Of a stretch of 64,000 nucleotides of DNA, positions 1 to 64,000 are shown one piece after another. The notes under the pieces were generated by a model. The model had not been told where the DNA came from. It saw nothing but the letters and a program-made list of their open reading frames with translations, and did not search any database. Each line of letters opens with the position of its first letter. Position 1 is the first letter of the stretch. Origin of the DNA: Natronorubrum tibetense GA33 (GTDB lineage Archaea > Halobacteriota > Halobacteria > Halobacteriales > Natrialbaceae); contig NZ_KB913017.1 of assembly GCF_000383975.1 (NCBI RefSeq), positions 1,965,105 through 2,029,104 on the forward strand. The letters run 5' to 3'. The position numbers and the translations under genes are program-made.

Positions 1-597
1 CCACTTGTAGAAGATGTCCTGCTGGTAGTCGGGCCGCTCGGCCCAGAGTTCCGGCTGCGAGCGGTAGCCGTCAGTCGCGATTCGCTCGTAGATCGCGTCG
101 AGCTTCTGGAATCGTGTCTCGAGTTCGTCGGCGGTCGCACAGCCCTTTGGCTGTTCGCCGGCCGCGAATCGATCGCGGTACTGCTCGAACTCGGCCGTCT
201 CCCGCCAGGGAACGCCCCGATTGAAGTGTGCCTCGACGCTGCTGTAGGCGGCCGTCTCTCCGAACGGGACCGTGTCCCGATCCCAGTCGCCACCGTCGAC
301 TCGCCCCCAGCGTTTCGACGGCGTTCGGACCTGTCGATCGATTCGGTCCGGGTCGATCCACAGCCGGACGAACGGATCCGCGTCCGTGACCGACCCGGGA
401 TGTACTCGGCGTCGCGCCCGGAGATACGTCCGGCCGGCCGGAATGCCCCCCGATCGAGACAATAGTCGCCGACAGAGCCGATCCCGTCGTCGTCTGTACA
501 CCGGGACGCTTCGACGGTACAGTTCGCGTGGCCCCTCCGATCGCGCCGTCGAGGCTGCACGTCCGAGTAGTTCCCACATGCCGGGATCTCGAGCCAT
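1..597 (-). CDS. Partial haloarchaeal protein of a probable surface-glycan locus (C-terminus off the window)
   Basis: This is an open frame of 199 codons without a stop, from ATG at 597 to the window edge, so only the N-terminal part is visible. The N-terminus is very Arg-rich (RRRRDRLCRRL around residue 36). It is followed by the stretch YLRARRRVHPGSVTDADPF and an aromatic, acidic segment (GRVDGGDWDRDTVPFGE). I recall proteins of this type next to glycosyltransferases and sulfatases in haloarchaeal envelope-glycan clusters; that is family memory, not visible here. No signal peptide is seen and no function can be assigned. Confidence 0.62.
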   Translation of the reverse strand, partial: MARDPGMWELLGRAASTARSEGPRELYRRSVPVYRRRRDRLCRRLLSRSGGIPAGRTYLRARRRVHPGSVTDADPFVRLWIDPDRIDRQVRTPSKRWGRVDGGDWDRDTVPFGETAAYSSVEAHFNRGVPWRETAEFEQYRDRFAAGEQPKGCATADELETRFQKLDAIYERIATDGYRSQPELWAERPDYQQDIFYKW

Positions 598-1011
598 TTT
601 ACGAGGCTATGTGGCTTCGCAATGTCAGTAATGGGTCCGTGATTGTCGCTCGAACTATTACTTCCGGCACCTACGAACGTTTCGAGGGTGGTCGTCGACG
701 GTCGTCGAGACCGATTGCCCACCGCCATCGCTCCCGCTCACACCTCCGTTTTCCATTACCTTCCACTTAACGTCGAGAATTGGGGATTACTGACGCAAAT
801 CGCTCCGTTCGAGTGCGGTAACTCGAGGATACGCTTACAGCGGACGCTTCCGATCCGCAGGAATCGCTCCCAGTGGTGGATACCGATCGCGACGGCAGTC
901 GTGGCTGCTGACTCAAACAGTATCGACGCTCTCGTTTCGCGTCAAAAAGCAGGTCCTCGTGCCTCGAGTCGAACTGTTGTTGCTCGTCGCTGTCCAACCG
1001 TACGCGACGCC
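598..1011. other. Intergenic stretch, no supported gene
   Basis: These 414 bases separate two minus-strand genes. The long frames crossing it on either strand are Arg/Ser-rich and look like reading-frame shadows. I see no tRNA, repeat or clear box A. Confidence 0.5.
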
Positions 1012-1458
1012 TTAGTGTTTGAGTCGGGCGACGTTCTCTCGAATCTGTCCCAGCAGGCCGTCTCCGGACTCCTGCGTGAGGGCCGCGTGGAGCGTCGAGT
1101 TCTCCGGCTCGTCCTTGACGACGACGCGGAGGTACGGCTCGAGTTGAGTGAAGTTCTCCGAGAGGACGACGGTGTGGTTGTCCTCGTCGTGGTCGACGAC
1201 ACCCGCATCGGCCAGTTTCGGGACGTGACACTGCACCGATGAGACGTAGACGCTCTTGTACTCGTTTTTGGCGACCTCGTCCGGTGGGACATCGTGTTCC
1301 CAGCCCGCGACCTGTTCGGCGAGCGTCGACAGCTCGATCGGGCCGTCTTGTCCGCGCAGCGCGTAGAGGAGGTATCGGCGGCGACGGTTAGCAAGCAACT
1401 CGAGGATGGTGTCGGCAGAGAGTTCTTGATCCTCCTGACTCGAGGTAAGTGCTTCCAT
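1012..1458 (-). CDS. DUF7344-type winged-helix regulator
   Basis: A 148-residue soluble protein. The segment LLANRRRRYLLYAL (about residues 24-37) followed by a Glu/Leu-rich helix is the usual opening of the haloarchaeal DUF7344/DUF24-like winged-helix domain. VQCHVPKLADAGVVDHDED (about 75-95) would be the recognition helix and wing. Family members are presumed DNA-binding regulators; the targets are unknown. It is monocistronic, with a non-coding stretch and tRNA-Phe on its upstream side. The N-terminal Met is followed by an acidic linker of about 15 residues, as is common in the family. Confidence 0.82.
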   Translation of the reverse strand: MEALTSSQEDQELSADTILELLANRRRRYLLYALRGQDGPIELSTLAEQVAGWEHDVPPDEVAKNEYKSVYVSSVQCHVPKLADAGVVDHDEDNHTVVLSENFTQLEPYLRVVVKDEPENSTLHAALTQESGDGLLGQIRENVARLKH

Positions 1459-1643
1459 AACACGATATTACTCGCCAGCCCGGAAAAGGGTGTCTTGAAT
1501 ATCCCGAAATCCAACAGACACGAGTCAATGAGTCATAAACGTGACCGTATCCTCCCCGTTATTGTGCAATACGTGTTCCTACCGGGAATTACTGCCTGGT
1601 GAATTTACCGTGGGTGACACTCACACGAACGGCAGCCTCGATT

Positions 1644-1660
1644 CGAAATCCTTTTTTATA
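1644..1660 (+). promoter_or_regulatory. Promoter of tRNA-Phe (BRE plus box A)
   Basis: CGAAAT (BRE-like) is followed by a T-run ending in TTTATA, centred about 27 nt upstream of the first base of tRNA-Phe. This is the expected distance for archaeal TBP/TFB initiation at the mature 5' end. Confidence 0.75.
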
Positions 1661-1682
1661 CCATCGACGGATGTGTGAGTGA

Positions 1683-1756
1683 GCCGCCTTAGCTCAGACT
1701 GGGAGAGCACTCGACTGAAGATCGAGCTGTCCCCGGTTCAAATCCGGGAGGCGGCA
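1683..1756 (+). tRNA. tRNA-Phe (GAA)
   Basis: A 74-nt cloverleaf. The acceptor GCCGCCT pairs with AGGCGGC, with discriminator A. The anticodon loop CTGAAGA carries GAA, and the T-arm is CCCGG-TTCAAAT-CCGGG. There is no intron and no encoded CCA. An array of copies of its own 3' end follows directly. Confidence 0.96.
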
Positions 1757-2014
1757 TACTTTTCCGCGAGGCAATTCGCCGAGCGGAAAGTATCCAACCG
1801 ACCGGTTTGAACCCTGGAAGTCACAGCCCGGGAGCGCAGCGTAGTGAGCACCCCGGAATGTCTTCCTCCGGTTCAAATCCGGGAGGCGGCACTTCTCGCG
1901 GCGAACAACTTCGTGAGCCGCGGGTGTGCGACCCGAGCGGATTTGAACTAGAGAACTCGCAGCGCGAGCGAAGCGAGCGACCGTGTTCGCGTGGTTCAAA
2001 TCCGGGGCTGCATC
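1757..2014 (+). repeat. Array of tRNA-Phe 3'-half copies and hairpins
   Basis: The order is as follows. First a perfect hairpin (TACTTTTCCGC...GCGGAAAGTA, 1757-1796). Then a 5' arm complementary to the T-arm (CCGGTTTGAACC, 1802-1813), a hairpin GGAAG...CTTCC with an inner CCGGG/CCCGG stem, and an exact 24-nt copy of the tRNA 3' end (1868-1891). Next a hairpin CGCGGC...GCCGCG, a second complementary arm (GGATTTGAAC, 1939-1948), a GAGCGAAGCGAGC-type loop, and a partial T-arm copy (1993-2014). No protein-coding signal is convincing. The same order recurs behind tRNA-Ile. Confidence 0.8.
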
Positions 2015-2164
2015 ATACCCACTGTGCAAATGTCTCAAGATACGTTAGACGTCTGGTGGTGGGTGGAGCACTCGCTGTAGCTCGCTATCCGCGAGGTCGT
2101 CACCGATAGTGCTGACCGCGTCGTCGCCCTCGAGAACGTTCGAACCCGATATGCTTTTGACCGT

Positions 2165-3136
2165 GTGTCCTCCTGTATCCGTGCTGTGAAAGGATCTGTC
2201 TTTCTTTGGGATCCGTCGACCAACGAGTGGGTTCGTGAGCTCGTCGAGCCACTCGCCTCCGTGTTTGCTGCGCTCACACATCTCGGTGACGGCGCGTTGT
2301 TGCTCGTCCTGGGTGTGCTCATTTACTGGTTCGGTGCGCTCGAGAGCCGTCGGGACCGAGTGTTCGTGATCGCCGTCGGCGTCGCCGCGCTGGCCCTGTC
2401 GGCTGGACTGAAAGGTGTCGTTCAGTTGCCCCGTCCGGCGTTGGCGTTTACACCGGAGGGGTACCCCGGGTATTCGTTCCCGAGTGCCCATGCGATGGGC
2501 AGTGCAGCGTTTTACGGGGCGCTCGCGGTGACGATGGAGTGGAGCACCCGCCTTCGTCGCTATCTGCTGGCCGGGAGCGTGATCGCGATCGTCGCGTTTT
2601 CACGGATCGTGATGGGCGTTCACTATCTCGGTGACGTCGTCGTCGGCGTTGCACTCGGACTCGGGCTGGTTGCCATCGGCGTCTGGACACGCGACGAAGG
2701 GTTGTTCGAGCCCGGGTCGATGTTTGCACTCGCGATCGTCATCGCTGGTGTCGCAGCACTGCTTGGTTCCAGTGTCTTCTTGACGTTGACACTGGGCGCG
2801 TCGATCGGCGGATTAGTCGGCTGGCACTATATCGACGGCCGACCGACCACCCGAAGCGGGGCTGCAGTCTTCGTACTCGGGTCCATCACTCTCGTCGGTA
2901 TCGCGGCGCTTCGTCTCGTCTCGTTACTGTTTGGCGTGACGGCTTCCGGCGGAGCGTTTACGCCAGTGGTGTTCTTCGGGGAAATCGTTGGATATGCAGT
3001 GCTCACTGCTGCGGTGTTGTTGCTTCCGTGGGTCGCGATTACGATCGAGGATCGACCACTCGTCAGACGATTGCAGTCACAGCTTCCCTTTAGCAACCGT
3101 ACGATTGACGTCGAGACATCACAACGCGGCGATTGA
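2165..3136 (+). CDS. PAP2-superfamily membrane phosphatase
   Basis: 323 residues read from GTG at 2165; a second in-frame GTG sits about ten codons downstream. The phosphatidic-acid-phosphatase signature is complete: KGVVQLPRP (about 88-96), PSAHAMG (about 109-115) and SRIVMGVHYLGDV (about 147-159), carrying the catalytic His residues. At least eight hydrophobic segments follow, more than the six-helix core. It probably dephosphorylates a lipid or polyprenyl pyrophosphate at the membrane. It is monocistronic. The acidic N-terminal stretch before helix 1 (WDPSTNEWVRELVEPL) is typical of haloarchaeal members. Confidence 0.85.
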   Translation: MSSCIRAVKGSVFLWDPSTNEWVRELVEPLASVFAALTHLGDGALLLVLGVLIYWFGALESRRDRVFVIAVGVAALALSAGLKGVVQLPRPALAFTPEGYPGYSFPSAHAMGSAAFYGALAVTMEWSTRLRRYLLAGSVIAIVAFSRIVMGVHYLGDVVVGVALGLGLVAIGVWTRDEGLFEPGSMFALAIVIAGVAALLGSSVFLTLTLGASIGGLVGWHYIDGRPTTRSGAAVFVLGSITLVGIAALRLVSLLFGVTASGGAFTPVVFFGEIVGYAVLTAAVLLLPWVAITIEDRPLVRRLQSQLPFSNRTIDVETSQRGD

Positions 3137-3271
3137 GGCGGACTGCTGTCCATCGGTTCCGACGACCGTGAGTGCGTGCGGCCGGTCTAGCGATGACTTG
3201 CAACTGTCGGCACGAGCGTCGTCCGCAGGCCGAGCAACCAACCGATCACGCGCGACCCGTCGTCTCCAGAG

Positions 3272-4300
3272 TTAGCTCGCTTCGGGTGGGAGCGGATCTT
3301 TGAGCGTCAGTGCGATGGAGGCGAGTCCACTGAGGAGAATCGTGAACCAGTAGGTTGCGAAGCGATACAGGAGCGCGATAGCGAGTGCGACCGCGCTGTT
3401 CATGGGGAAGAGCAACAATAGTGCTCCCGCCAGTGCCGCCTCGACGCCACCCAGTCCGCCCGGAGTCGGAACCACGAACCCGACTTTACTGATTGCAACG
3501 GCTGCCATCGCAACACCGAAGGGGATCGATGTGCCGACTGCGGCGGCCGAGATGTAGAGGGCCGCTGCGAACGCGAGCCATGCGACGTGGGCATAGACGA
3601 GTGCGATGCTCATTGCGCGTCGATCACGGGAGACGAGATTGAGGGTCGTATAGAACCCTTCGAACCGGGTGACGACGTTCTCACGACGGAAATGGTCAGC
3701 TTTGTCGGGTGCGATACGCTCGAGGACGCGTCGAAGCCCGGTCGCGAGTCGCAAAAACGCCTCGAGTACCAGTTCGTGACGCAGCCATACGGTGGCGGTG
3801 AACAGGAGGACAGCAACGATGATCACGGCTGCCATAGGTGCGTACTGGCTGAGATCGATCGGTGGCGAGTACACCAGCAGGACGAACGCGAACCCGATCG
3901 ATCCGAACGTGTAGTAGGGAACGTAGTTGAGGAAGTCTGCACCGACGACGGCGGCGAGGGCTTCTTCGTAGGCCGAATCGTAGTATCGGCTGACGACGGC
4001 GGCGATACCGACGCCAGAGGTCACTTGTCCGTACGGCGTCACGTACTTTGCGAACATCGCGGTCAGGAACAGGCCACCGACGAGCCAGTACGGTCGTGGT
4101 TTGTCGACGATCGAGAGCAGTCGATGCCAGACCAGGGTTCGACAGAGCAGACAACACAGCGTCGCCACAAACGCCAGCATGTAGAGTCGAACGTTCGCTC
4201 GGCCGATTGCTGCGAGTACCTCCTTCCAGCCGACTGTGAGGACGAATAAGACGAGCAAGAGAAGTGAGATCGCCACCGCAACGACGGCTTGTCGCTTCAT
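3272..4300 (-). CDS. UPF0104 / lysylphosphatidylglycerol-synthase-TM-like membrane protein
   Basis: 342 residues, polytopic with about eight hydrophobic segments starting at residue 6. The N-terminal helix plus VGWKEVLAAIGRANVRLY, the central RCETLVWHRLL-like loop and the glycine-rich GFVVPTPGGLGGVEAAL motif (about 285-301) are characteristic of the YbhN/AglD-C-terminal/LPG-synthase membrane family. Members are linked to lipid or glycan transfer or flipping. No glycosyltransferase domain is fused, so the donor is unknown. It converges with the PAP2 gene across a 135-bp gap. Confidence 0.82.
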   Translation of the reverse strand: MKRQAVVAVAISLLLLVLFVLTVGWKEVLAAIGRANVRLYMLAFVATLCCLLCRTLVWHRLLSIVDKPRPYWLVGGLFLTAMFAKYVTPYGQVTSGVGIAAVVSRYYDSAYEEALAAVVGADFLNYVPYYTFGSIGFAFVLLVYSPPIDLSQYAPMAAVIIVAVLLFTATVWLRHELVLEAFLRLATGLRRVLERIAPDKADHFRRENVVTRFEGFYTTLNLVSRDRRAMSIALVYAHVAWLAFAAALYISAAAVGTSIPFGVAMAAVAISKVGFVVPTPGGLGGVEAALAGALLLLFPMNSAVALAIALLYRFATYWFTILLSGLASIALTLKDPLPPEAS

Positions 4301-4344
4301 CGTCTGTTTGTTTCTGTTCCCACCCCACTTACCAGTATGGTCCT

Positions 4345-4472
4345 GTGGTATCCAGTTCGATCCCGACGAGGAGTTCGTAGAACTGTTCCAATCGCACTAC
4401 ACGAACGTCCGGTGCGAGCGGGCGCTGTCACCCCCGGAAGACCACGGCCACTCGCATAGCCACCAGCACTGA
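4345..4472 (+). pseudogene. Orphan C-terminal coding remnant with His-rich tail
   Basis: A short open stretch reading CGIQFDPDEEFVELFQSHY... and ending HGHSHSHQH has clear haloarchaeal coding bias (acidic, GAC/GAG-rich). It lacks a plausible start, since the upstream frame runs antisense into the neighbouring gene's promoter. I read it as the 3' end of a lost gene. I do not recognise the parent family. Confidence 0.33.
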
Positions 4473-4505
4473 GTGACGACTCCGCCACCTCACGATAGTC
4501 TCGCG

Positions 4506-4598
4506 CTGTCCCCGCCAAACCCGAGGGGTGGCATTTTTTCCGCGAACAATACCGCGAGCAGCAGAACTCCACCGGAGCGAATTTGAGCTGAACACGTC
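4506..4598 (+). repeat. Degenerate orphan copy of the tRNA-Phe 3'-end/hairpin element
   Basis: CTGTCCCCG, a decayed T-loop and GGTGGCA (4506-4533) match the tRNA-Phe 3' half with its next bases. A hairpin with CCGCGAACAATACCGCGAG and then GAATTTGAGCTGAAC follow, in the same order as in the array behind tRNA-Phe. The T-loop is damaged, so this is a relic. Confidence 0.5.
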
Positions 4599-4826
4599 GC
4601 GGCCCTTACAAACACGGTGATGAGGAGCGTCTTAACGTAGTTCACAATCTGCGTCCCGAGGAGTCCTCTCGAGCACAGATGACGACTACGAGACGGCATT
4701 CGGTGCCCAAGGACGGTTTCGATCTGATAGCGATCGGTCGGTCGTCCGATATCGAACCGTGAGTCCGAACCGATCCAGTCTCAGTCCGACCGAAGCCGGT
4801 CGGAAACGTCTCCCGACCGACCTCAC

Positions 4827-5408
4827 TCACAGATTCTCGAGGTCCCACCCGACGAACTCGTCCTCGAGGTCCACCTGCAATCCCTGCAGTACTCGCGCCA
4901 GCCCCAGATAGCAGCCCGAAAGCATCCCGACGCCGAGGATGACGGCTTCGTCGTAGTGGGCAGCGAGACGCTCGTGGGTGTCGTCCTCCACCTCGCCTTC
5001 GACGAATTCCTCGACGTACGCGACGAGGGCCGCGTGCTCGTCCGCGAGGCGGTCGGGTTCCTCGCGCGAGATGGCGAGAAGTTGCTCCGGCTCCATCCCT
5101 TCGTCGAGGGCGACGCGAACGTGCTGGTGCCACTCGTAGGCCGTCTCCGCGTAGTAGGAGGTCGTGAGGATGACGAGCTCCCGTTCGTGCGGCGAGAGAC
5201 CGCTGTGGTTCCACACGACGGAGCCGTAGGCTCGGAACCCCTCGAGCAATGCGACGTTCCGCCCGAGCGTCCGGTAGACGTTCAGGGTGCCGCCTGTCAA
5301 CGAGTGGCCGCGGTCCGCGTCGTCTACGTCCGCGTCGGAGAGGGTATCGAGCAACTCTCGTTTCTCGGCCGGCAGGTCCGCCGGATCGACGTAGCTGATT
5401 CGTGCCAT
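4827..5408 (-). CDS. Carboxymuconolactone decarboxylase (AhpD-like) family protein
   Basis: 193 residues. The CMD core is visible as HERELVILTTSYYAETAYEWHQH (about 77-99), with the ExxxxxH pattern of the fold, and a C-terminal helix of GVGMLSGCYLGLARVLQ type. The CxxC pair of true AhpD peroxidase partners is absent, so a redox role through cysteines is unlikely. It more resembles the single-domain CMD or peroxidase-related group of unknown substrate. It is monocistronic. Confidence 0.82.
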   Translation of the reverse strand: MARISYVDPADLPAEKRELLDTLSDADVDDADRGHSLTGGTLNVYRTLGRNVALLEGFRAYGSVVWNHSGLSPHERELVILTTSYYAETAYEWHQHVRVALDEGMEPEQLLAISREEPDRLADEHAALVAYVEEFVEGEVEDDTHERLAAHYDEAVILGVGMLSGCYLGLARVLQGLQVDLEDEFVGWDLENL

Positions 5409-5558
5409 ACCGTGGCGTTTCGCTCGAGGGCCATATAGTCACTTCCAGCGGAGCAGCGACTGGGGTCGATTCGAAACGGCGGCCGTCGGGTCCAAACACG
5501 CACATCTCCCGGACGGAGCGTCGAACACGTCCCCTATCGTGTCGTTCCGAGATACATT

Positions 5559-5770
<212 letters not shown>

Positions 5771-5962
5771 TCTGAGTTACCTTTCTGCGAATGTTGACTG
5801 CAGCGCGTATTCCCGAGCGAGCCGTCCGAGAGCGACGACTCGAGCGGCCCAGCCGAAAACAACACCGAGAACAACGACTGATCCAACGGGCCCACGGGAG
5901 GCGTCACAGTCGTGGCAACTGAGCGGCGAACGATTATCCGTCTCGTTCCTGTTGCTCCGTCC

Positions 5963-6823
5963 GTGAGCAGCGAGACGACCAGCAACGAGAGCGACACGTT
6001 CGAGATCGGCGACACGACTATCCACCGACTCGGCTTCGGGGCCATGCGCCTCTGTGGCGAGGCGATCATCGGTCCACCCGAGGATGATGAGACGGCACGT
6101 GAGGTCCTCGAGCGCGCGGTTGACTGTGGCATCGACTTCGTAGACACGGCGGATTCCTACGGCCCCGGCGTCAGCGAACGCCTCATCGGCGAGACGCTCG
6201 GCGATCCAGACGACGTGCTGGTCGCAACCAAGGCCGGTCTCCTTCGCAATCGCGACGGAGAGTGGCTCGCCCACGGCGACCCGGACTACATCCACAATCA
6301 GGTGCTCGCCTCCCTCGATCGACTGCGGACCGACACCATCGATCTCTACCAGTTCCACCGTCCAGATCCGGACACGCCCTACGAGGACTCCGTGCAGACG
6401 TTCGCGGAACTGCAGGACGACGGACTCGTCGACCAGGTCGGCGTCAGCAACGTCTCCGTCGAGCAACTCGAGACCGCCCGCGAACACGTCGACGTCGCGA
6501 CGGTCCAGAACCGGTTCAATCTGGACGACCGCTCGAACGCCGACGTGCTCGAGGTCTGTGCGGAGAACGAGATCGGGTTCATTCCGTGGGCACCGATCGA
6601 CGGCGACGATCTCGAGGAACACGGCCACCTGCTCGACGGACTCGCCGAGGAACACGACGCGACGCGGCGGCAGGTCGCCCTGGCGTGGCTGCTCGAGCGC
6701 TCCGACGTGATCCTCCCGATTCCGGGCACGTCGGATCCGGACCACCTCGAGTCGAACGTCGCCGCCTCGAAGCTGTCGCTTTCGGAGGACGAGATTCAAC
6801 GGCTGACCGACGCGTCGGAGTGA
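5963..6823 (+). CDS. Aldo/keto reductase
   Basis: A TIM-barrel NAD(P)H oxidoreductase. With the GTG start at 5963 the catalytic tetrad is D61 and Y66 (FVDTADSYG), K90 (VATKAGL) and H132 (YQFHRPD). The C-terminal GTSDPDHLESNVAA segment is the cofactor-binding end. I prefer 5963 over GTG 5912 because ATTATC at about 5931-5936 is a good box A for a leaderless transcript starting there; residues before it look non-native. The length (286 aa) is normal. The substrate cannot be told. An IS relic lies just upstream. Confidence 0.9.
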   Translation: MSSETTSNESDTFEIGDTTIHRLGFGAMRLCGEAIIGPPEDDETAREVLERAVDCGIDFVDTADSYGPGVSERLIGETLGDPDDVLVATKAGLLRNRDGEWLAHGDPDYIHNQVLASLDRLRTDTIDLYQFHRPDPDTPYEDSVQTFAELQDDGLVDQVGVSNVSVEQLETAREHVDVATVQNRFNLDDRSNADVLEVCAENEIGFIPWAPIDGDDLEEHGHLLDGLAEEHDATRRQVALAWLLERSDVILPIPGTSDPDHLESNVAASKLSLSEDEIQRLTDASE

Positions 6824-6833
6824 GAGACGGGGA

Positions 6834-7001
6834 TCACTCGCCGACGTAGACCGTTTGCAGCCGCGAGCCACAGTCCGGACAGCAGAGCGTCTGCCACTTC
6901 GTGGGGTCGAGACCCCCAATCGTTTTCGTGCGGCGGGCGTCCTCGAGTGCTATCGCGGCACCACAGCCCTCACAGTCGAAGGGACCGTCCGAGTCGGACA
7001 T
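6834..7001 (-). CDS. Small zinc-ribbon protein (55 aa)
   Basis: Starts at ATG 7001 (MSDSDGPFDCEGCGAAI). Two CxxC knuckles, CEGC (10-13) and CPDC (41-44), are separated by 27 residues, one compact zinc ribbon. Haloarchaea carry many such micro-proteins, some affecting biofilm and swarming; the role of this one is unknown. It converges with the aldo/keto reductase, with about 10 bp between stop codons. A longer frame upstream lacks coding character, so I reject earlier starts. Confidence 0.72.
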   Translation of the reverse strand: MSDSDGPFDCEGCGAAIALEDARRTKTIGGLDPTKWQTLCCPDCGSRLQTVYVGE

Positions 7002-7128
7002 CGACCGATCGTACGCGCGGGTGGGTATTGGCTTGTCGGTCCCGCGATCGACGTTCGAGTAGTCCCAATCGTGCAGTTCGCTTGTCAGCAACCGAAGAGT
7101 AAACTGACTGTGTGCGAACGGGTAGCGC

Positions 7129-7995
7129 ATGGGAACCACGGCCGATATCGACGAGTTGGACGACCTCGAGCACGGACTGGCTCGCGTCAACGACACCAAA
7201 CTCCACTACGTAACGGCCGGCAACGGGCCGCCGCTGGTCCTCTGTCACGGCTGGCCCCAGACCTGGTACGAGTGGCGCGAGGTAATTCCCGCCCTTGCGG
7301 CCGACTACACCGTCATCGCGCCGGACCTTCGCGGGATGGGCGACTCCGAGACGCCCCGTGCGGGCTACGACAAGGACACCGTCGCGACCGACGTCCGCGA
7401 ACTCGTCCACCACCTCGGCTTCGGTGACGATTCAATCGCGCTCGTCGGTCACGACTGGGGGATGCCGACGGCCTACGCGTACGCCGCCCAGTACCGCGAC
7501 GAAGTCGCCGCACTCTGCGTGCTCGAGGCCGGACTCCCGGGGATCAACGAGGACGGGAAGCGAAAGCTCTGGCACACGCGCTTTCACACCGTTCCGGATC
7601 TGCCGGAGCGGCTGGTCGCCGGTCGGGAACGGCTCTACCTCTCGTGGTTCTACACGGAGGGGGCCTACGACCCCTCGGCGATCAGTGACGACGCTCGCGA
7701 CGAGTACGTCCGCTGTTACTCGCAGGCCGGCGGGCTGCGGGGCGGTTTCGAGTACTACCGGGCCTACGACGACGATGCCGCGAACAACGAAAGTCACGCC
7801 GAGGCGCCGCTCGAGATTCCGGTCCTCGCTCTGGGCGGTGCCGAGTCGTTTCGCGAGCTACCGATTCGCGATATGGAGGCCGTTGCGACGAACGTGGAGG
7901 GGGAAGTGCTCGAGCGAGCCGGCCACTGGATTCCGGAGGAACGGCCGGCGTACTTCGTAGAGCGGTTGCGTGGGTTTTTCGCGGACGCGATGTAG
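7129..7995 (+). CDS. Alpha/beta hydrolase, epoxide-hydrolase/dehalogenase type
   Basis: 288 residues. HGWPQ (40-44) is the HGxP oxyanion motif of epoxide hydrolases. GHDWG places the nucleophile at D109, and the catalytic His is H266 in RAGHWIPEE. The cap region contains several Tyr residues that could polarise an epoxide. An aspartate nucleophile excludes ordinary serine esterase chemistry. The physiological substrate is unknown. It is divergent from the zinc-ribbon gene and probably monocistronic. Confidence 0.88.
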   Translation: MGTTADIDELDDLEHGLARVNDTKLHYVTAGNGPPLVLCHGWPQTWYEWREVIPALAADYTVIAPDLRGMGDSETPRAGYDKDTVATDVRELVHHLGFGDDSIALVGHDWGMPTAYAYAAQYRDEVAALCVLEAGLPGINEDGKRKLWHTRFHTVPDLPERLVAGRERLYLSWFYTEGAYDPSAISDDARDEYVRCYSQAGGLRGGFEYYRAYDDDAANNESHAEAPLEIPVLALGGAESFRELPIRDMEAVATNVEGEVLERAGHWIPEERPAYFVERLRGFFADAM

Positions 7996-8055
7996 TTCCG
8001 AGAGTGAAAAACAAGCTCGAGGGGTGATATCGACCTCGACGCACGTTCTCGAGGC

Positions 8056-8175
8056 TTAGGCTACCAGAATGCCTTCTGACCGATCCGCATCCGATTCGAA
8101 CCGCGAAATCGCCTCGGCGACGTCTTCATCGGTTGCGTTCGGTGGGTGCTGCTCGTCGTCCGTTTCGTCAGTCAT
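8056..8175 (-). CDS. Acidic 39-residue small ORF
   Basis: Reads MTDETDDEQHPPNATDEDV... to ILVA-stop. The composition is strongly haloarchaeal and an AGGAG lies about 9 nt before the ATG, which argues for translation. It is convergent with the hydrolase. No known family is recognised and no cysteines or membrane segment are present. It could be an orphan micro-protein or a remnant. Confidence 0.45.
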   Translation of the reverse strand: MTDETDDEQHPPNATDEDVAEAISRFESDADRSEGILVA

Positions 8176-8537
8176 TTCTCGTCTCCTTGTCTGCCTCCTG
8201 TCTGTATAGTGAGTGGTGGAGATAGTTCACAATCCGTTCCGCTGGGTATCCACACCGCTGGCAGATGCTCTCCCCTTGCTGGGGATCCCACACGGGCTTG
8301 TGTTCTCCATCGTCACACGCCGGTTTCATTTGCTATCCCTTCTCTTCCCCATGCGGTCGAACGGAGCCAGCATGCATAGTTGTCAGGTAATGTTCACGTT
8401 AGCTCGTAGGTTACCCTCGAGTAATTGCGATTCTCGGTTCCACCCCGACGAATTTCTGTGGCTCACGAGGTCCTTTGCCGGAGCAGTACGGCTACTTCGA
8501 GCCATCGAGAACGGAGTGATCGATGGCGTCACAGACG
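8176..8537. other. Intergenic stretch without a supported gene
   Basis: About 360 bases of lower coding character between the 39-codon ORF and the tRNA-His element. Frames crossing it are Ser/Arg/Pro-rich and start in poor contexts. I see no repeat shared with other parts of the window. Confidence 0.5.
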
Positions 8538-8650
8538 GTCCGGGTGCGAGAATCGAACGACGCCGAGACGTGCTCGCTGACGCTGCGCGCGACTCGTCTA
8601 GTTCGATTTCGATCGGACTTTCGACTCCTCCGTGAAGTCGTCGTCAGAAA
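8538..8650 (-). repeat. Hairpin element carrying a copy of the tRNA-His 3' end
   Basis: Directly downstream of tRNA-His on the minus strand. A hairpin CGGACTTTC...GAAAGTCCG begins inside the tRNA 3' end. Then come a 5' arm GTCCGATCG/AATCGAAC, a loop with GCGCAGCGTCAGCGAGCAC, and a 21-nt copy of the tRNA-His T-arm and acceptor 3' strand (8538-8558). The arms pair across the T-arm sequence as in the Phe and Ile arrays, although the T-arm sequence itself is different. Confidence 0.7.
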
Positions 8651-8723
8651 GTCCGGGTGCGAGAATCGAACCCGCGTCTCAGCCTCCACAAGGCTGAAGG
8701 ATAACCACTACCCCAACCCGGAC
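8651..8723 (-). tRNA. tRNA-His (GTG)
   Basis: 73 nt, with an encoded G-1 opposite discriminator C, the tRNA-His identity pair. The acceptor TCCGGGT pairs with ACCCGGA, and the anticodon loop CCTTGTGGAGG carries GTG. There is no intron. Confidence 0.95.
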
Positions 8724-8901
8724 ACGCTTGCAAGAAAAAATACGCGCGGTCGGACTGAAATACGTTACGACTCGAGTACGCACCCGTGCGACTCCGTACC
8801 GCGGGATTTCCAGACGCACTGCCGACGAGGCGGTTGTACGCCATCCCAGCGAGCGTCGACCGGGACGTTTTTCGGCACACAGGCCCTAGCACCGCCAACG
8901 C

Positions 8902-9357
8902 GTGGCCATCACCGACAAAATCTACGTCAAGAATCACCGCCAGCTCAGCTCCCAACTCGAGACGAACATCCCGAAGGGCGCGTTCAAGGGTGCGACGCTG
9001 GACATGCTCTTCCAGGGCCAGGGACTCGAGAAGCTCGACGACGCGACCCGCGACCGCGTCCTCGATTTCACGGAGGACTTCCTCGACTGCGGCTGTGACA
9101 ACAACCCCTACTGTGGCTGCCCGGAACGGAAGTTCCTGCAGTATCTCCTCGAGTTGCGCGCACAGGGGCTGGGGCCGGACGCCATCGTCGACGTGATGAC
9201 CGACGATTACATGGTGTACGCCTACCCCGGCGACGTGCTCTCCTTTCTCGACAACGCGGTGCGGACGCTCGAGGCGGCCGAGGGGCTCGCCCAAGTCGAC
9301 GGCGCGGACGAGAAGTACGACGAGATTCGACGGGAGAAGCAGAATCTCACCCGCTGA
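8902..9357 (+). CDS. DUF5814-like Cys-cluster protein
   Basis: 151 residues from GTG at 8902. The centre holds a compact cysteine cluster, DCGCDNNPYCGCPERKFL (about 62-79), inside an otherwise helical, acidic protein. I recall this domain as DUF5814, found alone or at the C-terminus of archaeal superfamily II helicases, which suggests a nucleic-acid-linked zinc or Fe-S module. No helicase domain is present here. It is monocistronic; the tRNA-His gene is upstream on the other strand. Confidence 0.72.
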   Translation: MAITDKIYVKNHRQLSSQLETNIPKGAFKGATLDMLFQGQGLEKLDDATRDRVLDFTEDFLDCGCDNNPYCGCPERKFLQYLLELRAQGLGPDAIVDVMTDDYMVYAYPGDVLSFLDNAVRTLEAAEGLAQVDGADEKYDEIRREKQNLTR

Positions 9358-9431
9358 TCGCAATCCTCAGGGAACCACTACGTCGCAGTCCGTGCACGCG
9401 CGCTACCGCAAACGCTGACTCCTGTCGCGTT

Positions 9432-9851
9432 CTATCGCAACTGGTAGGACTCGTCTTCTTCGTCCAGTTCGTCGAGTAACAGCACTTCGTCCTCCTCGTC
9501 CTCGAGTCGGTCTTGCAGGTCGTTGACGTAGCCCTTGTACTCGTCGAGCTGTTCCCGGAGGTGGTCGGCCTCGAGTTCGAGCCGTTCGTGCTCGCGGATG
9601 AAGCTCTTCGGGACCTCGACGCTCGGCGGGAACGTCCGGTCGCCGTCGTCGCCTCCCGGCCCGGCCGCGCCTCGCGCCTCGAGTTCGTCCTCGGGGACGA
9701 CCTCGACCTGCCCGTCGTGTTCGACGAGCAGGTCGACGTAGTCCCGAAAGACCGCGGACAACGAGATGTCGCGTTCCTCGGCGATGTCCTGGAGCGCCGC
9801 GAACGCGTCCTCGTTCACGCGAAACGAGATCGTCTTGTTCTTGTTGCCCAT
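9432..9851 (-). CDS. Ribbon-helix-helix (CopG-type) DNA-binding protein with C-terminal coiled coil
   Basis: Start at MGNKNKTISFRVNEDAF; two more N-terminal codons are possible (ATG 9857). The ribbon TISFRV, helix A (DAFAALQDIAEE) and helix B (LSAVFRDYVDLL) make an RHH domain in residues 6-50. A long charged helix follows (LELEADHLREQLDEYKGYV) with an acidic tail. This fits a dimeric repressor or nucleoid-type factor. Targets are unknown, and no toxin partner is adjacent, so an antitoxin role has no support. Confidence 0.8.
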   Translation of the reverse strand: MGNKNKTISFRVNEDAFAALQDIAEERDISLSAVFRDYVDLLVEHDGQVEVVPEDELEARGAAGPGGDDGDRTFPPSVEVPKSFIREHERLELEADHLREQLDEYKGYVNDLQDRLEDEEDEVLLLDELDEEDESYQLR

Positions 9852-9966
9852 TGGCATCCATTCGTCGGTCCTGATACTTAACGGTTCGTCAGACGAGATG
9901 CCGCGTTCGCCACCTGTAGGCCTCGATGACCGGACAGGCTATCCGACTCCGGGCCGAACGCCACCC

Positions 9967-10956
9967 ATGCTCACCGACACGCCGGGACTACACCACGTGA
10001 CGGGGATCGTCGGGGACGCCCAGGAGGCGATCGATTTCTACGCGGGCGTCCTCGGCCTGCGACTCGTCACGCAGACGGTGAACTACGAGGACATTCTGCA
10101 ACACCACCTCTACTTCGGCGACGCGGCCGGGACGCCGGGGACTGTTCTGACACAGTTTCCGGACCCCCACGCCGATCCGGGTCGTCGCGGAAAACCGCAG
10201 GTTGCGTCGGTCTCGTTCGTCGTTCCGGACGACGCGCTCGAGTTCTGGCAGACACGGCTCGAGGACCACGATATCACCGTCGAAGGCCCCTCCGAGCGAT
10301 TCGACGAGCGCGTGCTGCAGTTCGAGGACCCCGTCGGAACGGCACTCGAGTTCGTCGCCGGACCGATATCGGATCCCGACTCCGACCTCGACACCGGTAT
10401 CGAGCCGTGGACGGCGGGCCCCGTCCCCGAAGCCAGCGCCGTTCGTGGACTCCACGGCGTCTCGCTCCTGTCGGTCAACCCCTACTCGACGGCGAGCACG
10501 CTCGAGACGCTCGGCTTCGACCACGAGGCCGAATACGAGAACCGCATCCGGTATCGCGCGTCGGGGGCTCGAGGTTCGGACTCTCGAGCGACGGCGATCG
10601 ACATCCTCGACCGCGAGGCCCCCTTCGGCCGCGAGGGACCGGGAACGCTCCACCACGTTGCGGTCCGAGTCGACAGCGAAGACGACCTCTACGAGTGGCA
10701 CGACCTCTTCGATGACCGCGACTACGACGTCTCGCGGGTCAAGGACCGGCACTTCTTCCACTCGCTGTACGTCCGCGAACCGGGCGGCGTCCTCTTCGAA
10801 CTCGCGACCGAGACCGACGGCGTCGCCGCCAGCGGCGAGACGGGCGGCACCGGCCAGTCGCTGTACCTGCCCGATCGGTTCGAGGCGGACCGCGACCTGA
10901 TCGAGAGTCAACTTCCCGAACTGACGGCTCGAGACGGAGCCGACCTCGATCGATGA
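9967..10956 (+). CDS. VOC-family ring-cleaving dioxygenase (MhqO-like)
   Basis: About 329 residues from ATG 9967 (MLTDTPGLHHVTG). Two paired glyoxalase/bleomycin-resistance modules are present: GLHHVTGIVGDAQEAIDFYAG at the N-terminus, and LHGVSLL plus TLHHVAVRVDSEDD in the second half. Metal ligands His and Glu fall at the expected strand ends (GGVLFELATE). This two-module layout is that of the MhqO/PcpA-like extradiol dioxygenases. The stop overlaps the ATG of the following esterase by four bases, so they are co-translated. Confidence 0.85.
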   Translation: MLTDTPGLHHVTGIVGDAQEAIDFYAGVLGLRLVTQTVNYEDILQHHLYFGDAAGTPGTVLTQFPDPHADPGRRGKPQVASVSFVVPDDALEFWQTRLEDHDITVEGPSERFDERVLQFEDPVGTALEFVAGPISDPDSDLDTGIEPWTAGPVPEASAVRGLHGVSLLSVNPYSTASTLETLGFDHEAEYENRIRYRASGARGSDSRATAIDILDREAPFGREGPGTLHHVAVRVDSEDDLYEWHDLFDDRDYDVSRVKDRHFFHSLYVREPGGVLFELATETDGVAASGETGGTGQSLYLPDRFEADRDLIESQLPELTARDGADLDR

Positions 10957-11630
10957 CCGGCGCGAATCGATCGATGAGCGCAGTCTCGGGACCCCACGCC
11001 GGACAGCCGTTGCTCACAGCCGGTGCTCCTGCACTGGCCGCTGAGGCCGCGTTCGTCGTCTGCCACGGTCGTGGTGCGACAGCTCAGGGCGTCGCCAATC
11101 TCTTCGAGCCGACCTATCGCCACGGACTCGCAGTGCTCGCACCGCAGGCCAACCGAAGCCGCTGGTATCCGCGACCGGCGAGCGTCTCGCGAGCGGAGAA
11201 CGAGCCGTGGCTCTCCTCGAGCGTGGACTGCGTAGCTGCCGCGCTCGAACAGGCCCAGTCGATCGGTATCCCGCCCGAACGAACCGTCCTCGGCGGCTTC
11301 TCGCAGGGCGCCTGCGTCGTCGCGGAGTTCGTCCACCGAAACCCGATCCGATACGGCGGCCTCGTCGTCCTCTCTGGTACGCTTCCCGGAACGACCGACG
11401 GCCACGAATCGACCGAAATGGACGGCTCACTCGAGGGAACGCCGGTCCTGCTCGGCTACGGCGCGGACGATCCCCACGTCGATCCCGATCACGTCACCGA
11501 AACGGTTCGCATCTTTGAACGGGCTGACGCGACGGTCGACGAGCGGCGCTACCCCGAGACGGGCCACGAGGTCACCGACGACGAGTTCGACGCGATCGGC
11601 GGACTGTTCGAGCGCGCTCTCGAGTCGTAA
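10953..11630 (+). CDS. Alpha/beta hydrolase, phospholipase/carboxylesterase type (MhqD-like)
   Basis: 225 residues. VCHGRGATA is the oxyanion loop, GGFSQGA the nucleophile elbow (Ser), and the Asp and His fall in YGADDPHVDP and ETGHEV. It belongs to the abhydrolase 2 (LysoPL/carboxylesterase) group. In Bacillus subtilis a dioxygenase and a hydrolase of exactly these two families (MhqO, MhqD) form an operon that protects against hydroquinones. The ATGA overlap here suggests the same pairing; that role is inferred. Confidence 0.85.
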   Translation: MTGANRSMSAVSGPHAGQPLLTAGAPALAAEAAFVVCHGRGATAQGVANLFEPTYRHGLAVLAPQANRSRWYPRPASVSRAENEPWLSSSVDCVAAALEQAQSIGIPPERTVLGGFSQGACVVAEFVHRNPIRYGGLVVLSGTLPGTTDGHESTEMDGSLEGTPVLLGYGADDPHVDPDHVTETVRIFERADATVDERRYPETGHEVTDDEFDAIGGLFERALES

Positions 11631-11634
11631 CGAG

Positions 11635-12114
11635 CTACGTCGAATCCGGGCCGAGCCCTTTCTCCGAAAGCTCCGCCAGTGCATCCTCGCTTTTCTCGAG
11701 GTCGCCGAGTCCCATCCCTTCGAGGACGTGGTCCGCCTTCGTGAACTGGATCTCCTCGTAGTCGACGATCTGGAACCGGTTTCCCCACGGATCGTGGAAC
11801 TCGAGTCCCGGCACGTCGAGGCGGTCGATCTCGAGTTCTGCGAGTCGCTGCTCGACGCAGTCCGCGTCGTCGACGACGAGTCCGAAGTGGCGGGCGTTGT
11901 CGGCCGTCTGGCCGGCCGCATCGGTTTGGACGAGTGCGACGAACTGGTCTCCCATGTCGATGAACGCCTTCGTGTCGCTTCGGCCCCGGAGATCGAACGC
12001 GAACAGCGAGCGGTAGAACTCGAGCGCGTCATCGATGTCGCCGACCTCGAGGGCGACGTGGTTCGTTCCCACGAGCCGTACGCGGTCGTCACGGCTGTCG
12101 TCTGTCTCGTTCAT
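11635..12114 (-). CDS. Single-domain VOC (glyoxalase-fold) protein
   Basis: 159 residues. NHVALEVGDIDDALEFYRSLFAF opens the fold and GLEFHDPWGNRFQIVDYEE gives the C-terminal Glu ligand. Metal ligands H19 and the terminal Glu are present, so it is potentially active. It converges with the MhqD-like gene with only a few bases between stops, making a local cluster of three VOC/hydrolase genes. The substrate is unknown. Confidence 0.83.
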   Translation of the reverse strand: MNETDDSRDDRVRLVGTNHVALEVGDIDDALEFYRSLFAFDLRGRSDTKAFIDMGDQFVALVQTDAAGQTADNARHFGLVVDDADCVEQRLAELEIDRLDVPGLEFHDPWGNRFQIVDYEEIQFTKADHVLEGMGLGDLEKSEDALAELSEKGLGPDST

Positions 12115-12218
12115 ACTCGTTACTTGTCACTCGAGTCCGGTAACCGCTGTGCTGGCAGCGTCACTTGAGGCAGGACAATTGACTCCAAAAGAACGAAAGA
12201 ACGGGTCGATCGACCGTT

Positions 12219-12863
12219 TCAGGCCGGCGCTTCGGCTTCGTCCTCGTCTTCCAGCCCCTCGAGTCCCTCGAGGGCCTGGATTACGTCGTTGCGGTAGTTG
12301 ATGACGGGCGACTCATAGCGCTCGCGGGCCATCTGGGCGTACTCGTTGGTGGGGGCCGTCGAGCCGCTCTCGGGGGCCTCTTGCTCGGCTTCCCACTCCT
12401 CAAACGCCTCGATGCGATCGAGGGTGCGTTCGGCGGTTTCGACGACCCAGCGGTCGCGGGTGGCGTCGTCGACGACCGCGATAGATTCGGGTCGGACGGA
12501 GACGTTGACGGTGCCGTCGTCGGTCTCGTAGGTTCGCGGTTTGCCGACGATGGCGACGTACGCCGGCGGTTCGGTGTCCCGCAGCACGGCGGCGGCTTCG
12601 GGCTGGTACTGACCGGCGTAGACGAAGAACGTCCCGGTCGGATCGACGACGCGGCCGCGCCAGTACTCGCTGTCGTCGCCGACGTCTTCGGTTTCGGTGA
12701 GGGTGCCGACGATGAACACGCGGTTCGCGCGGTCGCCGGTCGGGAGGAGCGCGTAGTTGGGTGCGCGCTCGTCGTCGCTCTCTTTGAAGGAATACGTCGA
12801 GTCGTTGAATTCGGAGGCGAAGACGCGGCGGGCGACTTCGCGGGTGAGTTCTGCCTGGCTCAT
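12219..12863 (-). CDS. RPA-associated protein (COG3390 family)
   Basis: 214 residues. The OB-fold-like core includes NRVFIVGTLTETEDVG, EYWRGRVVDPTGTFFVYAGQYQPEA and YVAIVGKPRTYETDDGTVNVSV. This is the haloarchaeal partner encoded downstream of RPA (rpap). In Haloferax such proteins are co-transcribed with RPA and needed with it for DNA repair. The gene begins one base after the RPA stop codon, so translation is coupled. The Glu-rich C-terminal tail is typical. Confidence 0.87.
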   Translation of the reverse strand: MSQAELTREVARRVFASEFNDSTYSFKESDDERAPNYALLPTGDRANRVFIVGTLTETEDVGDDSEYWRGRVVDPTGTFFVYAGQYQPEAAAVLRDTEPPAYVAIVGKPRTYETDDGTVNVSVRPESIAVVDDATRDRWVVETAERTLDRIEAFEEWEAEQEAPESGSTAPTNEYAQMARERYESPVINYRNDVIQALEGLEGLEDEDEAEAPA

Positions 12864-12864
12864 G

Positions 12865-13794
12865 TTACATCGACCTCGCTTTGATCAGCAGCTGTTCTGG
12901 ATCGGCTGGCCCGTCGAGCTCTTCGACGTCGTCGGCAAGCACGTAGCGGCCGAACGTCGGTCCCTCGATTCGGTAGTAGGTCCCGACGATGTCGTCCATG
13001 ATCTCGTCGGCGACGATAGTCGTATCCAGGGCGTCCATCGCCATCTCCTTGGCTTCCTCCAAGCTCAGCCCCGTCAGGTCCTCGGTGGCCTCCTTGTCGA
13101 AGATGACCTCGTGTGCGTCGATGCCGTCGTCGACGACCGCTTTGATTCGGAGGTCGAACTCGCCCTCGACCTCGCCGTGTTCGTTACAGCGGCCGTTCTG
13201 GAGGACGCGCGTGCAGTCCTCTTTCGGACAGCGCTTGATGAGACCGCTGCCGCTTTGCATGTCGACGAGCGCGCCCTCGATTTCGCTCGTGTCGTCGCCG
13301 ACCTCGAGCTCCTCGTCGAGTTCTTCGATCACCGTCGTCGAGTTGAGTTTCACCGAGTACCGGCCCTGGTACTCGTCTGTGACGACGTTTCGGAGTTCGT
13401 AGACGCCACCTTCCTCGAGTGCGGGGAGGTCGGATTTGGCCCACTTGGTGAACTTGATCGTGCCCGTCGGGTCGCCAAGTAGACCGACCTGCGCGACGGA
13501 GTCGCTCCGGGGATCCCAGAGTTCGATGACCTTCGCGGTGAGGTCGATCCACTGCTCGGGTTCGTCGACATCCTCGACGTTGGCGGCCTCGCTGCCACCC
13601 CGCGAGATATCCTCGCGCTCGAGGCCGGCTTCCTCGAGGTAGTGGTTGGTGACGCTTCGGCGTGCCTCGTCGATAGGTACCTTGTACTCGTCGACGAGCG
13701 TGGTCAGGCGCTCCTCGACGTCGTCGACGCTCACGTCGATGTGGTCTGAAAACTGCGCGTGTATGTCGTCCGCGTGCTGTCGTACGTCGCTCAT
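12865..13794 (-). CDS. rpa: Replication protein A, single-strand DNA-binding (RPA41/RPA3-like)
   Basis: 309 residues from ATG 13794 (MSDVRQHADDIHAQF); an upstream in-frame ATG is less likely because GAGGAGG lies about 9 nt before 13794. An N-terminal helical region is followed by an OB-fold (VIELWDPRSDSVAQVGLLGDPTGTIKFTKW, about 99-128). Next come a second OB strand set and a zinc finger CPKEDC...CNEHG (about 210-227) of the archaeal RPA41 type. It binds ssDNA in replication and repair, with the downstream rpap product as partner. Confidence 0.9.
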   Translation of the reverse strand: MSDVRQHADDIHAQFSDHIDVSVDDVEERLTTLVDEYKVPIDEARRSVTNHYLEEAGLEREDISRGGSEAANVEDVDEPEQWIDLTAKVIELWDPRSDSVAQVGLLGDPTGTIKFTKWAKSDLPALEEGGVYELRNVVTDEYQGRYSVKLNSTTVIEELDEELEVGDDTSEIEGALVDMQSGSGLIKRCPKEDCTRVLQNGRCNEHGEVEGEFDLRIKAVVDDGIDAHEVIFDKEATEDLTGLSLEEAKEMAMDALDTTIVADEIMDDIVGTYYRIEGPTFGRYVLADDVEELDGPADPEQLLIKARSM

Positions 13795-13803
13795 TGTGTC
13801 ACG

Positions 13804-13860
13804 CCTCCTCTTTGGTTTCACTGGGAGGCATACGTCGGTTCGCGCCCAATAGTATTTAAA
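13804..13860 (-). promoter_or_regulatory. Promoter and ribosome-binding site of the rpa operon
   Basis: On the minus strand TTTAAATACT (13851-13860) is a strong box A. Transcription would begin near 13828, leaving a leader of about 35 nt that contains GAGGAGG (13804-13810). This is one of the few genes here with a clear Shine-Dalgarno leader. Confidence 0.65.
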
Positions 13861-13925
13861 GTATCGGGGCCGGAGTGAAAGTGAACGTCGCCGAGTCGAA
13901 CCGGGTGACTGCGGGGAGTCTGTGA

Positions 13926-14639
13926 TCAGTCGTCATCGGGCTCGCTGTCGGAATTCGCGTTCTCGTCACCGCTGTCGCCGGCGTCGGTCTCCTCGTCGTC
14001 GCCGTCGGTCTCGCCATCGTCACTGATCGCGTCGATCCCGTCACCATCCGGGGTTTCGACGACGATCTGGATGTGGTCCCCGTCCTGCAGTTCGTAGTCG
14101 AGGTCGACCGCCTGTCCGTCGACCGCGATATCGACGCTCGTCTCCGGGTCCTCGTCGTCGTAGGTTTCGCCTTCGATCGTGATCGAGGAGTCGGTGATCG
14201 GCATCGTGACGTCCTCCATGGCCGCCTCGAGCGTCACCCGCTCGGGATGCATGTGCCAGACGTTACCGTCGCCCGGGTGGAAGTGGAACGTCCCGCCGAG
14301 TTCCTGGTAGTAGTATGCCTGTTGTTCGAAATCGAACGTCTCGCCGTCGACTTCCACGGTGAGCTGGCCGTGGTCGTGGACGCGGCTCTCGCCGTCGTCA
14401 CTGACGCCCATCATGATAACGTAGCCGACCAGCGCCAGCACGAGCACACCGAGTACCGCGCCGAATCCATACACCGCAAGTCCGAGGGAATCCTCGCCTC
14501 CACCGTCTCCGGTCCCCCGATAGTCGTCGACGCGCCGCCGATCGATCCGGCCCAGTTGGCCCTCGTGGTCGCTCGCGAGATGCTCGAGGTAGGCAGCCTC
14601 GTCGGCGAACGACGCCTCACAGTAGTCGCACTCGGGCAT
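13926..14639 (-). CDS. Membrane protein with N-terminal C2H2-type zinc finger
   Basis: Start chosen at MPECDYCEASF (14639); ten further upstream codons look non-coding. CDYC at residues 4-7 and HLASDH about 15 residues later form a zinc finger. A single transmembrane helix follows (YGFGAVLGVLVLALVGYVIMM, about 57-78), then an outer domain rich in His (VHDHGQLTVEV, FHFHPGDGNVWHMHPE) and a very acidic tail. The finger would be cytoplasmic and the His-rich domain external. Function unknown; metal sensing is only a guess. Confidence 0.75.
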   Translation of the reverse strand: MPECDYCEASFADEAAYLEHLASDHEGQLGRIDRRRVDDYRGTGDGGGEDSLGLAVYGFGAVLGVLVLALVGYVIMMGVSDDGESRVHDHGQLTVEVDGETFDFEQQAYYYQELGGTFHFHPGDGNVWHMHPERVTLEAAMEDVTMPITDSSITIEGETYDDEDPETSVDIAVDGQAVDLDYELQDGDHIQIVVETPDGDGIDAISDDGETDGDDEETDAGDSGDENANSDSEPDDD

Positions 14640-14763
14640 TGATCGATCTAGGGAGGTCACTGTATTCAATCGGTCGGTCGGCTACCCGAGTCGCTGGATC
14701 GCCGCGATTTCGGCCCGCCTGTTGGCGACGGGTCTATAGTTCTCGCGGGCGAACCGGGTGGTA

Positions 14764-15081
14764 ATGTCGGATCGTCGTCGGCTCGAGCAGTTTTTGCGCT
14801 CGCGGTTTCGAGAGGCGGGCGAGCAGTACGAACGCGCTCGCGGATCGACGAACGATCAACTCGCGGAGGCACGCGAGGCGTACGAAGCGGCGAAGAACGC
14901 TCGCGGCCTGCCGTCGGACGAGGCGGGCCGAGCGAAGATCGTCTGTCGCCGCTACGCCGAGCGCCGAGCGGCGAAGCTCGACGAGCAGTACCGACCGGCG
15001 TGCTACGAGGAGGGTCATCCGGACTGCGAAGGCTGCGTGGAGGACGTCCACGAGGGACGAATCGAAACCTGGGGGAACTGA
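14764..15081 (+). CDS. Conserved haloarchaeal helical protein with C-terminal CxxC
   Basis: 105 residues from ATG 14764. It is strongly helical and charged, almost coiled coil (FREAGEQYERARGSTNDQLAEAREAYEAAKNA). The C-terminus has a Cys-rich patch, ACYEEGHPDCEGCVEDV. I believe it matches a DUF-only haloarchaeal family (DUF7091-like). It is divergent from the zinc-finger membrane gene and converges with cbaC. No function can be assigned. Confidence 0.65.
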   Translation: MSDRRRLEQFLRSRFREAGEQYERARGSTNDQLAEAREAYEAAKNARGLPSDEAGRAKIVCRRYAERRAAKLDEQYRPACYEEGHPDCEGCVEDVHEGRIETWGN

Positions 15082-15097
15082 CGACTGCGTCTCCGTC

Positions 15098-15334
15098 TCA
15101 GTTACCGTTCGGCACGTCCCCGTCCGTTTTGTCGTCGCTTCTGTCTGCTCGGTCGTCCTCCCGTTCGGGCAGGAACGCCCAAACTACGATGAGTCCGGCG
15201 ATGACGAGACCGAGGGCGGCCGACTCGAGGACGGTCAGGTGGATGTTGACCCAGACGAGGACCGTCCGTAGCTCGACGACTAACGGGACGGTAAACGCGA
15301 GGACGACGAGCAGTGCGCCCTTCGAGATGCGCAC
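15098..15334 (-). CDS. cbaC: Small membrane subunit or accessory protein of ba3 oxidase (CbaC-like)
   Basis: 78 residues from GTG 15334, which overlaps the cbaA stop codon (TAGTG). There are two transmembrane helices (LLVVLAFTVPLVVELRTVLVWV and LGLVIAGLIVVWAFL) and a charged Asp/Arg tail. Its place as last gene of the cluster matches cbaC of Natronomonas pharaonis (cbaDBAC order). The gene name rests on position and topology, not on a sequence motif. Confidence 0.68.
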   Translation of the reverse strand: MRISKGALLVVLAFTVPLVVELRTVLVWVNIHLTVLESAALGLVIAGLIVVWAFLPEREDDRADRSDDKTDGDVPNGN

Positions 15335-17136
15335 TACGGCTTCACCTCCGTGACGGTCGAACTCGCGAGTTCGCCTGCAGTAGCGAGGGCGGTAGTGGTG
15401 TACTGCTCGAGCACCATCCCGAGGACCGGGAGCGTATCGACGCTGACCGGGAACGGGTTGATGTCGGGACCGAACAAGCCGCCGCGGTCGATGATGCTCA
15501 GGAGCGGGAACGTGTACGCGAAGATTACGAGCACGATCGCGATTGCCGTCCAGAGCTTGAGGTTGTCGAGGACGAGCGGCGCGTCCTCGGGCCCGGACAG
15601 CGTTTCGGCGTAGCCGTTTGCCGGGAGGCTATCGCTCTTTCCGTTGAACGCCGTTCCGATGACGTTCGCGAAGAACAGCACGAGCGAGAGCGTCAGCAGG
15701 ACCCCTCCAAGCGCGATCTGGGCCTGGAGTTCGCCGACGCTGCCGACGGCAGCCTCGAATTCGAAGCCGTCGTACAGCGGTTCGGCGGTCCGACGTGGGA
15801 TGCCGAGCAGACCGGCGCGGTGCATCGCGTTCGACATGAACGTCATGCCGACGAACCAGAGGACGACCTGTCCGAGCGCGACCGACCGGTTCCAGAGCGC
15901 CCTGCCGGTCACCTGCGGGAGGAACCAGTAGGTGGCGGCCATGAACGTCAGGGCGACGGCCGTGCCCACGGTGAGGTGGAAGTGCCCGACGACCCAGAAC
16001 GTGTTGTGGACGAGGTAGTTGATGTTCATCCCAGCGTTGATCATCCCCGAGAAGCCGGCGGCGGCGAACATCAGGCCGGCCAGCGCCATCCCGGTGAAGA
16101 CGGGGTCACGCCACGGCAGTGCCTTGAGCCAGCCGAAGTAGCCCTCGCCGCCGCGTTGGCGGGCGCCGTGTTCCATGCTGGCGACGACGGTAAAGGCGGT
16201 TAACAGGCTCGGCAACAGGAGGAACATCGTGTTTGTCATCGCAATGAACTTGAACCCTTCCGCGATCCCGGGATCGAGGTACTGGTGGTGGATCCCCGTC
16301 GGGACCGAGAGGATCAGGAAGAGCACGAAGACGACGCGAGCGAGCGGGTCGCTGAACAGTTTCCCACCCGAAACCTTCGGCAGCAGGATGTACCACATCA
16401 TGTACGCCGGCATCAACCAGAAGTAGACGACCGGATGGCCGAAGAACCAGAACAGCGTCCTGGTGAGCAGCGGGTTGACGGAATCGATCAGGCCGAGCGA
16501 CCACGGCAGGAGGAACAGCAAGATCGCCGTGGCGACACCCAGCGTCGCGAGGTACCACATCAGCATCGTCGTCAGCACCATGAACGTCGGCAGCGGAATG
16601 CGCTCGTCGGGATTCTCTTGCTTCCAAGCCCACCACGAGCGGAACCAGTCGGCGCCGGCGAGCCAGGTGCCGACGACGAACAGGACGAGCCCGAGATAGA
16701 ACATCGGGTGTGCCTGCAGCGGTGCGTAGAACGTAAACAGCACCGTCGCACTGATATCGGTCGCATCGGTGAAGCCAGCCAGAATCGCAACGCCAGTCAG
16801 CGTGATTCCGGTCGCCATCAGTCCGTACCAGCCCCAGGTAAACCGGAGGTCTTCGACGCCGCGATCGAGGCTAGTCGTCACCGCCCACGTGAACACGCCG
16901 ACCAAGAAGAAGATGGTAAACGAGATAACGAGGAAGACGCCGTGGGCGGTAAGAACGGTGTAGTAGTCCGCCGAATCGATAAACCGATAGTAGCCGGTTC
17001 GGTGTAGCGTCTGGATGATTCCGAACACGCCACCCAGGGCAAGCGCGAGGAAGGAACTGTAAAACGCTGCTCGGACTACTTTCGCCTCTGCTGGGAACGC
17101 CTCGATGTACGTCGCTGTCGAATTAGCCTCACTCAT
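15334..17136 (-). CDS. cbaA: Cytochrome ba3-type oxidase, subunit I
   Basis: 600 residues from ATG 17136; an upstream in-frame start at 17151 is possible. It has about 13-14 transmembrane helices. Helix II HGVFLVISFT carries the low-spin haem His. FGHPVVYFWLMPAYMMWY is the CuB-His-Pro motif of helix VI, with the IHHQYLDPG pair after it. Helix X VVGHFHLTVGTAVAL carries the haem ligands. The absence of the Glu-containing helix VI motif and the extra helices place it in the B-type (ba3) group. It reduces O2 at the membrane and pumps protons. The start overlaps the cbaB stop. Confidence 0.93.
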   Translation of the reverse strand: MSEANSTATYIEAFPAEAKVVRAAFYSSFLALALGGVFGIIQTLHRTGYYRFIDSADYYTVLTAHGVFLVISFTIFFLVGVFTWAVTTSLDRGVEDLRFTWGWYGLMATGITLTGVAILAGFTDATDISATVLFTFYAPLQAHPMFYLGLVLFVVGTWLAGADWFRSWWAWKQENPDERIPLPTFMVLTTMLMWYLATLGVATAILLFLLPWSLGLIDSVNPLLTRTLFWFFGHPVVYFWLMPAYMMWYILLPKVSGGKLFSDPLARVVFVLFLILSVPTGIHHQYLDPGIAEGFKFIAMTNTMFLLLPSLLTAFTVVASMEHGARQRGGEGYFGWLKALPWRDPVFTGMALAGLMFAAAGFSGMINAGMNINYLVHNTFWVVGHFHLTVGTAVALTFMAATYWFLPQVTGRALWNRSVALGQVVLWFVGMTFMSNAMHRAGLLGIPRRTAEPLYDGFEFEAAVGSVGELQAQIALGGVLLTLSLVLFFANVIGTAFNGKSDSLPANGYAETLSGPEDAPLVLDNLKLWTAIAIVLVIFAYTFPLLSIIDRGGLFGPDINPFPVSVDTLPVLGMVLEQYTTTALATAGELASSTVTEVKP

Positions 17137-17932
17137 CGTCCTCACCTCCATCGTCGTCGTCCTCGAGTTCTTCGACGACGGTCAGCGTCCCGCTGTCGTC
17201 GTAGCCATCGATCGTGAGCGTCCAGTCGTGGTCGCCCTCACCGAGTTCCGTCGAGTCGACCGTAAACGTCGTCTCCTCGGTCGTTTGGCCGGCGACCGTG
17301 ACGTCCTCCTCGAACGTTTCGTCGCCGATCTCGAGCGTGACTGGCGTCTCGATGTCGTCGAGCATGCGGTTTTCGACCGATGCAGTGATCGTTGCCTCGT
17401 CGCCGAGTTCGACCTCGCTGTCGGCCTCGACATCGAGGGTGGTCATGTCGAACTCGTCTTCAGGAATAACGTGGAGTTGCCCCTCCATGTTGTGGTGGTC
17501 GGAGCCGCAGTATTCGTTACAGACGACGCCATACTCACCCGGTTCATCGAACTCGACGGTCATCTCCGACACCTCGCCGGGGATGACCATCGTGTTGACG
17601 TTGGTGCCGACGACGCTGAAGCTATGAATCACGTCGCGAGCTGTCACGTAGAACGTGACTTCGCTGTTCGCCGGCACTTCGATCACGTCCGGCTGGAAAA
17701 TGAACGTCTGTGCGACGACGTAAGCCTCGTACTCATTTTCCCCGACCTGTTCGACGCGCGGTTCGCCGAAGCGCTCATCATCGCTCAACTCGCCCGGCTC
17801 GATAGTCGGTTCATCATCGCCGACCATCGTGATGCCGAGTCCGACCGCACCGTAGGTGATCGTCGCGATGAAGCCGACGATCAACACCATCGAGGCGATC
17901 AGCCACAGCTTCTCGTATGAGTGAATATTCAT
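17129..17932 (-). CDS. cbaB: Cytochrome ba3-type oxidase, CuA subunit II with C-terminal extension
   Basis: 267 residues. A single N-terminal helix (LIASMVLIVGFIATITYGAVG) anchors an external cupredoxin. CuA ligands are visible: DVIHSF (His), then CNEYCGSDHHNM (Cys, Cys, His, Met). After residue about 165 an extra beta-rich domain follows (SEVELGDEATITASVENRMLDDIETPVTLE type), resembling a CARDB/Ig-like module, which bacterial CuA subunits of this class lack. It accepts electrons from a halocyanin-type donor. It overlaps cbaD by four bases (ATGA) and cbaA at its stop. Confidence 0.92.
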   Translation of the reverse strand: MNIHSYEKLWLIASMVLIVGFIATITYGAVGLGITMVGDDEPTIEPGELSDDERFGEPRVEQVGENEYEAYVVAQTFIFQPDVIEVPANSEVTFYVTARDVIHSFSVVGTNVNTMVIPGEVSEMTVEFDEPGEYGVVCNEYCGSDHHNMEGQLHVIPEDEFDMTTLDVEADSEVELGDEATITASVENRMLDDIETPVTLEIGDETFEEDVTVAGQTTEETTFTVDSTELGEGDHDWTLTIDGYDDSGTLTVVEELEDDDDGGEDDE

Positions 17933-18132
17933 GCGAGACCCACCACCGGGAGCACGATCCCGGTAACCGTCGGCTCGTTTCCGAGGAACTCAACGAAGTA
18001 CATGAAGAACCACATGAGCACCAGGATGAGGAAGTACAGCGCGATCAACGCGAGCGTCCCCACTGGATCGTACTCGTCGTGTCCGATCTCACGTATTTGT
18101 CCCGATTCCTCTTTGCCTGTCGGCTGATTCAT
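17929..18132 (-). CDS. cbaD: Small subunit IIa of ba3 oxidase (CbaD-like)
   Basis: 67 residues, with a charged N-terminus, then one long or two short transmembrane helices (VGTLALIALYFLILVLMWFFMYFVEFL and VTGIVLPVVGLA). It is first in the operon, overlapping cbaB by ATGA. Its position and shape match cbaD/subunit IIa of archaeal and Thermus ba3 oxidases. Confidence 0.75.
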   Translation of the reverse strand: MNQPTGKEESGQIREIGHDEYDPVGTLALIALYFLILVLMWFFMYFVEFLGNEPTVTGIVLPVVGLA

Positions 18133-18204
18133 GAGTCGGTGTTTGAATAGCCTTACCTTAAGTACCAGATCAATTCCTACCCCGTAAGAACGAGAGGTAT
18201 TATT
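18133..18204. promoter_or_regulatory. Divergent promoter region of the cba operon
   Basis: A 72-bp gap between cbaD and the small membrane gene. On the minus strand ACTTAAGG (18155-18162) lies about 25 nt before the cbaD start and fits a leaderless mRNA. On the plus strand ATTATT directly precedes the ATG at 18205, so the box A for that gene is unclear. Confidence 0.5.
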
Positions 18205-18435
18205 ATGACTCTACAAACTAACCGCCTCGACATGGTACTCGAGACGGTTTCTCCCCGAACTTCGCTCGTCGTCGGACTACTGGCGCTCGTGCCGGTTTCT
18301 TGGTACGCACTCGGGAGTTCACTCTCGGCGGGCGTTGTCTCTGCAATCAACGTCTTGATCATCCTCGCCTGTCTCTACGTCGCGTTCGAGCCCGTGCCGG
18401 ACCACCACGACCACGGCTCGAGCGGGACCTCGTAG
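18205..18435 (+). CDS. Small two-helix membrane protein, probable ba3 oxidase accessory
   Basis: 76 residues. Hydrophobic segments are TSLVVGLLALVPVSWYALG and VVSAINVLIILACLYVAFE; the C-terminus has HHDHG. Proteins like this are annotated in haloarchaea as cytochrome-ba3 oxidase subunits because they always neighbour cba genes. It is divergent from cbaD, and the next (broken) gene starts directly at its stop codon. Confidence 0.68.
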   Translation: MTLQTNRLDMVLETVSPRTSLVVGLLALVPVSWYALGSSLSAGVVSAINVLIILACLYVAFEPVPDHHDHGSSGTS

Positions 18436-18871
18436 ATGCCGCTCACCGGACTCGAGGAGATCGCTCACGTCCGCCGACGCCGTTGCGGTCGTCGGCGACA
18501 CGGTCAGGGAGTCGATCGGGATCCACGTCGGTATCGCGATCATCGCCAGCGGGCGCTACTATCTCCGGGGACAGGCTGGCGTGCCCCACGGCCTGCCGGT
18601 CGACGCCCCGTTCTTTCGGCGGCTCTCGAACGCCCTCGCGAGCCGGGTCGATCGACTGGTCGGAACGTCCGCAATCGTCGGACTCGGGGCAGTCCACGGA
18701 CTGCTCCCGTGTCCGATCAGCTACCCGGCCTACCGCTTTGCGTTCGCGCTCGGGGATCCGGTTCGTGGCGCGCTCTCGCTATTCGTCCTCGGCGTCGGGA
18801 CGATTCCGACGCTGTTTCTGTACGGCATCCACTTCCCGCATCCGCCGATTCCGTTCTACCAACCGCTGTAA
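18436..18871 (+). pseudogene. TauE/SafE-type membrane protein, decayed
   Basis: The remains are MPLTGLEEIAHV in one frame, then a one-base shift into ADAVAVVGDTVRESIGIHVGIAI..., continuing through GLGAVHGLLPCPISYPAY and GVGTIPTLFLYG, and ending FPHPPIPFYQPL. Intact haloarchaeal relatives have about 100 more N-terminal residues and roughly 40 more between TLFLYG and the terminal PHPP motif. So this copy has an N-terminal deletion, a frameshift and an internal deletion. The parent family is a cysteine-containing exporter often placed with copper ATPases and oxidases. The comparison with intact relatives is from memory. Confidence 0.7.
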
Positions 18872-18883
18872 CTGATCGTTCCC

Positions 18884-21469
18884 ATGAGTCGAGGCCCCCA
18901 ACGTTCTGAATCCGACGCCGACGGGTCCACACCATCCGACGAGCGCAGTAACCGCGGTGACTCGACTCCGGCCGCTCGTCCCGCTCCCGAGAACGGGGGT
19001 GAACGGGAGGACGAAAGTGAACGCGAGGGCGGGAGCGAACGGAACACGTCGGCTGACGAGGGGTGTACGCTCTGTTCGTTCCCGACACCAGCCGAGCCTA
19101 TTACGGACCCCCACATCGATGGCCGGTTCTGTTGTCGGGGCTGTCTCGAGGTCCACCGCACGCTCGACGACGTCGACGACGCCGATGTCGACGCCGTCCG
19201 CGACCGACTCGAGGACGAGCAGTCGAATCTGGACGATCTCGAGGGCGAAGACGCCTTCCTCGCCGTCGATGGGATGCACTGTTCGACCTGCGAGGCCTTT
19301 CTCGAGACGCGTGCGACGAATACTGACGGCGTACTGGGTGCAGAGGCGAGCTACGCCACGGACACGCTTCGGCTGGTGTACGAGCCGAATACGCTCGAGG
19401 CGGAGACGCTCCCGGAACTGATCTCGGGCTACGGCTACGACGCCCGCGATCGGGCCGACGGCCGCGACGAAGAGCCCCGCGACGCCGCGCTCGTGAAGTT
19501 TCTGATCGGCGGCGGCCTGTTCGGGATGATGGTGATGGTCTGGTACGCCGTCTTCCTCTATCCGACCTACTTCGGCTATGAGCCGCTGGCCGACTTCGGC
19601 AGCTACGACGGCTACTACGTGGTCGTGAACATCTGGCTCATGACGACGTTCGTGCTCTTCTATACGGGGTATCCGATCCTTCGCGGCGCGTACGTCAGCC
19701 TCAGGGCGGGGCTGCCGAACATGGATCTGCTCGTCTCGCTGGCCGCTATCGGGTCCTACGCGTACAGTACGCTCGCGATGGTCCTCGGGCGGACGGATCT
19801 ATACTTCGACGTGACGGTCGCGATAATCCTCGTCGTCACGGCTGGAACCTACTACGAGGGGCTGATCAAGCGCCGAGCTGCGGGCTTGCTGTCGGAGCTG
19901 ACCGAAGCACAGGTCGACGAGGCTCGACGCGCCGAGGACGGCGAGATGGTTCCGCTCGAGGCGGTCGAACCCGGCGACAGCTTGCTCGTTCGGCCGGGCG
20001 AGCGCGTCCCGCTCGATGGCACCGTCGGCGAGGGGGCGGCAGCAGTCGACGAGTCGCTGGTCACGGGCGAGTCCCTGCCCGTCGAGAAGGAATCCGGGGA
20101 CTCGGTCCGGGGCGGGACCGTCGTCACCGACGCGCCGCTGGTCGTTACCGTCGGCGAGGACGCCGAGAGCACCCACGATCGACTCGTCTCGCTGCTCTGG
20201 GCGATCCAGAGTTCGCGGCCGGGCGTCCAGCGGCTCGCGGACAAACTCGCGACCATTTTCGTTCCGCTGGTCGTGTTCCTCGCGTCCGCGGTGACCGTCG
20301 GGTTGCTCGTAACCGGCTCGAGTCCCGCGACGGCGTTTCTCGTCGGTCTCACGGTCGTGATCGTCTCCTGTCCGTGCGCGCTCGGACTGGCCACGCCGCT
20401 GGCAATCGCTTCGGGCGTCCAGACCGCGGCAGGACGCGGCATCGTCGTCGCTGCCGAGACGATCTTCGAGGACGCTCCCGACGTGGACATCGTCGTCCTC
20501 GACAAGACGGGCACGCTCACGGAGGGGGCGATGTCGGTCGAGAGCGTCCACGTCGAAGCCGACGGCTCCGCCGATTCGAGAGTCGTCCCGGACGAACGGA
20601 CCGTCCTCCGTCGCGCCGCGGCCGTCGAAGCCCTCTCGGAGCACCCGATCGCCGCTGCCGTCGTCGATGCGGCCCGCGAGTGCGAGGCGATCGATGGTGA
20701 CGACGAGGCGGATCCGCAGGACGACGACGAACACACCGCCGACATCGACGGCTTCGAGCGCCACGCCCGCGGCGTCGTCGGTCTCGTTGACGGCGAGCGC
20801 GTCGTCGTCGGCCACCCAGATCACTGTCGTGACCGGGGACTGTCGATCTCGCCGTCGCTCGAGTCGCGGCTCTCGGCGGCGAGAGCCGCCGGCGACGTCC
20901 CGGTCGTCGTCGGCTGGGACGGTCGGGCACGCGGCGTGATCGTCGTCGGTGACGCCACCCGAGAGCGCTGGCGGGAGGCGGTCGAGACGCTCTCCGACGG
21001 CCGCGAGGTCGTCGTCCTCACGGGCGACGAGGGCGCGGCGGCGGACCGATTCCGCGATGTCGATGGCGTGAGCGAGGTGTTCGCTGGTGTGCCGCCCGAA
21101 GCGAAGGCGGAGACGGTTCGTCGGCTCCGGACTCGAGGCACCGTCGCGATGGTCGGCGACGGCAGTAACGACGCGCCCGCGCTCGCCGCGGCCGATGTCG
21201 GTATCGCCCTCGGCAGCGGAACCGAACTCGCGACCGACGCCGCGGACGCTGTGATCGTGGGTGACGACCTCGAGGCCGTTGCGGAGACGTTCGCGCTTGC
21301 GGCCGGGACCCACCGGCGGATCCGACAAAACCTCGCCTGGGCGTTCGTCTACAACGCGGTCGCAATCCCGCTGGCGATCGCCGGACTGTTGAACCCCCTC
21401 TTCGCCGCGGTCGCGATGGCCGCGAGCAGTTTGCTGGTCGTGGCCAACTCCGCGCGGTCGATTCGGTGA
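18884..21469 (+). CDS. Heavy-metal P1B-type ATPase, copper type (FixI/CtpA-like)
   Basis: 861 residues. The N-terminus is long and acidic, then CTLC...FCCRGCLEVH (61-91), a FixI-type metal-binding region, and an HMA domain with GMHCSTC (CxxC 133-136). The membrane CPC motif is at about 496 (VSCPCALG), the phosphorylation site DKTGTLT at about 538, the nucleotide-site SEHPIA, and the hinge GDGSNDAPAL at about 758. CPC plus this N-terminus points to Cu(I). Next to the cba cluster, it most likely loads copper for CuA/CuB assembly rather than resistance, as FixI/CopA2 do; that role is inferred. Confidence 0.92.
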   Translation: MSRGPQRSESDADGSTPSDERSNRGDSTPAARPAPENGGEREDESEREGGSERNTSADEGCTLCSFPTPAEPITDPHIDGRFCCRGCLEVHRTLDDVDDADVDAVRDRLEDEQSNLDDLEGEDAFLAVDGMHCSTCEAFLETRATNTDGVLGAEASYATDTLRLVYEPNTLEAETLPELISGYGYDARDRADGRDEEPRDAALVKFLIGGGLFGMMVMVWYAVFLYPTYFGYEPLADFGSYDGYYVVVNIWLMTTFVLFYTGYPILRGAYVSLRAGLPNMDLLVSLAAIGSYAYSTLAMVLGRTDLYFDVTVAIILVVTAGTYYEGLIKRRAAGLLSELTEAQVDEARRAEDGEMVPLEAVEPGDSLLVRPGERVPLDGTVGEGAAAVDESLVTGESLPVEKESGDSVRGGTVVTDAPLVVTVGEDAESTHDRLVSLLWAIQSSRPGVQRLADKLATIFVPLVVFLASAVTVGLLVTGSSPATAFLVGLTVVIVSCPCALGLATPLAIASGVQTAAGRGIVVAAETIFEDAPDVDIVVLDKTGTLTEGAMSVESVHVEADGSADSRVVPDERTVLRRAAAVEALSEHPIAAAVVDAARECEAIDGDDEADPQDDDEHTADIDGFERHARGVVGLVDGERVVVGHPDHCRDRGLSISPSLESRLSAARAAGDVPVVVGWDGRARGVIVVGDATRERWREAVETLSDGREVVVLTGDEGAAADRFRDVDGVSEVFAGVPPEAKAETVRRLRTRGTVAMVGDGSNDAPALAAADVGIALGSGTELATDAADAVIVGDDLEAVAETFALAAGTHRRIRQNLAWAFVYNAVAIPLAIAGLLNPLFAAVAMAASSLLVVANSARSIR

Positions 21470-21488
21470 GGAGTCTCGAGGTCAGTAG

Positions 21489-21748
21489 CTATCGTAACAA
21501 CTGAAACGAGTTACACATTGATCGTACTACCGCGGTTCTCACTTACTCCGTTCACTCACGGGTCGCTTATGCTCCCCGTCTGCTCACGGGTACTATGCGC
21601 CCGTTCGCATGGTCCGCGGGATCAGAGGTCCCGCGTTATTCGCTTTCCGCGGTTCTCGCTCCGAACCGCGCTCGCTCCGAACCGCGCTCGCTCCGAACCG
21701 CGTAGCCGTCCTGCGATCGAGTGTGCGTTGGCGGTCAGTGGCTACTAC
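21489..21748. mobile_element. MITE-like element, copy 1
   Basis: Begins CTATCGTAACAACTGAAAC and ends GGTCAGTGGCTACTA, forming imperfect terminal inverted repeats of about 37 bp. The inside holds short hairpins of the CCGCGGTTCTC / GCTCACGG type and three tandem copies of GCTCCGAACCGC. No transposase is encoded. The right end runs into the last codons of the CDGSH gene. Confidence 0.72.
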
Positions 21749-21977
21749 ATTCCTCGTCGGCCGTCACCACTTGCTCAACTTCTCGCCGTTCACCGTCTTC
21801 GTAGACGTAGGTCGTCTCCGACGCCTCGTCTTTGGTCTGCCGGTGACTGCCGTCACAGAAGGGAAACGACGCCGAGAGCCCGCACTGACAGATTGCGACG
21901 TCACCTTTCTCGTCGTCGATATCGTCGGGGCCGAGTTTCCGCGGTCCCGTCGCCTCGAGTTCGACCAGTCGTGTCAT
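21735..21977 (-). CDS. CDGSH-type [2Fe-2S] protein
   Basis: 80 residues. The ligand signature is complete: CQC (30-32), then FPFCDGSH (C41, H45), giving the three-Cys/one-His cluster of mitoNEET-like proteins. It binds a redox- and pH-labile cluster; its partner here is unknown. The last three codons and the stop are made of the inverted end of the adjacent MITE, so the native C-terminus has probably been altered. The core domain is intact. Confidence 0.9.
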   Translation of the reverse strand: MTRLVELEATGPRKLGPDDIDDEKGDVAICQCGLSASFPFCDGSHRQTKDEASETTYVYEDGERREVEQVVTADEECSSH

Positions 21978-22121
21978 GATTCCAATTCGGAGCCGTCGGT
22001 GAAAAGCACCTGGCCCGATCGAACGGTTCGATCGCCTCGAGGGACGCTTGGTTGGCGTGGCCGAAACCGTCGTGAACGCAAGCTACTTGGTGCCTGTTTG
22101 TAATTCTCGACGTGGAACTAC

Positions 22122-22415
22122 ATGAGCGTCCACGATGGAGGAACGTCGATCGCTATCGCACTCGCAGTCGTCAAGACGCTTATCCTGCTCGTGGGTAGCG
22201 TTATCACGTTCTTCGCGTACAAGGCCTATCGTCGGACGCGACAGCGCGCGCTGGGCTTGCTCGCCGCCGGCTTCGGCCTCGTCACGCTGGGGCTGGTACT
22301 CGCCGGCTTGCTCTACGAACTGCTCGAGGTCTCACTGATGACGGGCATTCTGCTCGAGAGTCTCCTCATGCTCGTCGGCTTCACCGTCATTGCGTACTCG
22401 CTGTACGTCTCCTGA
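22122..22415 (+). CDS. DUF7521-like three-helix membrane protein
   Basis: 97 residues, nearly all membrane: IAIALAVVKTLILLVGSVITFFAY, LGLLAAGFGLVTLGLVLAGLLYELL and ILLESLLMLVGFTVIAYSLYVS. The loop YKAYRRTRQRAL after helix 1 is matched by YHGYRRSGETPM in the protein at 52.3 kb, so the two are paralogues. The family often neighbours a small HTH regulator; this copy does not. Confidence 0.75.
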   Translation: MSVHDGGTSIAIALAVVKTLILLVGSVITFFAYKAYRRTRQRALGLLAAGFGLVTLGLVLAGLLYELLEVSLMTGILLESLLMLVGFTVIAYSLYVS

Positions 22416-22454
22416 GGCGACTACCTAAGGCCCTGCGCCCCGCGAGTACGACCA

Positions 22455-23081
22455 GTGACCGACGACGAGTCACCGGTGACGGATGATCCGTCCGACCGTG
22501 CCCAGCCGTGGCACTCGGACGATATATCGCCGGTTCTGCGATCGATCGGTAACGGACTTTCTCCGGGACGGTGCCTCGACGTCGCCACCGGAACCGGGCG
22601 GAACGCCCTCCCCCTCGCGGCGCGCGGCTGGACCGTCGACGCCGTCGACCTCTCGAGTGCAAAACTGGAACGGGCGCGCGAACGGGAACGGGGCCGTACA
22701 CGACGGACTGGCCAGCCACCCTCGGAACCCGTGAACTGGATCCTGGCCGACGTCGACAGCTACTGCTTTCCGGGCGGCGTCTACGACTTGCTCACAGTGA
22801 GTTTTTTCGACGCGCGCGATCGGTTGTCGGATATCGTCGACGCGCTCGCCCCCGGCGGCGTGCTCTGGTACGAACACTACCTCGAGTCGCCAGCGGCGGA
22901 GTCCGGCGCAAGGAATCCGTTCCGATTCGAGCCGAACGAACTCCTGACGGCATGCTCGCGTTCGAAGCTGACGGTTCTGTACTACGCCGAGTACGTTGTC
23001 GGTGACGAGCCACGCGTGGTGCTGGTTGCGCGCAACGAGGACGGCGTCCGCCGTTGGCGACCGACGCTTCCGGCACCGTAG
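22455..23081 (+). CDS. SAM-dependent methyltransferase (class I, TehB/UbiE-like)
   Basis: 208 residues from GTG 22455. The SAM motif I is CLDVATGTGRNALPLA (about 39-54), followed by VDAVDLSSAKLERA (motif post I) and LLTVSFFDARDRLSDIVDALAPGGVLWYEHY (motifs II/III). The C-terminal part lacks a recognisable substrate domain. It ends about 50 bp before a short MITE copy. The substrate is unknown. Confidence 0.85.
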   Translation: MTDDESPVTDDPSDRAQPWHSDDISPVLRSIGNGLSPGRCLDVATGTGRNALPLAARGWTVDAVDLSSAKLERARERERGRTRRTGQPPSEPVNWILADVDSYCFPGGVYDLLTVSFFDARDRLSDIVDALAPGGVLWYEHYLESPAAESGARNPFRFEPNELLTACSRSKLTVLYYAEYVVGDEPRVVLVARNEDGVRRWRPTLPAP

Positions 23082-23134
23082 TCGACGGCGTTACAGCCAG
23101 GTCGGTCCGAGACGTCCTCGTCGTCCTGCTCGTG

Positions 23135-23220
23135 CTATCGTAACAACTCGAACTGTTCACACACCGATCACATAGTCGGCGTTCGATCGAGTGTGCACTG
23201 ACGTCCAGTGGCTACTGTAG
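23135..23220. mobile_element. MITE-like element, copy 2 (minimal, 86 bp)
   Basis: Begins CTATCGTAACAACTCGAAC and ends GTCCAGTGGCTACTGTAG. Only the two inverted ends and about 15 bp between them remain. It matches the ends of copies 1 and 3. Confidence 0.7.
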
Positions 23221-23425
23221 GTGTGTTGGCGTCCAGTCGAGTAGATTCGCCGCTTTCGGGTTCGAGAGCGCCGGACTGTGCTCGCTCGAGTGCGGTCTCC
23301 TTGGGGAGTCCGCCATCTTTCATTTCGAGGAACTTTGCGGTCGGTCCCCCGAAGTAGTTCTCGCCGTCCACACGGTGAAACGCTCCGTGGTCGCCGTGGT
23401 TGGCCGCGAGCGTCGTCTCGACCAT
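23220..23425 (-). pseudogene. Truncated gene fragment ending in the MITE
   Basis: Reads MVETTLAANHGDHGAFHRV, then ENYFGGPTAKFLEMKDGGLP and an acidic stretch to DANTPT, after which the frame passes into the MITE end. Codon use is that of real coding sequence, but the frame upstream of 23425 is inconsistent (a possible continuation lies in another frame). I do not recognise the family. It is best read as the tail of a gene cut by the element. Confidence 0.35.
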
Positions 23426-23694
23426 CCGGGGCGACGTCGCGTGCGTCCACGTAGGAGCCGACGTTTCCGCACGAGTCCGCCGCCGAGAGATTGGTGTACT
23501 GAAACGGAGTCATCCGCTGAACTCATGCTCTCGCACGCCCGTTGGTCTTGCTGCCGATATCTGATCGAATTCTGGTATGAATTAGCTGCAGGATAGAGAT
23601 CAGATGTGTGGTTACATCTCATTACACCTCACAGAGGCTGAATCGTCTGTTGAATAGTGGTATTTGCTGATGGTTCGATAGCAAACCAGTTCAG
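23426..23694. other. AT-richer spacer, no supported gene
   Basis: Base composition drops markedly compared with the core genes. Frames are short and unconvincing. It begins an AT-richer stretch that runs to about 25.1 kb and is probably acquired DNA. Confidence 0.4.
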
Positions 23695-23874
23695 CTAGCA
23701 GTAGTAGACCCAAAAGCTATGTTTTTCCGAGCAATCGATTTCCTCGTAATCGCCGAAGGCACGCCTGTACGGGCTGATTTTCAGTTCCACATCCGCTTCG
23801 GGGACTGTGACATTACTGAGTTCTCCACATTTCGGACACGTGACTTTCCGCGTTTTTGATGTTTGTATCTTCAT
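23695..23874 (-). CDS. Small CPxCG zinc-finger protein (59 aa)
   Basis: From ATG 23874: MKIQTSKTRKVTCPKCGEL..., ending CSEKHSFWVYYC. CPKCG (13-17) is one knuckle; C48, H52 and C59 can provide the other ligands. It is basic at the N-terminus and AT-rich in codons, unlike the acidic core proteins, which suggests transfer. An overlapping upstream frame (to 24098) shares an ATGA junction but has no coding character. Small CPxCG proteins are abundant in haloarchaea and mostly uncharacterised. Confidence 0.66.
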   Translation of the reverse strand: MKIQTSKTRKVTCPKCGELSNVTVPEADVELKISPYRRAFGDYEEIDCSEKHSFWVYYC

Positions 23875-24271
23875 CGGTCAGATGGCATACAACGTGATTT
23901 TTCGCGTGATACGCCGTCAATCTGCTTGGGGTTATGTCTCATGGACTCGTACTGTCGCCCATCGGGCACTAATACGATGGGAAACGTTAGGTAGCTACCT
24001 TCTGCAGTTTGTGCAGTCGCTGACAACCGTGCAGATGATACAGAACGCCCAACCGCTGCAAGCAGGAGACCGCCGCTATAGGTGTCTCTTGATTGCATGC
24101 GGCCCCAACATTCACTGGCAATGATGCGATTGTTCTCTGTCGTTCTGATCGTGAATCAACAAATCCCTACAGCGCTCGTCTACGACTGCTCACGAGTTGA
24201 TTCTGCCAATTTCCTATTATCTGCGATTGAGAGGAGCCAATAGTTTTGACCGTGGTTGGTGAAACGTTACC
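23875..24271. other. AT-richer spacer upstream of the FilR1-type regulator
   Basis: About 400 bases without a confident gene. A 75-codon minus-strand frame overlaps the zinc-finger start but its composition (Ser/Arg-rich, not acidic) argues against it. I see no box A clearly assigned to 24272. Confidence 0.4.
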
Positions 24272-25096
24272 ATGGTTGCTGATAGCACGAGGCGATTAAG
24301 TCCAGACTCGCCAATCGGTGATATCGCGTATCTCGCGCGGTCGGAGCATCGCATCCCGGCACTCGTCGCGCTGGCAGAGCGTCCCCGGAGTCGTTCTGAA
24401 CTCTGCGAGTTGACCGGTGTCTCCTCCTCTACGATCCGACGAACGTTGACCGAATTCGAAGACCGGTGCTGGATCCGCAAAGACGGGTGCGAATACGTAG
24501 CAACTCGGCTGGGAGAGGGGACCGCAACTGAGATGGACGACCTGATCAACTGGGTCGAAACCGAACGAATGTTGCGAGACGTCTGGCACTGGCTCCCCGA
24601 TGCAGTCAGTAAAATTCCAACCGAGACGTGGGCGGAACTGAACGTTACTGTCGCGGACCCCGATGCCCCGTACCGTCCGGTGACGCGATTCGAATCGCTT
24701 CTCGAGGAAACGACTATGTTACGCTATCTTCGGCCCGAGGTTGCGTTGATGGACCCCTGTTTTGATATTCTCTGTCAACAGGTCGACGACGGGGTGGACG
24801 TGACGTTGATTGACCGACCAAAGTGCCATGCATACTTTCTGTCGATGTACCCAGAGCGCAGTTCCGAATTGTTACAACGGGACAATTTCACGGTACTTGA
24901 ACACGACCAGTTGCCGCCGTATGGAACCGGTCTGCTCGATGAGCGTGTTATCATTAGTTGTTACGAGCAGGACAGCGGGGTGGTTCAGGCAGTGGTCGAT
25001 ACCGACGTATCGGTGGTCCGCGAGTGGGCCCACTCGATCTACGAAAGCTACCGATCCGATGCTCGGCCGATCGAATCCAAGCAGCTTGCCGAGTGA
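24272..25096 (+). CDS. Winged-helix regulator with FilR1-like sensor domain
   Basis: 274 residues. The N-terminal HTH (ARSEHRIPALVALAERPRSRSELCELTGVSSSTIRRTLTEFEDR, about 22-66) is followed by a C-terminal region (YRPVTRFESLLEETTMLRYLRPEV ... IISCYEQDSGVVQAVVDTDVSVVREWAHSIYESY) of the methanogenesis-regulator FilR1/DUF1724 type. It is probably a small-molecule-responsive repressor. The targets are unknown, and no operon partner is next to it. Codon use is less GC-rich than average, in line with the surrounding accessory DNA. Confidence 0.8.
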   Translation: MVADSTRRLSPDSPIGDIAYLARSEHRIPALVALAERPRSRSELCELTGVSSSTIRRTLTEFEDRCWIRKDGCEYVATRLGEGTATEMDDLINWVETERMLRDVWHWLPDAVSKIPTETWAELNVTVADPDAPYRPVTRFESLLEETTMLRYLRPEVALMDPCFDILCQQVDDGVDVTLIDRPKCHAYFLSMYPERSSELLQRDNFTVLEHDQLPPYGTGLLDERVIISCYEQDSGVVQAVVDTDVSVVREWAHSIYESYRSDARPIESKQLAE

Positions 25097-25172
25097 TTCC
25101 CCAGCGTGATAGTTGACTTATGGAATGCAAGCGGAGAGTCCGAATATGACGGAGGATACGAGTAACAGCTGT

Positions 25173-25323
25173 GAGGTGGTTCGAGAGACCGGAGGCCTCT
25201 CGTCATCAAGCGAACCCTTCGGTTTCGCGGACCTCGCGAAGCTTCACTTCGCTCGGTTGCTTCGACTCGCGTGCCTCAAATCCCGGATCTGGCTTTCGCT
25301 CCTCACGATTGTTCGTCGTAGAA
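25173..25323 (-). repeat. tRNA-Thr downstream element fused to an IS-end-like hairpin module
   Basis: Reading away from tRNA-Thr on the minus strand: a hairpin GCTTTC...GAAAGC containing CGACGAACAATCGTGAG. Then CCGGGATTTGAGGC (25273-25286), complementary to the tRNA T-arm. Then GAGCGAAGTGAAGCTTCGCGAGGTCCGCG, GCGAAACC...GGTTCGC, TTGATGA and CGAGAGGCC...GGTCTCTCG (to 25173). The last part matches the plus-strand module at 50.96-51.05 kb in order and spacing. Confidence 0.62.
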
Positions 25324-25395
25324 AGCCTAGGCCGGGATTTGAACCCGGGCTCTCGTCCTTACCAAGGACGCGCTTTACCGCTAAGCTACCCAGGC
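25324..25395 (-). tRNA. tRNA-Thr (GGT)
   Basis: 72 nt. The acceptor GCCTGGG pairs with CCTAGGC (one G-T pair), with discriminator T. The anticodon loop TTGGTAA carries GGT, and the T-arm is CCGGG-TTCAAAT-CCCGG. There is no intron. Confidence 0.95.
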
Positions 25396-25568
25396 GCGCA
25401 TTCCTCAGTTGTCTCGAGTCGTCTTTAGGGCTTTCGATTCGCCACCGGGCGTGGGTGGGTGTGTCTCGGTCGGCCGACACCCGTCTCATACGGTTTGCTG
25501 TACCGATGTACCGGTAGGACTGCAGGACGGGTCCCGGTCCCACCGGAAACGACTTACAGCGGACAGTA

Positions 25569-26318
25569 TCAGGGGTCGGTCGCCGACGTCGCTCGATCGG
25601 TTGTGTGCTCCTCGAGCGACTGCTCGGAGCGTGTCGGCTCGAGGTCGGCGAGGTACGTTGCGGCCGGCGGGAAGGGGGCCTCGACGCTATCAGCGATTTC
25701 GTCGACGGTCGCGAGTAGCCGTGGAGAGGGCGTCTCGCCGACGGCAGCGGCGCCGGTGAGCACCGCGAGTTCGAGGATGTCCCGTTCCAGGTTGGCATCG
25801 ATGGTTGCGGGATCCGTTTTCCCACCGTTTCCCGTGGTCCGTCGGGACTGGTCGCGGCCGAACGCTTGGACGGTCCGGACGGCTTTGCCGGCGGCGTCGG
25901 TGCGGGCGAGCAGGTAGAAGCCGCGGGCGACGAGGATGTCGGCCGCGAGGATCTCGAGGTCTCCCGTCTCGGCGCTGTCGTCGCCAGTTCCGTTCTCGAT
26001 CCACGGCTCGTCGTGTGCGAGGGCCCTCGTCAGCCGCAGGCCCTCGTAGATGAGCTGGACGCCGGCAGCCTGGGTGGCGACCCCGCTCGTGTCGTCGAGT
26101 TCGTCGCTGTACTCGGTCCCGCGATCGGACGCTGGTGTGTCGACGTCGAGGACGCTGCGTCCGTCGGCCGCCGTCGCCACAGCGCTCTCGATCGTGAGCA
26201 CGCCGGGAACCATCGAGGCCTCCGCGAGGCTAGCTTCGATGTAGTCGTGTAGCTCGGGTGGTTCCACGTCTGCGACGGCCTCGTAGGCGGCACGCCGACA
26301 GCTGTCGGCTTTCTCCAT
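25569..26318 (-). CDS. DUF7114-like conserved haloarchaeal protein, distantly like polyprenyl synthetase
   Basis: 249 residues from ATG 26318 (MEKADSCRRAAYEAVADVEPPELHDYI). The all-helical body has Asp-rich stretches (VQLIYEGLRLTRALAHDEPW, LEILAADILVARGFYLLARTDAAGKAVRTVQAFGRDQ) that recall the fold of trans-prenyl synthases. The DDxxD motifs are not preserved, so catalysis is doubtful. The frame stays open far upstream, but that extension is antisense to the enoyl-CoA hydratase gene and is rejected. It is divergent from that gene. Confidence 0.65.
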   Translation of the reverse strand: MEKADSCRRAAYEAVADVEPPELHDYIEASLAEASMVPGVLTIESAVATAADGRSVLDVDTPASDRGTEYSDELDDTSGVATQAAGVQLIYEGLRLTRALAHDEPWIENGTGDDSAETGDLEILAADILVARGFYLLARTDAAGKAVRTVQAFGRDQSRRTTGNGGKTDPATIDANLERDILELAVLTGAAAVGETPSPRLLATVDEIADSVEAPFPPAATYLADLEPTRSEQSLEEHTTDRATSATDP

Positions 26319-26378
26319 CAGCAGAGGCTTACGACGGTGTAGCCAAAGACCTTTGGAAACGTCCGATCGATTGGTGAC

Positions 26379-27089
26379 ATGATCGATCAGGAGGTCGATA
26401 CCGACCGTTCCGTCCGTACCGTGGCGTTCGACCGCCCCGACGCGCGAAACGCGCTGACCGTGACGGGCCTCGAGACGCTCGAGCGCGCGATCGGCGATGC
26501 CGACGAGACCGTGATCTACCTCACTGGGAACGGGCCCGCCTTCTGTGCCGGTGCGGATCTCTCCGCGGTCGGCGACCTCAACGGTGACCGCGAGCGAGCC
26601 GTCGAGTTCGCTCGATTGGGCCAGCGCGTCGCCCGAACTATCGAGGACTCGCCGGCCGTCGTCGTCGCCGGGATCGACGGCCCCGCACGCGGCGGCGGTC
26701 TCGAGCTTGCACTCGCCTGTGACGTCCGCGTCGGAACCCCTGACTCGACCTACGGCGAGCCCGGTGTCACGTTCGGCCTCTTCGGCGCCTGGGGTGGCAC
26801 CGTCCGCCTGCCGCGCGTAGTCGGTGAGGGCGACGCCCTCGAGTTCGCGCTCTCGGGTCGGACCGTCGACGCCGAGGAGGCGCTGCGGATGGGGCTGATA
26901 TCCCGAATCGAGGACGAGCCGCGAACCGTCGCCGAGGAGATCAGCGAGAACGCCGACGACGCGCTCACCGTTCTGAAACGGCGGCTTCGAGATGACCGGG
27001 AGCGCGCGACTCAGGAGCGACTCGAGGCGGAGGCGTTCGGCGAACTCGTCGAGAACCACGCCGACGATATCGACGCCGTACTCGAGTGA
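26379..27089 (+). CDS. Enoyl-CoA hydratase/isomerase family protein
   Basis: 236 residues, crotonase fold. FDRPDARNALT (about 15-25) opens the domain; CAGADLSAV forms the acyl-CoA pocket and DGPARGGGLELALACDVRV the oxyanion hole (Gly pair); YGEPGVTFGLFGAWGGTVRLPRVVG follows. In the second half PGVTFGLFGAWGG replaces the usual catalytic Glu-containing PEVxLGLxPxxGG, with Glu retained in YGEPG. It acts on a CoA thioester in fatty-acid or related breakdown. Box A for 26379 is not obvious in the 60-bp gap. Confidence 0.85.
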   Translation: MIDQEVDTDRSVRTVAFDRPDARNALTVTGLETLERAIGDADETVIYLTGNGPAFCAGADLSAVGDLNGDRERAVEFARLGQRVARTIEDSPAVVVAGIDGPARGGGLELALACDVRVGTPDSTYGEPGVTFGLFGAWGGTVRLPRVVGEGDALEFALSGRTVDAEEALRMGLISRIEDEPRTVAEEISENADDALTVLKRRLRDDRERATQERLEAEAFGELVENHADDIDAVLE

Positions 27090-27164
27090 CGACCATCGAA
27101 GGCGTATTCGCGTGACAACCGCGGAGCCTGGGGCCGGAGCAGTAGACGTGTGTGCGACCCAACT

Positions 27165-27171
27165 ATTTTTA
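27165..27171 (+). promoter_or_regulatory. Box A upstream of the GNAT gene
   Basis: CTATTTTTATTG lies about 27-30 nt before the ATG at 27196, suggesting a leaderless or nearly leaderless mRNA. Confidence 0.5.
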
Positions 27172-27195
27172 TTGTACCGGTGAGACCGATGGCTA

Positions 27196-27735
27196 ATGCC
27201 CGATTCAGTGTTCCTCTCCGGCGACCGTATCGATCTTCGACCGATCGAGGAGGACGACCTCGAGTTTCTGCAACGGGAGATCAACGATCCGAAAATATGG
27301 CGGGCGATCGGCCGCTCGCGCCCGGTCAACGGGCCACAGGAACGGGAGTTTTTCGAGAACGTCGTCTGTGACGACGATACAGTAAACCTCCTCATCGTCG
27401 CCGATTCGTCGCCGGTGGGCACGATCGGCTTCAACACGATCGAGTGGGAGCCCCGGCAGGCGGAGATCGGCTACTGGGTCGCCCCGGAGCACCACGGACA
27501 GGGGTACGGCACCGACGCGGCGACCTGTCTCGTCACCTACGGCTTCGACCAGCTCGGTCTGCACAAGATCACCGCTCGCGTCTTCGAGTTCAACGAGCCC
27601 TCGAGGCGGCTCCTCGAGTCCGTGGGTTTCACCCGCGAAGGCGTCCACCGCGACGACGTGTTCGTCGATGGTGCGTTTCAGGACACCTACTGGTACGGGC
27701 TGCTCGAGGATGAGTGGCGGTCGCAGGCGGCGTAA
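27196..27735 (+). CDS. GNAT acetyltransferase, RimJ/RimL type
   Basis: 179 residues. LRPIEEDDLEFLQREINDP opens the fold. AEIGYWVAPEHHGQGYGTDAATCLVTYGFDQLGLHKI (about 96-132) contains the acetyl-CoA pyrophosphate loop (HHGQGYGT). EFNEPSRRLLESVGFTREGV closes it. It probably acetylates an N-terminal or small-molecule amine. It converges with nadE across a short gap. Confidence 0.87.
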   Translation: MPDSVFLSGDRIDLRPIEEDDLEFLQREINDPKIWRAIGRSRPVNGPQEREFFENVVCDDDTVNLLIVADSSPVGTIGFNTIEWEPRQAEIGYWVAPEHHGQGYGTDAATCLVTYGFDQLGLHKITARVFEFNEPSRRLLESVGFTREGVHRDDVFVDGAFQDTYWYGLLEDEWRSQAA

Positions 27736-27755
27736 CCCTGGGTGGTGGTAGGCGA

Positions 27756-28550
27756 TCAGTCCAACGGCTCGGGTGCCGGCGGCACCTGTCGTTTGTGCTC
27801 GCTGCGCTCGTACATCCCGCGGATCTTTTCGACCGTTTGCACCTCAATCTCGAGCAGCCGAGCAGTTGCGGCAACCGAAAGCGGGCCGTCGATGTGTGTC
27901 GCGAGGATCGAGTCGAGCGTCTCGTAGCTGACGCCCATCTCGTCCTCGTCGGTCTGGTCGTCCCATAGCTCCGCCGTCGGCGTTTTCGTGACGAGATCTT
28001 CGGGCACGCCGACGTGGGTGGCCAGCTGGCGAACCTGGGCCTTGTAGAGGTTGCCGATCGGGTGGCAGTCGACGGCCCCGTCGCCGTACTTGGTGAAGTA
28101 GCCGACCGCGGCCTCGCTACGGTTGCCGGTCCCCAGTACCAGCCGCGCCTCGTGGTTCGCGACGAGATAGTTCAGAACGGCGCGAACGCGCGCTCGAGCG
28201 TTACCGACGGCCTCGCGGTCGCCTTCGGCTTCGGGGTAGGCCGCGAGCAGCGAGTCGACGATCGGTTCGATTTCGATCACGTCGTAGCTGATCTCGAGAT
28301 CCTGGGCGACCCGTTCGGCGTCGCTCATGTTCTCGCCGCTGCTGACGGTCGCCGGCAGAACGAGTCCGTGGACGTTCTCGGCCCCGAGTGCGTCGACGGC
28401 GAGATAGGCGGTGAGCGTGCTGTCGATTCCTCCCGAGAGGCCGAGGACGGCTCCCTCAGCACCTGCGGCGTCGACTCGGTCGCGAATGAAATCGGTGATG
28501 TGGTCGCGGTGCCGATCCAGTTCCGCTTCCGAAAAGCGAAGGTCGATCAT
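27756..28550 (-). CDS. nadE: NH3-dependent NAD+ synthetase
   Basis: 264 residues. The PP-loop SGGIDST (39-45) binds ATP, and GTGNRSEAAVGYFTKYGDGAVDCHPIGNLYKAQVRQLA (about 140-177) is the deamido-NAD and ammonia site signature. KTPTAELWDDQTDE supplies the C-terminal ATP contacts. There is no glutaminase domain, so ammonia is the nitrogen donor. It makes NAD from nicotinate adenine dinucleotide; an NAD kinase gene lies 5 kb away. Confidence 0.95.
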   Translation of the reverse strand: MIDLRFSEAELDRHRDHITDFIRDRVDAAGAEGAVLGLSGGIDSTLTAYLAVDALGAENVHGLVLPATVSSGENMSDAERVAQDLEISYDVIEIEPIVDSLLAAYPEAEGDREAVGNARARVRAVLNYLVANHEARLVLGTGNRSEAAVGYFTKYGDGAVDCHPIGNLYKAQVRQLATHVGVPEDLVTKTPTAELWDDQTDEDEMGVSYETLDSILATHIDGPLSVAATARLLEIEVQTVEKIRGMYERSEHKRQVPPAPEPLD

Positions 28551-28694
28551 AGGCGATGCTACGGGTGGCTCGTTCTAATAGCCTCCCCCTACGGGACAAA
28601 AGTGTACGAGTGTTTGGTTCTCGAGACGTTGGCGACGAAGGGGCTGCGGGGAGCGCTACGTTGAAGTGCGGTCGGCGGCTACGAACGGGTAACT

Positions 28695-28778
28695 CATAAA
28701 TAGAGTGAGCGCAGTGCGCCGGTGGTGAGCAAATCCGAAGGATTTGCGATCCTCGGCGCGAGTGAATGAAATGAACGA
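28695..28778 (+). repeat. tRNA-Gly promoter and leader with duplicated tRNA 5' end
   Basis: CATAAATAG (28695-28703) is the only good box A. Downstream, GCGCCGGTGGT (28716-28726) repeats the first 11 bases of tRNA-Gly exactly. It is followed by the hairpin GCAAATCC-gaa-GGATTTGC (28729-28747), CTCGGCGCGAG and GAGTGAATGAAATGAACGA. The primary transcript would thus carry a leader of over 50 nt. Confidence 0.6.
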
Positions 28779-28849
28779 GCGCCGGTGGTCTAGTGGCAGG
28801 ACATAAGCTTCCCAAGCTTATAGCCCGGGTTCAACTCCCGGCCGGCGCA
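28779..28849 (+). tRNA. tRNA-Gly (CCC)
   Basis: 71 nt. The acceptor GCGCCGG pairs with CCGGCGC, with discriminator A. The anticodon loop TTCCCAA carries CCC, and the stem is ATAAGC/GCTTAT. The T-run just after the 3' end (ATTTTT) is a likely terminator. Confidence 0.95.
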
Positions 28850-28941
28850 TTTTTGATAATCTCTTCGGATACCGGTCGCTCGAGCCCTGAATCCACCGAA
28901 AATGACAGTACCAACCGATCGACGAAACCCAATAGAGCGCC

Positions 28942-29907
28942 CTACTCGTAGATGCCCATCGCTTCGATCTGCTCTTGGTACCGGTTTCGGATCGTGACCT
29001 CGGTCACCTGCGCGACGTCGGAGACCTCGCGCTGGGTCTTCTTTTCGTTACAGAGCAGGGAGGCAGCGTAGATCGCCGCTGCGGCGTAGCCGGTCGGCGA
29101 CTTCCCCGAGAGCAGCCCCTTCTCGGTCGTCGTGTCGATGATTTCGTTGGCTTTCACCTGGACTTCTTCGGAGAGTTCGAGCTCCGAGCAGAATCGGGGC
29201 ACGTACTTCTTCGGGTTGACCGGCTCCATCTCGAGGCCGAGTTCCTGGGCGACGTATCGATACGTGCGGCCGATCTCCTTGCGCTCGACCCGGGAGACGG
29301 CGGCGACTTCCTCGAGCGAGCGCGGGATGCCCTCCATGCGGCAGGCGGCGTAGAGCGTGCTGGTCGCGACGCCCTCGATGGAGCGCCCGCGGATGAGGTC
29401 CTCGTCGAGTGCGCGTCGGTACATCACGCAGGCGACCTCGCGGACGGATCGCGGGATCCCGAGCGAGGAGGCCATGCGGTCGGTTTCCGAGAGGGCGAAC
29501 TGCAGGTTGCGCTCGCCGGCGTCCTTCGTACGGATTCGTTCCTGCCACTTGCGCAGGCGGCGCATCTGGTTGCGCTTGTCCGAGGAGATCGATCGCCCGT
29601 AGGCGTCCTGGTTCTTCCAGTCGATCGAGGTCGTCAGGCCCTTGTCGTGCATCGTCTGGGTCGTCGGCGCGCCGACGCGGGACTTGTTCTGCCGTTCGGA
29701 GTGATTGAACGCGCGCCACTCCGGGCCGCGGTCGATGTTTGCGCCTTCGACAATGAGTCCACACTGATCACAGACGAGTTCGCCCTGGTCCTCGCTCTTG
29801 ACGAGCGTGCCACCGTCACACTCGTCACACACCCGCTCATGCGTTGCTTCGTCCGTTTTCTCGTCAGTTTCAGAATCACGTTGGCGTTGGCGGGTGGAAC
29901 TTGCCAT
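28942..29907 (-). CDS. tfb: Transcription initiation factor TFB
   Basis: 321 residues. An acidic, Lys-poor N-terminus precedes the zinc ribbon [24 protein letters not shown] (about 27-50), the B-finger/reader ([29 protein letters not shown]) and two cyclin repeats. The second ends in the HTH ([23 protein letters not shown]) that contacts the BRE. It recruits RNA polymerase to TBP-bound promoters. Haloarchaea carry several TFBs; which paralogue this is cannot be told. Confidence 0.95.
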
Positions 29908-30049
29908 TTCATGTAGATAGCGAGTTGCAGGACCTTAAGGCCTCGCCGTCAAATAGTGACCACATTTACTTAGTCCCGTTCTGCTAGAGGTTGTGTCTCG
30001 AGCCGTAATCTGTTGTGGCGAACGGCTGCGGCACCGCGAGAGCGACGCC

Positions 30050-31414
30050 TCAGAAGTAGCCGAGCAGCGTCCCGCCGAGGACGACGACCCACATGACGAC
30101 GCCGGCGATCAGCATGTCGTTGAACCGCGACTCGCGCGTTGCGCGTTTGGCCGCACCGCCGGCGATCAGCCCCAGCGCGACGACGACAAGCATTCGCTGG
30201 AGAACGACGTCGACGGGCAGCGAGTCCACGCCAAGCAGGCCGTAATCCAGCCAGATGGCCGCAGCGAGCGAGCCCGAGGCGACGATGGCGGCGTCAAGCC
30301 GCCGCGTAAGCGTTCCGGCAATCAGATACGTCGCCACGGGGATCCCGAGGGCGATCACCGGATACAGCAACGCGGCGATCATGTGCGGCGTCATGAACCC
30401 GGCGTTGCGCTCGAGCGCGATCCCGGCCAGTCGCACGCCGAGGAACATCGCGAGGATGGTAAACACGAGGATGATGTGGCCAGCCTCGAGTCGGTCGTAG
30501 GCGGCCGCGATCCGACGGCGGTCGACGTCGGTCAGGTGGTCGTCGATCGCATCGGGCGTGTGATCGGAGACCTCTTCGGAACCGGTTTCTCTGCTAATGC
30601 CGGTACTGGCGGTCCTAGCACGTCGCCTGGCCACGAGGCCGACACCCGCGGGCAGGAGGATCATGCCGGTGAGATCGACGACAGTCGCCCAGCCGTCCGA
30701 ATCCGAGGGCCCGTCGTTGTCGAGGTAGATACGGCGCACGTCCTGATCAACGTCGATCCGCGGGTGATCCATGAAGTCCCGCTCGATTTTTGTCTGGGCG
30801 GCTTCGACACCGTCGACGCGGTGGCGAAGCGTGAACCAGTCGAAGTGCTCGGTGTGGGCCTGCATCGCCACCCACTGATCGTCCGAGTTCGGGCTCTCGT
30901 AGAGCCGAATGTGGTATCGCTGGCCGTAGTAGTCTCCGTCCTCGAGCTGCCCCGACTCGTCGGTCCAGTAGGCGTCCTCGTCAGGACCCGGATCGACGTA
31001 CGCGTAGCGGGTCGTCCCGTGGGCGTCACCCCACTCGATTCCCGTCGCGTGCCGGTCGTGTTCCTCGAGGAACTCCTGTTCCTGGAGGACGGTTTCGTTG
31101 TCTTCGTACTCCGCTTCTACCGCTTCGATCTCTTCCCAGTCTCCGTCGGACTCTTCGGTCATCATCCGCAGGATGTCGTCGCTGTCTCCGCGAACGATGA
31201 CGTTGAGCGGACTGCGCTGCTGGAAGCGCTCTGCCGGGCTGAGGTACCGCCAGAACTCGCTGTCAGACTCCTCGAGGGAGGTCATGCTCGGCGAGACCTC
31301 CGTTTCGTCGGGTGCGACGGTGTCGGTCGAAGGGGAGAACAACAACGACGGTCCGCCGACGAAGAGAAAGGAGAGCGCGAGTAACGTGACGGCGATGACG
31401 AGCGAACGGCGCAT
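30050..31414 (-). CDS. Membrane protein with LssY-C-terminal-like external domain
   Basis: 454 residues. A signal-type helix at 5-25 is followed by an external region: SPLNVIVRGDSDDI, GQRYHIRLYESPN, VAMQAHTEHFDWFTLRHRVDGVEAAQTKIERDFMDH. This order (NVIV...HIRLYE...AHxEHFDWF...HRVDG...ERDF) recalls the LssY C-terminal domain. Six or seven transmembrane helices follow from about residue 235. LssY domains are linked with PAP2-type enzymes, but no catalytic motif is visible. It lies alone between tfb and usp genes. Confidence 0.68.
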   Translation of the reverse strand: MRRSLVIAVTLLALSFLFVGGPSLLFSPSTDTVAPDETEVSPSMTSLEESDSEFWRYLSPAERFQQRSPLNVIVRGDSDDILRMMTEESDGDWEEIEAVEAEYEDNETVLQEQEFLEEHDRHATGIEWGDAHGTTRYAYVDPGPDEDAYWTDESGQLEDGDYYGQRYHIRLYESPNSDDQWVAMQAHTEHFDWFTLRHRVDGVEAAQTKIERDFMDHPRIDVDQDVRRIYLDNDGPSDSDGWATVVDLTGMILLPAGVGLVARRRARTASTGISRETGSEEVSDHTPDAIDDHLTDVDRRRIAAAYDRLEAGHIILVFTILAMFLGVRLAGIALERNAGFMTPHMIAALLYPVIALGIPVATYLIAGTLTRRLDAAIVASGSLAAAIWLDYGLLGVDSLPVDVVLQRMLVVVALGLIAGGAAKRATRESRFNDMLIAGVVMWVVVLGGTLLGYF

Positions 31415-31589
31415 TCGAACTCACCTAGTGACTACCGACATATCAATATAGGTGGTCGATTCGCGCCGATATCGATGCCAACACGGCTGCTACTGCCGGT
31501 TACTGTGAATCACTCGACCACAACGGTTGACAGGTTCGATGAAACGGTGACCACCAGCCGGAGACGCTGACTGGAACTCGGCTACTGCA

Positions 31590-32024
31590 TCAGCCGTCGA
31601 CGTCCGGTCCGACCGTTAGAACGGGGACCGGCGCCCGCCGAACGACGCGCTGGGAGACGCTGCCGACGACGTTGGTCTCGTACTCGTCGCCGCTCGTTCC
31701 CATAACGATCAGGTCGACGTCGTGGTCGCTCGCGTAGTCGACGATTTGCTCGGCGGGATGTCCCGTCTCGATCGATGTCTCGACCTCGAGACCGCGGCCG
31801 AGAGCCGCCGTTGCCGCGTCGTCGACCGCGTCACGGGCGTTCGCCCGGAGATCGGCTCGAACCGCGGCGACGCGGTCGTCGTCGAGCACCAGAAACGCCC
31901 GATCGTCGACGATCGAGAGCACGTGGACCGTCGCGGATCTCGTCGCTGCGATGTCGATCGCGTGCGTTGCGGCGACCGCCGCCTGATCGCTTCCGTCAGT
32001 GGGAACGAGGATTGTGTCGTACAT
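31590..32024 (-). CDS. Universal stress protein, UspA family
   Basis: 144 residues. MYDTILVPTDGSDQAAVAATHAIDIA opens the fold, and the ATP-binding G-2x-G-9x-G(S/T) motif appears as GTSGDEYETNVVGSVSQRVVRRAPVPVL (about 111-138). It is an ATP-binding Usp of the MJ0577 class and acts in general stress. It is monocistronic. Confidence 0.92.
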   Translation of the reverse strand: MYDTILVPTDGSDQAAVAATHAIDIAATRSATVHVLSIVDDRAFLVLDDDRVAAVRADLRANARDAVDDAATAALGRGLEVETSIETGHPAEQIVDYASDHDVDLIVMGTSGDEYETNVVGSVSQRVVRRAPVPVLTVGPDVDG

Positions 32025-32162
32025 TGCGACCCTACTCGAGAGTCTCGAGCGGGGTGAAAAAGCAGTTGCTGTGATTTTTCACTGGTGGGAACGCCGTTGG
32101 CACTTCGCCGGACACGCCAACGCTCGGGACACTGTTCGTCGGAAACGGCGAGGGTCGAAACG

Positions 32163-32525
32163 CTAAACGCCCGGAATGCCGAGTGCCTCCGGCGCGACGA
32201 TCCCAACCAGTGACGTTGCGTAGACGATCGCGACGGCGACGACCCAGGCGAGGATACCGATCGCGGCGGCGGTTCCCCACCCGCCGGGGTATCTCCAATG
32301 GATCACGCCGACCCAGGCGACGAGCATTACGACGATCCCGAGCAAGGGGATCCAGCCGGCGAAATAGCTCGTCGCCGCCCAGACGGCCGCGCCGATCAGT
32401 GCGGTCACCGCGGCGTTGGCGATCCCCGCGTCTCGGTCCAGGACGATCCGGACGCCGCCCAGAATCGCGACCGTCCCGACGACGAGACTGAGACCGAAGA
32501 TAACGGCGGCATCGATGGCAGACAT
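32163..32525 (-). CDS. Four-helix membrane protein, unknown function
   Basis: 120 residues. Hydrophobic segments are AAVIFGLSLVVGTVAILGGVRIV, AAVTALIGAAVWAATSYF, LLGIVVMLVAWVGVIHW and AAAIGILAWVVAVAIVYA. The loop HWRYPGGWG is the only polar feature. It is probably in one transcription unit with the amphi-Trp gene just upstream (15-bp gap). No family is recognised with certainty. Confidence 0.72.
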   Translation of the reverse strand: MSAIDAAVIFGLSLVVGTVAILGGVRIVLDRDAGIANAAVTALIGAAVWAATSYFAGWIPLLGIVVMLVAWVGVIHWRYPGGWGTAAAIGILAWVVAVAIVYATSLVGIVAPEALGIPGV

Positions 32526-32540
32526 CGGTTCAGGAGTGGA

Positions 32541-32780
32541 TCAGGGCTTCCAGCTCAGCTCGATCTTGATCGTCTCGCGGCTGCCCCGAAGCATCGAGCT
32601 CCGTTCGACGACGTCCACGGAGCAGTCGACCTCCTCGGGCGGATTGAGCGATACCGTCTTATTGCCGACGTCAACATGGACCTCCTCGCTACCCCGGTCG
32701 AACTCCTCGGAGAGCCCCGCGAGGTACGCGGCGAGTTCGGATCGAGTGAGTTTCTCGTCGGCCGTTGTCCGTTGAGCCAT
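32541..32780 (-). CDS. Amphi-Trp domain protein
   Basis: 79 residues from ATG 32780 (MAQRTTADEKLTRSEL). LTRSELAAYLAGLSEEFDRGSEEVHVDVGNKTVSLNPPEEVDCSVDVVE is the compact amphi-Trp fold, ending IKIELSWKP with the signature Trp. A second in-frame ATG lies two codons upstream. Its function is unknown in all organisms. Confidence 0.82.
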   Translation of the reverse strand: MAQRTTADEKLTRSELAAYLAGLSEEFDRGSEEVHVDVGNKTVSLNPPEEVDCSVDVVERSSMLRGSRETIKIELSWKP

Positions 32781-32893
32781 AGCCATCGGTGACGGCGAGA
32801 GGCGCAAAAGTATGAGCAACGAACGCGGTCCTAACACGCTCTTACTAGTGAATGAGTGCCGTCACACCCCCAACGCAGCGTTCACAACTGGTC

Positions 32894-33097
32894 TCAGAAG
32901 AGGTTCGCCTGTTGATAGACCGAGATCCCCTCGTTCGTGATCTCGTAGGGCTTTTTCTCCCGGGAGTGGTTCGCGTCCCGGATCTTCTGGATCTCGATCG
33001 CGAGTTGGGGTTCGCGAAAGTCGTCCGGTCGTCGGGCAGCCATCGACGAATCGACCGGAGTGTTCGAGGACATGCTCATACGAGGTGGGCGACGCAC
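32894..33097 (-). pseudogene. C-terminal remnant of a KaiC/RecA-type ATPase
   Basis: The stretch RRPDDFREPQLAIEIQKIRD followed by ANHSREKKPYEITNEGISVY is the usual C-terminal end of archaeal KaiC/RadA-like ATPase domains: a final helix, an NHS(K/R)EK loop and a YEIT-EGI strand. Nothing of the Walker A or B part remains upstream. The Met-containing start (MSMSSNTPVD) seems accidental, although translation as a short peptide is possible. Confidence 0.6.
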
Positions 33098-33255
33098 GCG
33101 TCACCGTTCAGCTAGCTCGAGTGTGCCCCATGACGATGAATGTTGTTGCCGGACGGGTTCTCACGGGACCGCGGGTGTCGCGCCGCCGCCCAAACCGACT
33201 GTTCCGACACGGGCAAAACGTGGCTTTTTGACGACGGGACGGCTACTCGCCGGCA

Positions 33256-34113
33256 ATGGACGCCGCCGTCGGCATCGTCGCACAACGGGACAACGAGCGC
33301 GCACAGGGACTCGCCGCGAAACTGGTCGAGACGCTCGAGCGCGGCGTCGACCACGGGGGAACGAGCGGCGTAGAAACGGTCGTCGACGACGCGACCGGCG
33401 AGGCGATCGGCGAACCCGCAGTGCCGGTCGCCGCGATGGCCGACCGGGACCTCGTCGTGAGCATCGGCGGCGACGGCACGCTGCTGTTCGTCGCACGAGA
33501 GGTTGGCTCCACGCCGATTCTCGGGGTCAATTTCGGCGAGGTGGGGTTTCTCAACGCCGTCGCGCCTGCCGACGCCGTCGACGTTGTCACCGATCTCGTC
33601 TCGCAGCGTCGCGAAACCGGCGCATTCGAGGGCCGCAAACTCGCCCGACTCGAGGCGAGCGCTCCCGACGGCGACTGGACGCTCGAGCCGGCGCTCAACG
33701 AGGTCGTCGTCCACGGCAAGCGACGAGGCCACGGCGGCGGCGCGACGATCGAGGTTCGGGTCGACGGCGACCAGTACACCGAGAGCCGCGCCGATGGCGT
33801 GCTCGTAGCGACGCCGACCGGCTCGACCGCGTACAACCTGAGCGAGGGCGGGCCGCTCGTCCATCCCTCGATGGACGCCCTCGTCGTCACGCAGATGGCC
33901 GCTGCGGACGCGATGCCGCCGCTGGTCGTCGACCCCGAAACGGATCTCGAACTCACCGTCTCCGGATCAGACACCGCCTACGTGATCAACGACGGGCGGA
34001 ATCGACAGCAACTCGAGCCCCCCGCGACGGTCGCCGTTTCACTCGCAGACGATCCCGTCACGCTCGTCGGCCCGCGAGAGGATTTCGTGGAGAGCCTCGG
34101 GAAACTCGAGTGA
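33256..34113 (+). CDS. nadK: NAD kinase
   Basis: 285 residues. GGDGT (71-75) is the conserved catalytic loop; LGVNFGEVGFLNAV, NEVVVHGKR, DGVLVATPTGSTAYNLSEGGPLVHPSMDALVVTQMA form the NAD and ATP sites. It phosphorylates NAD to NADP. It is monocistronic, downstream of a decayed ATPase remnant. Confidence 0.94.
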   Translation: MDAAVGIVAQRDNERAQGLAAKLVETLERGVDHGGTSGVETVVDDATGEAIGEPAVPVAAMADRDLVVSIGGDGTLLFVAREVGSTPILGVNFGEVGFLNAVAPADAVDVVTDLVSQRRETGAFEGRKLARLEASAPDGDWTLEPALNEVVVHGKRRGHGGGATIEVRVDGDQYTESRADGVLVATPTGSTAYNLSEGGPLVHPSMDALVVTQMAAADAMPPLVVDPETDLELTVSGSDTAYVINDGRNRQQLEPPATVAVSLADDPVTLVGPREDFVESLGKLE

Positions 34114-34300
34114 GTCAGCGACGTATCGGGTGAGTGTAGTAGCCACTGGATGGCAGGTCTGGGTGGCCTGCGCTGTCTCGCGATGAGCAGATCGCTCGAG
34201 TGCCTCTCCCTTCGGTGCAAAGACGTCATCAGTACAGCCGATCAGAACCCGACTCCCCCTCGAGATCCGTCATGGCAACCGATTCGACACGATCCTCTTC
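34114..34300. other. Intergenic region with a solo MITE-type end
   Basis: TGTAGTAGCCACTGG (34134-34148) matches the outer end of the MITE family at 21.5, 23.1 and 51.9 kb. No second end is found within a few hundred bases, so this is a solitary relic or chance similarity. No gene is seen. Confidence 0.35.
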
Positions 34301-34921
34301 TCAGTCGAGTAACTGCTCGAGTTGGGCCGGCGGCACGGCACCGCGAGCGACCTGTTCGCCGGAAACGAACGTCGGGACGCCGGTGATCCCGCGCCGCTGG
34401 GCCACGGAGAACCGGTCCTCGAGTTCGGTTCGAAGCCCCTCGTCGTCGATCGCGGACCGGACTTCGCCGACCGGTAGCCCGACCGCCTCAGCGATGTCGG
34501 CCAGCACCTCCTCGTCGCCGATATCTCGCCCGTCTTGCCAGAGCGCATCGTAGACCGCTTCGTCGAAGGCCGCCCACTGGTCGGGGTACTCCTGTTTGAC
34601 GTACCACGACGCCTGCTGGGCCGACAGCGAGTCGACCTCGATCGCCAGTTCCTGAGCCATCTCGACGCCGTACTCCGCTTGCAGCCGACGCACGTTCTGT
34701 TTTGCCTGTTCGAAGTACTGGTCGTCCTTGCCGTCCTCGGCGTCGTGATCGATCGAGCCGTCCGGGTTCCGCTTCCCGCTGCGGAGATCGAACGGCCGCC
34801 AGTCGACCTCGAGTGGCTCTTCGTGCTGTGTGCGATACTGCTCGAAGGATTTCTTCCCCAGATAGCAGAACGGACAGACGTAGTCGGCGTAGAGTTCGAC
34901 TCGCTGAATTTCGTCGGACAT
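34301..34921 (-). CDS. DsbA-family oxidoreductase, FrnE type
   Basis: 206 residues from ATG 34921 (MSDEIQRVELYADYVCPFCY). The active site is CPFC (16-19); a helical insert with DQYFEQAKQNVRRLQAEYGVEM follows, and the cis-Pro loop is GITGVPTFV near the C-terminus. There is no signal peptide, so it acts in the cytoplasm, unlike the Tat-exported DsbA-like protein at 54.4 kb. FrnE relatives act as thiol isomerases in oxidative-stress tolerance; the substrate here is unknown. Confidence 0.88.
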   Translation of the reverse strand: MSDEIQRVELYADYVCPFCYLGKKSFEQYRTQHEEPLEVDWRPFDLRSGKRNPDGSIDHDAEDGKDDQYFEQAKQNVRRLQAEYGVEMAQELAIEVDSLSAQQASWYVKQEYPDQWAAFDEAVYDALWQDGRDIGDEEVLADIAEAVGLPVGEVRSAIDDEGLRTELEDRFSVAQRRGITGVPTFVSGEQVARGAVPPAQLEQLLD

Positions 34922-34972
34922 ACACGCAGTAGGGGGTCGAAACTCAAAAGCCGACGGCAACCGGCACGCTCC

Positions 34973-35047
34973 GCACGCGACGTCCCGAACCGACTAGTGG
35001 GGCACGTCCCGTAACTGGCTACTGGGGCACGTCCCGTAACCGGCTAA
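34973..35047 (+). repeat. Three tandem 25-bp repeats upstream of an aminotransferase
   Basis: Two near-identical units TGGGGCACGTCCCGTAAC(C/T)GGCTA(A/C) follow a degenerate first unit (34973-34997). They end about 25 bp before the chosen start codon, in promoter position. Each unit contains the short palindrome GGGGCACGTCCC. Confidence 0.7.
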
Positions 35048-35071
35048 TGGGTGCAGACCGCAGGGGACGGT

Positions 35072-36136
35072 ATGCGATTCACGCCAGGTCCGACGACGGT
35101 CCCGCCGGCGGTCCGAGAAGCGATGGCCGCGGAGCAGCCGAATCCCGATCTCGAACCCGAATTCGCCGAACGATACGACGATGTCTGTGCGAAACTCGCG
35201 GAGATCTACGACACGTCCCACGACGTCGTCGTTCCCGGGGGAGAGGGAATCCTCGGCCTCGAGGCGGCCATCGCCTCGCTGGTCGCCCCCGGCGATCGGG
35301 TGCTCTGCGTCTCGAACGGACTCTACGGCGACGGGTTCGCGGACTTCGTCAACTCCTCCGACGGCGAGGCCGAACTCGTCTCCGCGCCGTACGACGAGGG
35401 GTACGATCTCGAGACGATCGCGACGGCGCTCGAGGACGCCGACGACGCGGGCGATCCGTTCACACTGGCGACGCTGGTTCACTGCGAGACGCCCACCGGG
35501 ACGCTCAACGAGATGGGGCCCGTCCTCGACCTGCTCGAGGAGCACGACGTCCTGAGCGTCGTGGACGCCGTCTCGTCGCTCGGTGGGACGCCAGTTCCCA
35601 CCGACCGGATCGATGTCTGTCTCGGTGCCTCCCAGAAGTGTTTCAGCGCGCCACCGGGGCTGACAACGGCCGCGATCAGCGACCGCGCGTGGGCGGCGAT
35701 GGAGGAACGCGATCCGTCCTCGCTCTACACGAACTTCCTCCCGTGGCGGGACGTCTCCGGGGGGTTCCCCTACACCCACCTGGACGCGAACGTCGCCGCA
35801 CTCGACGCGGCGCTCGATCGACTGCTCGAGGAGAGCCTCGACTCCGTTTTCGAGCGCCACGAGGACGCCGCCGAGCGGTGTCGAGAGCGAGGGGCCGAAC
35901 TCGGACTCGAGCTGTATCCCGACCACGAGCGATCGTCTCCGACGGTGACGGCGTTTCACCTCCCGGGCGAGGCCACGCGAGTACAACGACGAGTCGCGGA
36001 CGAGGCGGATATCGTGCTAGCGACCGGACTCGGCGAGATGGAAGACGACATCCTTCGGTTCGGGCACATGGGGTACAACGCTGAAGTCGAAAAGGTCGAT
36101 CGGGCGATGGACGCCGTCGAAGCCGTACTGGAGTAG
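35072..36136 (+). CDS. Class V aminotransferase (alanine-glyoxylate/serine-pyruvate type)
   Basis: 354 residues from ATG 35072 (MRFTPGPTTVPPAVREAM); a GTG seven codons earlier is less likely. PGGEGILGLEAAI is the PLP phosphate loop, VVDAVSSLGGTPV holds the PLP-stacking Asp, and GASQKCFSAPPGL has the Schiff-base lysine K189. It transfers an amino group between small 2-oxoacids. Tandem 25-bp repeats sit in its promoter region. Confidence 0.9.
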   Translation: MRFTPGPTTVPPAVREAMAAEQPNPDLEPEFAERYDDVCAKLAEIYDTSHDVVVPGGEGILGLEAAIASLVAPGDRVLCVSNGLYGDGFADFVNSSDGEAELVSAPYDEGYDLETIATALEDADDAGDPFTLATLVHCETPTGTLNEMGPVLDLLEEHDVLSVVDAVSSLGGTPVPTDRIDVCLGASQKCFSAPPGLTTAAISDRAWAAMEERDPSSLYTNFLPWRDVSGGFPYTHLDANVAALDAALDRLLEESLDSVFERHEDAAERCRERGAELGLELYPDHERSSPTVTAFHLPGEATRVQRRVADEADIVLATGLGEMEDDILRFGHMGYNAEVEKVDRAMDAVEAVLE

Positions 36137-36173
36137 TGCTCGCCTCGAGTAGATGGCGCAGCAGTAGAACGGC

Positions 36174-36947
36174 TTAGCTCCCGTTTGCGTCCCCGGCCGC
36201 AGCCGCACTTGCGCTCTCGTCGGTCGTCCCCGTCACGTCCGGCAGGTTGGGATCTCGGTACGGATTTCGGCCGTAGGCGGGCAACTCCTCCTCGAGTTGC
36301 TCTTTGAGCACGCGTCGAAGCCGATTCAGGCTCGTCGTGTCCAGTCCGTAGTCGGCTGCGAGGCGTTTGAACGTCTCCTCGTCGGTGATATCGTGGGCTC
36401 GGTACTGACCGAACAGCTCCTCCATGCGGTCGGGCGACAGCGCCTGCGTGTCGATATCGTCCAGTCCGAAGTACTGCTGGCGGTCGACATCGACGACGTG
36501 GCGGATGACGACCAGCGCGACCTTTGGGATTGCCCGCTGACTACCGAACTCGGTGAGATCGATCTCGTCCATGACGCCCAGCGCGAGGTCACGCTGCCAC
36601 GGCGTCACGTCGAGGGCGTTACACAGCGCCTGTGTCGTCCGGAGACGATCGAGGTGGTGGGCGCGCTCGCTGTAGCCCGGCGTCGCGCCGTGTTGCTCGT
36701 CGTGGAGCCGACGGATGCTTTCGGAGAGATCCGCGTCGGGGGATTCCGCGCGGCCGATGACGGTCGCACTTGGCGTGACGACGCCCCACTGTCGGACCGT
36801 CGAGTCGCGCTGGACGTCCGCCCGGGAGAGCGACCCGGAGCCTGGCCGCGTCTCGAGGCGGCGGTCCTCGTCGTACTCGAGTCGCTGGCCGTCGCCGACG
36901 GCGGGAGGGTGGTCGACGCCCGGGGGTTCAGCACCGTCGTCTCTCAT
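36174..36947 (-). CDS. Probable DNA-directed RNA polymerase subunit epsilon (haloarchaeal)
   Basis: 257 residues. A disordered, acidic N-terminus precedes RQWGVVTPSATVIGRAESPDADLSESIRRLHDEQHG and the helical RLRTTQALCNALDVTPWQRDLALGVMDEIDLTEFG, which looks like a cyclin-type bundle; a second helical block ends RLRRVLKEQLEEELP. I recall this sequence type as the haloarchaea-specific RNA polymerase epsilon subunit. The assignment is from memory. It converges with the aminotransferase gene. Confidence 0.6.
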   Translation of the reverse strand: MRDDGAEPPGVDHPPAVGDGQRLEYDEDRRLETRPGSGSLSRADVQRDSTVRQWGVVTPSATVIGRAESPDADLSESIRRLHDEQHGATPGYSERAHHLDRLRTTQALCNALDVTPWQRDLALGVMDEIDLTEFGSQRAIPKVALVVIRHVVDVDRQQYFGLDDIDTQALSPDRMEELFGQYRAHDITDEETFKRLAADYGLDTTSLNRLRRVLKEQLEEELPAYGRNPYRDPNLPDVTGTTDESASAAAAGDANGS

Positions 36948-37128
36948 TACCTCCCGCTCAGACAGGCAGACGGAAAAAGGCTCGCTCCAGTTGGCTGGTC
37001 TCTCAGGCAGACTGACACCACGGGCTGACTGATCCTAGAACGGATAGGTCTCCGCGCCGCTCACGGCGGTTTCTTCGATATACGCAGCGCTGGGGCTCTC
37101 GAGTATATGGGGTCCGCGAAAAGCTCTT

Positions 37129-37165
37129 CGTAGCTTAACCTTGTGACCAAAGACACTTAAAGAAC
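37129..37165 (+). repeat. 37-nt promoter-like repeat, copy 1
   Basis: CGTAGCTTAACCTTGTGACC followed by AAAGACACTTAAAGAAC. It shares the core ACCTTGTGACCARA and the box A-like ACTTAAAG with five other copies, all on the plus strand. Confidence 0.75.
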
Positions 37166-37250
37166 GTGCGGTCGTGGTGACACTTGACTTCAGTGAGCGG
37201 AAATGTCGCCACTGGACGGTGTGAGTGCAGGAGAACGACCGTCTTCCCGT

Positions 37251-37287
37251 CGTATCTACACCTTGTGACCAGAACCACTTAAAGAAC
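37251..37287 (+). repeat. 37-nt promoter-like repeat, copy 2
   Basis: CGTATCTACACCTTGTGACC followed by AGAACCACTTAAAGAAC, preceded by GAGAACGACCGTCTTCCCGT. Confidence 0.78.
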
Positions 37288-37378
37288 CGCGGAGCCACGA
37301 CAGTCCGGTGTGAATGCAGACTACGATTAGCAGTGGCTGGTCAGTTGAGTACTCCACGAGAAGCGACCGTTCTTCCGT

Positions 37379-37415
37379 CGTATCTACACCTTGTGACCAG
37401 AAGTACTTAAAGAGC
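37379..37415 (+). repeat. 37-nt promoter-like repeat, copy 3
   Basis: CGTATCTACACCTTGTGACC followed by AGAAGTACTTAAAGAGC. Upstream, GAGAAGCGACCGTTCTTC forms the inverted pair AGAA/TTCT. It ends a few bases from the convergent stop of the nucleotidyltransferase gene. Confidence 0.78.
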
Positions 37416-37426
37416 GAATCGACTTC

Positions 37427-38371
37427 CTACTCGGTCGCAGCGATCATCTCGTCGACGGACTCGTCCAGTCTCGTGACATCTGGTCCCTCTCGTGCGTGAA
37501 TCTCGGGATCAATCCCTTGTGGCGGATGGGCGAACTCGTGGCCGACGGCGTCGCCGATTTCGACGGCTCCTTCCCCCGCTCGCTTCCGCTCGAGTAACTC
37601 ACGAGCCCTCTCGATCCGTTCCGCGTCGAAGACCGCTGGCGCTTGCTCGGTCAGGAACGCCTCGAACTCGAGCGCCGGCAGGTCGTGCTCGCCCCGCTCA
37701 CCGGCCGCCCTCAGGTATCGAGCCGACATCGCGGCCCGACAGATCGTCAGGTTCCGTTTCACCGTGGGTTTCGTCTGCGTCTCGGCGTACCGTTCGTCGT
37801 CAGCCGAAATCGTCGCCGTTCCGTCGTCGGTTTCGACGACGTAGGCGTCGTCGTCCTCGAGCACCTCGAGGATCGGAAACAGTTCGTCGTCGGTGGACAC
37901 CAGGTGGTGGGAAACGTACTTGCGGTAGTTGCTGGTTGCGATGCCGCGCCACGCGTGATAGAGATCCATGGGGTTGTACGCCTCCTCGATGTATTCGGCG
38001 AGTTCGGTCGGATCGTAACCGGTGCGATAGCGAATCGGACTCCGGAGCAGATCGATCGCGCCGTCGTTGGAGTCCGCGAGCAGTTTCGCGAACGTCCGGA
38101 CGTCCCAGCCCTGACATTCGATCTCGGCGGTCCTTGCGTCGGTGTCGCTCGCCGCGTGGATCGTCGTCGGGGGCGTCTCGAGGTGGGCGTACTGCCGTAA
38201 ATCGTCCGGTACGAAGACGAAGCCGACGTCGTAGTCACTCTCGGAACTTGCCGCACCCCAGGCGTGGCTGCCGCGGGCGGCCGCCAGCGCGATAGAGACG
38301 TCGCGATCGCGTTCGATCGCGGTCAGCAACTCGTCGACGCTTTCTGAGACGTGGTCCGGAACGGTGGCCAT
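37427..38371 (-). CDS. Nucleotidyltransferase of the YcgL/RlaP type
   Basis: 314 residues. The polymerase-beta-like motif is RGSHAWGAASSESDYDVGFVFVP (about 34-56), with GSxxW(G)-x-SDxD metal ligands. ECQGWDVRTFAKLLADSNDGAIDLLRSPIRYR and the helical PMDLYHAWRGIATSNYRKYV are typical of COG3541. The best-known relatives are associated with RNA ligase and RNA repair; no ligase is adjacent here. Three copies of the 37-nt repeat lie just beyond its 3' end and one upstream of its start. Confidence 0.85.
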   Translation of the reverse strand: MATVPDHVSESVDELLTAIERDRDVSIALAAARGSHAWGAASSESDYDVGFVFVPDDLRQYAHLETPPTTIHAASDTDARTAEIECQGWDVRTFAKLLADSNDGAIDLLRSPIRYRTGYDPTELAEYIEEAYNPMDLYHAWRGIATSNYRKYVSHHLVSTDDELFPILEVLEDDDAYVVETDDGTATISADDERYAETQTKPTVKRNLTICRAAMSARYLRAAGERGEHDLPALEFEAFLTEQAPAVFDAERIERARELLERKRAGEGAVEIGDAVGHEFAHPPQGIDPEIHAREGPDVTRLDESVDEMIAATE

Positions 38372-38437
38372 AGCTGTCGCTCGAGTACTGGAAAATAACG
38401 AATCGAAAACGCGGTGTGACCGCGCCGAAATGCCCTT

Positions 38438-38474
38438 CGTAGCTTTACCTTGTGACCAGAGGCACTTAAAGGAC
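38438..38474 (+). repeat. 37-nt promoter-like repeat, copy 4
   Basis: CGTAGCTTTACCTTGTGACC followed by AGAGGCACTTAAAGGAC. It lies between the divergent nucleotidyltransferase and small membrane protein genes, about 68 nt before the latter's ATG. Confidence 0.77.
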
Positions 38475-38541
38475 GCCGGCTATCGGCGTCGGTCCCAACC
38501 CTGAGAACACATTTACGTGATAATGGATTAATGCTGGAACG

Positions 38542-38943
38542 ATGACTGATATGAGTCCGTCTTCACGGTGGCTTCCCAATCGCCCGCCGTCAGTAACTGA
38601 AATCTCTCTGGCAACCGTCTTCTCCGTCACGTGGGTCCCTCTTCAGTTCGTTCGCCTCGAGGCAGTCTCTTGGCCGTCCGTAGCGGTCGGCTTTCTGTTA
38701 ACAGCTGTGTTAATTGGACCGGTCGCCAGCTCATCGTTCGGCAAACGAATCGAGGATCGGGCTCAGTCCGTTGGATTGATTTGGCGTGTTCTCGGCTTGG
38801 CGACCATCATCGTGGTTCTCATATCGATAGCGAGGTACGCGGTATCAGAGCCGGCGGGCATCAGCTTCTCGTTGGGCGGAATCTGTGCCGCGAGCACGGT
38901 TGCTTGGGCGCAACTGATCCGATTCCGATCGATTTCGCGCTAG
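38542..38943 (+). CDS. Small membrane protein, unknown function
   Basis: 133 residues. Hydrophobic segments are EISLATVFSVTWVPLQFV, VAVGFLLTAVLIGPVAS, LIWRVLGLATIIVVLISIA and SLGGICAASTVAWAQLI. The composition is less acidic and less GC-rich than the neighbours, suggesting an acquired gene. It has repeat copies on both sides. No family is recognised. Confidence 0.62.
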   Translation: MTDMSPSSRWLPNRPPSVTEISLATVFSVTWVPLQFVRLEAVSWPSVAVGFLLTAVLIGPVASSSFGKRIEDRAQSVGLIWRVLGLATIIVVLISIARYAVSEPAGISFSLGGICAASTVAWAQLIRFRSISR

Positions 38944-39097
38944 TCGCAGTGAGATAACCAACCACTCGAATTGCGGTCGCATCCATACACGGCCATTTAA
39001 TTCTCCGAACGTGACGTTGACCAATAGAACCTCTGCGATAGCACATCGCAGCCGTTGCTGCCCGACGTGAACACCTGAGAAGCGAGCGTTCTCTCGT

Positions 39098-39134
39098 CAT
39101 AGCTCCACCTTGTGACCAGAAGTACGTAAAGCGA
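39098..39134 (+). repeat. 37-nt promoter-like repeat, copy 5
   Basis: CATAGCTCCACCTTGTGACC followed by AGAAGTACGTAAAGCG. The box A-like part is altered (ACGTAAAG). The upstream pair GAGAA-7 nt-TTCTC is perfect. Confidence 0.75.
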
Positions 39135-39215
39135 AATTGAACGGGCACTCTCGAGCAGCCGCGGATACTCGCCAGTGGCGAATCGGTGAGTCCGTAGAAG
39201 CCTGCGTTCTCCCGT

Positions 39216-39252
39216 CGTATCTTCACCTTGTGACCAGAAGCACTTAAAGGAC
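39216..39252 (+). repeat. 37-nt promoter-like repeat, copy 6
   Basis: CGTATCTTCACCTTGTGACC followed by AGAAGCACTTAAAGGAC, with AGAAGCCTGCGTTCT just upstream. Confidence 0.78.
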
Positions 39253-39376
39253 GGTCGAGAGCTGGACGCGAGTCGAAGATCGATTCAACCGATCGAGACC
39301 GGCAAGAGTGCCAGACTGTCCACCGAGGACTGCAGCTTTCGAAAGGTTGAATCGCCCCCTCCCCTGAATGCGGACA

Positions 39377-40315
39377 ATGAGTCACCAACTCCCGGACGTG
39401 CAGGCAACGTCGCCCGACGTCACCGTCGGCCTGAGTCAGGTCGGCGTCACCGGCGTCGACAAACTCGTCAAGATCGCCCGCGAGGGTAAACGCCCCATCG
39501 TGCTCACCGCCGAGTTCGAGGTCTTCGTCGACCTTCCCGGCTGGCGCAAGGGCGCGGACATGAGCCGTAACATGGAGGTCATCGACGAAATTCTCGAGGA
39601 GGCCACCCGCGAGGAGGCCTACCGCGTCGAGGACGTCTGTGGCGACGCCGCCGAACGGCTGCTCGAGAAACACGACTACACCTCCACCGCGAAGGTCTCG
39701 ATGGAAGCGGAGTTCATGCGCCGCGAGCAGACGCCCGCGAGCGACCGCGAGACCCAGCACACGGTCGATATCATCGCCGCAGCCACGGCGACGGAGGAGG
39801 GAACCCGCGAAGAGATCGGCGCGGAGGTCACCGGGATGACCGTCTGTCCGTGCTCGCAGGGGATGTCGGCCTCGCGCGCGAAACAGACGCTCGAGGATCT
39901 GGGCGTCGAGCAGGGGACGATCACCGACTTCCTGGACCAAGTCCCGCAGCCGGGTCACTCCCAGCGCGGCCACGCGACCCTGACCATCGAAGCGAGCGGC
40001 GACCCCGAGGTCGACCTGAACGACGTCATCGACATCGCGCGCGACGCGATGAGTGCCCGGATCTACAATCTCGCGAAGCGACCGGACGAGGATCATATGA
40101 CTTTCGACGCGCACTCGGACGCGAAGTTCGTCGAGGACTGCGTGCGCGCGCTGGCCGAAGGCGTCGTCGACGAGTTCGACCACCTCGCGGACGACGCTGT
40201 GATCACGATGAAACAGTCCAACGACGAGTCGATCCACCAGCACAACGCCCACGCCGACCGCGTCGTTGACATGGGCACGCTGCGCGAGGAGGTCAACGGC
40301 GACTTCGAGCGCTAA
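39377..40315 (+). CDS. mptA: GTP cyclohydrolase MptA (FolE2 family)
   Basis: 312 residues from ATG 39377 ([27 protein letters not shown]). [10 protein letters not shown] holds the metal-binding Cys, and [17 protein letters not shown] is the conserved FolE2 signature. [15 protein letters not shown] closes the fold. It converts GTP to the 2',3'-cyclic phosphate precursor of methanopterin/tetrahydrofolate-type pterins and probably archaeosine. The 37-nt repeat family lies directly upstream. Confidence 0.93.
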
Positions 40316-40565
40316 GCCGCCGATCGATATCCGTCACTGTCCGTTTCTGTTCGTCTGCAGTCCTTTCGTCGGCACGTCCATCGGTAACGGCATGGGCTTC
40401 GTCCGGCCTCTCGCTCGAGATGCTCGATAACTCGGTTTCTGTGCTTTCGGACGATCCGCCGCCGAGTCGGCTGCGCGAGTAGCGGTACAGCACCGGCACC
40501 GCTGAGTCGATTCGACGTGTGCCAAACGACGGACTCCACGAGTCGGTATCGGTGCCGTCCGCCCG

Positions 40566-41396
40566 CTATCGGGGGTCCATTCGACGGCGTCCCGTCAGCA
40601 GCGCGGCGAGACAGAGGGCGGCGAGGGCGACGGCACCGCCGAAGCCTGGCATGCTATCGTCGTCGCCGTCATCGCTGTCGTCCGCGGACGCACTCTCAGT
40701 ATCGTCGTCGCCGTCGTCGCTGTCGTCTGCAGATGCACTCTCAGTATCGTCGTCGGTACTCTCGTTGTCCGCATCGGTGTCTTCCTCGACATCGAGTTCG
40801 ATCCCGCCGTCGAGGGCTGCCTCGATGAACAGTTCGTCGGTGTGTTCGTCGTGGAGGTTCCACACCGCCACGTTGCCGTCGACCTCGTGGGCGTTCGAAT
40901 CGGTGATTTCGCCGGGCATGTTCACCTGATACGTAATCTCGGAGAGTTCGGGATCGTCGTCGGGATCCTGAACGTTGAACTCCTCGTAGACGACTGTTTC
41001 GTCGTCCGCCTCGACATCGATGTGCGGTTCGCCGCTCGTATCGACGTCTTCGAGCGTTACCGATAACTCGTACCCGCCGTCGGTCTCCGTCACCGTTACC
41101 GATGCGTTGCCGACCCACTCGTCCGCTTCGAACAGCGATTCGTACCACTCTTCAACCGTTTCGTAGCCGTCCGCCTCGGCGAACATCATGTACTCCTCGT
41201 ACGTCTCGTCTGTCAGTCCCATAGACACTTCCATCTGCTCGAGCGACCCGTCTTCGGAGACGGTCACTTCCATGCTCCCAGAGCCGACGTCCTCCTCTGC
41301 CGCGACGGGTGCCGCTACGCCGCCGAACGCCATCGCCAGTAGAACGAGCGCCGCTACCCCGATCGTTACGGTCGATCCGTCAGTGAGTGAACGCAT
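40566..41396 (-). CDS. Secreted acidic PGF-CTERM protein
   Basis: 276 residues. A signal peptide (TIGVAALVLLAMAFGGVAAPVAA) is followed by beta-rich domains with MEVTVSEDGSLEQMEVSM and YELSVTLEDVDTSGEPHIDVE. Next comes an Asp/Ser/Glu linker with two identical 15-residue units DDTESASADDSDDGD. The C-terminus is SMPGFGGAVALAALCLAALL-TGRRR, the PGF-CTERM tripartite sorting signal for archaeosortase A. It is thus exported, processed and lipid-anchored at the cell surface. Ligand unknown. Confidence 0.87.
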   Translation of the reverse strand: MRSLTDGSTVTIGVAALVLLAMAFGGVAAPVAAEEDVGSGSMEVTVSEDGSLEQMEVSMGLTDETYEEYMMFAEADGYETVEEWYESLFEADEWVGNASVTVTETDGGYELSVTLEDVDTSGEPHIDVEADDETVVYEEFNVQDPDDDPELSEITYQVNMPGEITDSNAHEVDGNVAVWNLHDEHTDELFIEAALDGGIELDVEEDTDADNESTDDDTESASADDSDDGDDDTESASADDSDDGDDDSMPGFGGAVALAALCLAALLTGRRRMDPR

Positions 41397-41486
41397 ACGC
41401 GGACTTTCTGCGTAGCTATCATAAATGTGTTTGCTCGGTGAGTTGCCGTTGTCCGCTGCGTCGATCAGTGAGTATCCACACCGACG

Positions 41487-42290
41487 TTAAAACTCGAGCG
41501 GGTCCGCCTCGTCCCAGCGCGGGACGAACTCCTCGTGAACGTTCGCCGCGAACTCGGGATCCTTGAGATCGATCATCCCGAACGCGTCGCCCGAGGAGAG
41601 TGGGTTTGGTACCTGAATACACACTTCGACGCCGTCGATGATGTTGAACGAGCCAGAGACGTCGTCGTTCGTTCGCACGTCGAACTCGTCGCGCTGCTGG
41701 AGGGTCTCCCGGTAGCGTCGGCCCACCTCCTCGGAGAGCGACGAGACCATCTGGCGAGTCATCAAGAGATCGACTGTGACGCCCCGATCGAGGGCGTCTT
41801 CGACCTCCGCGTTAACTTCCTTGCTGACGGCCTGTAAGTCCCACTGCGGGGCCGGATCCGCGGAGACCATCACGATGTGGTCGTCGGCGGCTGCGAGTCG
41901 CTCGAGGAGGAGATCGATCGTCTCGTCGGGACCGACGGCGGCCGTCCAGAACTGGTCTTCGACCGGCTCCGCCGCATCGAGTTCGTCGGCCAGATCGTCG
42001 ACGATCGACTCGTACTGGTCGGCCTTCTCCTCGAGTTCGCGCTTCTTGTCGTCGAGCAGCCGATCGAGGGCCGTCGACGGCTCGACGGCGACGTACTTCT
42101 TCGGCCGGCTCGCGGTCTGACTCCGGACGAGGTTGTACTGTTCGATGCTGTTTAACACGTCGTAGATCCGCCCCATCGGCACGTCGCTCGCCCGCGACAA
42201 CTCCTTGGCCGTTGTGGGGCCGGTGTTGAGGAGCGCTCGATACGCTCGAGCCTCGTATTCCGAGAGCCCGAGATCCCTGAGACTGGACAT
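41487..42290 (-). CDS. TrmB-family sugar-type transcriptional regulator
   Basis: 267 residues from ATG 42290 (MSSLRDLGLSEYEARAYRALL). The HTH is GPTTAKELSRASDVPMGRIYDVLNSIEQYNLV (about 28-60), then a coiled coil (DDKKRELEEKADQYESIVDDLADELD). The C-terminal domain ends FGMIDLKDPEFAANVHEEFVPRWDEA. TrmB proteins sense sugars or other metabolites and bind promoters of uptake and central metabolism genes. It is separated from the YyaL-like gene upstream by about 90 bp. Confidence 0.87.
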   Translation of the reverse strand: MSSLRDLGLSEYEARAYRALLNTGPTTAKELSRASDVPMGRIYDVLNSIEQYNLVRSQTASRPKKYVAVEPSTALDRLLDDKKRELEEKADQYESIVDDLADELDAAEPVEDQFWTAAVGPDETIDLLLERLAAADDHIVMVSADPAPQWDLQAVSKEVNAEVEDALDRGVTVDLLMTRQMVSSLSEEVGRRYRETLQQRDEFDVRTNDDVSGSFNIIDGVEVCIQVPNPLSSGDAFGMIDLKDPEFAANVHEEFVPRWDEADPLEF

Positions 42291-42376
42291 GTGCTGACAG
42301 ACCAACCGAAGAAACATAAACGCTGTGGTGGTTTGATAGCCGAGTGATTCACCCGGTGTGGTCGTGGAGTCGGGCG

Positions 42377-44026
42377 TTACTCGAGGATCGACTGCACGCG
42401 TTTGCTCAACTCGGCCGGGGTTTTGGCGGGCTCCGAGACGGTTTCACCGCGTTCGACTCGAGCCGTTTCCGACTCGAGATCGGCGGCGTTGGGAACGACG
42501 ACCTTCTCGTGATCGGCCAGCCTGAGCGCCGCCCGATGTAGGTCGGTTCCGGGGCCGGTCGCGATGCGGATCACCAGCGGCCCCTCGAGCAATCTCGCGG
42601 TAGCGGTCGCATATCGGGCGATCTGTACGCCGAAGCGGTCGCTCGCGCCGGCAAACGCCTCGAGCGTTTCTCGCGCGACGTCGCGGTAACGCTCTTCGTC
42701 GGTCAGGACCGACAGTTCCAGTAGCGCGTCCGCGAACGCGACGTTCGCGTCGAGTGGCCGAAGCGGGCGGTCGACCAGTCCGACGCCCGTCGCCGGCCCG
42801 TCGAGGAACGACGCCTCGTCGTGAAGCCGATCGATCGTCGCGTCCGCGACCGCGGTGGCGTCCTCGAGGACGTCTCCCTCGAGGGTGCTCGCGGCGGTCG
42901 TCAGCGCAGCCAGCGTGCGCGCCTGCGTGGTAAGCAGAGGTGTTGGGGTTCCGTGTTCGTCGGTTTCTATGCCTCCCTCGAGGGCGTGCGCGGCGACGCC
43001 ATCCGTGAGCAGGTCGTTTCGCAGGGTCGCGAGTGTGCGTTCGGCGTATCGCCGAGCGCGTTCGTCGTCGGTGTAGGCGTAGTAGGTCAGGAGCCCCTCG
43101 ATCGCCAGCGCGTTCGGCCCGGCGAAGACGCCGTCGTCGACCGGCGGCTCGTCGGCGGCAGCGCGGTCGGTCGCGTCGAGGGCGTGTGCGGCGTCGTCAC
43201 CGGGGGCCTGACTGTTCGCGAACGCGTCGGCGCCGTCGTTCCACAGCGTCGTCGTAAGGTACTCAACGGTGCGTTCGGCGGGCTCTCGATACTCGTCTTT
43301 GCCCGTGTGCAGATAGGCGTTCGCGAACGCGCGCACGAGCGCACCGTTGGAGTCCAGCAACTTTTCATACTGCAGTCCCGACCAGTCGCGATCGGTCGCG
43401 AAGCGGTAGAAGCCGCCGTCGTACTCGTCTAACAGGTTCGCGCCGACGGCGTCGAACGAGCGAAGCGCCATCTCCCGGTCGCGCTTGAGCGCGAACTCGA
43501 GGGCATCGGGGAGCGGAAACTTCGGACTCTGACCCCACCCGCCCGCGACATCGTCGTAGGTCTCGGTCAACTGACCGAGCATCGCGGATTCGACGTCGGT
43601 CGTGAGTTCGCCTGCGGGCGGGCTGTCTTCCCGGAGCGGCCGCGGAACTCGTCCAGCGCCGCTCCCTTTGGTGTCCCACATGGTTCGGACACTGTCCAGT
43701 ACCTGTCGCATTCCGTCGGGACCGAGGTAGCCCGCGCCGGTCAACACCGTCCCGTCGGGGGCGAGAAAGACCGTCGAGGGAAAGCCGCCCATATTGTACC
43801 GATCGCGAACGCGCGGGTAGCGATCCACGTCGACCCGAATCGGGACGAAACTGTCGTTGACGTTCGCCGCGATTCGCGGCTCCGCGTAGGTTTCTCGGTC
43901 CATCTCGTGGCAGTGGTCACACCACGTCGCAGTGAGCGAGAGCAAGACGGGAACGTCCGTTTCCGCCGCCTCGTCGAAGGCGTCCGGTCCCCACTCGCGC
44001 CACTCGACACGTGTCGGATCGTCCAT
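42377..44026 (-). CDS. DUF255 thioredoxin-like / YyaL-type protein
   Basis: 549 residues. The N-terminal thioredoxin-fold segment has ATWCDHCHEMDRETYAEPRIAANVNDSFVPIRVDVDRYPRVRDRYN, with a CxxC-type pair C36/C39. The rest is a long alpha/alpha toroid as in YyaL/SSP411 (WGQSPKFPLPDALEFAL, GGFYRFATDRDWSGLQYEKLL, NALAIEGLL). It is shorter than bacterial YyaL (about 680). The reaction is unknown; a cellobiose-epimerase-like barrel has been noted in the family. Confidence 0.87.
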   Translation of the reverse strand: MDDPTRVEWREWGPDAFDEAAETDVPVLLSLTATWCDHCHEMDRETYAEPRIAANVNDSFVPIRVDVDRYPRVRDRYNMGGFPSTVFLAPDGTVLTGAGYLGPDGMRQVLDSVRTMWDTKGSGAGRVPRPLREDSPPAGELTTDVESAMLGQLTETYDDVAGGWGQSPKFPLPDALEFALKRDREMALRSFDAVGANLLDEYDGGFYRFATDRDWSGLQYEKLLDSNGALVRAFANAYLHTGKDEYREPAERTVEYLTTTLWNDGADAFANSQAPGDDAAHALDATDRAAADEPPVDDGVFAGPNALAIEGLLTYYAYTDDERARRYAERTLATLRNDLLTDGVAAHALEGGIETDEHGTPTPLLTTQARTLAALTTAASTLEGDVLEDATAVADATIDRLHDEASFLDGPATGVGLVDRPLRPLDANVAFADALLELSVLTDEERYRDVARETLEAFAGASDRFGVQIARYATATARLLEGPLVIRIATGPGTDLHRAALRLADHEKVVVPNAADLESETARVERGETVSEPAKTPAELSKRVQSILE

Positions 44027-44187
44027 ACCGACACCTCGGGTGTCCCGGGCGTAAGCCCTTCGTTCGATGAGAGGCTCCGAATTCGTGGTGTCAGACCTCG
44101 AGGCCGAACCGTTGCTCGAGGCCGGCGAAATCCCCGAACGCGAAACGAGAGTAAAGCGTTTTCACCCTCCCCCGGCTATATCGGGGC

Positions 44188-44799
44188 ATGCTCCGGTGGA
44201 TCTTCGCGCTGTTGCTCATCCCCTTTCTCGACGCGGTGATTCTCGCTGTCGTGGTCAGCCAGACGACGTACATCGGCTGGGTGGGAATGGTGTTGCTCGT
44301 CGTCCTGACCGGACTCGTCGGCATGTTGCTCGTCCGCGCCGAGGGTCGCCGAACCATCCGGAAGATGCAACGGTCGCTGATGGAGGGGAAGCCACCAACC
44401 AACGAACTGCTCGACGGTGGCCTGCTGATCGCCGCCGGTGCGTTCCTGCTCACGCCCGGCCTGGTTACGGACCTCATCGGCTTCCTGCTCGTGATCCCGC
44501 TGACGCGGATTCCGATCCGCGCTGGACTCAAACGCTTCGTGATCGTCCCCTACGCGGACAAGAAGACCGGCGGCTTCGCCAGCGGACAGGTCTGGACGAT
44601 CGGCTTCCCGGACGAAGGGATGGCTCGAGGGGGACAGGGGAGCTCGAGTGAGACCGGAACGTACGACCTCGGTGTCGACGACTATTCCGTCGACGACGGG
44701 ACCGATGACGAGTCGTACACGATCGATTTCGGCGACGAACGGACCTCGGACCTGTCGGACGAATCGGACGACGACGGCGATGACCGCCCCACGCGGTAG
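44188..44799 (+). CDS. fxsA: FxsA family membrane protein
   Basis: 203 residues. The FxsA core has LRWIFALLLIPFLDAVILAVVVSQTTYIGWVGMVLLVVLTGLVGMLLVRAEG and ELLDGGLLIAAGAFLLTPGLVTDLIGFLLVIPLTRIPIR (about 70-108). A long, acidic cytoplasmic tail typical of halophiles follows. FxsA counters phage exclusion in E. coli; its archaeal role is unknown. tRNA-Ile follows. Confidence 0.88.
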   Translation: MLRWIFALLLIPFLDAVILAVVVSQTTYIGWVGMVLLVVLTGLVGMLLVRAEGRRTIRKMQRSLMEGKPPTNELLDGGLLIAAGAFLLTPGLVTDLIGFLLVIPLTRIPIRAGLKRFVIVPYADKKTGGFASGQVWTIGFPDEGMARGGQGSSSETGTYDLGVDDYSVDDGTDDESYTIDFGDERTSDLSDESDDDGDDRPTR

Positions 44800-44823
44800 C
44801 GGTTCGCACGGGCCACCAAGAAA

Positions 44824-44836
44824 GAAACGCTTAAAC
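44824..44836 (+). promoter_or_regulatory. Promoter of tRNA-Ile
   Basis: GAAACGCTTAAAC combines a BRE and a box A (CTTAAA) about 33 nt before the mature 5' end of tRNA-Ile, leaving a leader of a few bases. Confidence 0.65.
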
Positions 44837-44866
44837 ATCCCACCCGGCAACTACTGATTGCGACGC

Positions 44867-44940
44867 GGGCCAATAGCTCAATCAGGTTGAGCGCCACTCT
44901 GATAAGGTGGAGGCTCTCGGTTCAAATCCGAGTTGGCCCA
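44867..44940 (+). tRNA. tRNA-Ile (GAT)
   Basis: 74 nt. The acceptor GGGCCAA pairs with TTGGCCC, with discriminator A. The anticodon loop CTGATAA carries GAT, and the T-arm is CTCGG-TTCAAAT-CCGAG. There is no intron. Copies of its 3' end follow. Confidence 0.96.
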
Positions 44941-45225
44941 TTTCTGCTGCGAACAATGCGAACGTAGTGAGCCGTGAGCAGCAAAAATACATCCTACTCG
45001 GATTTGAGCCTTGGAAGTCACAGCCCGGGAGTGAACGAAGTGAGCGACCCGGAATGTCTTCCTTCGGTTCAAATCCGAGTTGGCCCATACTTTTGCGGCA
45101 AACAAATTCGTGAGCCGCGAGTACGTGCTGCCGCGAGGATTTGAATTACGCGAGTCGCATGCCCGGGAAGCGAGTGGAACGAGCGACCCCGAACGTCTCG
45201 AGGTGGTTCAAATCCAGCTGGCTGC
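44941..45225 (+). repeat. Array of tRNA-Ile 3'-half copies and hairpins
   Basis: The order is the same as behind tRNA-Phe. First a hairpin CTGCTGC...GAGCAGCA. Then arm ACTCGGATTTGAGCC (44996-45010), complementary to the T-arm, an inner GGAAG...CTTCC hairpin, and an exact 22-nt copy of the tRNA 3' end (45066-45087). Next a GCGGC...GCCGC hairpin, arm GGATTTGAATT (45137), a GAGCGACC loop, and a partial T-arm copy GGTTCAAATCC (45205-45215). The T-arm differs from tRNA-Phe, yet each arm matches its own tRNA. Confidence 0.8.
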
Positions 45226-45443
45226 CGAACTGGTCTCTGAGGGGAGCCAGCCGCTACGCCGTCGGGGGCTGCTCGTCGGTCCCGGAGCCGTCGTCATCTC
45301 CCTCGGCATCGGCATCGCCGCCGGCGTGAGCACGTTCCTCGAATCGACGCTGTCGCACGTCTCGAATCAGTCGCGGCTCATCGAGATTGCACAATATTCA
45401 CACAACCCTTATATCGTCACGGCCCCTACCAAGGGATAATAAA
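45226..45443. other. Spacer and promoter of the HTH regulator at 45444
   Basis: No gene is supported. CTTATAT (about 45408-45414) is a good box A, placing the mRNA start a few bases before the ATG at 45444. Confidence 0.5.
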
Positions 45444-45848
45444 ATGGCTAACTCGATGGCAGAGCAACTACAGCAGGACATGGTGTGCGAAGGGCTGCTG
45501 GAGTGTATTCACGGGCTCAAGCAACTCGACAAGGACTGCTTCCGCGTGATGGTCGAAAGCGAGGAAGCGCTGACGATCGACGAGGTCGCCGATCGGGTCG
45601 ACCGCGAGCGCTCGACTGCGTACCGATCGATTCAGCGACTGCTCCAGAGCGGCTTCATCCAGAAAGAGCAGATCAACTACGAACAGGGTGGCTACTACCA
45701 CGTCTACTACCCGACGGACCCGGCCCAGATCGCGAACGATATGCAGCGAATGCTCAACGACTGGTACGCGAAGATGGGGCAACTCATCCAGGAGTTCGAG
45801 GACAAGTACGAACACGCCGACGCCGGCACCGAAGTTCCCGCCCGGTAA
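45444..45848 (+). CDS. TrmB-like winged-helix regulator, sensor-less
   Basis: 134 residues from ATG 45444 (MANSMAEQLQQDMVCEGLLECIHGL). The HTH is ALTIDEVADRVDRERSTAYRSIQRLLQSGFIQKEQINYEQGGYYHVYYPTDP (about 46-98), followed by an amphipathic helix (ANDMQRMLNDWYAKMGQLIQEFEDKYE) for dimerisation. There is no ligand domain. It is first in the thiol/metal island, about 200 bp before the rhodanese/MBL gene, and may regulate it; that is inference. Confidence 0.83.
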   Translation: MANSMAEQLQQDMVCEGLLECIHGLKQLDKDCFRVMVESEEALTIDEVADRVDRERSTAYRSIQRLLQSGFIQKEQINYEQGGYYHVYYPTDPAQIANDMQRMLNDWYAKMGQLIQEFEDKYEHADAGTEVPAR

Positions 45849-46056
45849 CGGTCCGGACGTTGGCAACCCCGGGACGACTCTCGAGTCTCTACGACGGACT
45901 GCCGTTCGACGGCGCTCCCTGCACAGCGTCTCTCTTCTCGTCCAGTTCTCTGTTCCGAACTGCTTTCCTTGGCGGCCATTGCCGCCGATGGGGATATCGA
46001 TCAGCGCACAGTACAGCAATGAACTTAAGAGTGAGTATCGTGTACGATTGGGCGCT

Positions 46057-47181
46057 ATGAGCAATATTAACCTCGAGCCGACGGAACTCTCACGACGTCT
46101 CGAGAAGGACGATACGGAGGCCCCCTTCGTCCTCGACGTCAGGAACGAGGACGACTACGAGGAGTGGCGGATCGACGGGAGTACGAACGTTCCCATTTAC
46201 GACGAACTCCTGGCGTACGACTACTCTACGCTCGAGGAGCACGTAGACGAACTCCCGAAAGACACGGAGATTGCGGTCGTCTGCGTCGCCGGCATCACGT
46301 CCGCGCGAGCCGCGGAGTTCCTCCGCGAACACGGGTTCGACGCGACGTCGGTTGCCGATGGAATGAACGGCTGGGGACGCGTCCACCGCCAGTACGACGT
46401 CGACGCCGCCGACGGCGTCGTCCAGATCGTCCGGCCTGGCACGGGGTGTGTCTCCTATCTTGCCCACGACGGCGACGAGGCGGTCGTCGTCGACCCGAGT
46501 CAGTACGTCGATCGGTACCTGAACGCGGTCGACGAGCGCGACCTCGAAATCGTCGGCGTCGCGGACAGCCACGCCCACGCGGACCACGTCTCGGGTGCCC
46601 GCCGCCTCGCCGGCGAACTCGACGTGCCTTACTACCTCCACGGGGACGATGCCGGCGCACTCGAGAACGTCACGGAACTCACAGACGGCGAGACGATCTC
46701 TGTCGGCGATCGCGACCTCGAGGTACGCTACACGCCGGGACACACTCCCGGCAGCGTCGCGTTCCGGTTCGGCGACGCGCTGCTATCCGGCGACACGCTG
46801 TTCCTCGGCAGCGTCGGTCGTCCCGACCTCGAGGACGGCGCGGAGGAGGCCGTCCGCGAGGCCGCCGGCCAACTGTTCGACAGCCTCGAGCGGCTGACGG
46901 ACCTCGAGGACGAGACCGTCGTTCTTCCGGGTCACTTCAGCGACGAATCGATTCGCCCGCTCGCGACCGAACTGGGCGATCTCCGCGCGGAAACGGCAAA
47001 CGAACTCTTGAGCTACGTCGCGGACGGTGACGAGGACGCCTTCGTGGAGACGATCGTCGAGAGCCTCGCAGACGAGCCGGCGAATTACAACGAGATCAAG
47101 CAGATCAACTGGGGCAAAGAGCAGCCTGGCGGCGATGTCGAGGCGCTCGAACTCGGCCCGAACAACTGCGCCGCGAACTGA
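46057..47181 (+). CDS. Rhodanese plus metallo-beta-lactamase fusion (persulfide-dioxygenase-like)
   Basis: 374 residues from ATG 46057. The N-terminal rhodanese domain has FVLDVRNEDDYEEWRIDGSTNVP and the loop VVCVAGITSARAA with C76. The MBL domain has SHAHADHVSG (H172, H174, D176, H177), YTPGHTPGS, SGDTLFLGSVGRPDL and VLPGHFSD. Proteins with this pair oxidise glutathione-type persulfides to sulfite and thiol, or trap sulfane sulfur. Domain order (rhodanese first) is the reverse of most PRF fusions. CTTAAG at 46023 is a box A. The thiol in haloarchaea would be gamma-glutamylcysteine, by inference. Confidence 0.9.
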   Translation: MSNINLEPTELSRRLEKDDTEAPFVLDVRNEDDYEEWRIDGSTNVPIYDELLAYDYSTLEEHVDELPKDTEIAVVCVAGITSARAAEFLREHGFDATSVADGMNGWGRVHRQYDVDAADGVVQIVRPGTGCVSYLAHDGDEAVVVDPSQYVDRYLNAVDERDLEIVGVADSHAHADHVSGARRLAGELDVPYYLHGDDAGALENVTELTDGETISVGDRDLEVRYTPGHTPGSVAFRFGDALLSGDTLFLGSVGRPDLEDGAEEAVREAAGQLFDSLERLTDLEDETVVLPGHFSDESIRPLATELGDLRAETANELLSYVADGDEDAFVETIVESLADEPANYNEIKQINWGKEQPGGDVEALELGPNNCAAN

Positions 47182-47384
47182 GGTGTCGACGTGACGTCGG
47201 CCGTCGGTGCTTTCGGCGCTACTGTCTCAGGACGCGCCGGGGTCCACCTCCGAGGCGCTGGATACCGGCACGGATACGCGTGTTTCGGGAGGCCGCCCGA
47301 GAACGCGTTTGAGGGCATCACGTCACTCCGACCGGGTCGAGTCCGCTGCCGGGCAGCGACGCAACGTCGACGGAACTCGTCCGT

Positions 47385-47930
47385 GTGAGTGATCCGCACA
47401 ACGCTTATTCAACACAGAAAGTAAGCTCCGGTATCGAAGCGACCTCGAATCCCGCCTCGGTCGCCGTCGAACAGCCGGGGACGTCGACGGAACGGCTGGA
47501 CGTTCGGCGGCAGGCGGTATTCGTCACCCTCACGTTTTTCGGGATGATTGGGGGGCTCCTGGGCAGCTGGTTCGGTGCTCCGTCGTCGCTCGTCTGGGGC
47601 TTTTATGCGGTCGCCTACGTGTTCGGTGGCTGGTACGAACTCAAAGGGAGCATCGCTGCCCTTCGGGAGCCCGCGGTAGAGACCGATCTCCTGATCATCA
47701 TCGCCGCCCTCGGTGCGCTCTACATCGGTGCGCCGTTCGAGGGCGCGATGCTGCTGTTCCTGTTCTCGCTGTCCGGCATGCTCGAGGAGTACGCGATCTC
47801 CCGGCTCATCCACATGGTCGAGCGGGTCTAGGACAAGAAAGCGCCGACCCAGCAACTCATTGATCGCTTCGAGCAGCCGTACGTGCTGAGCGTCTTCGCG
47901 ATGACCGCGATCGCGATCGCGCTCCGCAAT
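47385..47930 (+). pseudogene. Zn/Cd/Cu-type P1B ATPase, decayed
   Basis: From GTG 47385 the N-terminus and first helices are normal (ETDLLIIIAALGALYIGAPFEGAMLLFLFSLSGMLEEYAIS). The actuator domain is missing and the sequence rejoins at RLIHMVERV. Then comes TAG where relatives have Gln (CAG), then DKKAPTQQLIDRF and EQPYVLSVFAMTAIAIAL in the same frame, after which homology stops. The deletion junction falls at Ser-Arg on both sides. No CPC, DKTGT or hinge motif remains, so it is inactive. Confidence 0.82.
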
Positions 47931-47993
47931 GGGGCCGGCCGGCGGGGCGACGCGTGTGTGAGATTGACGGCGCTGGAGGTCGCTACGTTCAGT

Positions 47994-49523
47994 ATGGAAA
48001 CGACCGACCAGTCGTTCGACTTCCTCGTTATCGGCTCGGGATCCGGACTGGACGTGGCGAGCGCCCTCGCGAACCGTGGCCAATTGGTCGCGGTCGTCGA
48101 GAAGGGACCGCTCGGCGGGACCTGTCTCAACCGCGGCTGCATCCCGTCGAAGCAACTGCTGTACCACGCGGAGGTGATGGAAACCGTCGAGCGAGCCGAC
48201 GAGTTCGGCATCCACGCCGACGTAACCGGCGTCGACTTCGCCGACATCGTCCGCGAGGTGAACGAGGACGTCTCGAGCAGCGCCGAGTCGATCCACCACG
48301 GGCTACGAACCTCGAGTCAGCACACGCTGCTCGAAGGCGAGGGGCAGTTCGTCGACGATCGAACGGTCGAGATCACTGACGGACTCGACGCCGGTACGCG
48401 CGCCCGGGCCGAGACCGTCCTGATCGCGGCGGGAACGCGGCCAGCGATTCCGCCGATCGACGGCATCGAGTCCGTCGACTATATCACCAGCAGGGAGGCG
48501 CTGCAGTTAGAGACGCCGCCCGAGGATCTCGTGATCGTCGGCGGCGGCTACATCGCGGCTGAACTCGCACACTTCTTCGGAACGTTCGGCAGCGACGTGG
48601 CCATCGTCGGTCGGCAACAGCATCTCCTCCCGACGGCCGACGAAGACGTCGCGGCCGCGTTCACCGAGCGCTACGCCGATCGGTTCGACGTGTACACGGG
48701 CTACGAGGCGGTCGCAGCCGAGCAATCCGACGGCGAAGTGACCGTCGAGGCTCGAGCGTACCCGCCGGCGTGGGACGACGTATCCAGTCGCGGGGACGAG
48801 CGTAACGGTGAGGGAGAAGACGAGGACGACGTAACCGTGACCGGCGACACCCTGCTCGTTGCGGCGGGCCGACGACCGAATTCCGATCGCCTGAACCTCG
48901 AGGCGACCGGCGTCGAGACTGACGAACATGGCTTCGTCGAGACTGACGAATACCTGCGCACGACGGCCGAGGGAATCTGGGCGCTCGGGGACATCGTCGG
49001 TGAGTACCTGCTGAAACACAACGCGAACCACGAGGCGCGAACTGTCGTCAGGAACCTGCTCAGCGACGACCTCGAGGCGGTCGACTACACTGCGATGCCC
49101 TTTGCCGTCTTCGGATCGCCAGAGGTCGCCGGCGTCGGCGCGCGGGAGGGTGAACTCCGCGATGCGGGGCGGGAGTATGCCACCGCGACCTATCGGTACG
49201 AGGACACGGCTCGCGGCAAGGCGATGAAAGTGGAGGGGTTCGTCAAGGTCAGTATCGAACCGAACGGCGAGATTCTCGGTTGTCACATCGTCGGCCCCGA
49301 GGCGTCGAATCTGATCGAGGAGGTCGTCGTCGCGATGAAAGCGGGGACGGGTACCGTCTGGGACATTCGCGAGTCGGTCCACGTCCATCCCGCGCTCTCG
49401 GAGGTGGTCGATCGGGCGTTCTCGGGGCAGTTCACTCGCCACGGAGCGGGGACACACGATCATCACCACGACCACCAGCACGGTCACGACCACGACCACG
49501 AACCCGATCACGGCCACGAGTAA
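47994..49523 (+). CDS. Mercuric-reductase/dihydrolipoyl-dehydrogenase-like flavoprotein with His-rich tail
   Basis: 509 residues from ATG 47994 (METTDQSFDFLVIGSGSG). FAD site GSGSG, redox-active GGTCLNRGCIPSK (C44/C49), NAD(P) site VIVGGGYIAAELAHFFGTFG, FAD-end GIWALGDI, and the C-terminal HIVGPEASNLIEE/VHVHPALSEVV dimer domain are complete. No MerA-type C-terminal Cys pair is present. The tail HDHHHDHQHGHDHDHE could bind metal ions. It probably reduces a disulfide (or metal-thiolate), and it lies just after a broken metal ATPase. Confidence 0.88.
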   Translation: METTDQSFDFLVIGSGSGLDVASALANRGQLVAVVEKGPLGGTCLNRGCIPSKQLLYHAEVMETVERADEFGIHADVTGVDFADIVREVNEDVSSSAESIHHGLRTSSQHTLLEGEGQFVDDRTVEITDGLDAGTRARAETVLIAAGTRPAIPPIDGIESVDYITSREALQLETPPEDLVIVGGGYIAAELAHFFGTFGSDVAIVGRQQHLLPTADEDVAAAFTERYADRFDVYTGYEAVAAEQSDGEVTVEARAYPPAWDDVSSRGDERNGEGEDEDDVTVTGDTLLVAAGRRPNSDRLNLEATGVETDEHGFVETDEYLRTTAEGIWALGDIVGEYLLKHNANHEARTVVRNLLSDDLEAVDYTAMPFAVFGSPEVAGVGAREGELRDAGREYATATYRYEDTARGKAMKVEGFVKVSIEPNGEILGCHIVGPEASNLIEEVVVAMKAGTGTVWDIRESVHVHPALSEVVDRAFSGQFTRHGAGTHDHHHDHQHGHDHDHEPDHGHE

Positions 49524-49751
49524 CGAGAACGGCGTTCGCTCGGTGGATTATGTTACCGTCGGAAAACGAATCGCGATCGGACGCGCTCGCTCGAGTCGGC
49601 CGCCGAGGAGTACCTGATCGACAGCGGTTCGGCACTCCGGTACCGGTCATGATCGACGCCTACGACGTCGGTCCCGCGAAGACCGACGACCTCGGGGCCG
49701 TTCTGCATTCGGCCGACGACGGAGGCGATATCGGTGGCGGAGACCGTATCC
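49524..49751. other. Spacer between convergent flavoprotein and thioredoxin genes
   Basis: About 230 bases. An open frame reading MIDAYDVGPAKTDDLGAVLHS is acidic enough to be a gene remnant, but I cannot tie it to a family. Confidence 0.35.
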
Positions 49752-50123
49752 TTAGCGTGACGCGTGCGTCTCGAGGGCGTCGACGAGCGGTTCGGCGGGC
49801 TGGAACCCGTCGTCGAAGCGGGCGACTTCCTCGCCGTCTTTCAGGACGACGAGCGTTGGGACGCTCTGGATGTTAAACTGCGCCGCGAGGTCGGGAACGA
49901 GACCGGCGTTCACTATCGCCACGACGCCCGGCGCGTTGCGGGCGACGCCGCCGAGTACCGGCTCCATCGACGCGCAGATGCCACAGCCGGACGTGACGAA
50001 CTCGAGCAGGACGAGGTCGCGTTCCTCGAGCAGGTCGTCGTAGTCGGCGACGTCGTTCAACTGGACGGGCTTTTGGGTCGTGCTGCCGTCGTCGGTCGGT
50101 TCCGAAGGCGTTGTTTCGGTCAT
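49752..50123 (-). CDS. Thioredoxin-family protein, CGIC active site
   Basis: 123 residues from ATG 50123 (MTETTPSEPTDDGS). LVLLEFVTSGCGICASMEPVLGGVARN has the active site C47-G-I-C50, and the cis-Pro is in IQSVPTLVV. There is no export signal, so it works in the cytoplasm. The usual CGPC is replaced by CGIC, which changes redox potential; the partner is unknown. CATATATG (about 50147) is a strong box A giving a leaderless mRNA. Confidence 0.88.
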   Translation of the reverse strand: MTETTPSEPTDDGSTTQKPVQLNDVADYDDLLEERDLVLLEFVTSGCGICASMEPVLGGVARNAPGVVAIVNAGLVPDLAAQFNIQSVPTLVVLKDGEEVARFDDGFQPAEPLVDALETHASR

Positions 50124-50273
50124 TATCGTCAGTAGGGCTCGAGCGCACATATATGTATTGCACACATCGAACAATACCGATTCGAACCGGACCGTGTGTA
50201 TTATATTCGTTATTTTCTGACCATCATTACTCGATGTAGCCGCTATTTATGAACGATCGTGATACGGTAGCGT

Positions 50274-50462
50274 ATGGAACCCACCGTTCAACGTCGTTGT
50301 CTACTTCTGATTAGTAGTTCGTTGATTCTCCTCACGATTGGGATCGGCTACTGTGTTGTCGTCGGGACCTGTCTGGCTGACTTTATGGTCGTAATCACGG
50401 GTCTCGTTCTCGGATGGATCTCCCTCTTTTACTGCGTCGGAAAGTCATCCATCTGGGGATAG
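50274..50462 (+). CDS. Small two-helix membrane protein (62 aa)
   Basis: MEPTVQRRCLLLISSSLILLTIGIGYCVVVGT and LADFMVVITGLVLGWISLFYCVG form two helices. CTATTTATG (about 50241) is a good box A. It overlaps the 3' end of a decayed minus-strand gene, which weakens the call. No family is recognised. Confidence 0.48.
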   Translation: MEPTVQRRCLLLISSSLILLTIGIGYCVVVGTCLADFMVVITGLVLGWISLFYCVGKSSIWG

Positions 50463-50632
50463 CCATCCCAGGCTCCGACGACGAGCGGAACGGCAGCCGT
50501 CGATGACGAGCCGTTTGCGTTCTCCGGGTCGTCGGTTCCGTCGAACGACGGTGGGCCACGAATCGCCACCGCACCCGCGGCTCCAATGGTTCCCAGACTG
50601 CCGACGGCGACGAGGACGTCCCGTCGCCGAAT
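50429..50632 (-). pseudogene. Tat-signal N-terminal gene fragment
   Basis: The frame IRRRDVLVAVGSLGTIGAAGAV-AI, then a Ser/Asn-rich linker ending VVGAWDGYPQMDDFPTQ, is a clear twin-arginine-type or lipid-anchored N-terminus. No ATG/GTG precedes it; an in-frame TAG occurs just before ATTCGG, where IS-derived sequence begins. The rest of the mature protein is also missing. Its parent may be a TlpA- or DsbA-like thiol protein, given the neighbours. Confidence 0.5.
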
Positions 50633-50639
50633 CTACTGG

Positions 50640-51058
50640 CTGTACAGGGCGAGTGCTCCGAGGCTTGACCTCGGGGGTGAAGCCCGTCAACAGATTTAAA
50701 ATTCGACGTGCAGAACCTGAAATAACGGGCGTAGTAGGCGTTAAAGACCGTAATGCGAACCGCCCGTCTGAAGGGAATGCGTCACATCTCAAACCACCTC
50801 GACATCGGGTTGCGGTTGCGACGGGTGGTGTCGGGCCTCGTGGACAGGTCGACCGCATTCCTCGTGAACCACTTGAGGCTACCAGACCGATGGTTCGCAG
50901 GAAGTGTTCATCCCAAATCTGCGGGAAGCCTGGGGGTCGTTCGGAAGATCGAAGATCTTCCGTGACTGAGCGGAGCGAAGCTCCGCGATGTCCGCGAGAC
51001 CTCCGGTCTCGCTTGATGACGAGAGAGCTTTGCTCTCTCGAACCACTTGACCCCGAGG
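50640..51058 (+). mobile_element. IS-derived relic with four consecutive hairpins
   Basis: No transposase frame is intact. The last 115 bases hold GGAAGATC-GAAGATCTTCC (50944), GCGGAGC-GAAGCTCCGC (50971), GCGAGACC-TCC-GGTCTCGC (50993) and CGAGAGAGC-TTT-GCTCTCTCG (51020), ending in GAACCACTTGACC. Hairpins 2-4 match the modules at 5.6 and 25.2 kb with compensatory stem changes. I take it as the right end of an IS1341-type element. Confidence 0.5.
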
Positions 51059-51062
51059 CGGT

Positions 51063-51749
51063 TCACGCGGTCACCACCGTTTCGAAGTCCTCGACAACTT
51101 TCGACGTCGCGATGGTCGCTCCGTCCGGATACACGCGTTCGACCAGCCCGCGCTCGTTGACGAGGAAGATGTAGCTGTAATGGGGGAACATGTACTCGAG
51201 ATTCTCGTACTCGTCGGCGTCGCGCTTCTCGATCGGGAGTCCGTAGCGGTCGTCGACGATCGATTTCGCGTCCTCGTAGCGTTCGGGCCGCAAGAAGTGC
51301 CAGTTTCCGGCCTCGAGGTCGACGCCCTGCTGGCCGGCGTACGTTTGCAACACGTCTTCGGTGTCGCGTTCGGGGTCGAACGTCATCGCGAGGAACGCGG
51401 CATCGTCGACGTACCCGTTCTCGGCCGCGACTTCCTGCGCGCGTCGCAACCGCAGCATCAGCGCGGGACAGACGCCGTCGGGACACGATGTGTAGAAGAA
51501 CGTTACCAGCATCGTCCGCTCGCCCTCGAACTGATCGGTCGAAACGGTCTCACCGGTCAGGGGATTCGGGACGCTCGCCGTGGGGAATTCGTCGCCGTAA
51601 CTCGGATGCGTCGCCTCGCTCAGATCGCGCTCCGGCGACTCGAGGACCTGCCCGTCGTCGGTTCCCGCGGGAGAGATGGCGTCCAGACAACCTGCAGTAG
51701 CGGCGACGCTCGAGGCGGCGATCGATCGGAGGTACAGCCGTCGGTTCAT
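51063..51749 (-). CDS. SCO1/SenC-type copper chaperone, lipoprotein
   Basis: 228 residues from ATG 51749 (MNRRLYLRSIAASSVAATAGCL). Lipobox TAGC (Cys21) anchors it outside the membrane. FFYTSCPDGVCPALM holds the copper-binding/redox pair C89 and C94, and a His follows in MFPHYSYIF. SCO proteins deliver copper to, or reduce, the CuA site of terminal oxidases; the ba3 oxidase 33 kb away is the obvious client (inference). The IS relic abuts its stop codon. Confidence 0.9.
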   Translation of the reverse strand: MNRRLYLRSIAASSVAATAGCLDAISPAGTDDGQVLESPERDLSEATHPSYGDEFPTASVPNPLTGETVSTDQFEGERTMLVTFFYTSCPDGVCPALMLRLRRAQEVAAENGYVDDAAFLAMTFDPERDTEDVLQTYAGQQGVDLEAGNWHFLRPERYEDAKSIVDDRYGLPIEKRDADEYENLEYMFPHYSYIFLVNERGLVERVYPDGATIATSKVVEDFETVVTA

Positions 51750-51855
51750 AGGGTAGCGTTTCGGTGCCACGTCTAAATCCGGGACGGCGATTCCCCGAGT
51801 CGGAAAAACTGCCAGCAGCGAGGAAGAACGGGACGGAGGTGCCCTCTGAGAGCCG

Positions 51856-52180
51856 CTATAGTAACAACTGAAACTATGTACACACTGATCGCACAGCTCG
51901 CGGATCGTTCCTCCCCGTCTGCTCACGGCGGCGCTGCCGCCGTTCGCACGGTATGCGAGACCGACGGTCTCGCACTATTCGCATGGTCCGCGGGATCGAG
52001 GATCCCGCGTTATTCGCTTTGCCGCGGTTCTCACTCACTTCGTTTGCTCACGGGTCGCTTGCGGTCCCCGTTCGCTTTGCTTCGGTTCTCGCTCACTCCG
52101 TTCGCTCCGAACCGCGTCCGCTTCGAACCGCGCTGCCGTCGTGCGATCAGGTGTGTATTGACTTTCAGTGGCTACTATAG
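51856..52180. mobile_element. MITE-like element, copy 3 (longest, 325 bp)
   Basis: Begins CTATAGTAACAACTGAAAC and ends TTTCAGTGGCTACTATAG. The arms match over about 37 bp, including TGATCGCA at the inner edge. The interior is a row of short hairpins (GGCGGCGCTGCCGCC, GCGAGACC-GACGGTCTCGC, GCGGGATC-GAGGATCCCGC) and CTCACTCCGTTCGCTCC-type motifs. No protein is encoded. A TSD cannot be fixed with certainty. Confidence 0.78.
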
Positions 52181-52181
52181 A

Positions 52182-52445
52182 TCACTTCGTTAGTGAGATG
52201 AGAACGAGCACCATTCCGCTCGAGACGATGACTGCCTGCACGAGGGCGGCAGACGCGACGGTCGTCCCGAAGGCGTGGTAGATGAGTCCCTCACAGATCG
52301 CACCGGCACCGATGAAGACGAATCCGCCGGAGACGTACAGCATCGGCGTCTCACCGCTGCGGCGATAGCCGTGATACGCCAGATACGCGATCACGAGACT
52401 CAAGACGAGCGTGATCAGCTTGGCGAGCAGGAACGATGCGTCCAT
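52182..52445 (-). CDS. DUF7521-like three-helix membrane protein
   Basis: 87 residues: LLAKLITLVLSLVIAYLAYHGYRR, MLYVSGGFVFIGAGAICEGLIYHAF and ALVQAVIVSSGMVLVLISLTK. Paralogue of the protein at 22.1 kb. Its ATG overlaps the stop of the upstream HTH gene (TGATG), so the two are translated together. Its own stop codon lies two bases from the MITE end. Probably a membrane partner of the regulator. Confidence 0.8.
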   Translation of the reverse strand: MDASFLLAKLITLVLSLVIAYLAYHGYRRSGETPMLYVSGGFVFIGAGAICEGLIYHAFGTTVASAALVQAVIVSSGMVLVLISLTK

Positions 52446-52807
52446 CAGTCCTCACCTCGGAGCCCGCTCCAGAGCGCCGTGAAGTTGTCTGCGAGTTCGT
52501 CACGAGTCTCCATCGTCAGCGAGAGTTGGCCGTCAGTGATGTCGATGTGGAGTTCCTCGAGTGCCGTCTGGAACTCGCTTCGGTGGGAGCCGTCCGAGTC
52601 GATGGTTCGGCGTTCCTCGATGAGGCCGTGTTCCTGCAGCGTCGAGACGCGGCGGTAGATCGTCGTGAGCGAGGCGTCACACTCCTCGCTGAGGGTTTTC
52701 GCGGTCTTCGGTCCGTCTCGGTCGGCGGCGAGGATGATCTTCCGTGCGTACTCGTCCGCGAGGATCTGGAAGATTTCCGCCGAGTCCGAGGAGCCACCGT
52801 CTTGCAC
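52445..52807 (-). CDS. Small ArsR-like winged-helix regulator
   Basis: About 120 residues from GTG 52807 (VQDGGSSDSAEIFQILADEYARKIILAA); GTG 52816 is an alternative. The HTH is GPKTAKTLSEECDASLTTIYRRVSTLQEHGLIEERRTIDSDGSHRSEFQTALEEL (about 31-85). CTATTTG near 52835 gives a box A for leaderless transcription. A 21-bp near-palindrome (52844-52864) lies directly upstream of it. It forms an operon with the DUF7521 membrane gene. Confidence 0.82.
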   Translation of the reverse strand: MQDGGSSDSAEIFQILADEYARKIILAADRDGPKTAKTLSEECDASLTTIYRRVSTLQEHGLIEERRTIDSDGSHRSEFQTALEELHIDITDGQLSLTMETRDELADNFTALWSGLRGED

Positions 52808-52843
52808 AGGATACACCCCGTCGTTCAGCGGCAAATAGGCCAC

Positions 52844-52864
52844 GATTTGCTGATCCAGCAAATC
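52844..52864. promoter_or_regulatory. Candidate operator: 21-bp near-palindrome at the regulator promoter
   Basis: GATTTGC, seven bases (TGATCCA), GCAAATC. It sits about 6 bp upstream of the box A of the HTH gene. An almost identical site stands in the same position before the membrane-protein operon at 54244. Confidence 0.5.
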
Positions 52865-52905
52865 ACCGAGAGCGTCTTGTATGCGGGACTCATGGGGCCG
52901 TCGCG

Positions 52906-53215
52906 TCACAACTGATCTTTCGAACCTGTTCCGTCTCTCGGCGGTAACCAGATGGTATCGAACCAGAACGCCTCGAGCGCTCGGACGGCGTCCACGAACT
53001 CGCCTCGGTCGCTCGATTTTCGGACGTACGCGTTTGCGTAGCGCGCGTACGACTGTGTGATCACTTTCTCGTCGATCCGCTCGGAACAGACGAGCACGGG
53101 AATCTCCGTCCAGTCGGTATCGAATCAATCGAGGAGCGTTCGCCAGTCCATCCCCGGAAAGTCGTTCTCGAGCACCTCGAGAACGAGTCGGGAGGTGAGA
53201 CAGGTTACGATGCAC
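52906..53215 (-). pseudogene. Receiver-domain (CheY-like) remnant
   Basis: Minus-strand reading LVLEVLENDFPGMDWRTLLD, stop (TGA), FDTDWTEIPVLVCSERIDEKV..., SYARYANAYVRKSSDRGEFVDAV, ALEAFWFDTIWLPP. This is the second half of a response-regulator receiver domain: DFPGMDGWELL, the IPVLVCS strand, and the ANAYVRK lysine segment. The phosphoacceptor region is missing and one TGA interrupts the rest in the same frame. Confidence 0.72.
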
Positions 53216-53699
53216 AGGTCGGACACGATCGACTGTGTCGAACGTAGATCAACCCCGCTAACAGTGCCACAGAGAGCGCACCGAGAGCCGGACGCAACGG
53301 ATCGAAGTACGTCATGAGGGCGGACGAGCTGAACAGCGCGAGCAGGACGACGTTACAGATCGGACAGCCGACCGCCAGGAACCCCCCGACGAGTCCGCCG
53401 ATCGCCAGGCGATCCTCGCCTTTTGTGCCGTCGCTACCGCTCTCGTCGGCGTCTTCGAAGTCCGGACCTACCACCTCGGTCGTCAGCCGCTGTGCGGTGT
53501 AAACGCCCGCGAGCAGTGCCGTCAGCGTCAGAAACAGGTAGTCAACGGGTGTCCGCGGGACCATCCGGACGTACAGCGGATTCGGAATGAGTCCGGTGAC
53601 GAGTCCGAACAGCAGGAACACGCCGATCGCGGCGGCCGTTCCCCATCCCGTCGCTCGCCGGTCCGATCGGATCGACCGGAAGACGTTCCGCAGCGTCAT
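53205..53699 (-). CDS. Membrane protein with intramembrane CPIC motif
   Basis: 164 residues from ATG 53699. Four to five helices: AAAIGVFLLFGLVTGLIPN, YLFLTLTALLAGVYTAQ, GGLVGGFLAVGCPICNVVLLALF and LGALSVALLAGLIYVRH, with a final CPTC. The CPIC pair is buried in helix 3, followed by SSALMTYFDPLRP. It overlaps the upstream membrane gene by four bases (ATGA). The CxxC in the membrane suggests thiol exchange or metal passage. It does not belong to a family I can name. Confidence 0.78.
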   Translation of the reverse strand: MTLRNVFRSIRSDRRATGWGTAAAIGVFLLFGLVTGLIPNPLYVRMVPRTPVDYLFLTLTALLAGVYTAQRLTTEVVGPDFEDADESGSDGTKGEDRLAIGGLVGGFLAVGCPICNVVLLALFSSSALMTYFDPLRPALGALSVALLAGLIYVRHSRSCPTCAS

Positions 53700-54244
53700 T
53701 TCGCTCCCTCCGTCGCGATGGCACACCGTTCGGGGTGGCCCGCCCGTCCGAGGAAGAACAGCAACAGCAGGAGACCGCCGACGCGAACCAGCGTGCCGTC
53801 GTACGGAAGTGCCGCGAGGCCCCCGGCGAACCCGAGAAAACCAAGGAGGCCGGCGCCACAGCTCGCACACCCCGAGGCGAGGAGCCCGGGGACGACCCCG
53901 GAGAGGTCCGTGAGACTCGAGGGACCGACGATTCGCAACTGCGCGACGACGTTGACGACCGCGATCCCCGACAGCAGCGCGTAGAGGACGATGATCCCGA
54001 GTCCGGTCCAGCCGTCGGTTCGGTACACCGTCTCCGTGAGCGAGACGACGACGTACTCGAACCAGTGGAGACCGTCGCCGAGCATCTGGAGCGAGAACGC
54101 CGGCATCGTACTCAAGATCAGGAGGATGTAGGTGGCGACCGTCACGAGTACCAGTCCGATCGTTCCTCGCCACGTCTCGAACGGATACGAGGCCGCTTCG
54201 AAGAGGTTCGTCAGATACCCCTTGAGCGAGTCGCGCGTGAACAT
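53696..54244 (-). CDS. Membrane protein with intramembrane CASC motif
   Basis: 182 residues. Helices: IGLVLVTVATYILLILSTM, GLGIIVLYALLSGIAVVNVV, VVPGLLASGCASCGAGLLGFLGF and VGGLLLLLFFLGRAG; the C-terminus has another Cys. CASCG is inside helix 3, the same place as CPIC in its partner, so the two may form a heteromer. The ATGA overlap makes them one translational unit. It is divergent from the Tat-exported DsbA-like gene across a 109-bp region with a 21-bp palindrome. Confidence 0.78.
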   Translation of the reverse strand: MFTRDSLKGYLTNLFEAASYPFETWRGTIGLVLVTVATYILLILSTMPAFSLQMLGDGLHWFEYVVVSLTETVYRTDGWTGLGIIVLYALLSGIAVVNVVAQLRIVGPSSLTDLSGVVPGLLASGCASCGAGLLGFLGFAGGLAALPYDGTLVRVGGLLLLLFFLGRAGHPERCAIATEGAK

Positions 54245-54285
54245 TCGATCGAACCGATGCAGGGACGACTCAAATCTCCGACTCC

Positions 54286-54306
54286 GATTTGCCGACTCAG
54301 CAAATC
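54286..54306. promoter_or_regulatory. Candidate operator: 21-bp near-palindrome between divergent redox genes
   Basis: GATTTGC, seven bases (CGACTCA), GCAAATC. It lies just upstream of a possible box A (GATTTGAG, about 54270-54278 on the minus strand) of the membrane gene pair and 48 bp before the DsbA-like start. It matches the site at 52844. Confidence 0.5.
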
Positions 54307-54353
54307 GGCGGTTCCGTTACGACCCCGGGTCGGAAACGTTCACGGGAACATCG

Positions 54354-55079
54354 ATGTCCCTGGATCAGCCATCCCGTCGTGCCTTCCTCGCCGGCTCAGT
54401 CGTGACGCTCGGTGCCGGCGGCGCCTATTATCTCACGCGATCCGACGACGACGCCCATGATATCTCCCCGTCGTTTCACTCGAGCGACGAGACGTCAGCG
54501 TTCGGCGTCGATCTCGACGGGAAGCCGATCATGGGAGCGCCGGATGCGCCGCTCGAGATCTACTACTGGACGGACTTCCAGTGTCCGTTCTGCGAGCAGT
54601 TCGAGCGGGAGACGCTCCCCGACCTCGTCCGGAACCACGTCGAGCCCGGCGACGTTCGCATCGTCTTGATCGCCTTGCCGTACTTCGGCGCGGACTCGGT
54701 GACTGCCGCGGTGGCGAGCAAGTGCGTCTGGGAGCAGGTCCGCGACGAAGAGCCGTCCGCGTACTGGGACTGGCACGCGGCGGTATTCGAGGAACAGGAC
54801 GAGAAGAATTCGGGCTGGGCGTCGGCCGAAAACCTCCTCGAGTACACCCGCTCCGTCGACGCGGTCGACGCGGACGCCCTCGAGTCGTGTCTCGAGGACC
54901 GACGGCCGGAACTCGAGGACACGATCGAGACCGACGCGGACCGGGCGACCGAACGCGGCGTGTCGGGCACGCCGACGTTCGTCGTCTTCGATCCGGACGC
55001 CGAAGCCGCCGGCTCGCTCGTCGGCGCACAGCCGCCCGAACGCTTCGACGAGGCGATCGCACGGATCGAGGACGGCTGA
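54354..55079 (+). CDS. Exported DsbA-family thiol oxidoreductase with Tat-type signal
   Basis: 241 residues from ATG 54354 (MSLDQPSRRAFLAGSVVTLGAGG). The signal has SRRAFL, a twin-arginine motif, and a short h-region. The thioredoxin core is YYWTDFQCPFCEQFERETLP (active site C77-P-F-C80), with an added pair-like Cys in ASKCVWEQV, and cis-Pro in SGTPTFVVF. It probably forms or reshuffles disulfides outside the membrane, together with the divergent CxxC membrane proteins (inferred). Confidence 0.9.
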   Translation: MSLDQPSRRAFLAGSVVTLGAGGAYYLTRSDDDAHDISPSFHSSDETSAFGVDLDGKPIMGAPDAPLEIYYWTDFQCPFCEQFERETLPDLVRNHVEPGDVRIVLIALPYFGADSVTAAVASKCVWEQVRDEEPSAYWDWHAAVFEEQDEKNSGWASAENLLEYTRSVDAVDADALESCLEDRRPELEDTIETDADRATERGVSGTPTFVVFDPDAEAAGSLVGAQPPERFDEAIARIEDG

Positions 55080-55127
55080 CGACGGCCACGATTTACGGTC
55101 GTTCGGGTGGTATCACCGCTCGAACCG

Positions 55128-56027
55128 ATGGTTCAGCAGACGTCGATTTCGTTTACCAGCACTGGTGTCACCTGCCGCGGGGAGTTGTTCGCACCGACCG
55201 CCGCGGAGGAGCCGCCGGTCGTCGTGATGGCCCACGGGTTCGGCGGCGAACGGACGTGGCGACTCCCCGCGTTCGCTCGGCGGTTCGCCGAGCACGGCCT
55301 CGCCGCGCTGGTCTTCGACTACCGTACGTTCGGGGACAGCGACGGCACGCCACGGAACCTCATCAGCCCGCGACGCCACCTCGAGGACTGGCGCGCCGCC
55401 GTCGCACACGCCCGATCCCGCTCCGACATCGACGGCGAACGACTCGCCCTCTGGGGGACGTCCTTCAGCGGCGGTCACGTCGTCGCGACCGCGGCACGCG
55501 ATCCGGCCGTCGACGCGATCGTCGCGCAGGTGCCGTTCACCGATGGGCTCGCAACTGCGGGCAACCTGATCCGACGGGGCGGCCTCTCCTACGCCCGTGG
55601 CGCGCTCTCCGGCGCAGTCACCGATCTCGCGCGGACGGCGGTCGGTCGGGACCCCCACTACGTTTCGATCGTTGCCGACCCCGACGAGTTCGCCGTGATG
55701 AACACGCCCGACGCAAAGCCCGGCTACGAGTCGATGGTTCCCGACGACGCGACCAGTCGAAACGAGTGTCCGGGGCGAATCCTCGCAACCGTCCCTGCCT
55801 ATCGACCGATCACAGCGGCCGGCGACGTCTCCTGCCCTGCGTTCGTCGTCGAGGCGGCGGGAGACACGATCGTCCCGTCGTGGACCGTCGACCGACTCGT
55901 CTCGAAACTCGACGACGTCGAGCGTCTCAGGCTCCCGGTCGGCCACTTCGAGGTTTACCGCGGCGACGCGTTCGAACGTGTCGTCGATCGCCAGCTCGCG
56001 TTCCTCGAGCGAACGCTGATCGCCTAG
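55128..56027 (+). CDS. Alpha/beta hydrolase (dienelactone-hydrolase-like esterase)
   Basis: 299 residues from ATG 55128 (MVQQTSISFTSTGVTCRGELF). HGFGGERTWRLPAFARRFAEHGLAALVFDYRTFGDS opens the fold. The nucleophile elbow is GTSFSGG (Ser), the Asp is in VVEAAGDTIVP and the His in PVGHFEVY. Relatives include acyl-peptide-like and COG1073 hydrolases. The substrate is unknown. It follows the DsbA-like gene with a short gap and may be co-transcribed. Confidence 0.86.
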   Translation: MVQQTSISFTSTGVTCRGELFAPTAAEEPPVVVMAHGFGGERTWRLPAFARRFAEHGLAALVFDYRTFGDSDGTPRNLISPRRHLEDWRAAVAHARSRSDIDGERLALWGTSFSGGHVVATAARDPAVDAIVAQVPFTDGLATAGNLIRRGGLSYARGALSGAVTDLARTAVGRDPHYVSIVADPDEFAVMNTPDAKPGYESMVPDDATSRNECPGRILATVPAYRPITAAGDVSCPAFVVEAAGDTIVPSWTVDRLVSKLDDVERLRLPVGHFEVYRGDAFERVVDRQLAFLERTLIA

Positions 56028-56165
56028 CCGACGGCGCGATTCGAAGCCTCCGGAACGTCTCGCTTCGGAATGGACCGGCGAGCGGTGAGGAATTCGTGGC
56101 GGCCACGGCCGATTGCGGCGGTCCGACGCGAACAGAGACCGCCCACGTGACGCCGCCGGAACCGA

Positions 56166-56718
56166 TTACTCGAGCGTCGCGATGAGCAAGAAGGTCTCGG
56201 GTCGGACGGCCTCGTGCTCAATAGTGAATCCGGCGTCGCGGAGGGCCTCTACCGCTTCGTCAGCGCTGTATCGCTCGTCGACCGGCGGCCCGTTCTCGCC
56301 GGTTCCGGTGGCCGCCCAGTCGACGATCACGAGTCGGCCGTCAGCGGCGAGGACCCGTCGGATCTCGGCCAGCGACTCGTCGCTCGCGAACTCGTGGTAA
56401 GTCATCGTCGAGAATGCGGCGTCGATGGCGCCATCGTCGAACGGCAGGTCGGCCACGTCGCTGGTCACGAGGTCGACGTTCTCCGGAACGCCCTTTTTTT
56501 GGTAGAACTCGTGCATCTCCTCCTGGACGTCGACCGCGCGAACCTCGCCGGCGTGGGATGCGATGTCGTCGGTGAAGAAGCCGGTCCCGCTGCCGAGATC
56601 GGCGACGATGTCGTCCGGCGAGAGCGAGAGCGCCCACAGCAGTTCCTCGGCCGAGAGGAATCGGTATCGTCGTCCGGCCTCCTCCCGCCCGCGAGGCGTC
56701 GAACGTGTGGAAACCCAT
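56166..56718 (-). pseudogene. SAM methyltransferase with apparent frameshift near the start
   Basis: ATG 56718 gives MGFHTFDASR, the normal family start, but at codon 10-11 (CGCGGGCGGG, about 56683-56692) the reading moves one base. The correct continuation REEAGRRYRFLSAEELLWAL is in another frame. Removing one G restores a full 184-residue protein with SAM motif VADLGSGTGFFTDD. It could be a true lesion, a sequencing error in a G-run, or a later start. It begins one base after the DUF302 stop. Confidence 0.62.
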
Positions 56719-56719
56719 G

Positions 56720-57157
56720 TTACAGTTCCTCGAAGGCGGCGTCGACGAGTTCGCCGGTCTCCGCGACGATCTCCGCCATCTCCTCGTCGTCCGGCGTTAT
56801 CCCGACGAGCCGTGCGATCCGCATGATCGAGACGTGATAGACGCGTTGTCGACCGGGTTCTTCCTCCCAAACGACGACGTTACACGGGAAGAGCGCGCCG
56901 AGTTCGCCGTCGCTGGCCTCGAGCGCCCGGTCGGCCACTGCGGGGTTACAGGCCCCGAGGACGTAGTAGGGGTCGCGGTCGGCATCGACTTTCTCGTTGA
57001 GCAGTTTCGACGGCGAGAACTCGACGGGGACACCGAACCCTGCGTCGGTGAACACTTCACGAACGTGCTCGATCGCCTCCTCGTGGTCCATCTCGAGGAC
57101 GGTCTGCGTTTGGCCGATATCGTCCGGGTCTATCTGCGTGGGATCGATAGGAAGCAT
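56720..57157 (-). CDS. DUF302 family protein
   Basis: 145 residues. TVLEMDHEEAIEHVREVFTDAGFGVPVEFSPSKLLNEKV, YYVLGACNPAVADRALEASDGELGALFPCNVVVWEE is the DUF302 core, with the conserved GACNP and PCNVVV. The family is of unknown function but often found with sulfur and thiol enzymes. It lies one base upstream of a methyltransferase gene, and a second DUF302 gene is next to another methyltransferase gene at 63 kb. Confidence 0.88.
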   Translation of the reverse strand: MLPIDPTQIDPDDIGQTQTVLEMDHEEAIEHVREVFTDAGFGVPVEFSPSKLLNEKVDADRDPYYVLGACNPAVADRALEASDGELGALFPCNVVVWEEEPGRQRVYHVSIMRIARLVGITPDDEEMAEIVAETGELVDAAFEEL

Positions 57158-57273
57158 CGTTCGTGTAGAGTATTGGGTGATATACGAAAGTCACTTCCGG
57201 ATTCGATGTTGGCGTTTCGCCGACTCGGAACATCGACCGAACATATATTGGTCTTCCTTGCGGAGATTTACTC

Positions 57274-57486
57274 ATGGACTCGGACGCTACCTCCCGACGG
57301 ACCCTCCTTGGCGTCGCAGGGGTGGCCAGTCTCTGCTGTGTCGGTCCCGGCGCGATGGCCGTCACCGGTGGCACGACCGTCGGACTCATCGCTGGTCTTG
57401 TACAGGGGCTCGTCGTTTTTGCCGTACTCGGTGTCGTCGCACTGCTGTTCCGACTACGGTCCGCCTGCTCGTCCTGTGATGCGTAA
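57274..57486 (+). CDS. Small membrane protein with CC and CxxC motifs (70 aa)
   Basis: MDSDATSRRTLLGVAGVASLCCVGPGAMAVTGG, then VGLIAGLVQGLVVFAVLGVVALLFRLR and a C-terminal CSSC. The paired Cys before a Gly-Pro turn in helix 1 recalls MerT/MerF-type metal carriers, but the length is short. It could carry a metal or thiol through the membrane. It is divergent from the DUF302 gene. Confidence 0.72.
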   Translation: MDSDATSRRTLLGVAGVASLCCVGPGAMAVTGGTTVGLIAGLVQGLVVFAVLGVVALLFRLRSACSSCDA

Positions 57487-57636
57487 CCGCCTTCGGCGAC
57501 CGAAATCGTGAGCGTTCGCGCCGTCACTCCGTGCAGCCGCCGCGCCGATTCCGAAACCATCGACCGGCGAACGGACTCGGAGTTCGTGTTCGGATCGCGA
57601 GCAGCCAGCAACTCGAGGCACTCTAACTGCACCGTA

Positions 57637-57672
57637 ATTCCATAGTATTGGGAATCCCTAGAAATACTTTAG
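57637..57672 (+). promoter_or_regulatory. Inverted repeat and box A before the CoA-disulfide-reductase-like gene
   Basis: GTATTGGGA-AT-CCCTAGAAATAC is an imperfect palindrome overlapping the box A-like ATACTTTA; transcription would start close to the ATG at 57697. It may be a repressor site. Confidence 0.45.
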
Positions 57673-57696
57673 ACACTACCCCGCTACTGTCGACAC

Positions 57697-59043
57697 ATGA
57701 CCGACACCTTCGTCGTCATCGGCGGTGACGCTGCGGGAATGAGCGCTGCGAGCAAGGCGAAACGCGACGATCCCGACCGAGAGGTGATCGTCTTCGAGAA
57801 GGGCGAGTGGGTCTCCTACGCCGCCTGCGGGATGCCCTATTACGTGAAGGGCGCGGTCGACGAGTTGGACGACCTTGTCACCGTGACACCCGAGGAGTTC
57901 CGGGAAGAACGAGACGTCGATCTGCGAACGGGCTCGGAGGTCGTCGGCATCGATCCGGAGGAGCGGACGGTGACGGTCGAGACCGACGGCGAGACCTCCG
58001 AGCAGCCCTACGACGACCTGCTCGTCGCGACGGGCGCGAGCGCGATCGAACCGCCGTTCGAGGGGCTGGAGCTCGAGGGCGTCTTCACCATCCACGACAT
58101 GGACGAGGCCGACGCCATCGAGGACTACGTCACCGACCACGGACCGGAGACGGCCGCGATCGTCGGCGGCGGCTACGTCGGCATCGAGATGGCCGAGGCG
58201 CTGTCGGCCCGCGGCGTCGACGTCCACCTCTACGAGATGCTCCCCCACGTCCTCCAGCCGTTCGGCGAGGCCGTCGCCGAGGTCGTCGAGGACCACCTCC
58301 GCGAGCAGGGGATCGAACTCCACCTCGAGACCGCCGTGTCGGGTTTCGACGGTGACGAGCGGGTCGACTGCGTCGAACTCGAGGACGAGACCGTCCCCGC
58401 GGACATCGCGATCGTCGGCGTCGGCGTGACGCCGAACGTCGAACTTGCCGAAGCGGCCGGCATCGAACTCGGGCCGACCGGCGCGATTGCGACCGACGAG
58501 TACGGACGCACGAACCTCGAGAACGTCTACGCGGCTGGCGACAACGCCGAGGCGACCCACGTCGTGACCGGCGAACCGGATCACGTCCCGCTGGCGCTGA
58601 CGGCCAACCGCGCGGGGCGGGCGATCGGACAGACCGTCACTGGCAATTCCACACCGACCGGCGGCACCGCGGGCACAGCGATCGTCAAGGCATTCGACCT
58701 CGGGGCTGCACGGACCGGGATCGTCGACGAAGATCAGGCCCGCGAAGCGGACTTCGATCCGGTCTCGGTCTCGATCTCGGCGTCGACGCGCGCCCACTAC
58801 TACCCCGGCGGCGCGGAGCTCACGGTCACGTTGGTCGCCGACCGCGAGAGCGGCGAACTGCTCGGCGGCACCGTCGTCGGCCGCGAGGGCGCAAAGCGCA
58901 TCGACACGGTTGCGACGGCGCTGACGGCCGGTATGACCGTCAACGAACTGCAGAACGCGGACCTGGCGTACGCGCCGCCGTTTAGCCCTGTCTGGGATCC
59001 GATCCTCACAGCGGCGAAAGTTCTCGCCGGAAAACTCGAGTGA
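57697..59043 (+). CDS. CoA-disulfide reductase / NADH oxidase-like flavoprotein
   Basis: 448 residues. FAD site VVIGGDAAGMSAASKAKR, redox Cys C44 in SYAACGMPYYV, NAD site AAIVGGGYVGIEMAEALSARG, the FAD-end VYAAGDNAEATHVV, and a C-terminal dimer domain (GAARTGIVDEDQAR, YYPGGAELTVTLVADRESGELLGGTVVGREGAKRIDT). Single-cysteine members use Cys-S-CoA or Cys-SOH and reduce CoA disulfide, persulfide or O2. It fits the sulfur and thiol island. Confidence 0.9.
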   Translation: MTDTFVVIGGDAAGMSAASKAKRDDPDREVIVFEKGEWVSYAACGMPYYVKGAVDELDDLVTVTPEEFREERDVDLRTGSEVVGIDPEERTVTVETDGETSEQPYDDLLVATGASAIEPPFEGLELEGVFTIHDMDEADAIEDYVTDHGPETAAIVGGGYVGIEMAEALSARGVDVHLYEMLPHVLQPFGEAVAEVVEDHLREQGIELHLETAVSGFDGDERVDCVELEDETVPADIAIVGVGVTPNVELAEAAGIELGPTGAIATDEYGRTNLENVYAAGDNAEATHVVTGEPDHVPLALTANRAGRAIGQTVTGNSTPTGGTAGTAIVKAFDLGAARTGIVDEDQAREADFDPVSVSISASTRAHYYPGGAELTVTLVADRESGELLGGTVVGREGAKRIDTVATALTAGMTVNELQNADLAYAPPFSPVWDPILTAAKVLAGKLE

Positions 59044-59050
59044 GGTGGTG

Positions 59051-60325
59051 ATGAACCCAGGCGAATCAGGCGACCTCGAGACGTACGTCGACGACCGCCG
59101 GGAGGACCTGATCGACCTTGCGCTCGACCTGCTGGCGGTCGACACGGCGAATCCGCCCGGGGATACGCGCGAGATCGTCGATCTGCTCGAGGCGTACCTG
59201 TCGCCGCTTCCGGTCGACGTCGAGCGGTTCGCGGTCGATCCGGCGAAACCGAACCTCCTCGTGACCCTGCCGGGCGCGAGCGACCGAACGCTGCTGTACA
59301 ACGGCCACCTTGATACGGTGCCGTTCGACGCCGACGCGTGGGCGTTCGATCCGCTCGGGGAGCGCGTCGACGACCGGCTCTACGGTCGTGGCGCAACTGA
59401 CATGAAGGGGTCCGTCGCCGCGATGCTGTTCGCGATCCGCGCGTTCGCCGAGACAGAGACCGAACCACCCGTCGACCTCGCGTTCGCGTTCGTCAGCGAC
59501 GAGGAGATCGGCGGCGACGCCGGCCTTCCCGCGTTGCTCGAGGCCGACCGACTCGAGGCCGACGCCTGCGTCATCGGCGAACCGACCTGCGAGGAGGGTC
59601 GCCACTCCGTGACGGTCGCCGATCGAGGGAGCATCTGGCTGACCCTCGAGGCGACCGGCGAGGCCGCACACGGCTCGCGGCCGGTATTAGGCGAAAACGC
59701 GATCGACCGGCTCTACGAGGCGATCACGACGCTGCGGGAGCGATTCGGTACGCGACGACTGGAGATCGATCCCGTTATCGAGCCGATACTCGAGGAGTCG
59801 ATAGACTACTACGCGCCAGCTATGGGCGACGAGACCGCCCGCAATCTCTTCCGGTATCCGTCGATCAACCTCGGGATCCTCGAGGGCGGGGAGGCGATCA
59901 ACAGCGTCCCCGGGTCCGCTCGCGCGGAGGTCGACGTTCGGTTGACCGCCGGCGTTCGGACGCCCGACGTCCTCTCGGGGATCCGGGAGTGCGTCGCCGA
60001 CTGCGAGGGCATCACGATCGCTGATGTCTCCTGGAGCGTCGGCACCGCAGAACCAGTCGGGAGCCCGCTCGTCGAGGCCGTGGCCTCGGGCGCCGAAGCG
60101 ACGACCGGAGAGCGTGTCTATCGGCGGAGCGCGACCGGCGGCGGCGACGCGAAGAAACTGCGAAACACCGGCATTCCGACGGTCGAATTCGCGCTCGGAA
60201 CGGACACCGTCCACGCCGTCGACGAGTACACGACCGTCGACGCGCTCGTCGGGAACGCGATGGTGTACGCACTTCTTCCCGAGCGGTGGGCGGCCGCGGT
60301 CGACGGGACCGACGCTTCCACATAG
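59051..60325 (+). CDS. M20-family metallopeptidase (ArgE/DapE/CPG2-like)
   Basis: 424 residues from ATG 59051; GTG 59045 is possible. LLYNGHLDTVPFD has the first zinc His and Asp; GRGATDMKGSVAAML the bridging Asp; VSDEEIGGDAG the catalytic Glu-Glu; GEPTCEEGRHSVTVADRG the dimer-domain entry; and GTDTVHAVDEYTTVD the last His. It hydrolyses an N-acyl or peptide bond. It starts right after the flavoprotein stop codon, so they are an operon. Confidence 0.9.
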   Translation: MNPGESGDLETYVDDRREDLIDLALDLLAVDTANPPGDTREIVDLLEAYLSPLPVDVERFAVDPAKPNLLVTLPGASDRTLLYNGHLDTVPFDADAWAFDPLGERVDDRLYGRGATDMKGSVAAMLFAIRAFAETETEPPVDLAFAFVSDEEIGGDAGLPALLEADRLEADACVIGEPTCEEGRHSVTVADRGSIWLTLEATGEAAHGSRPVLGENAIDRLYEAITTLRERFGTRRLEIDPVIEPILEESIDYYAPAMGDETARNLFRYPSINLGILEGGEAINSVPGSARAEVDVRLTAGVRTPDVLSGIRECVADCEGITIADVSWSVGTAEPVGSPLVEAVASGAEATTGERVYRRSATGGGDAKKLRNTGIPTVEFALGTDTVHAVDEYTTVDALVGNAMVYALLPERWAAAVDGTDAST

Positions 60326-60376
60326 AGCCAAGAGTCTCGGTATACGGGAAACGCTTAACCCTTATTGTGTGCATCT

Positions 60377-60595
60377 ATGGGTATGGAATACAATATCGGA
60401 TCGACGGATCGGATCGTCCGCGCGCTCGGTGGCGCGGTAGTGGCTCTCGTCGGCGTCGCGACGCTAGCGGGCGCACTCGAGTTCGGGACGGTGACCGGTG
60501 CCGTGGCGGTGCTGATTGGGAGTGTCCTTCTCGGGACGGCGTTGACTCGAACGTGTCTCCTGTACCGTATCCTGGGCGTCGATACGTCTACGTAA
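60377..60595 (+). CDS. DUF2892 (YgaP-type) membrane protein
   Basis: 72 residues from ATG 60377 (MGMEYNIGSTDRIVRALGGAVVALVGVATLAG). N-IG-DRIVR opening and two helices, with RTCLLYRILGVDT at the C-terminus, are the DUF2892 signature. In bacteria this domain is fused to rhodanese in YgaP. A box A-like CTTAACCCTTATT lies just upstream. The methyltransferase gene follows after 8 bp. Confidence 0.85.
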   Translation: MGMEYNIGSTDRIVRALGGAVVALVGVATLAGALEFGTVTGAVAVLIGSVLLGTALTRTCLLYRILGVDTST

Positions 60596-60602
60596 CCCGA
60601 CC

Positions 60603-61211
60603 ATGGATGCGGAACGATTCCAGAATACGGGGCAACCCGACTGGGACTGGTGGGGCAGACTGTGGCCGACGTCCGGCGCGACGCTCCGCCGCCTCGGAAT
60701 CGGACCTGGCCAGTCGCTCGCGGAGGTCGCCTGCGGGAACGGCTACTTCGCGCTCCCCGCAGCTCGGATCACCGACCCCGCACCGGTCTACGCGCTTGAC
60801 CTCGAGGAGTCGCTGCTCGAGGAGTGTGTTCGCCTCGCCGAGCACCAGGGAGTCGAGAACATCGTACCCGTTCACGGCGACGCACGACGGATGGCCCAAC
60901 TGCTCCCGGAGCGAGTCGATGTCGTCTTGGTCGCGAACACGTTCCACGGCGTCGACGACAAACGGGCGTTCGTCGAGCAAGCGGCCGAGTCGCTCCGACC
61001 GGGCGGTCGGTTCGTAATCGTCAACTGGCACGACCGGCCGCGTGAAACGACCACCGTCGCGGGCGAACCCCGGGGGCCACCGACCGACCTTCGACTGTCG
61101 CCCGACGAGACGAACGCCGTAGTGCTCGACGGGAAGGCGTTCTCCCTCGAGGAGCGCGTCGAACTCCCGCCGTACCACTACGCACTCCTGTTCCAACACG
61201 CCGACGGATGA
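60603..61211 (+). CDS. SAM-dependent methyltransferase
   Basis: 202 residues. LAEVACGNGYFALPAARI (about 39-56) is motif I, VYALDLEESLLEECVRLAE the next strand, and LVANTFHGVDDKRAFVEQAAESLRPGGRFVIVNWHDRP the motif II/III region. The N-terminal Trp-rich part (DWDWWGRLWPTSGATLRRLG) is characteristic of a haloarchaeal subgroup. Substrate unknown. It is in an apparent operon with the DUF2892 gene. Confidence 0.87.
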   Translation: MDAERFQNTGQPDWDWWGRLWPTSGATLRRLGIGPGQSLAEVACGNGYFALPAARITDPAPVYALDLEESLLEECVRLAEHQGVENIVPVHGDARRMAQLLPERVDVVLVANTFHGVDDKRAFVEQAAESLRPGGRFVIVNWHDRPRETTTVAGEPRGPPTDLRLSPDETNAVVLDGKAFSLEERVELPPYHYALLFQHADG

Positions 61212-61333
61212 CCGTTGGTACCGGCGGACGCGACCGCTGTTGCTCACCGCCGGGCCGCTCATCGCTGACGTTCGCCACCCAATATTTCACAATTGTCCCA
61301 AGATTATTGTCGACTCCCTACGTAGGTCGATCT

Positions 61334-62467
61334 ATGCAACCGAACCCAACGATGACGCCGACCGAACTCCGGGCCGACATCCCCGCCCTTCAGGAGAGCA
61401 CCTATTTCAATTTCGGTGCCCACGGCCCGAGCCCAAAGTACGTCGTCGACGCCGCCGACGAGTTCGTCCGCGAACACGAGTACGAGTCGACAGTAGCGGA
61501 CGATCCCTACGAGACCGCCTTCCGCGCGTTCGACCGCACTCGGGAGGCAGTCGCATCGCTCGTCGGGGCCGAACCGGACGAGATCGCGCTCACCGAGAGC
61601 ACGACGGCCGGGATCAACGCCGTCGCGAACGCGATCGACTGGCAGCCCGGCGACGTCGTCGTCCGAACGGATCTCGAGCACCCGGCCGGAATCCTTCCGT
61701 GGCAACGGCTCGAGCGCGAAGGCGTCGAGGTTCGCGTCGTCGAGACTGAGGCCGGTCGCATCGACACCGAGCGGTTCGCCGAGGCCGTCGCGGATGCCAG
61801 AGTCGCCTGTTTCAGCGCGGTGACGTGGACTCACGGGACGCAACTGCCCGTCGCAGAACTGGTCGACATCGCTCACGATGCCGGCGCGCTCGCGCTCGTC
61901 GACGCCGTGCAGGTCCCCGGACAGCTGCCGATAGACGTCGCGGAGTGGGGCGCCGACGCGGTTGCCGCCGCCGGACACAAGTGGCTTTTGGGGCTGTGGG
62001 GCGGCGGCTTCCTCTACGTCGACCGCGACGTCGCCGAGGGCCTCGAGCCGCGGACGGTCGGCTATCGGAGCGTCGAGACGCCGTCCGCCGAACCCTACGA
62101 GTTTGCGGCCGGCGCACGTCGGTTCGAAGTTGGGTCGGCGAACCCGGCACCGCACGTCGCGCTTCGAGAAGCGATCGACGTGATCGACGAAGTCGGGATC
62201 GACCGGATCGAAGAGCGGGCCCGCCGGCTCGCCGGTCGGCTAGCGGACGGCGTCCCCACCAACCGCTTGATCAGTCCGTCGTCGCCGGAGTCGGGGCTCG
62301 TGACGATCGATGTCGACGATCCAGCGGCGACGGTCGAACGTCTAGCCGCCGCCGGGATCGTCGTCCGGGCGCTCTCGTCGCCGAATGCGATTCGAGCGTC
62401 CGTCCACGCGGTCAATACCGCCGGTGACGTCGACCGGCTGCTCGAGGGATTGAAACGAGAGTGGTGA
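61334..62467 (+). CDS. Class V aminotransferase (cysteine-desulfurase-like)
   Basis: 377 residues from ATG 61334 (MQPNPTMTPTELRADIPALQESTYFNFGAHGPSP). LTESTTAGINAVANAI, SAVTWTHGTQLPVAELVDIAHDAGALALVDAVQVPGQLPID and AAGHKWLLGLWGGGFLYVD (Schiff-base K216) place it with NifS/SufS and isopenicillin-N epimerase-like enzymes. The conserved active-site Cys of true desulfurases (HSN...C loop) is not seen; the loop near residue 335 has SSPNAIRAS instead. So it may be a transaminase or epimerase, not a sulfur donor. Confidence 0.86.
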   Translation: MQPNPTMTPTELRADIPALQESTYFNFGAHGPSPKYVVDAADEFVREHEYESTVADDPYETAFRAFDRTREAVASLVGAEPDEIALTESTTAGINAVANAIDWQPGDVVVRTDLEHPAGILPWQRLEREGVEVRVVETEAGRIDTERFAEAVADARVACFSAVTWTHGTQLPVAELVDIAHDAGALALVDAVQVPGQLPIDVAEWGADAVAAAGHKWLLGLWGGGFLYVDRDVAEGLEPRTVGYRSVETPSAEPYEFAAGARRFEVGSANPAPHVALREAIDVIDEVGIDRIEERARRLAGRLADGVPTNRLISPSSPESGLVTIDVDDPAATVERLAAAGIVVRALSSPNAIRASVHAVNTAGDVDRLLEGLKREW

Positions 62468-62687
62468 GACGACGGTCGCCGGGTGACGTCCCGCCAGCAC
62501 GGGCTTGATCATCCACGACCGGCAATCACTCGAGCCGGACAGCGAACCGGCTCGGACACGAGTCGGGCCGAACAACTGTGCGGTCTGAGTCGCCGGTGCC
62601 GGCGGTACATGGGGTGATCTCGAATAGTGTCGTCGGGTTGCAACCGCCGACCGGAGGGTTTTCGACGCTTTAGGCCGATCGTTTCGT

Positions 62688-62936
62688 ATGGGAGAGGCAA
62701 ACGTCGTGATCGAGTGTCGCGACTGTGAGTTTTGTGAGTCGTTCGCGAATCTGGGTCGTGCGCGCGTCGCTCTCGACGACCACGAGTCGGAGGCGGGCCA
62801 CTACGTCGATTGGCAGATCAATCGCGTCGCCGACGGCGTCGAACGGGCGGGAGCCGACGCCGGTATCTGTGGTGTCTCTGGTCGGGAAAATCCGGACTCA
62901 GCGCTTCTCGACCGGGGCCAGCCCGACGAGCCGTGA
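62688..62936 (+). CDS. Small CxxC protein with N-terminal zinc knuckle
   Basis: 82 residues. VIECRDCEFCESFANLGRARVALDDHESEAGHYVDWQINRVADGVERAG contains CRDC-EFC and DHESEAGH, a zinc-finger-like set of ligands (C10, C13, C16, H34, H40 in rough count). Haloarchaeal conserved micro-protein of unknown function. The intergenic region upstream (220 bp) has no other feature. Confidence 0.75.
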   Translation: MGEANVVIECRDCEFCESFANLGRARVALDDHESEAGHYVDWQINRVADGVERAGADAGICGVSGRENPDSALLDRGQPDEP

Positions 62937-63083
62937 CGAGCACTGGTGTCGCTACGGACGTCCCGGACGAGTGTGACATTGCCCGGCTTCTACGCATGGA
63001 TCGAGACGGTGCGTCGGATCTGGATGAGACGTTTACACTGGATAGCGAGGCGACTACCTCGGCCCACCGTGGCCGGGCCCCAT

Positions 63084-63467
63084 TCAAAACGACTCGAGAA
63101 CCCGTTCGAAACGCTCGTACGCGTCGTCGCCGATCGGGTCGAGGTCGTCATTTTCAGCGACGCCGATCAGACGCTTCGGATCGACCGCGCTGACGACAAC
63201 GCCGTCGTCATCGTCGTAGACGACGACGTTACACGGGAGCAATGTCCCGAGTTCGAGATCGTCCTCGAGTCCCTGATGTGCCAACTGCGGGTTGCACGCA
63301 CCCAAGATTCTGTACTGTCTGAAGTCCTCGTCGAGCTTCTGCTTGAGCGTTTCCCGGACGTCGATATCGCAGAGCACGCCGAACCCCTCGTCCTCGAGGG
63401 CGTCGATCGTTTCCGCGACGACGTCGTCGAACTCGCCGTCGACTTGCGTACGATGTGTGTAGGACAT
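63084..63467 (-). CDS. DUF302 family protein
   Basis: 127 residues from ATG 63467 (MSYTHRTQVDGEFDDVVAETIDALEDEGFGVL). YRILGACNPQLAHQGLEDDLELGTLLPCNVVVYDDDDGVVVSAVDP is the DUF302 core, with GACNP and PCNVVV as in the copy at 56.7 kb, but without its C-terminal extension. It is divergent from the methyltransferase gene at 63578 (110 bp apart). Confidence 0.88.
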   Translation of the reverse strand: MSYTHRTQVDGEFDDVVAETIDALEDEGFGVLCDIDVRETLKQKLDEDFRQYRILGACNPQLAHQGLEDDLELGTLLPCNVVVYDDDDGVVVSAVDPKRLIGVAENDDLDPIGDDAYERFERVLESF

Positions 63468-63577
63468 ACTGTACGATCGATTTCGAAAAGTATCGTGATT
63501 GGGGTAGCAACGGCAAGCCTGCGGCGCGTGCATCGGTTCGGGGAAGACCGTAGTCCGTCCGCGGTGTAGGTATCACT

Positions 63578-64000
63578 ATGATCTCTCGGAGTACCTTACG
63601 AGCGATCGTCGCCCTGCTCGGGCTCACGCTGCTCGCTGGACTCGGATACGTCCTCCGGTGGCGATCGAACCCATCACCCTGCCCGTACGCCCAGCGCCAC
63701 GCGATCGACCTCCCGCGCCCGATCATCACTCGCTCACGGCTTCGCGACGTACTCGAGCCCCGACCCGGAGAACGTCTTCTCGAGGTCGGACCGGGAACCG
63801 GCTACTACACGGGGACCGTCGCACGGGCGATCGAACCGTCGGGGACGCTGCACGCCATAGACGTTCAACCGGAGATGGTCGAGCACCTCCGAACGCGACT
63901 GCGACAGGAGGGAAACTCGAACGTCGAACCGATCCGCGGCGATGCGCGCTCGCTTCCGTATCCTGACGATGCGTTCGACGCCGCGTATCTGGTCCTCGTG
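63578..64000 (+). CDS. SAM methyltransferase with N-terminal membrane helix (partial, runs off the window)
   Basis: The first 141 codons are visible from ATG 63578. A transmembrane helix (LRAIVALLGLTLLAGLGYVL) precedes PCPYAQRHAIDLPRPIITRSRL, then motif I LLEVGPGTGYYTGTVARAI and LHAIDVQPEMVEHLRTRLRQ, and the acidic PDDAFDAAYLVLV. The helix anchors it at the membrane. It pairs with DUF302, as at 56.2-57.2 kb. Confidence 0.87.
   Translation, partial: MISRSTLRAIVALLGLTLLAGLGYVLRWRSNPSPCPYAQRHAIDLPRPIITRSRLRDVLEPRPGERLLEVGPGTGYYTGTVARAIEPSGTLHAIDVQPEMVEHLRTRLRQEGNSNVEPIRGDARSLPYPDDAFDAAYLVLV

Follow-up and report, generated by a model that had tools for sequence, protein, structure and literature searches.

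The DNA behind the tRNA-Ile gene of Natronorubrum tibetense GA33 raises the question of what a segment is that repeats the 3' end of the tRNA in front of it and also carries an arm complementary to that same end. In the 64,000-nt window (the whole stretch of DNA analysed, to which positions refer), tRNA-Ile (GAT) was located at 44867-44940 by ARAGORN and matched Rfam RF00005 with 69.6 bits; this gene and every element of the array behind it lie on the + strand. A T-run, TTTCT (44941-44945), abuts the 3' end of the tRNA and leads into proximal hairpin 1 (44945-44983), which folds as TGCTGC...GCAGCA with tandem G.A mismatches. Antisense arm 1, ACTCGGATTTGAGCC (44996-45010), complements the T-loop and the 3' strand of the T-stem of tRNA-Ile and falls in a match (44994-45082, E 1.5e-6) to R1, a covariance model made from 40 units, most of them taken from other genomes. 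Core hairpin 1, folding as GGAAG TCACAG ... GGAATGT CTTCC (45013-45062), is of a type that recurs at tRNA-Ile of other families, and it is followed by sense copy 1 of the tRNA 3' end (45064-45087), identical over 24 nt, of which 45067-45087 correspond to tRNA positions 53-73; antisense arm 1 and the copy pair with one G.U pair. Behind a T-run 3' of this copy (45091-45094), unit 2 consists of a GCGGC/GCCGC proximal hairpin (45095-45118), antisense arm 2 (45135-45147; R1 match 45131-45221, E 1.7e-5), a type B core hairpin (45150-45204) with compensating stem changes with respect to the close relative L321, and a decayed sense copy 2 (45206-45226) that is intact in L321. The folding z-score of the array was -5.7 and none of 200 shuffles was equally good. 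A preliminary description had noted this array as found here, although the end that it gave, 45225, is slightly short, since the array runs to 45226.

The same description held that the order of elements is that found at tRNA-Phe, and all the elements were indeed located in the same order at both tRNAs. The tRNA-Phe (GAA) gene, the second host in the window, was placed at 1683-1756 (+) by tRNA search, and its array spans 1757-2014 on the same strand. Unit 1 has a T-run with the proximal hairpin (1757-1792), an antisense arm detected by R1 and by sequence (1800-1813), a core hairpin near-identical to Ile core 1 (1815-1866) and an exact 21-nt copy of tRNA-Phe positions 53-73 (1871-1891). Unit 2 (1936-2014; R1 E 3.3e-11) has its antisense arm at 1936-1949, its core at 1954-1989 and a partly decayed copy at 1994-2014. 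The near-identity of the core TGGAAGTCACAGCCCGGGAG...GGAATGTCTTCC at tRNA-Ile and tRNA-Phe, also claimed beforehand, held in the sequence. On the - strand, tRNA-His is followed by one full unit (8538-8614; R1 E 2.3e-10), with antisense 8614-8600, a core and an exact copy at 8558-8538, and tRNA-Thr by a half unit (25274-25290) in which the antisense arm is kept and the copy lost; tRNA-Thr-GGT is the only gene of the whole genome with a clear antisense arm without copy. The original observation was therefore confirmed as real, and its extent is much larger than first stated. R1 finds units behind 27 of the 46 tRNA genes of the Natronorubrum tibetense GA33 genome, and when the flanks of every tRNA locus located in it were read by eye, approximately 32 were seen to carry one, some of them degenerate.

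The general layout of the 3' unit is a T-run, a GNA-type hairpin, the antisense of tRNA positions 53-64, a conserved core hairpin and the copy of positions 53-73. Identity to the tRNA over 21 nt was found in 112 of 174 copies. In the sample the arrays held one to three copies, and the copy-to-copy spacing of the units, about 60-195 nt, is too small for genes. Three core types were distinguished: A, GAGGTTCTGCG...CGCAGGTTCTC; B, GTCGCA...CGTC; and C, GGGAGTG...AACGACC. Core types are common to several tRNAs and species, and one tRNA may carry different types in different species. The core was inspected by eye for an RNA guide of the kink-turn or H/ACA type and rejected as such, being without the required bulge. 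Among the apical loops C(GNA)G, a loop that makes a very stable DNA hairpin, predominates, accounting for 69 of the 98 triloops. The motif GCGAACGAAGTGAGC / GAGCGAAGCGAGC, with tandem G.A and a GNA triloop, was recurrent genome-wide in cores and proximal hairpins, and a similar sequence is also present near 28700 in the window. Some copies, belonging to different tRNAs and genomes (L013, L016, L030, L059, L283, L289, L291 and L344), have an extra base, mostly a pyrimidine, at a common site following tRNA position 57, where a bulge in the helix is predicted. Five tandem units with alternating core types lie at tRNA-Ser-TGA in L354 (G007:C1:705200-706400), and this array resembles a duplicated two-unit block.

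A conserved core outside this strain had been required of the initial proposal, and the core was found class-wide in Halobacteria. Of the Halobacteria sampled, 22 of 24 gave an R1 match, whereas the 124 genomes taken from elsewhere in the phylum gave none. A strict sequence pattern was present in 279 of 391 Halobacteria genomes, with zero matches of the reversed control, and when applied across the phylum it was found in 26 of 295 genomes, every one of them from Halobacteria. The unit family is thus essentially restricted to Halobacteria within the phylum and nearly universal there. The units also keep close to tRNA genes. R1 gave 101 matches in three complete genomes, each from a different family, and for 92 of them a same-strand tRNA lies upstream within 800 nt, mostly at a distance of 26-80 nt. 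Three further matches follow genes that the tRNA lists had missed, for tRNA-Trp, tRNA-Pro and tRNA-Leu, three are downstream of a tRNA and score better on the other strand, and the remaining ones lie behind a decayed tRNA end or in a displaced array. Seemingly orphan units were traced in this way to tRNA-Pro-CGG, tRNA-Trp, tRNA-Leu, decayed tRNA ends or a displaced array. Among the pattern matches in named genomes, 81 of 126 were within 300 nt downstream of a tRNA, and many of the other 45 were bacterial chance matches, contig edges or reverse-strand reads. Two loci are recorded here as separate observations. In L346 (G000:C1:1777300-1783500) the array behind tRNA-Arg-TCT is split, the second array beginning inside a core 3.8 kb downstream, and by eye the intervening genes resemble those for a BCCT transporter and a universal stress protein. 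At G002:C1:2635124-2637763 about a dozen tRNA-like genes are densely clustered; some of them are weak, none has a unit behind it, and the cluster may be viral.

Units are kept at tRNA-Ile in several families and are missing in others, even within one genus. Since many tRNAs have none and they are lost within the same genus, any function must be dispensable; the units are freely gained, lost and core-shuffled. This ease of gain and loss may be explained by recombination between the tRNA end and the copy, which would delete the unit and leave the tRNA intact.

Whether the arms follow the adjacent tRNA was addressed at the level of the genome, with 5000 permutations of the tRNAs. The mismatch sum of the copies with their own tRNA 21-mer was 216 versus 372.6 +/- 10.0 for permuted tRNAs, and that of the antisense 13-mers 153 versus 194.6 +/- 5.6. 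The covariation with the adjacent T-arm that the preliminary description had called for is present at positions 57 and 62-64. At tRNA position 57 the tRNA and the antisense base were A/T in 145 cases, G/C in 17 and discordant in 3 (counts that ignore phylogeny), and the antisense fits its own tRNA at T-stem positions 62-64 well above permutation, with no clear match beyond them. At tRNA-Ile, the arms shift across families with the T-stem (CCGAG to CCGCG) and with the T-loop. When tRNAs of the same anticodon were compared between two species in which they differ slightly, every one of the 79 informative units had a copy with the base of its own tRNA, even in the unpaired acceptor part. The similarity-based selection of copies favours this result somewhat, although up to five mismatches were allowed. 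Because the copy tracks its own tRNA even at positions outside the hairpin pairing, the sequences indicate that it is homogenised with that tRNA. For the antisense arm, the same comparison gave 61 cases closest to the own tRNA, 19 in which the tRNA of the other species was the better match and 7 ties, as expected of a slower compensatory partner. The earlier alternative of recombination or conversion is consequently supported for the copy as homogenisation, but it explains the antisense arm poorly. A retro-copy of the mature tRNA was rejected, CCA being found after only 1 of 134 last copies.

The strand and fold of the units were then considered. In 143 of 162 units the fold of the tRNA-sense strand is the more stable one. 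In tRNA-oriented units, non-Watson-Crick cells at the T-loop positions and position 53 were G.T in 117 cases versus A.C in 2; at the T-stem positions G.T was not commoner than A.C. The covariation score, uncorrected for phylogeny, was 0.268 versus 0.144 for shuffled alignments, and none of 500 shuffles reached it. Ten pairs show double changes, some of them outside the tRNA-derived part (columns 18-75 and 22-71). Strand bias, G.T tolerance and covariation together point to RNA, or at least to one strand of that polarity. A T-run of at least 3 within 15 nt followed 45% of last copies and 47% of tRNAs, compared with 8% of controls, and within the unit a T-run comes after the structure, as in a terminator. 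T-runs behind unit-free tRNAs were similar and not stronger; therefore the units do not replace weak terminators, and compensation of this kind was discarded. In Haloferax volcanii a T-run followed by C is a measured termination motif, and two RNA 3' ends have been described for a Haloferax tRNA-Pro (PMC7237163). In another study in Haloferax, 10 of 11 tRNA fragments were 3' trailers, as reported in PMC3544259. These published observations support transcription of the trailers indirectly.

Our favoured reading, held tentatively and with a little less than even confidence, is that the units are class-wide structured cassettes acting in cis in the precursor tRNA, partly as extra 3' ends. Alongside the observed layout, covariation, strand bias, copy homogenisation and T-runs, we infer that the units are transcribed, that they pair in the cell and that they confer a benefit. 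Read-through from the tRNA promoter would transcribe the units, the antisense would pair with the distal copy and so form a stable hairpin immediately upstream of the following T-run, and each unit would supply one more tRNA-like 3' end. An antisense without partner could invade the T-arm of the tRNA, and a copy without partner could compete for the tRNA 5' half. As antisense and copy would need each other within one transcript, the arms would stay matched. In the DNA, the tRNA end and the copy form direct repeats that would permit precise slippage or conversion, by which units may be gained, lost and homogenised with the tRNA undamaged, and the universal T-loop sequence would enable the exchange of cores between tRNAs.

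Secondary-structure calculations at 113 loci gave a predicted T-stem probability of 0.77, which fell to 0.15 with the antisense in the absence of the copy and was 0.64 when the copy was added. The predicted value was 0.15-0.19 with the antisense versus about 0.75 with a scrambled antisense. Two energy-parameter settings gave the same output, which does not count as independent support. For the full transcript of these 113 loci the calculations have the acceptor strand pair with the copy in place of its native partner (0.72 versus 0.17 for the native pairing, multiloop energies being unreliable), so that full protection of the tRNA is not predicted.

A mirror form of the unit was identified by sequence and pattern search upstream of tRNA-Gly-CCC in the window (28716-28759, +), with a copy of the 5' end at 28716-28726, a hairpin and an antisense arm at 28751-28759. 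The order there, 5' acceptor-end copy, hairpin, antisense and then tRNA-Gly (28716-28778), is also that of L261 and L349. A Gly-specific mirror pattern was present in 15 of 194 Halobacteria genomes belonging to six families, with zero matches of the control, and Haloferax elongans tRNA-Gly-TCC has two tandem mirror units. Seeming 5' copies at tRNA-Asp and tRNA-Gly-GCC were discarded, as they are tandem whole tRNAs. A leader of about 300 nt has been described for Haloferax volcanii tRNA-Gly-CCC (PMC4983044). Because the mirror unit lies in front of tRNA-Gly, a terminator function alone cannot explain the units.

Several explanations compete with a cassette acting in cis. The units could be a functionless mutational by-product, a micro tandem-inversion duplication generated by template switching at hairpins beside tRNA ends, in which slippage would keep the copy identical and quasi-palindrome correction would keep the arms complementary. 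Such an origin agrees with the sense-antisense-sense layout, which has a hairpin at each junction and is seen behind the tRNA 3' end as well as, in mirror orientation, before the 5' end, with the frequent gain, loss and tandem arrays, and with the homogenisation of the copy even where it is unpaired. However, core families are retained from one taxonomic family to the next and show compensating changes, the strong strand asymmetry and the G.T tolerance at T-loop positions are unexpected of a DNA palindrome, and within the phylum the units were found only in Halobacteria, so we regard this explanation as unlikely. Alternatively, they could derive from integrases that target tRNAs, as remnants or satellites, with the copy of positions 53-73 as the attachment site and the rest as an att arm. 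Integrases prefer tRNA 3' ends (PMC8371274), known haloarchaeal prophages likewise leave a duplication of about 22 nt from the 3' end of the tRNA (PMC3119063), and arrays displaced by inserted DNA exist (L346, L200). Nevertheless, no unit was found in phage records or in 2.9 million viral contigs: the phage records gave no attP-like match and the viral contigs zero matches with three core patterns, and the matches of looser viral patterns, never near tRNAs, were taken as due to chance. The plasmid search yielded matches only in large chromosome-like replicons, and no recombinase gene or mobile cargo lies between the repeats. With nothing convincing from the phage, plasmid and viral-contig searches, a mobile-element reading was dropped. 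In addition, the first copy of the displaced array L200 is without preceding antisense and core, and att identity leaves the tRNA-matched antisense arm and the strand-specific folding unexplained. We consider an integrase origin improbable, and there was no sign that the units are mobile elements which integrate into tRNAs, as viral and phage copies were lacking and nearly all units are on the same strand 3' of a tRNA.

The pairing itself can also be read as a bistable switch or antisense regulator of the tRNA, in which the antisense would pair with its own T-arm or with the copy and the extent of read-through would decide tRNA maturation. It is in accordance with the antisense-specific invasion of the T-arm predicted by folding and with the complementarity of the antisense to both the tRNA and the copy. 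On the other side, the predicted invasion is one of secondary structure, an antisense without copy is rare and the loss of units is tolerated; we judge such a switch, on these models, to be doubtful. Its broadest version, in which tRNA genes of Halobacteria would generally be bistable precursors whose antisense sequesters either the tRNA end or the copy, so that transcript length or a binding protein would select the tRNA or a decoy end, seems to us similarly doubtful. Finally, a REPIN-like selfish hairpin moving through single-stranded DNA and confined to tRNA neighbourhoods would fit the mostly C(GNA)G apical loops and the sharing of core types by several tRNAs and species. This we hold to be very improbable, given that hardly any units are away from tRNAs, that the arms fit the local tRNA and that units are vertically retained at tRNA-Ile across families.

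Under the reading as cassettes acting in cis, the units may affect the folding or the ending of tRNA transcripts and, if functional, would constitute a general cis-acting layer on haloarchaeal tRNA precursors; were the bistable alternative true, there would be cis-acting control of tRNAs at the 3' end and, for tRNA-Gly, at the 5' end. The units also provide a natural case for testing how the two parts of one hairpin stay matched to a third sequence, one through homogenisation and the other through compensation. Moreover, short duplications of tRNA 3' ends in haloarchaea are by themselves no evidence of an integrated prophage.

Regarding known systems, only the tRNAs matched Rfam, which has no family for the units, and we found no earlier description of this tRNA-tied, covarying structure either there or in the open literature searched. 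The att duplications of tyrosine recombinases similarly place a copy of about 21-22 nt of the tRNA 3' end downstream and keep the tRNA intact, whereas the units are spaced about 60-195 nt without integrase or cargo, have an antisense arm and a conserved core hairpin, follow most tRNAs and are absent in viral and phage records. With REP and REPIN palindromes they have in common being short, extragenic, hairpin-forming, multi-copy and lineage-restricted, but the units strictly adjoin tRNA genes, carry arms that copy that tRNA and show no dispersal. Archaeal T-run or fail-safe terminators are comparable in that the T-run is equally frequent after the tRNA and after the last copy; the units differ in holding a matched antisense/copy hairpin and in having a mirror form upstream of tRNA-Gly. 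Tandem inversion duplications present a sense-antisense-sense layout with hairpin junctions. The units share this layout, although on a scale of about 20 bp, with conserved cores and class-wide. The tRNA 3'-trailer fragments of Haloferax (Heyer et al. 2012, as described in PMC3544259) are RNAs from the same side of tRNA genes, and that description makes no mention of a tRNA copy or antisense arm. The nearest published feature is a short palindrome of Methanopyrus kandleri, described as species-specific (PMC5217627), which lies at a distance of about 10 bp behind the gene for roughly half of its tRNAs and differs from the units in having a fixed sequence and carrying no copy of the tRNA.
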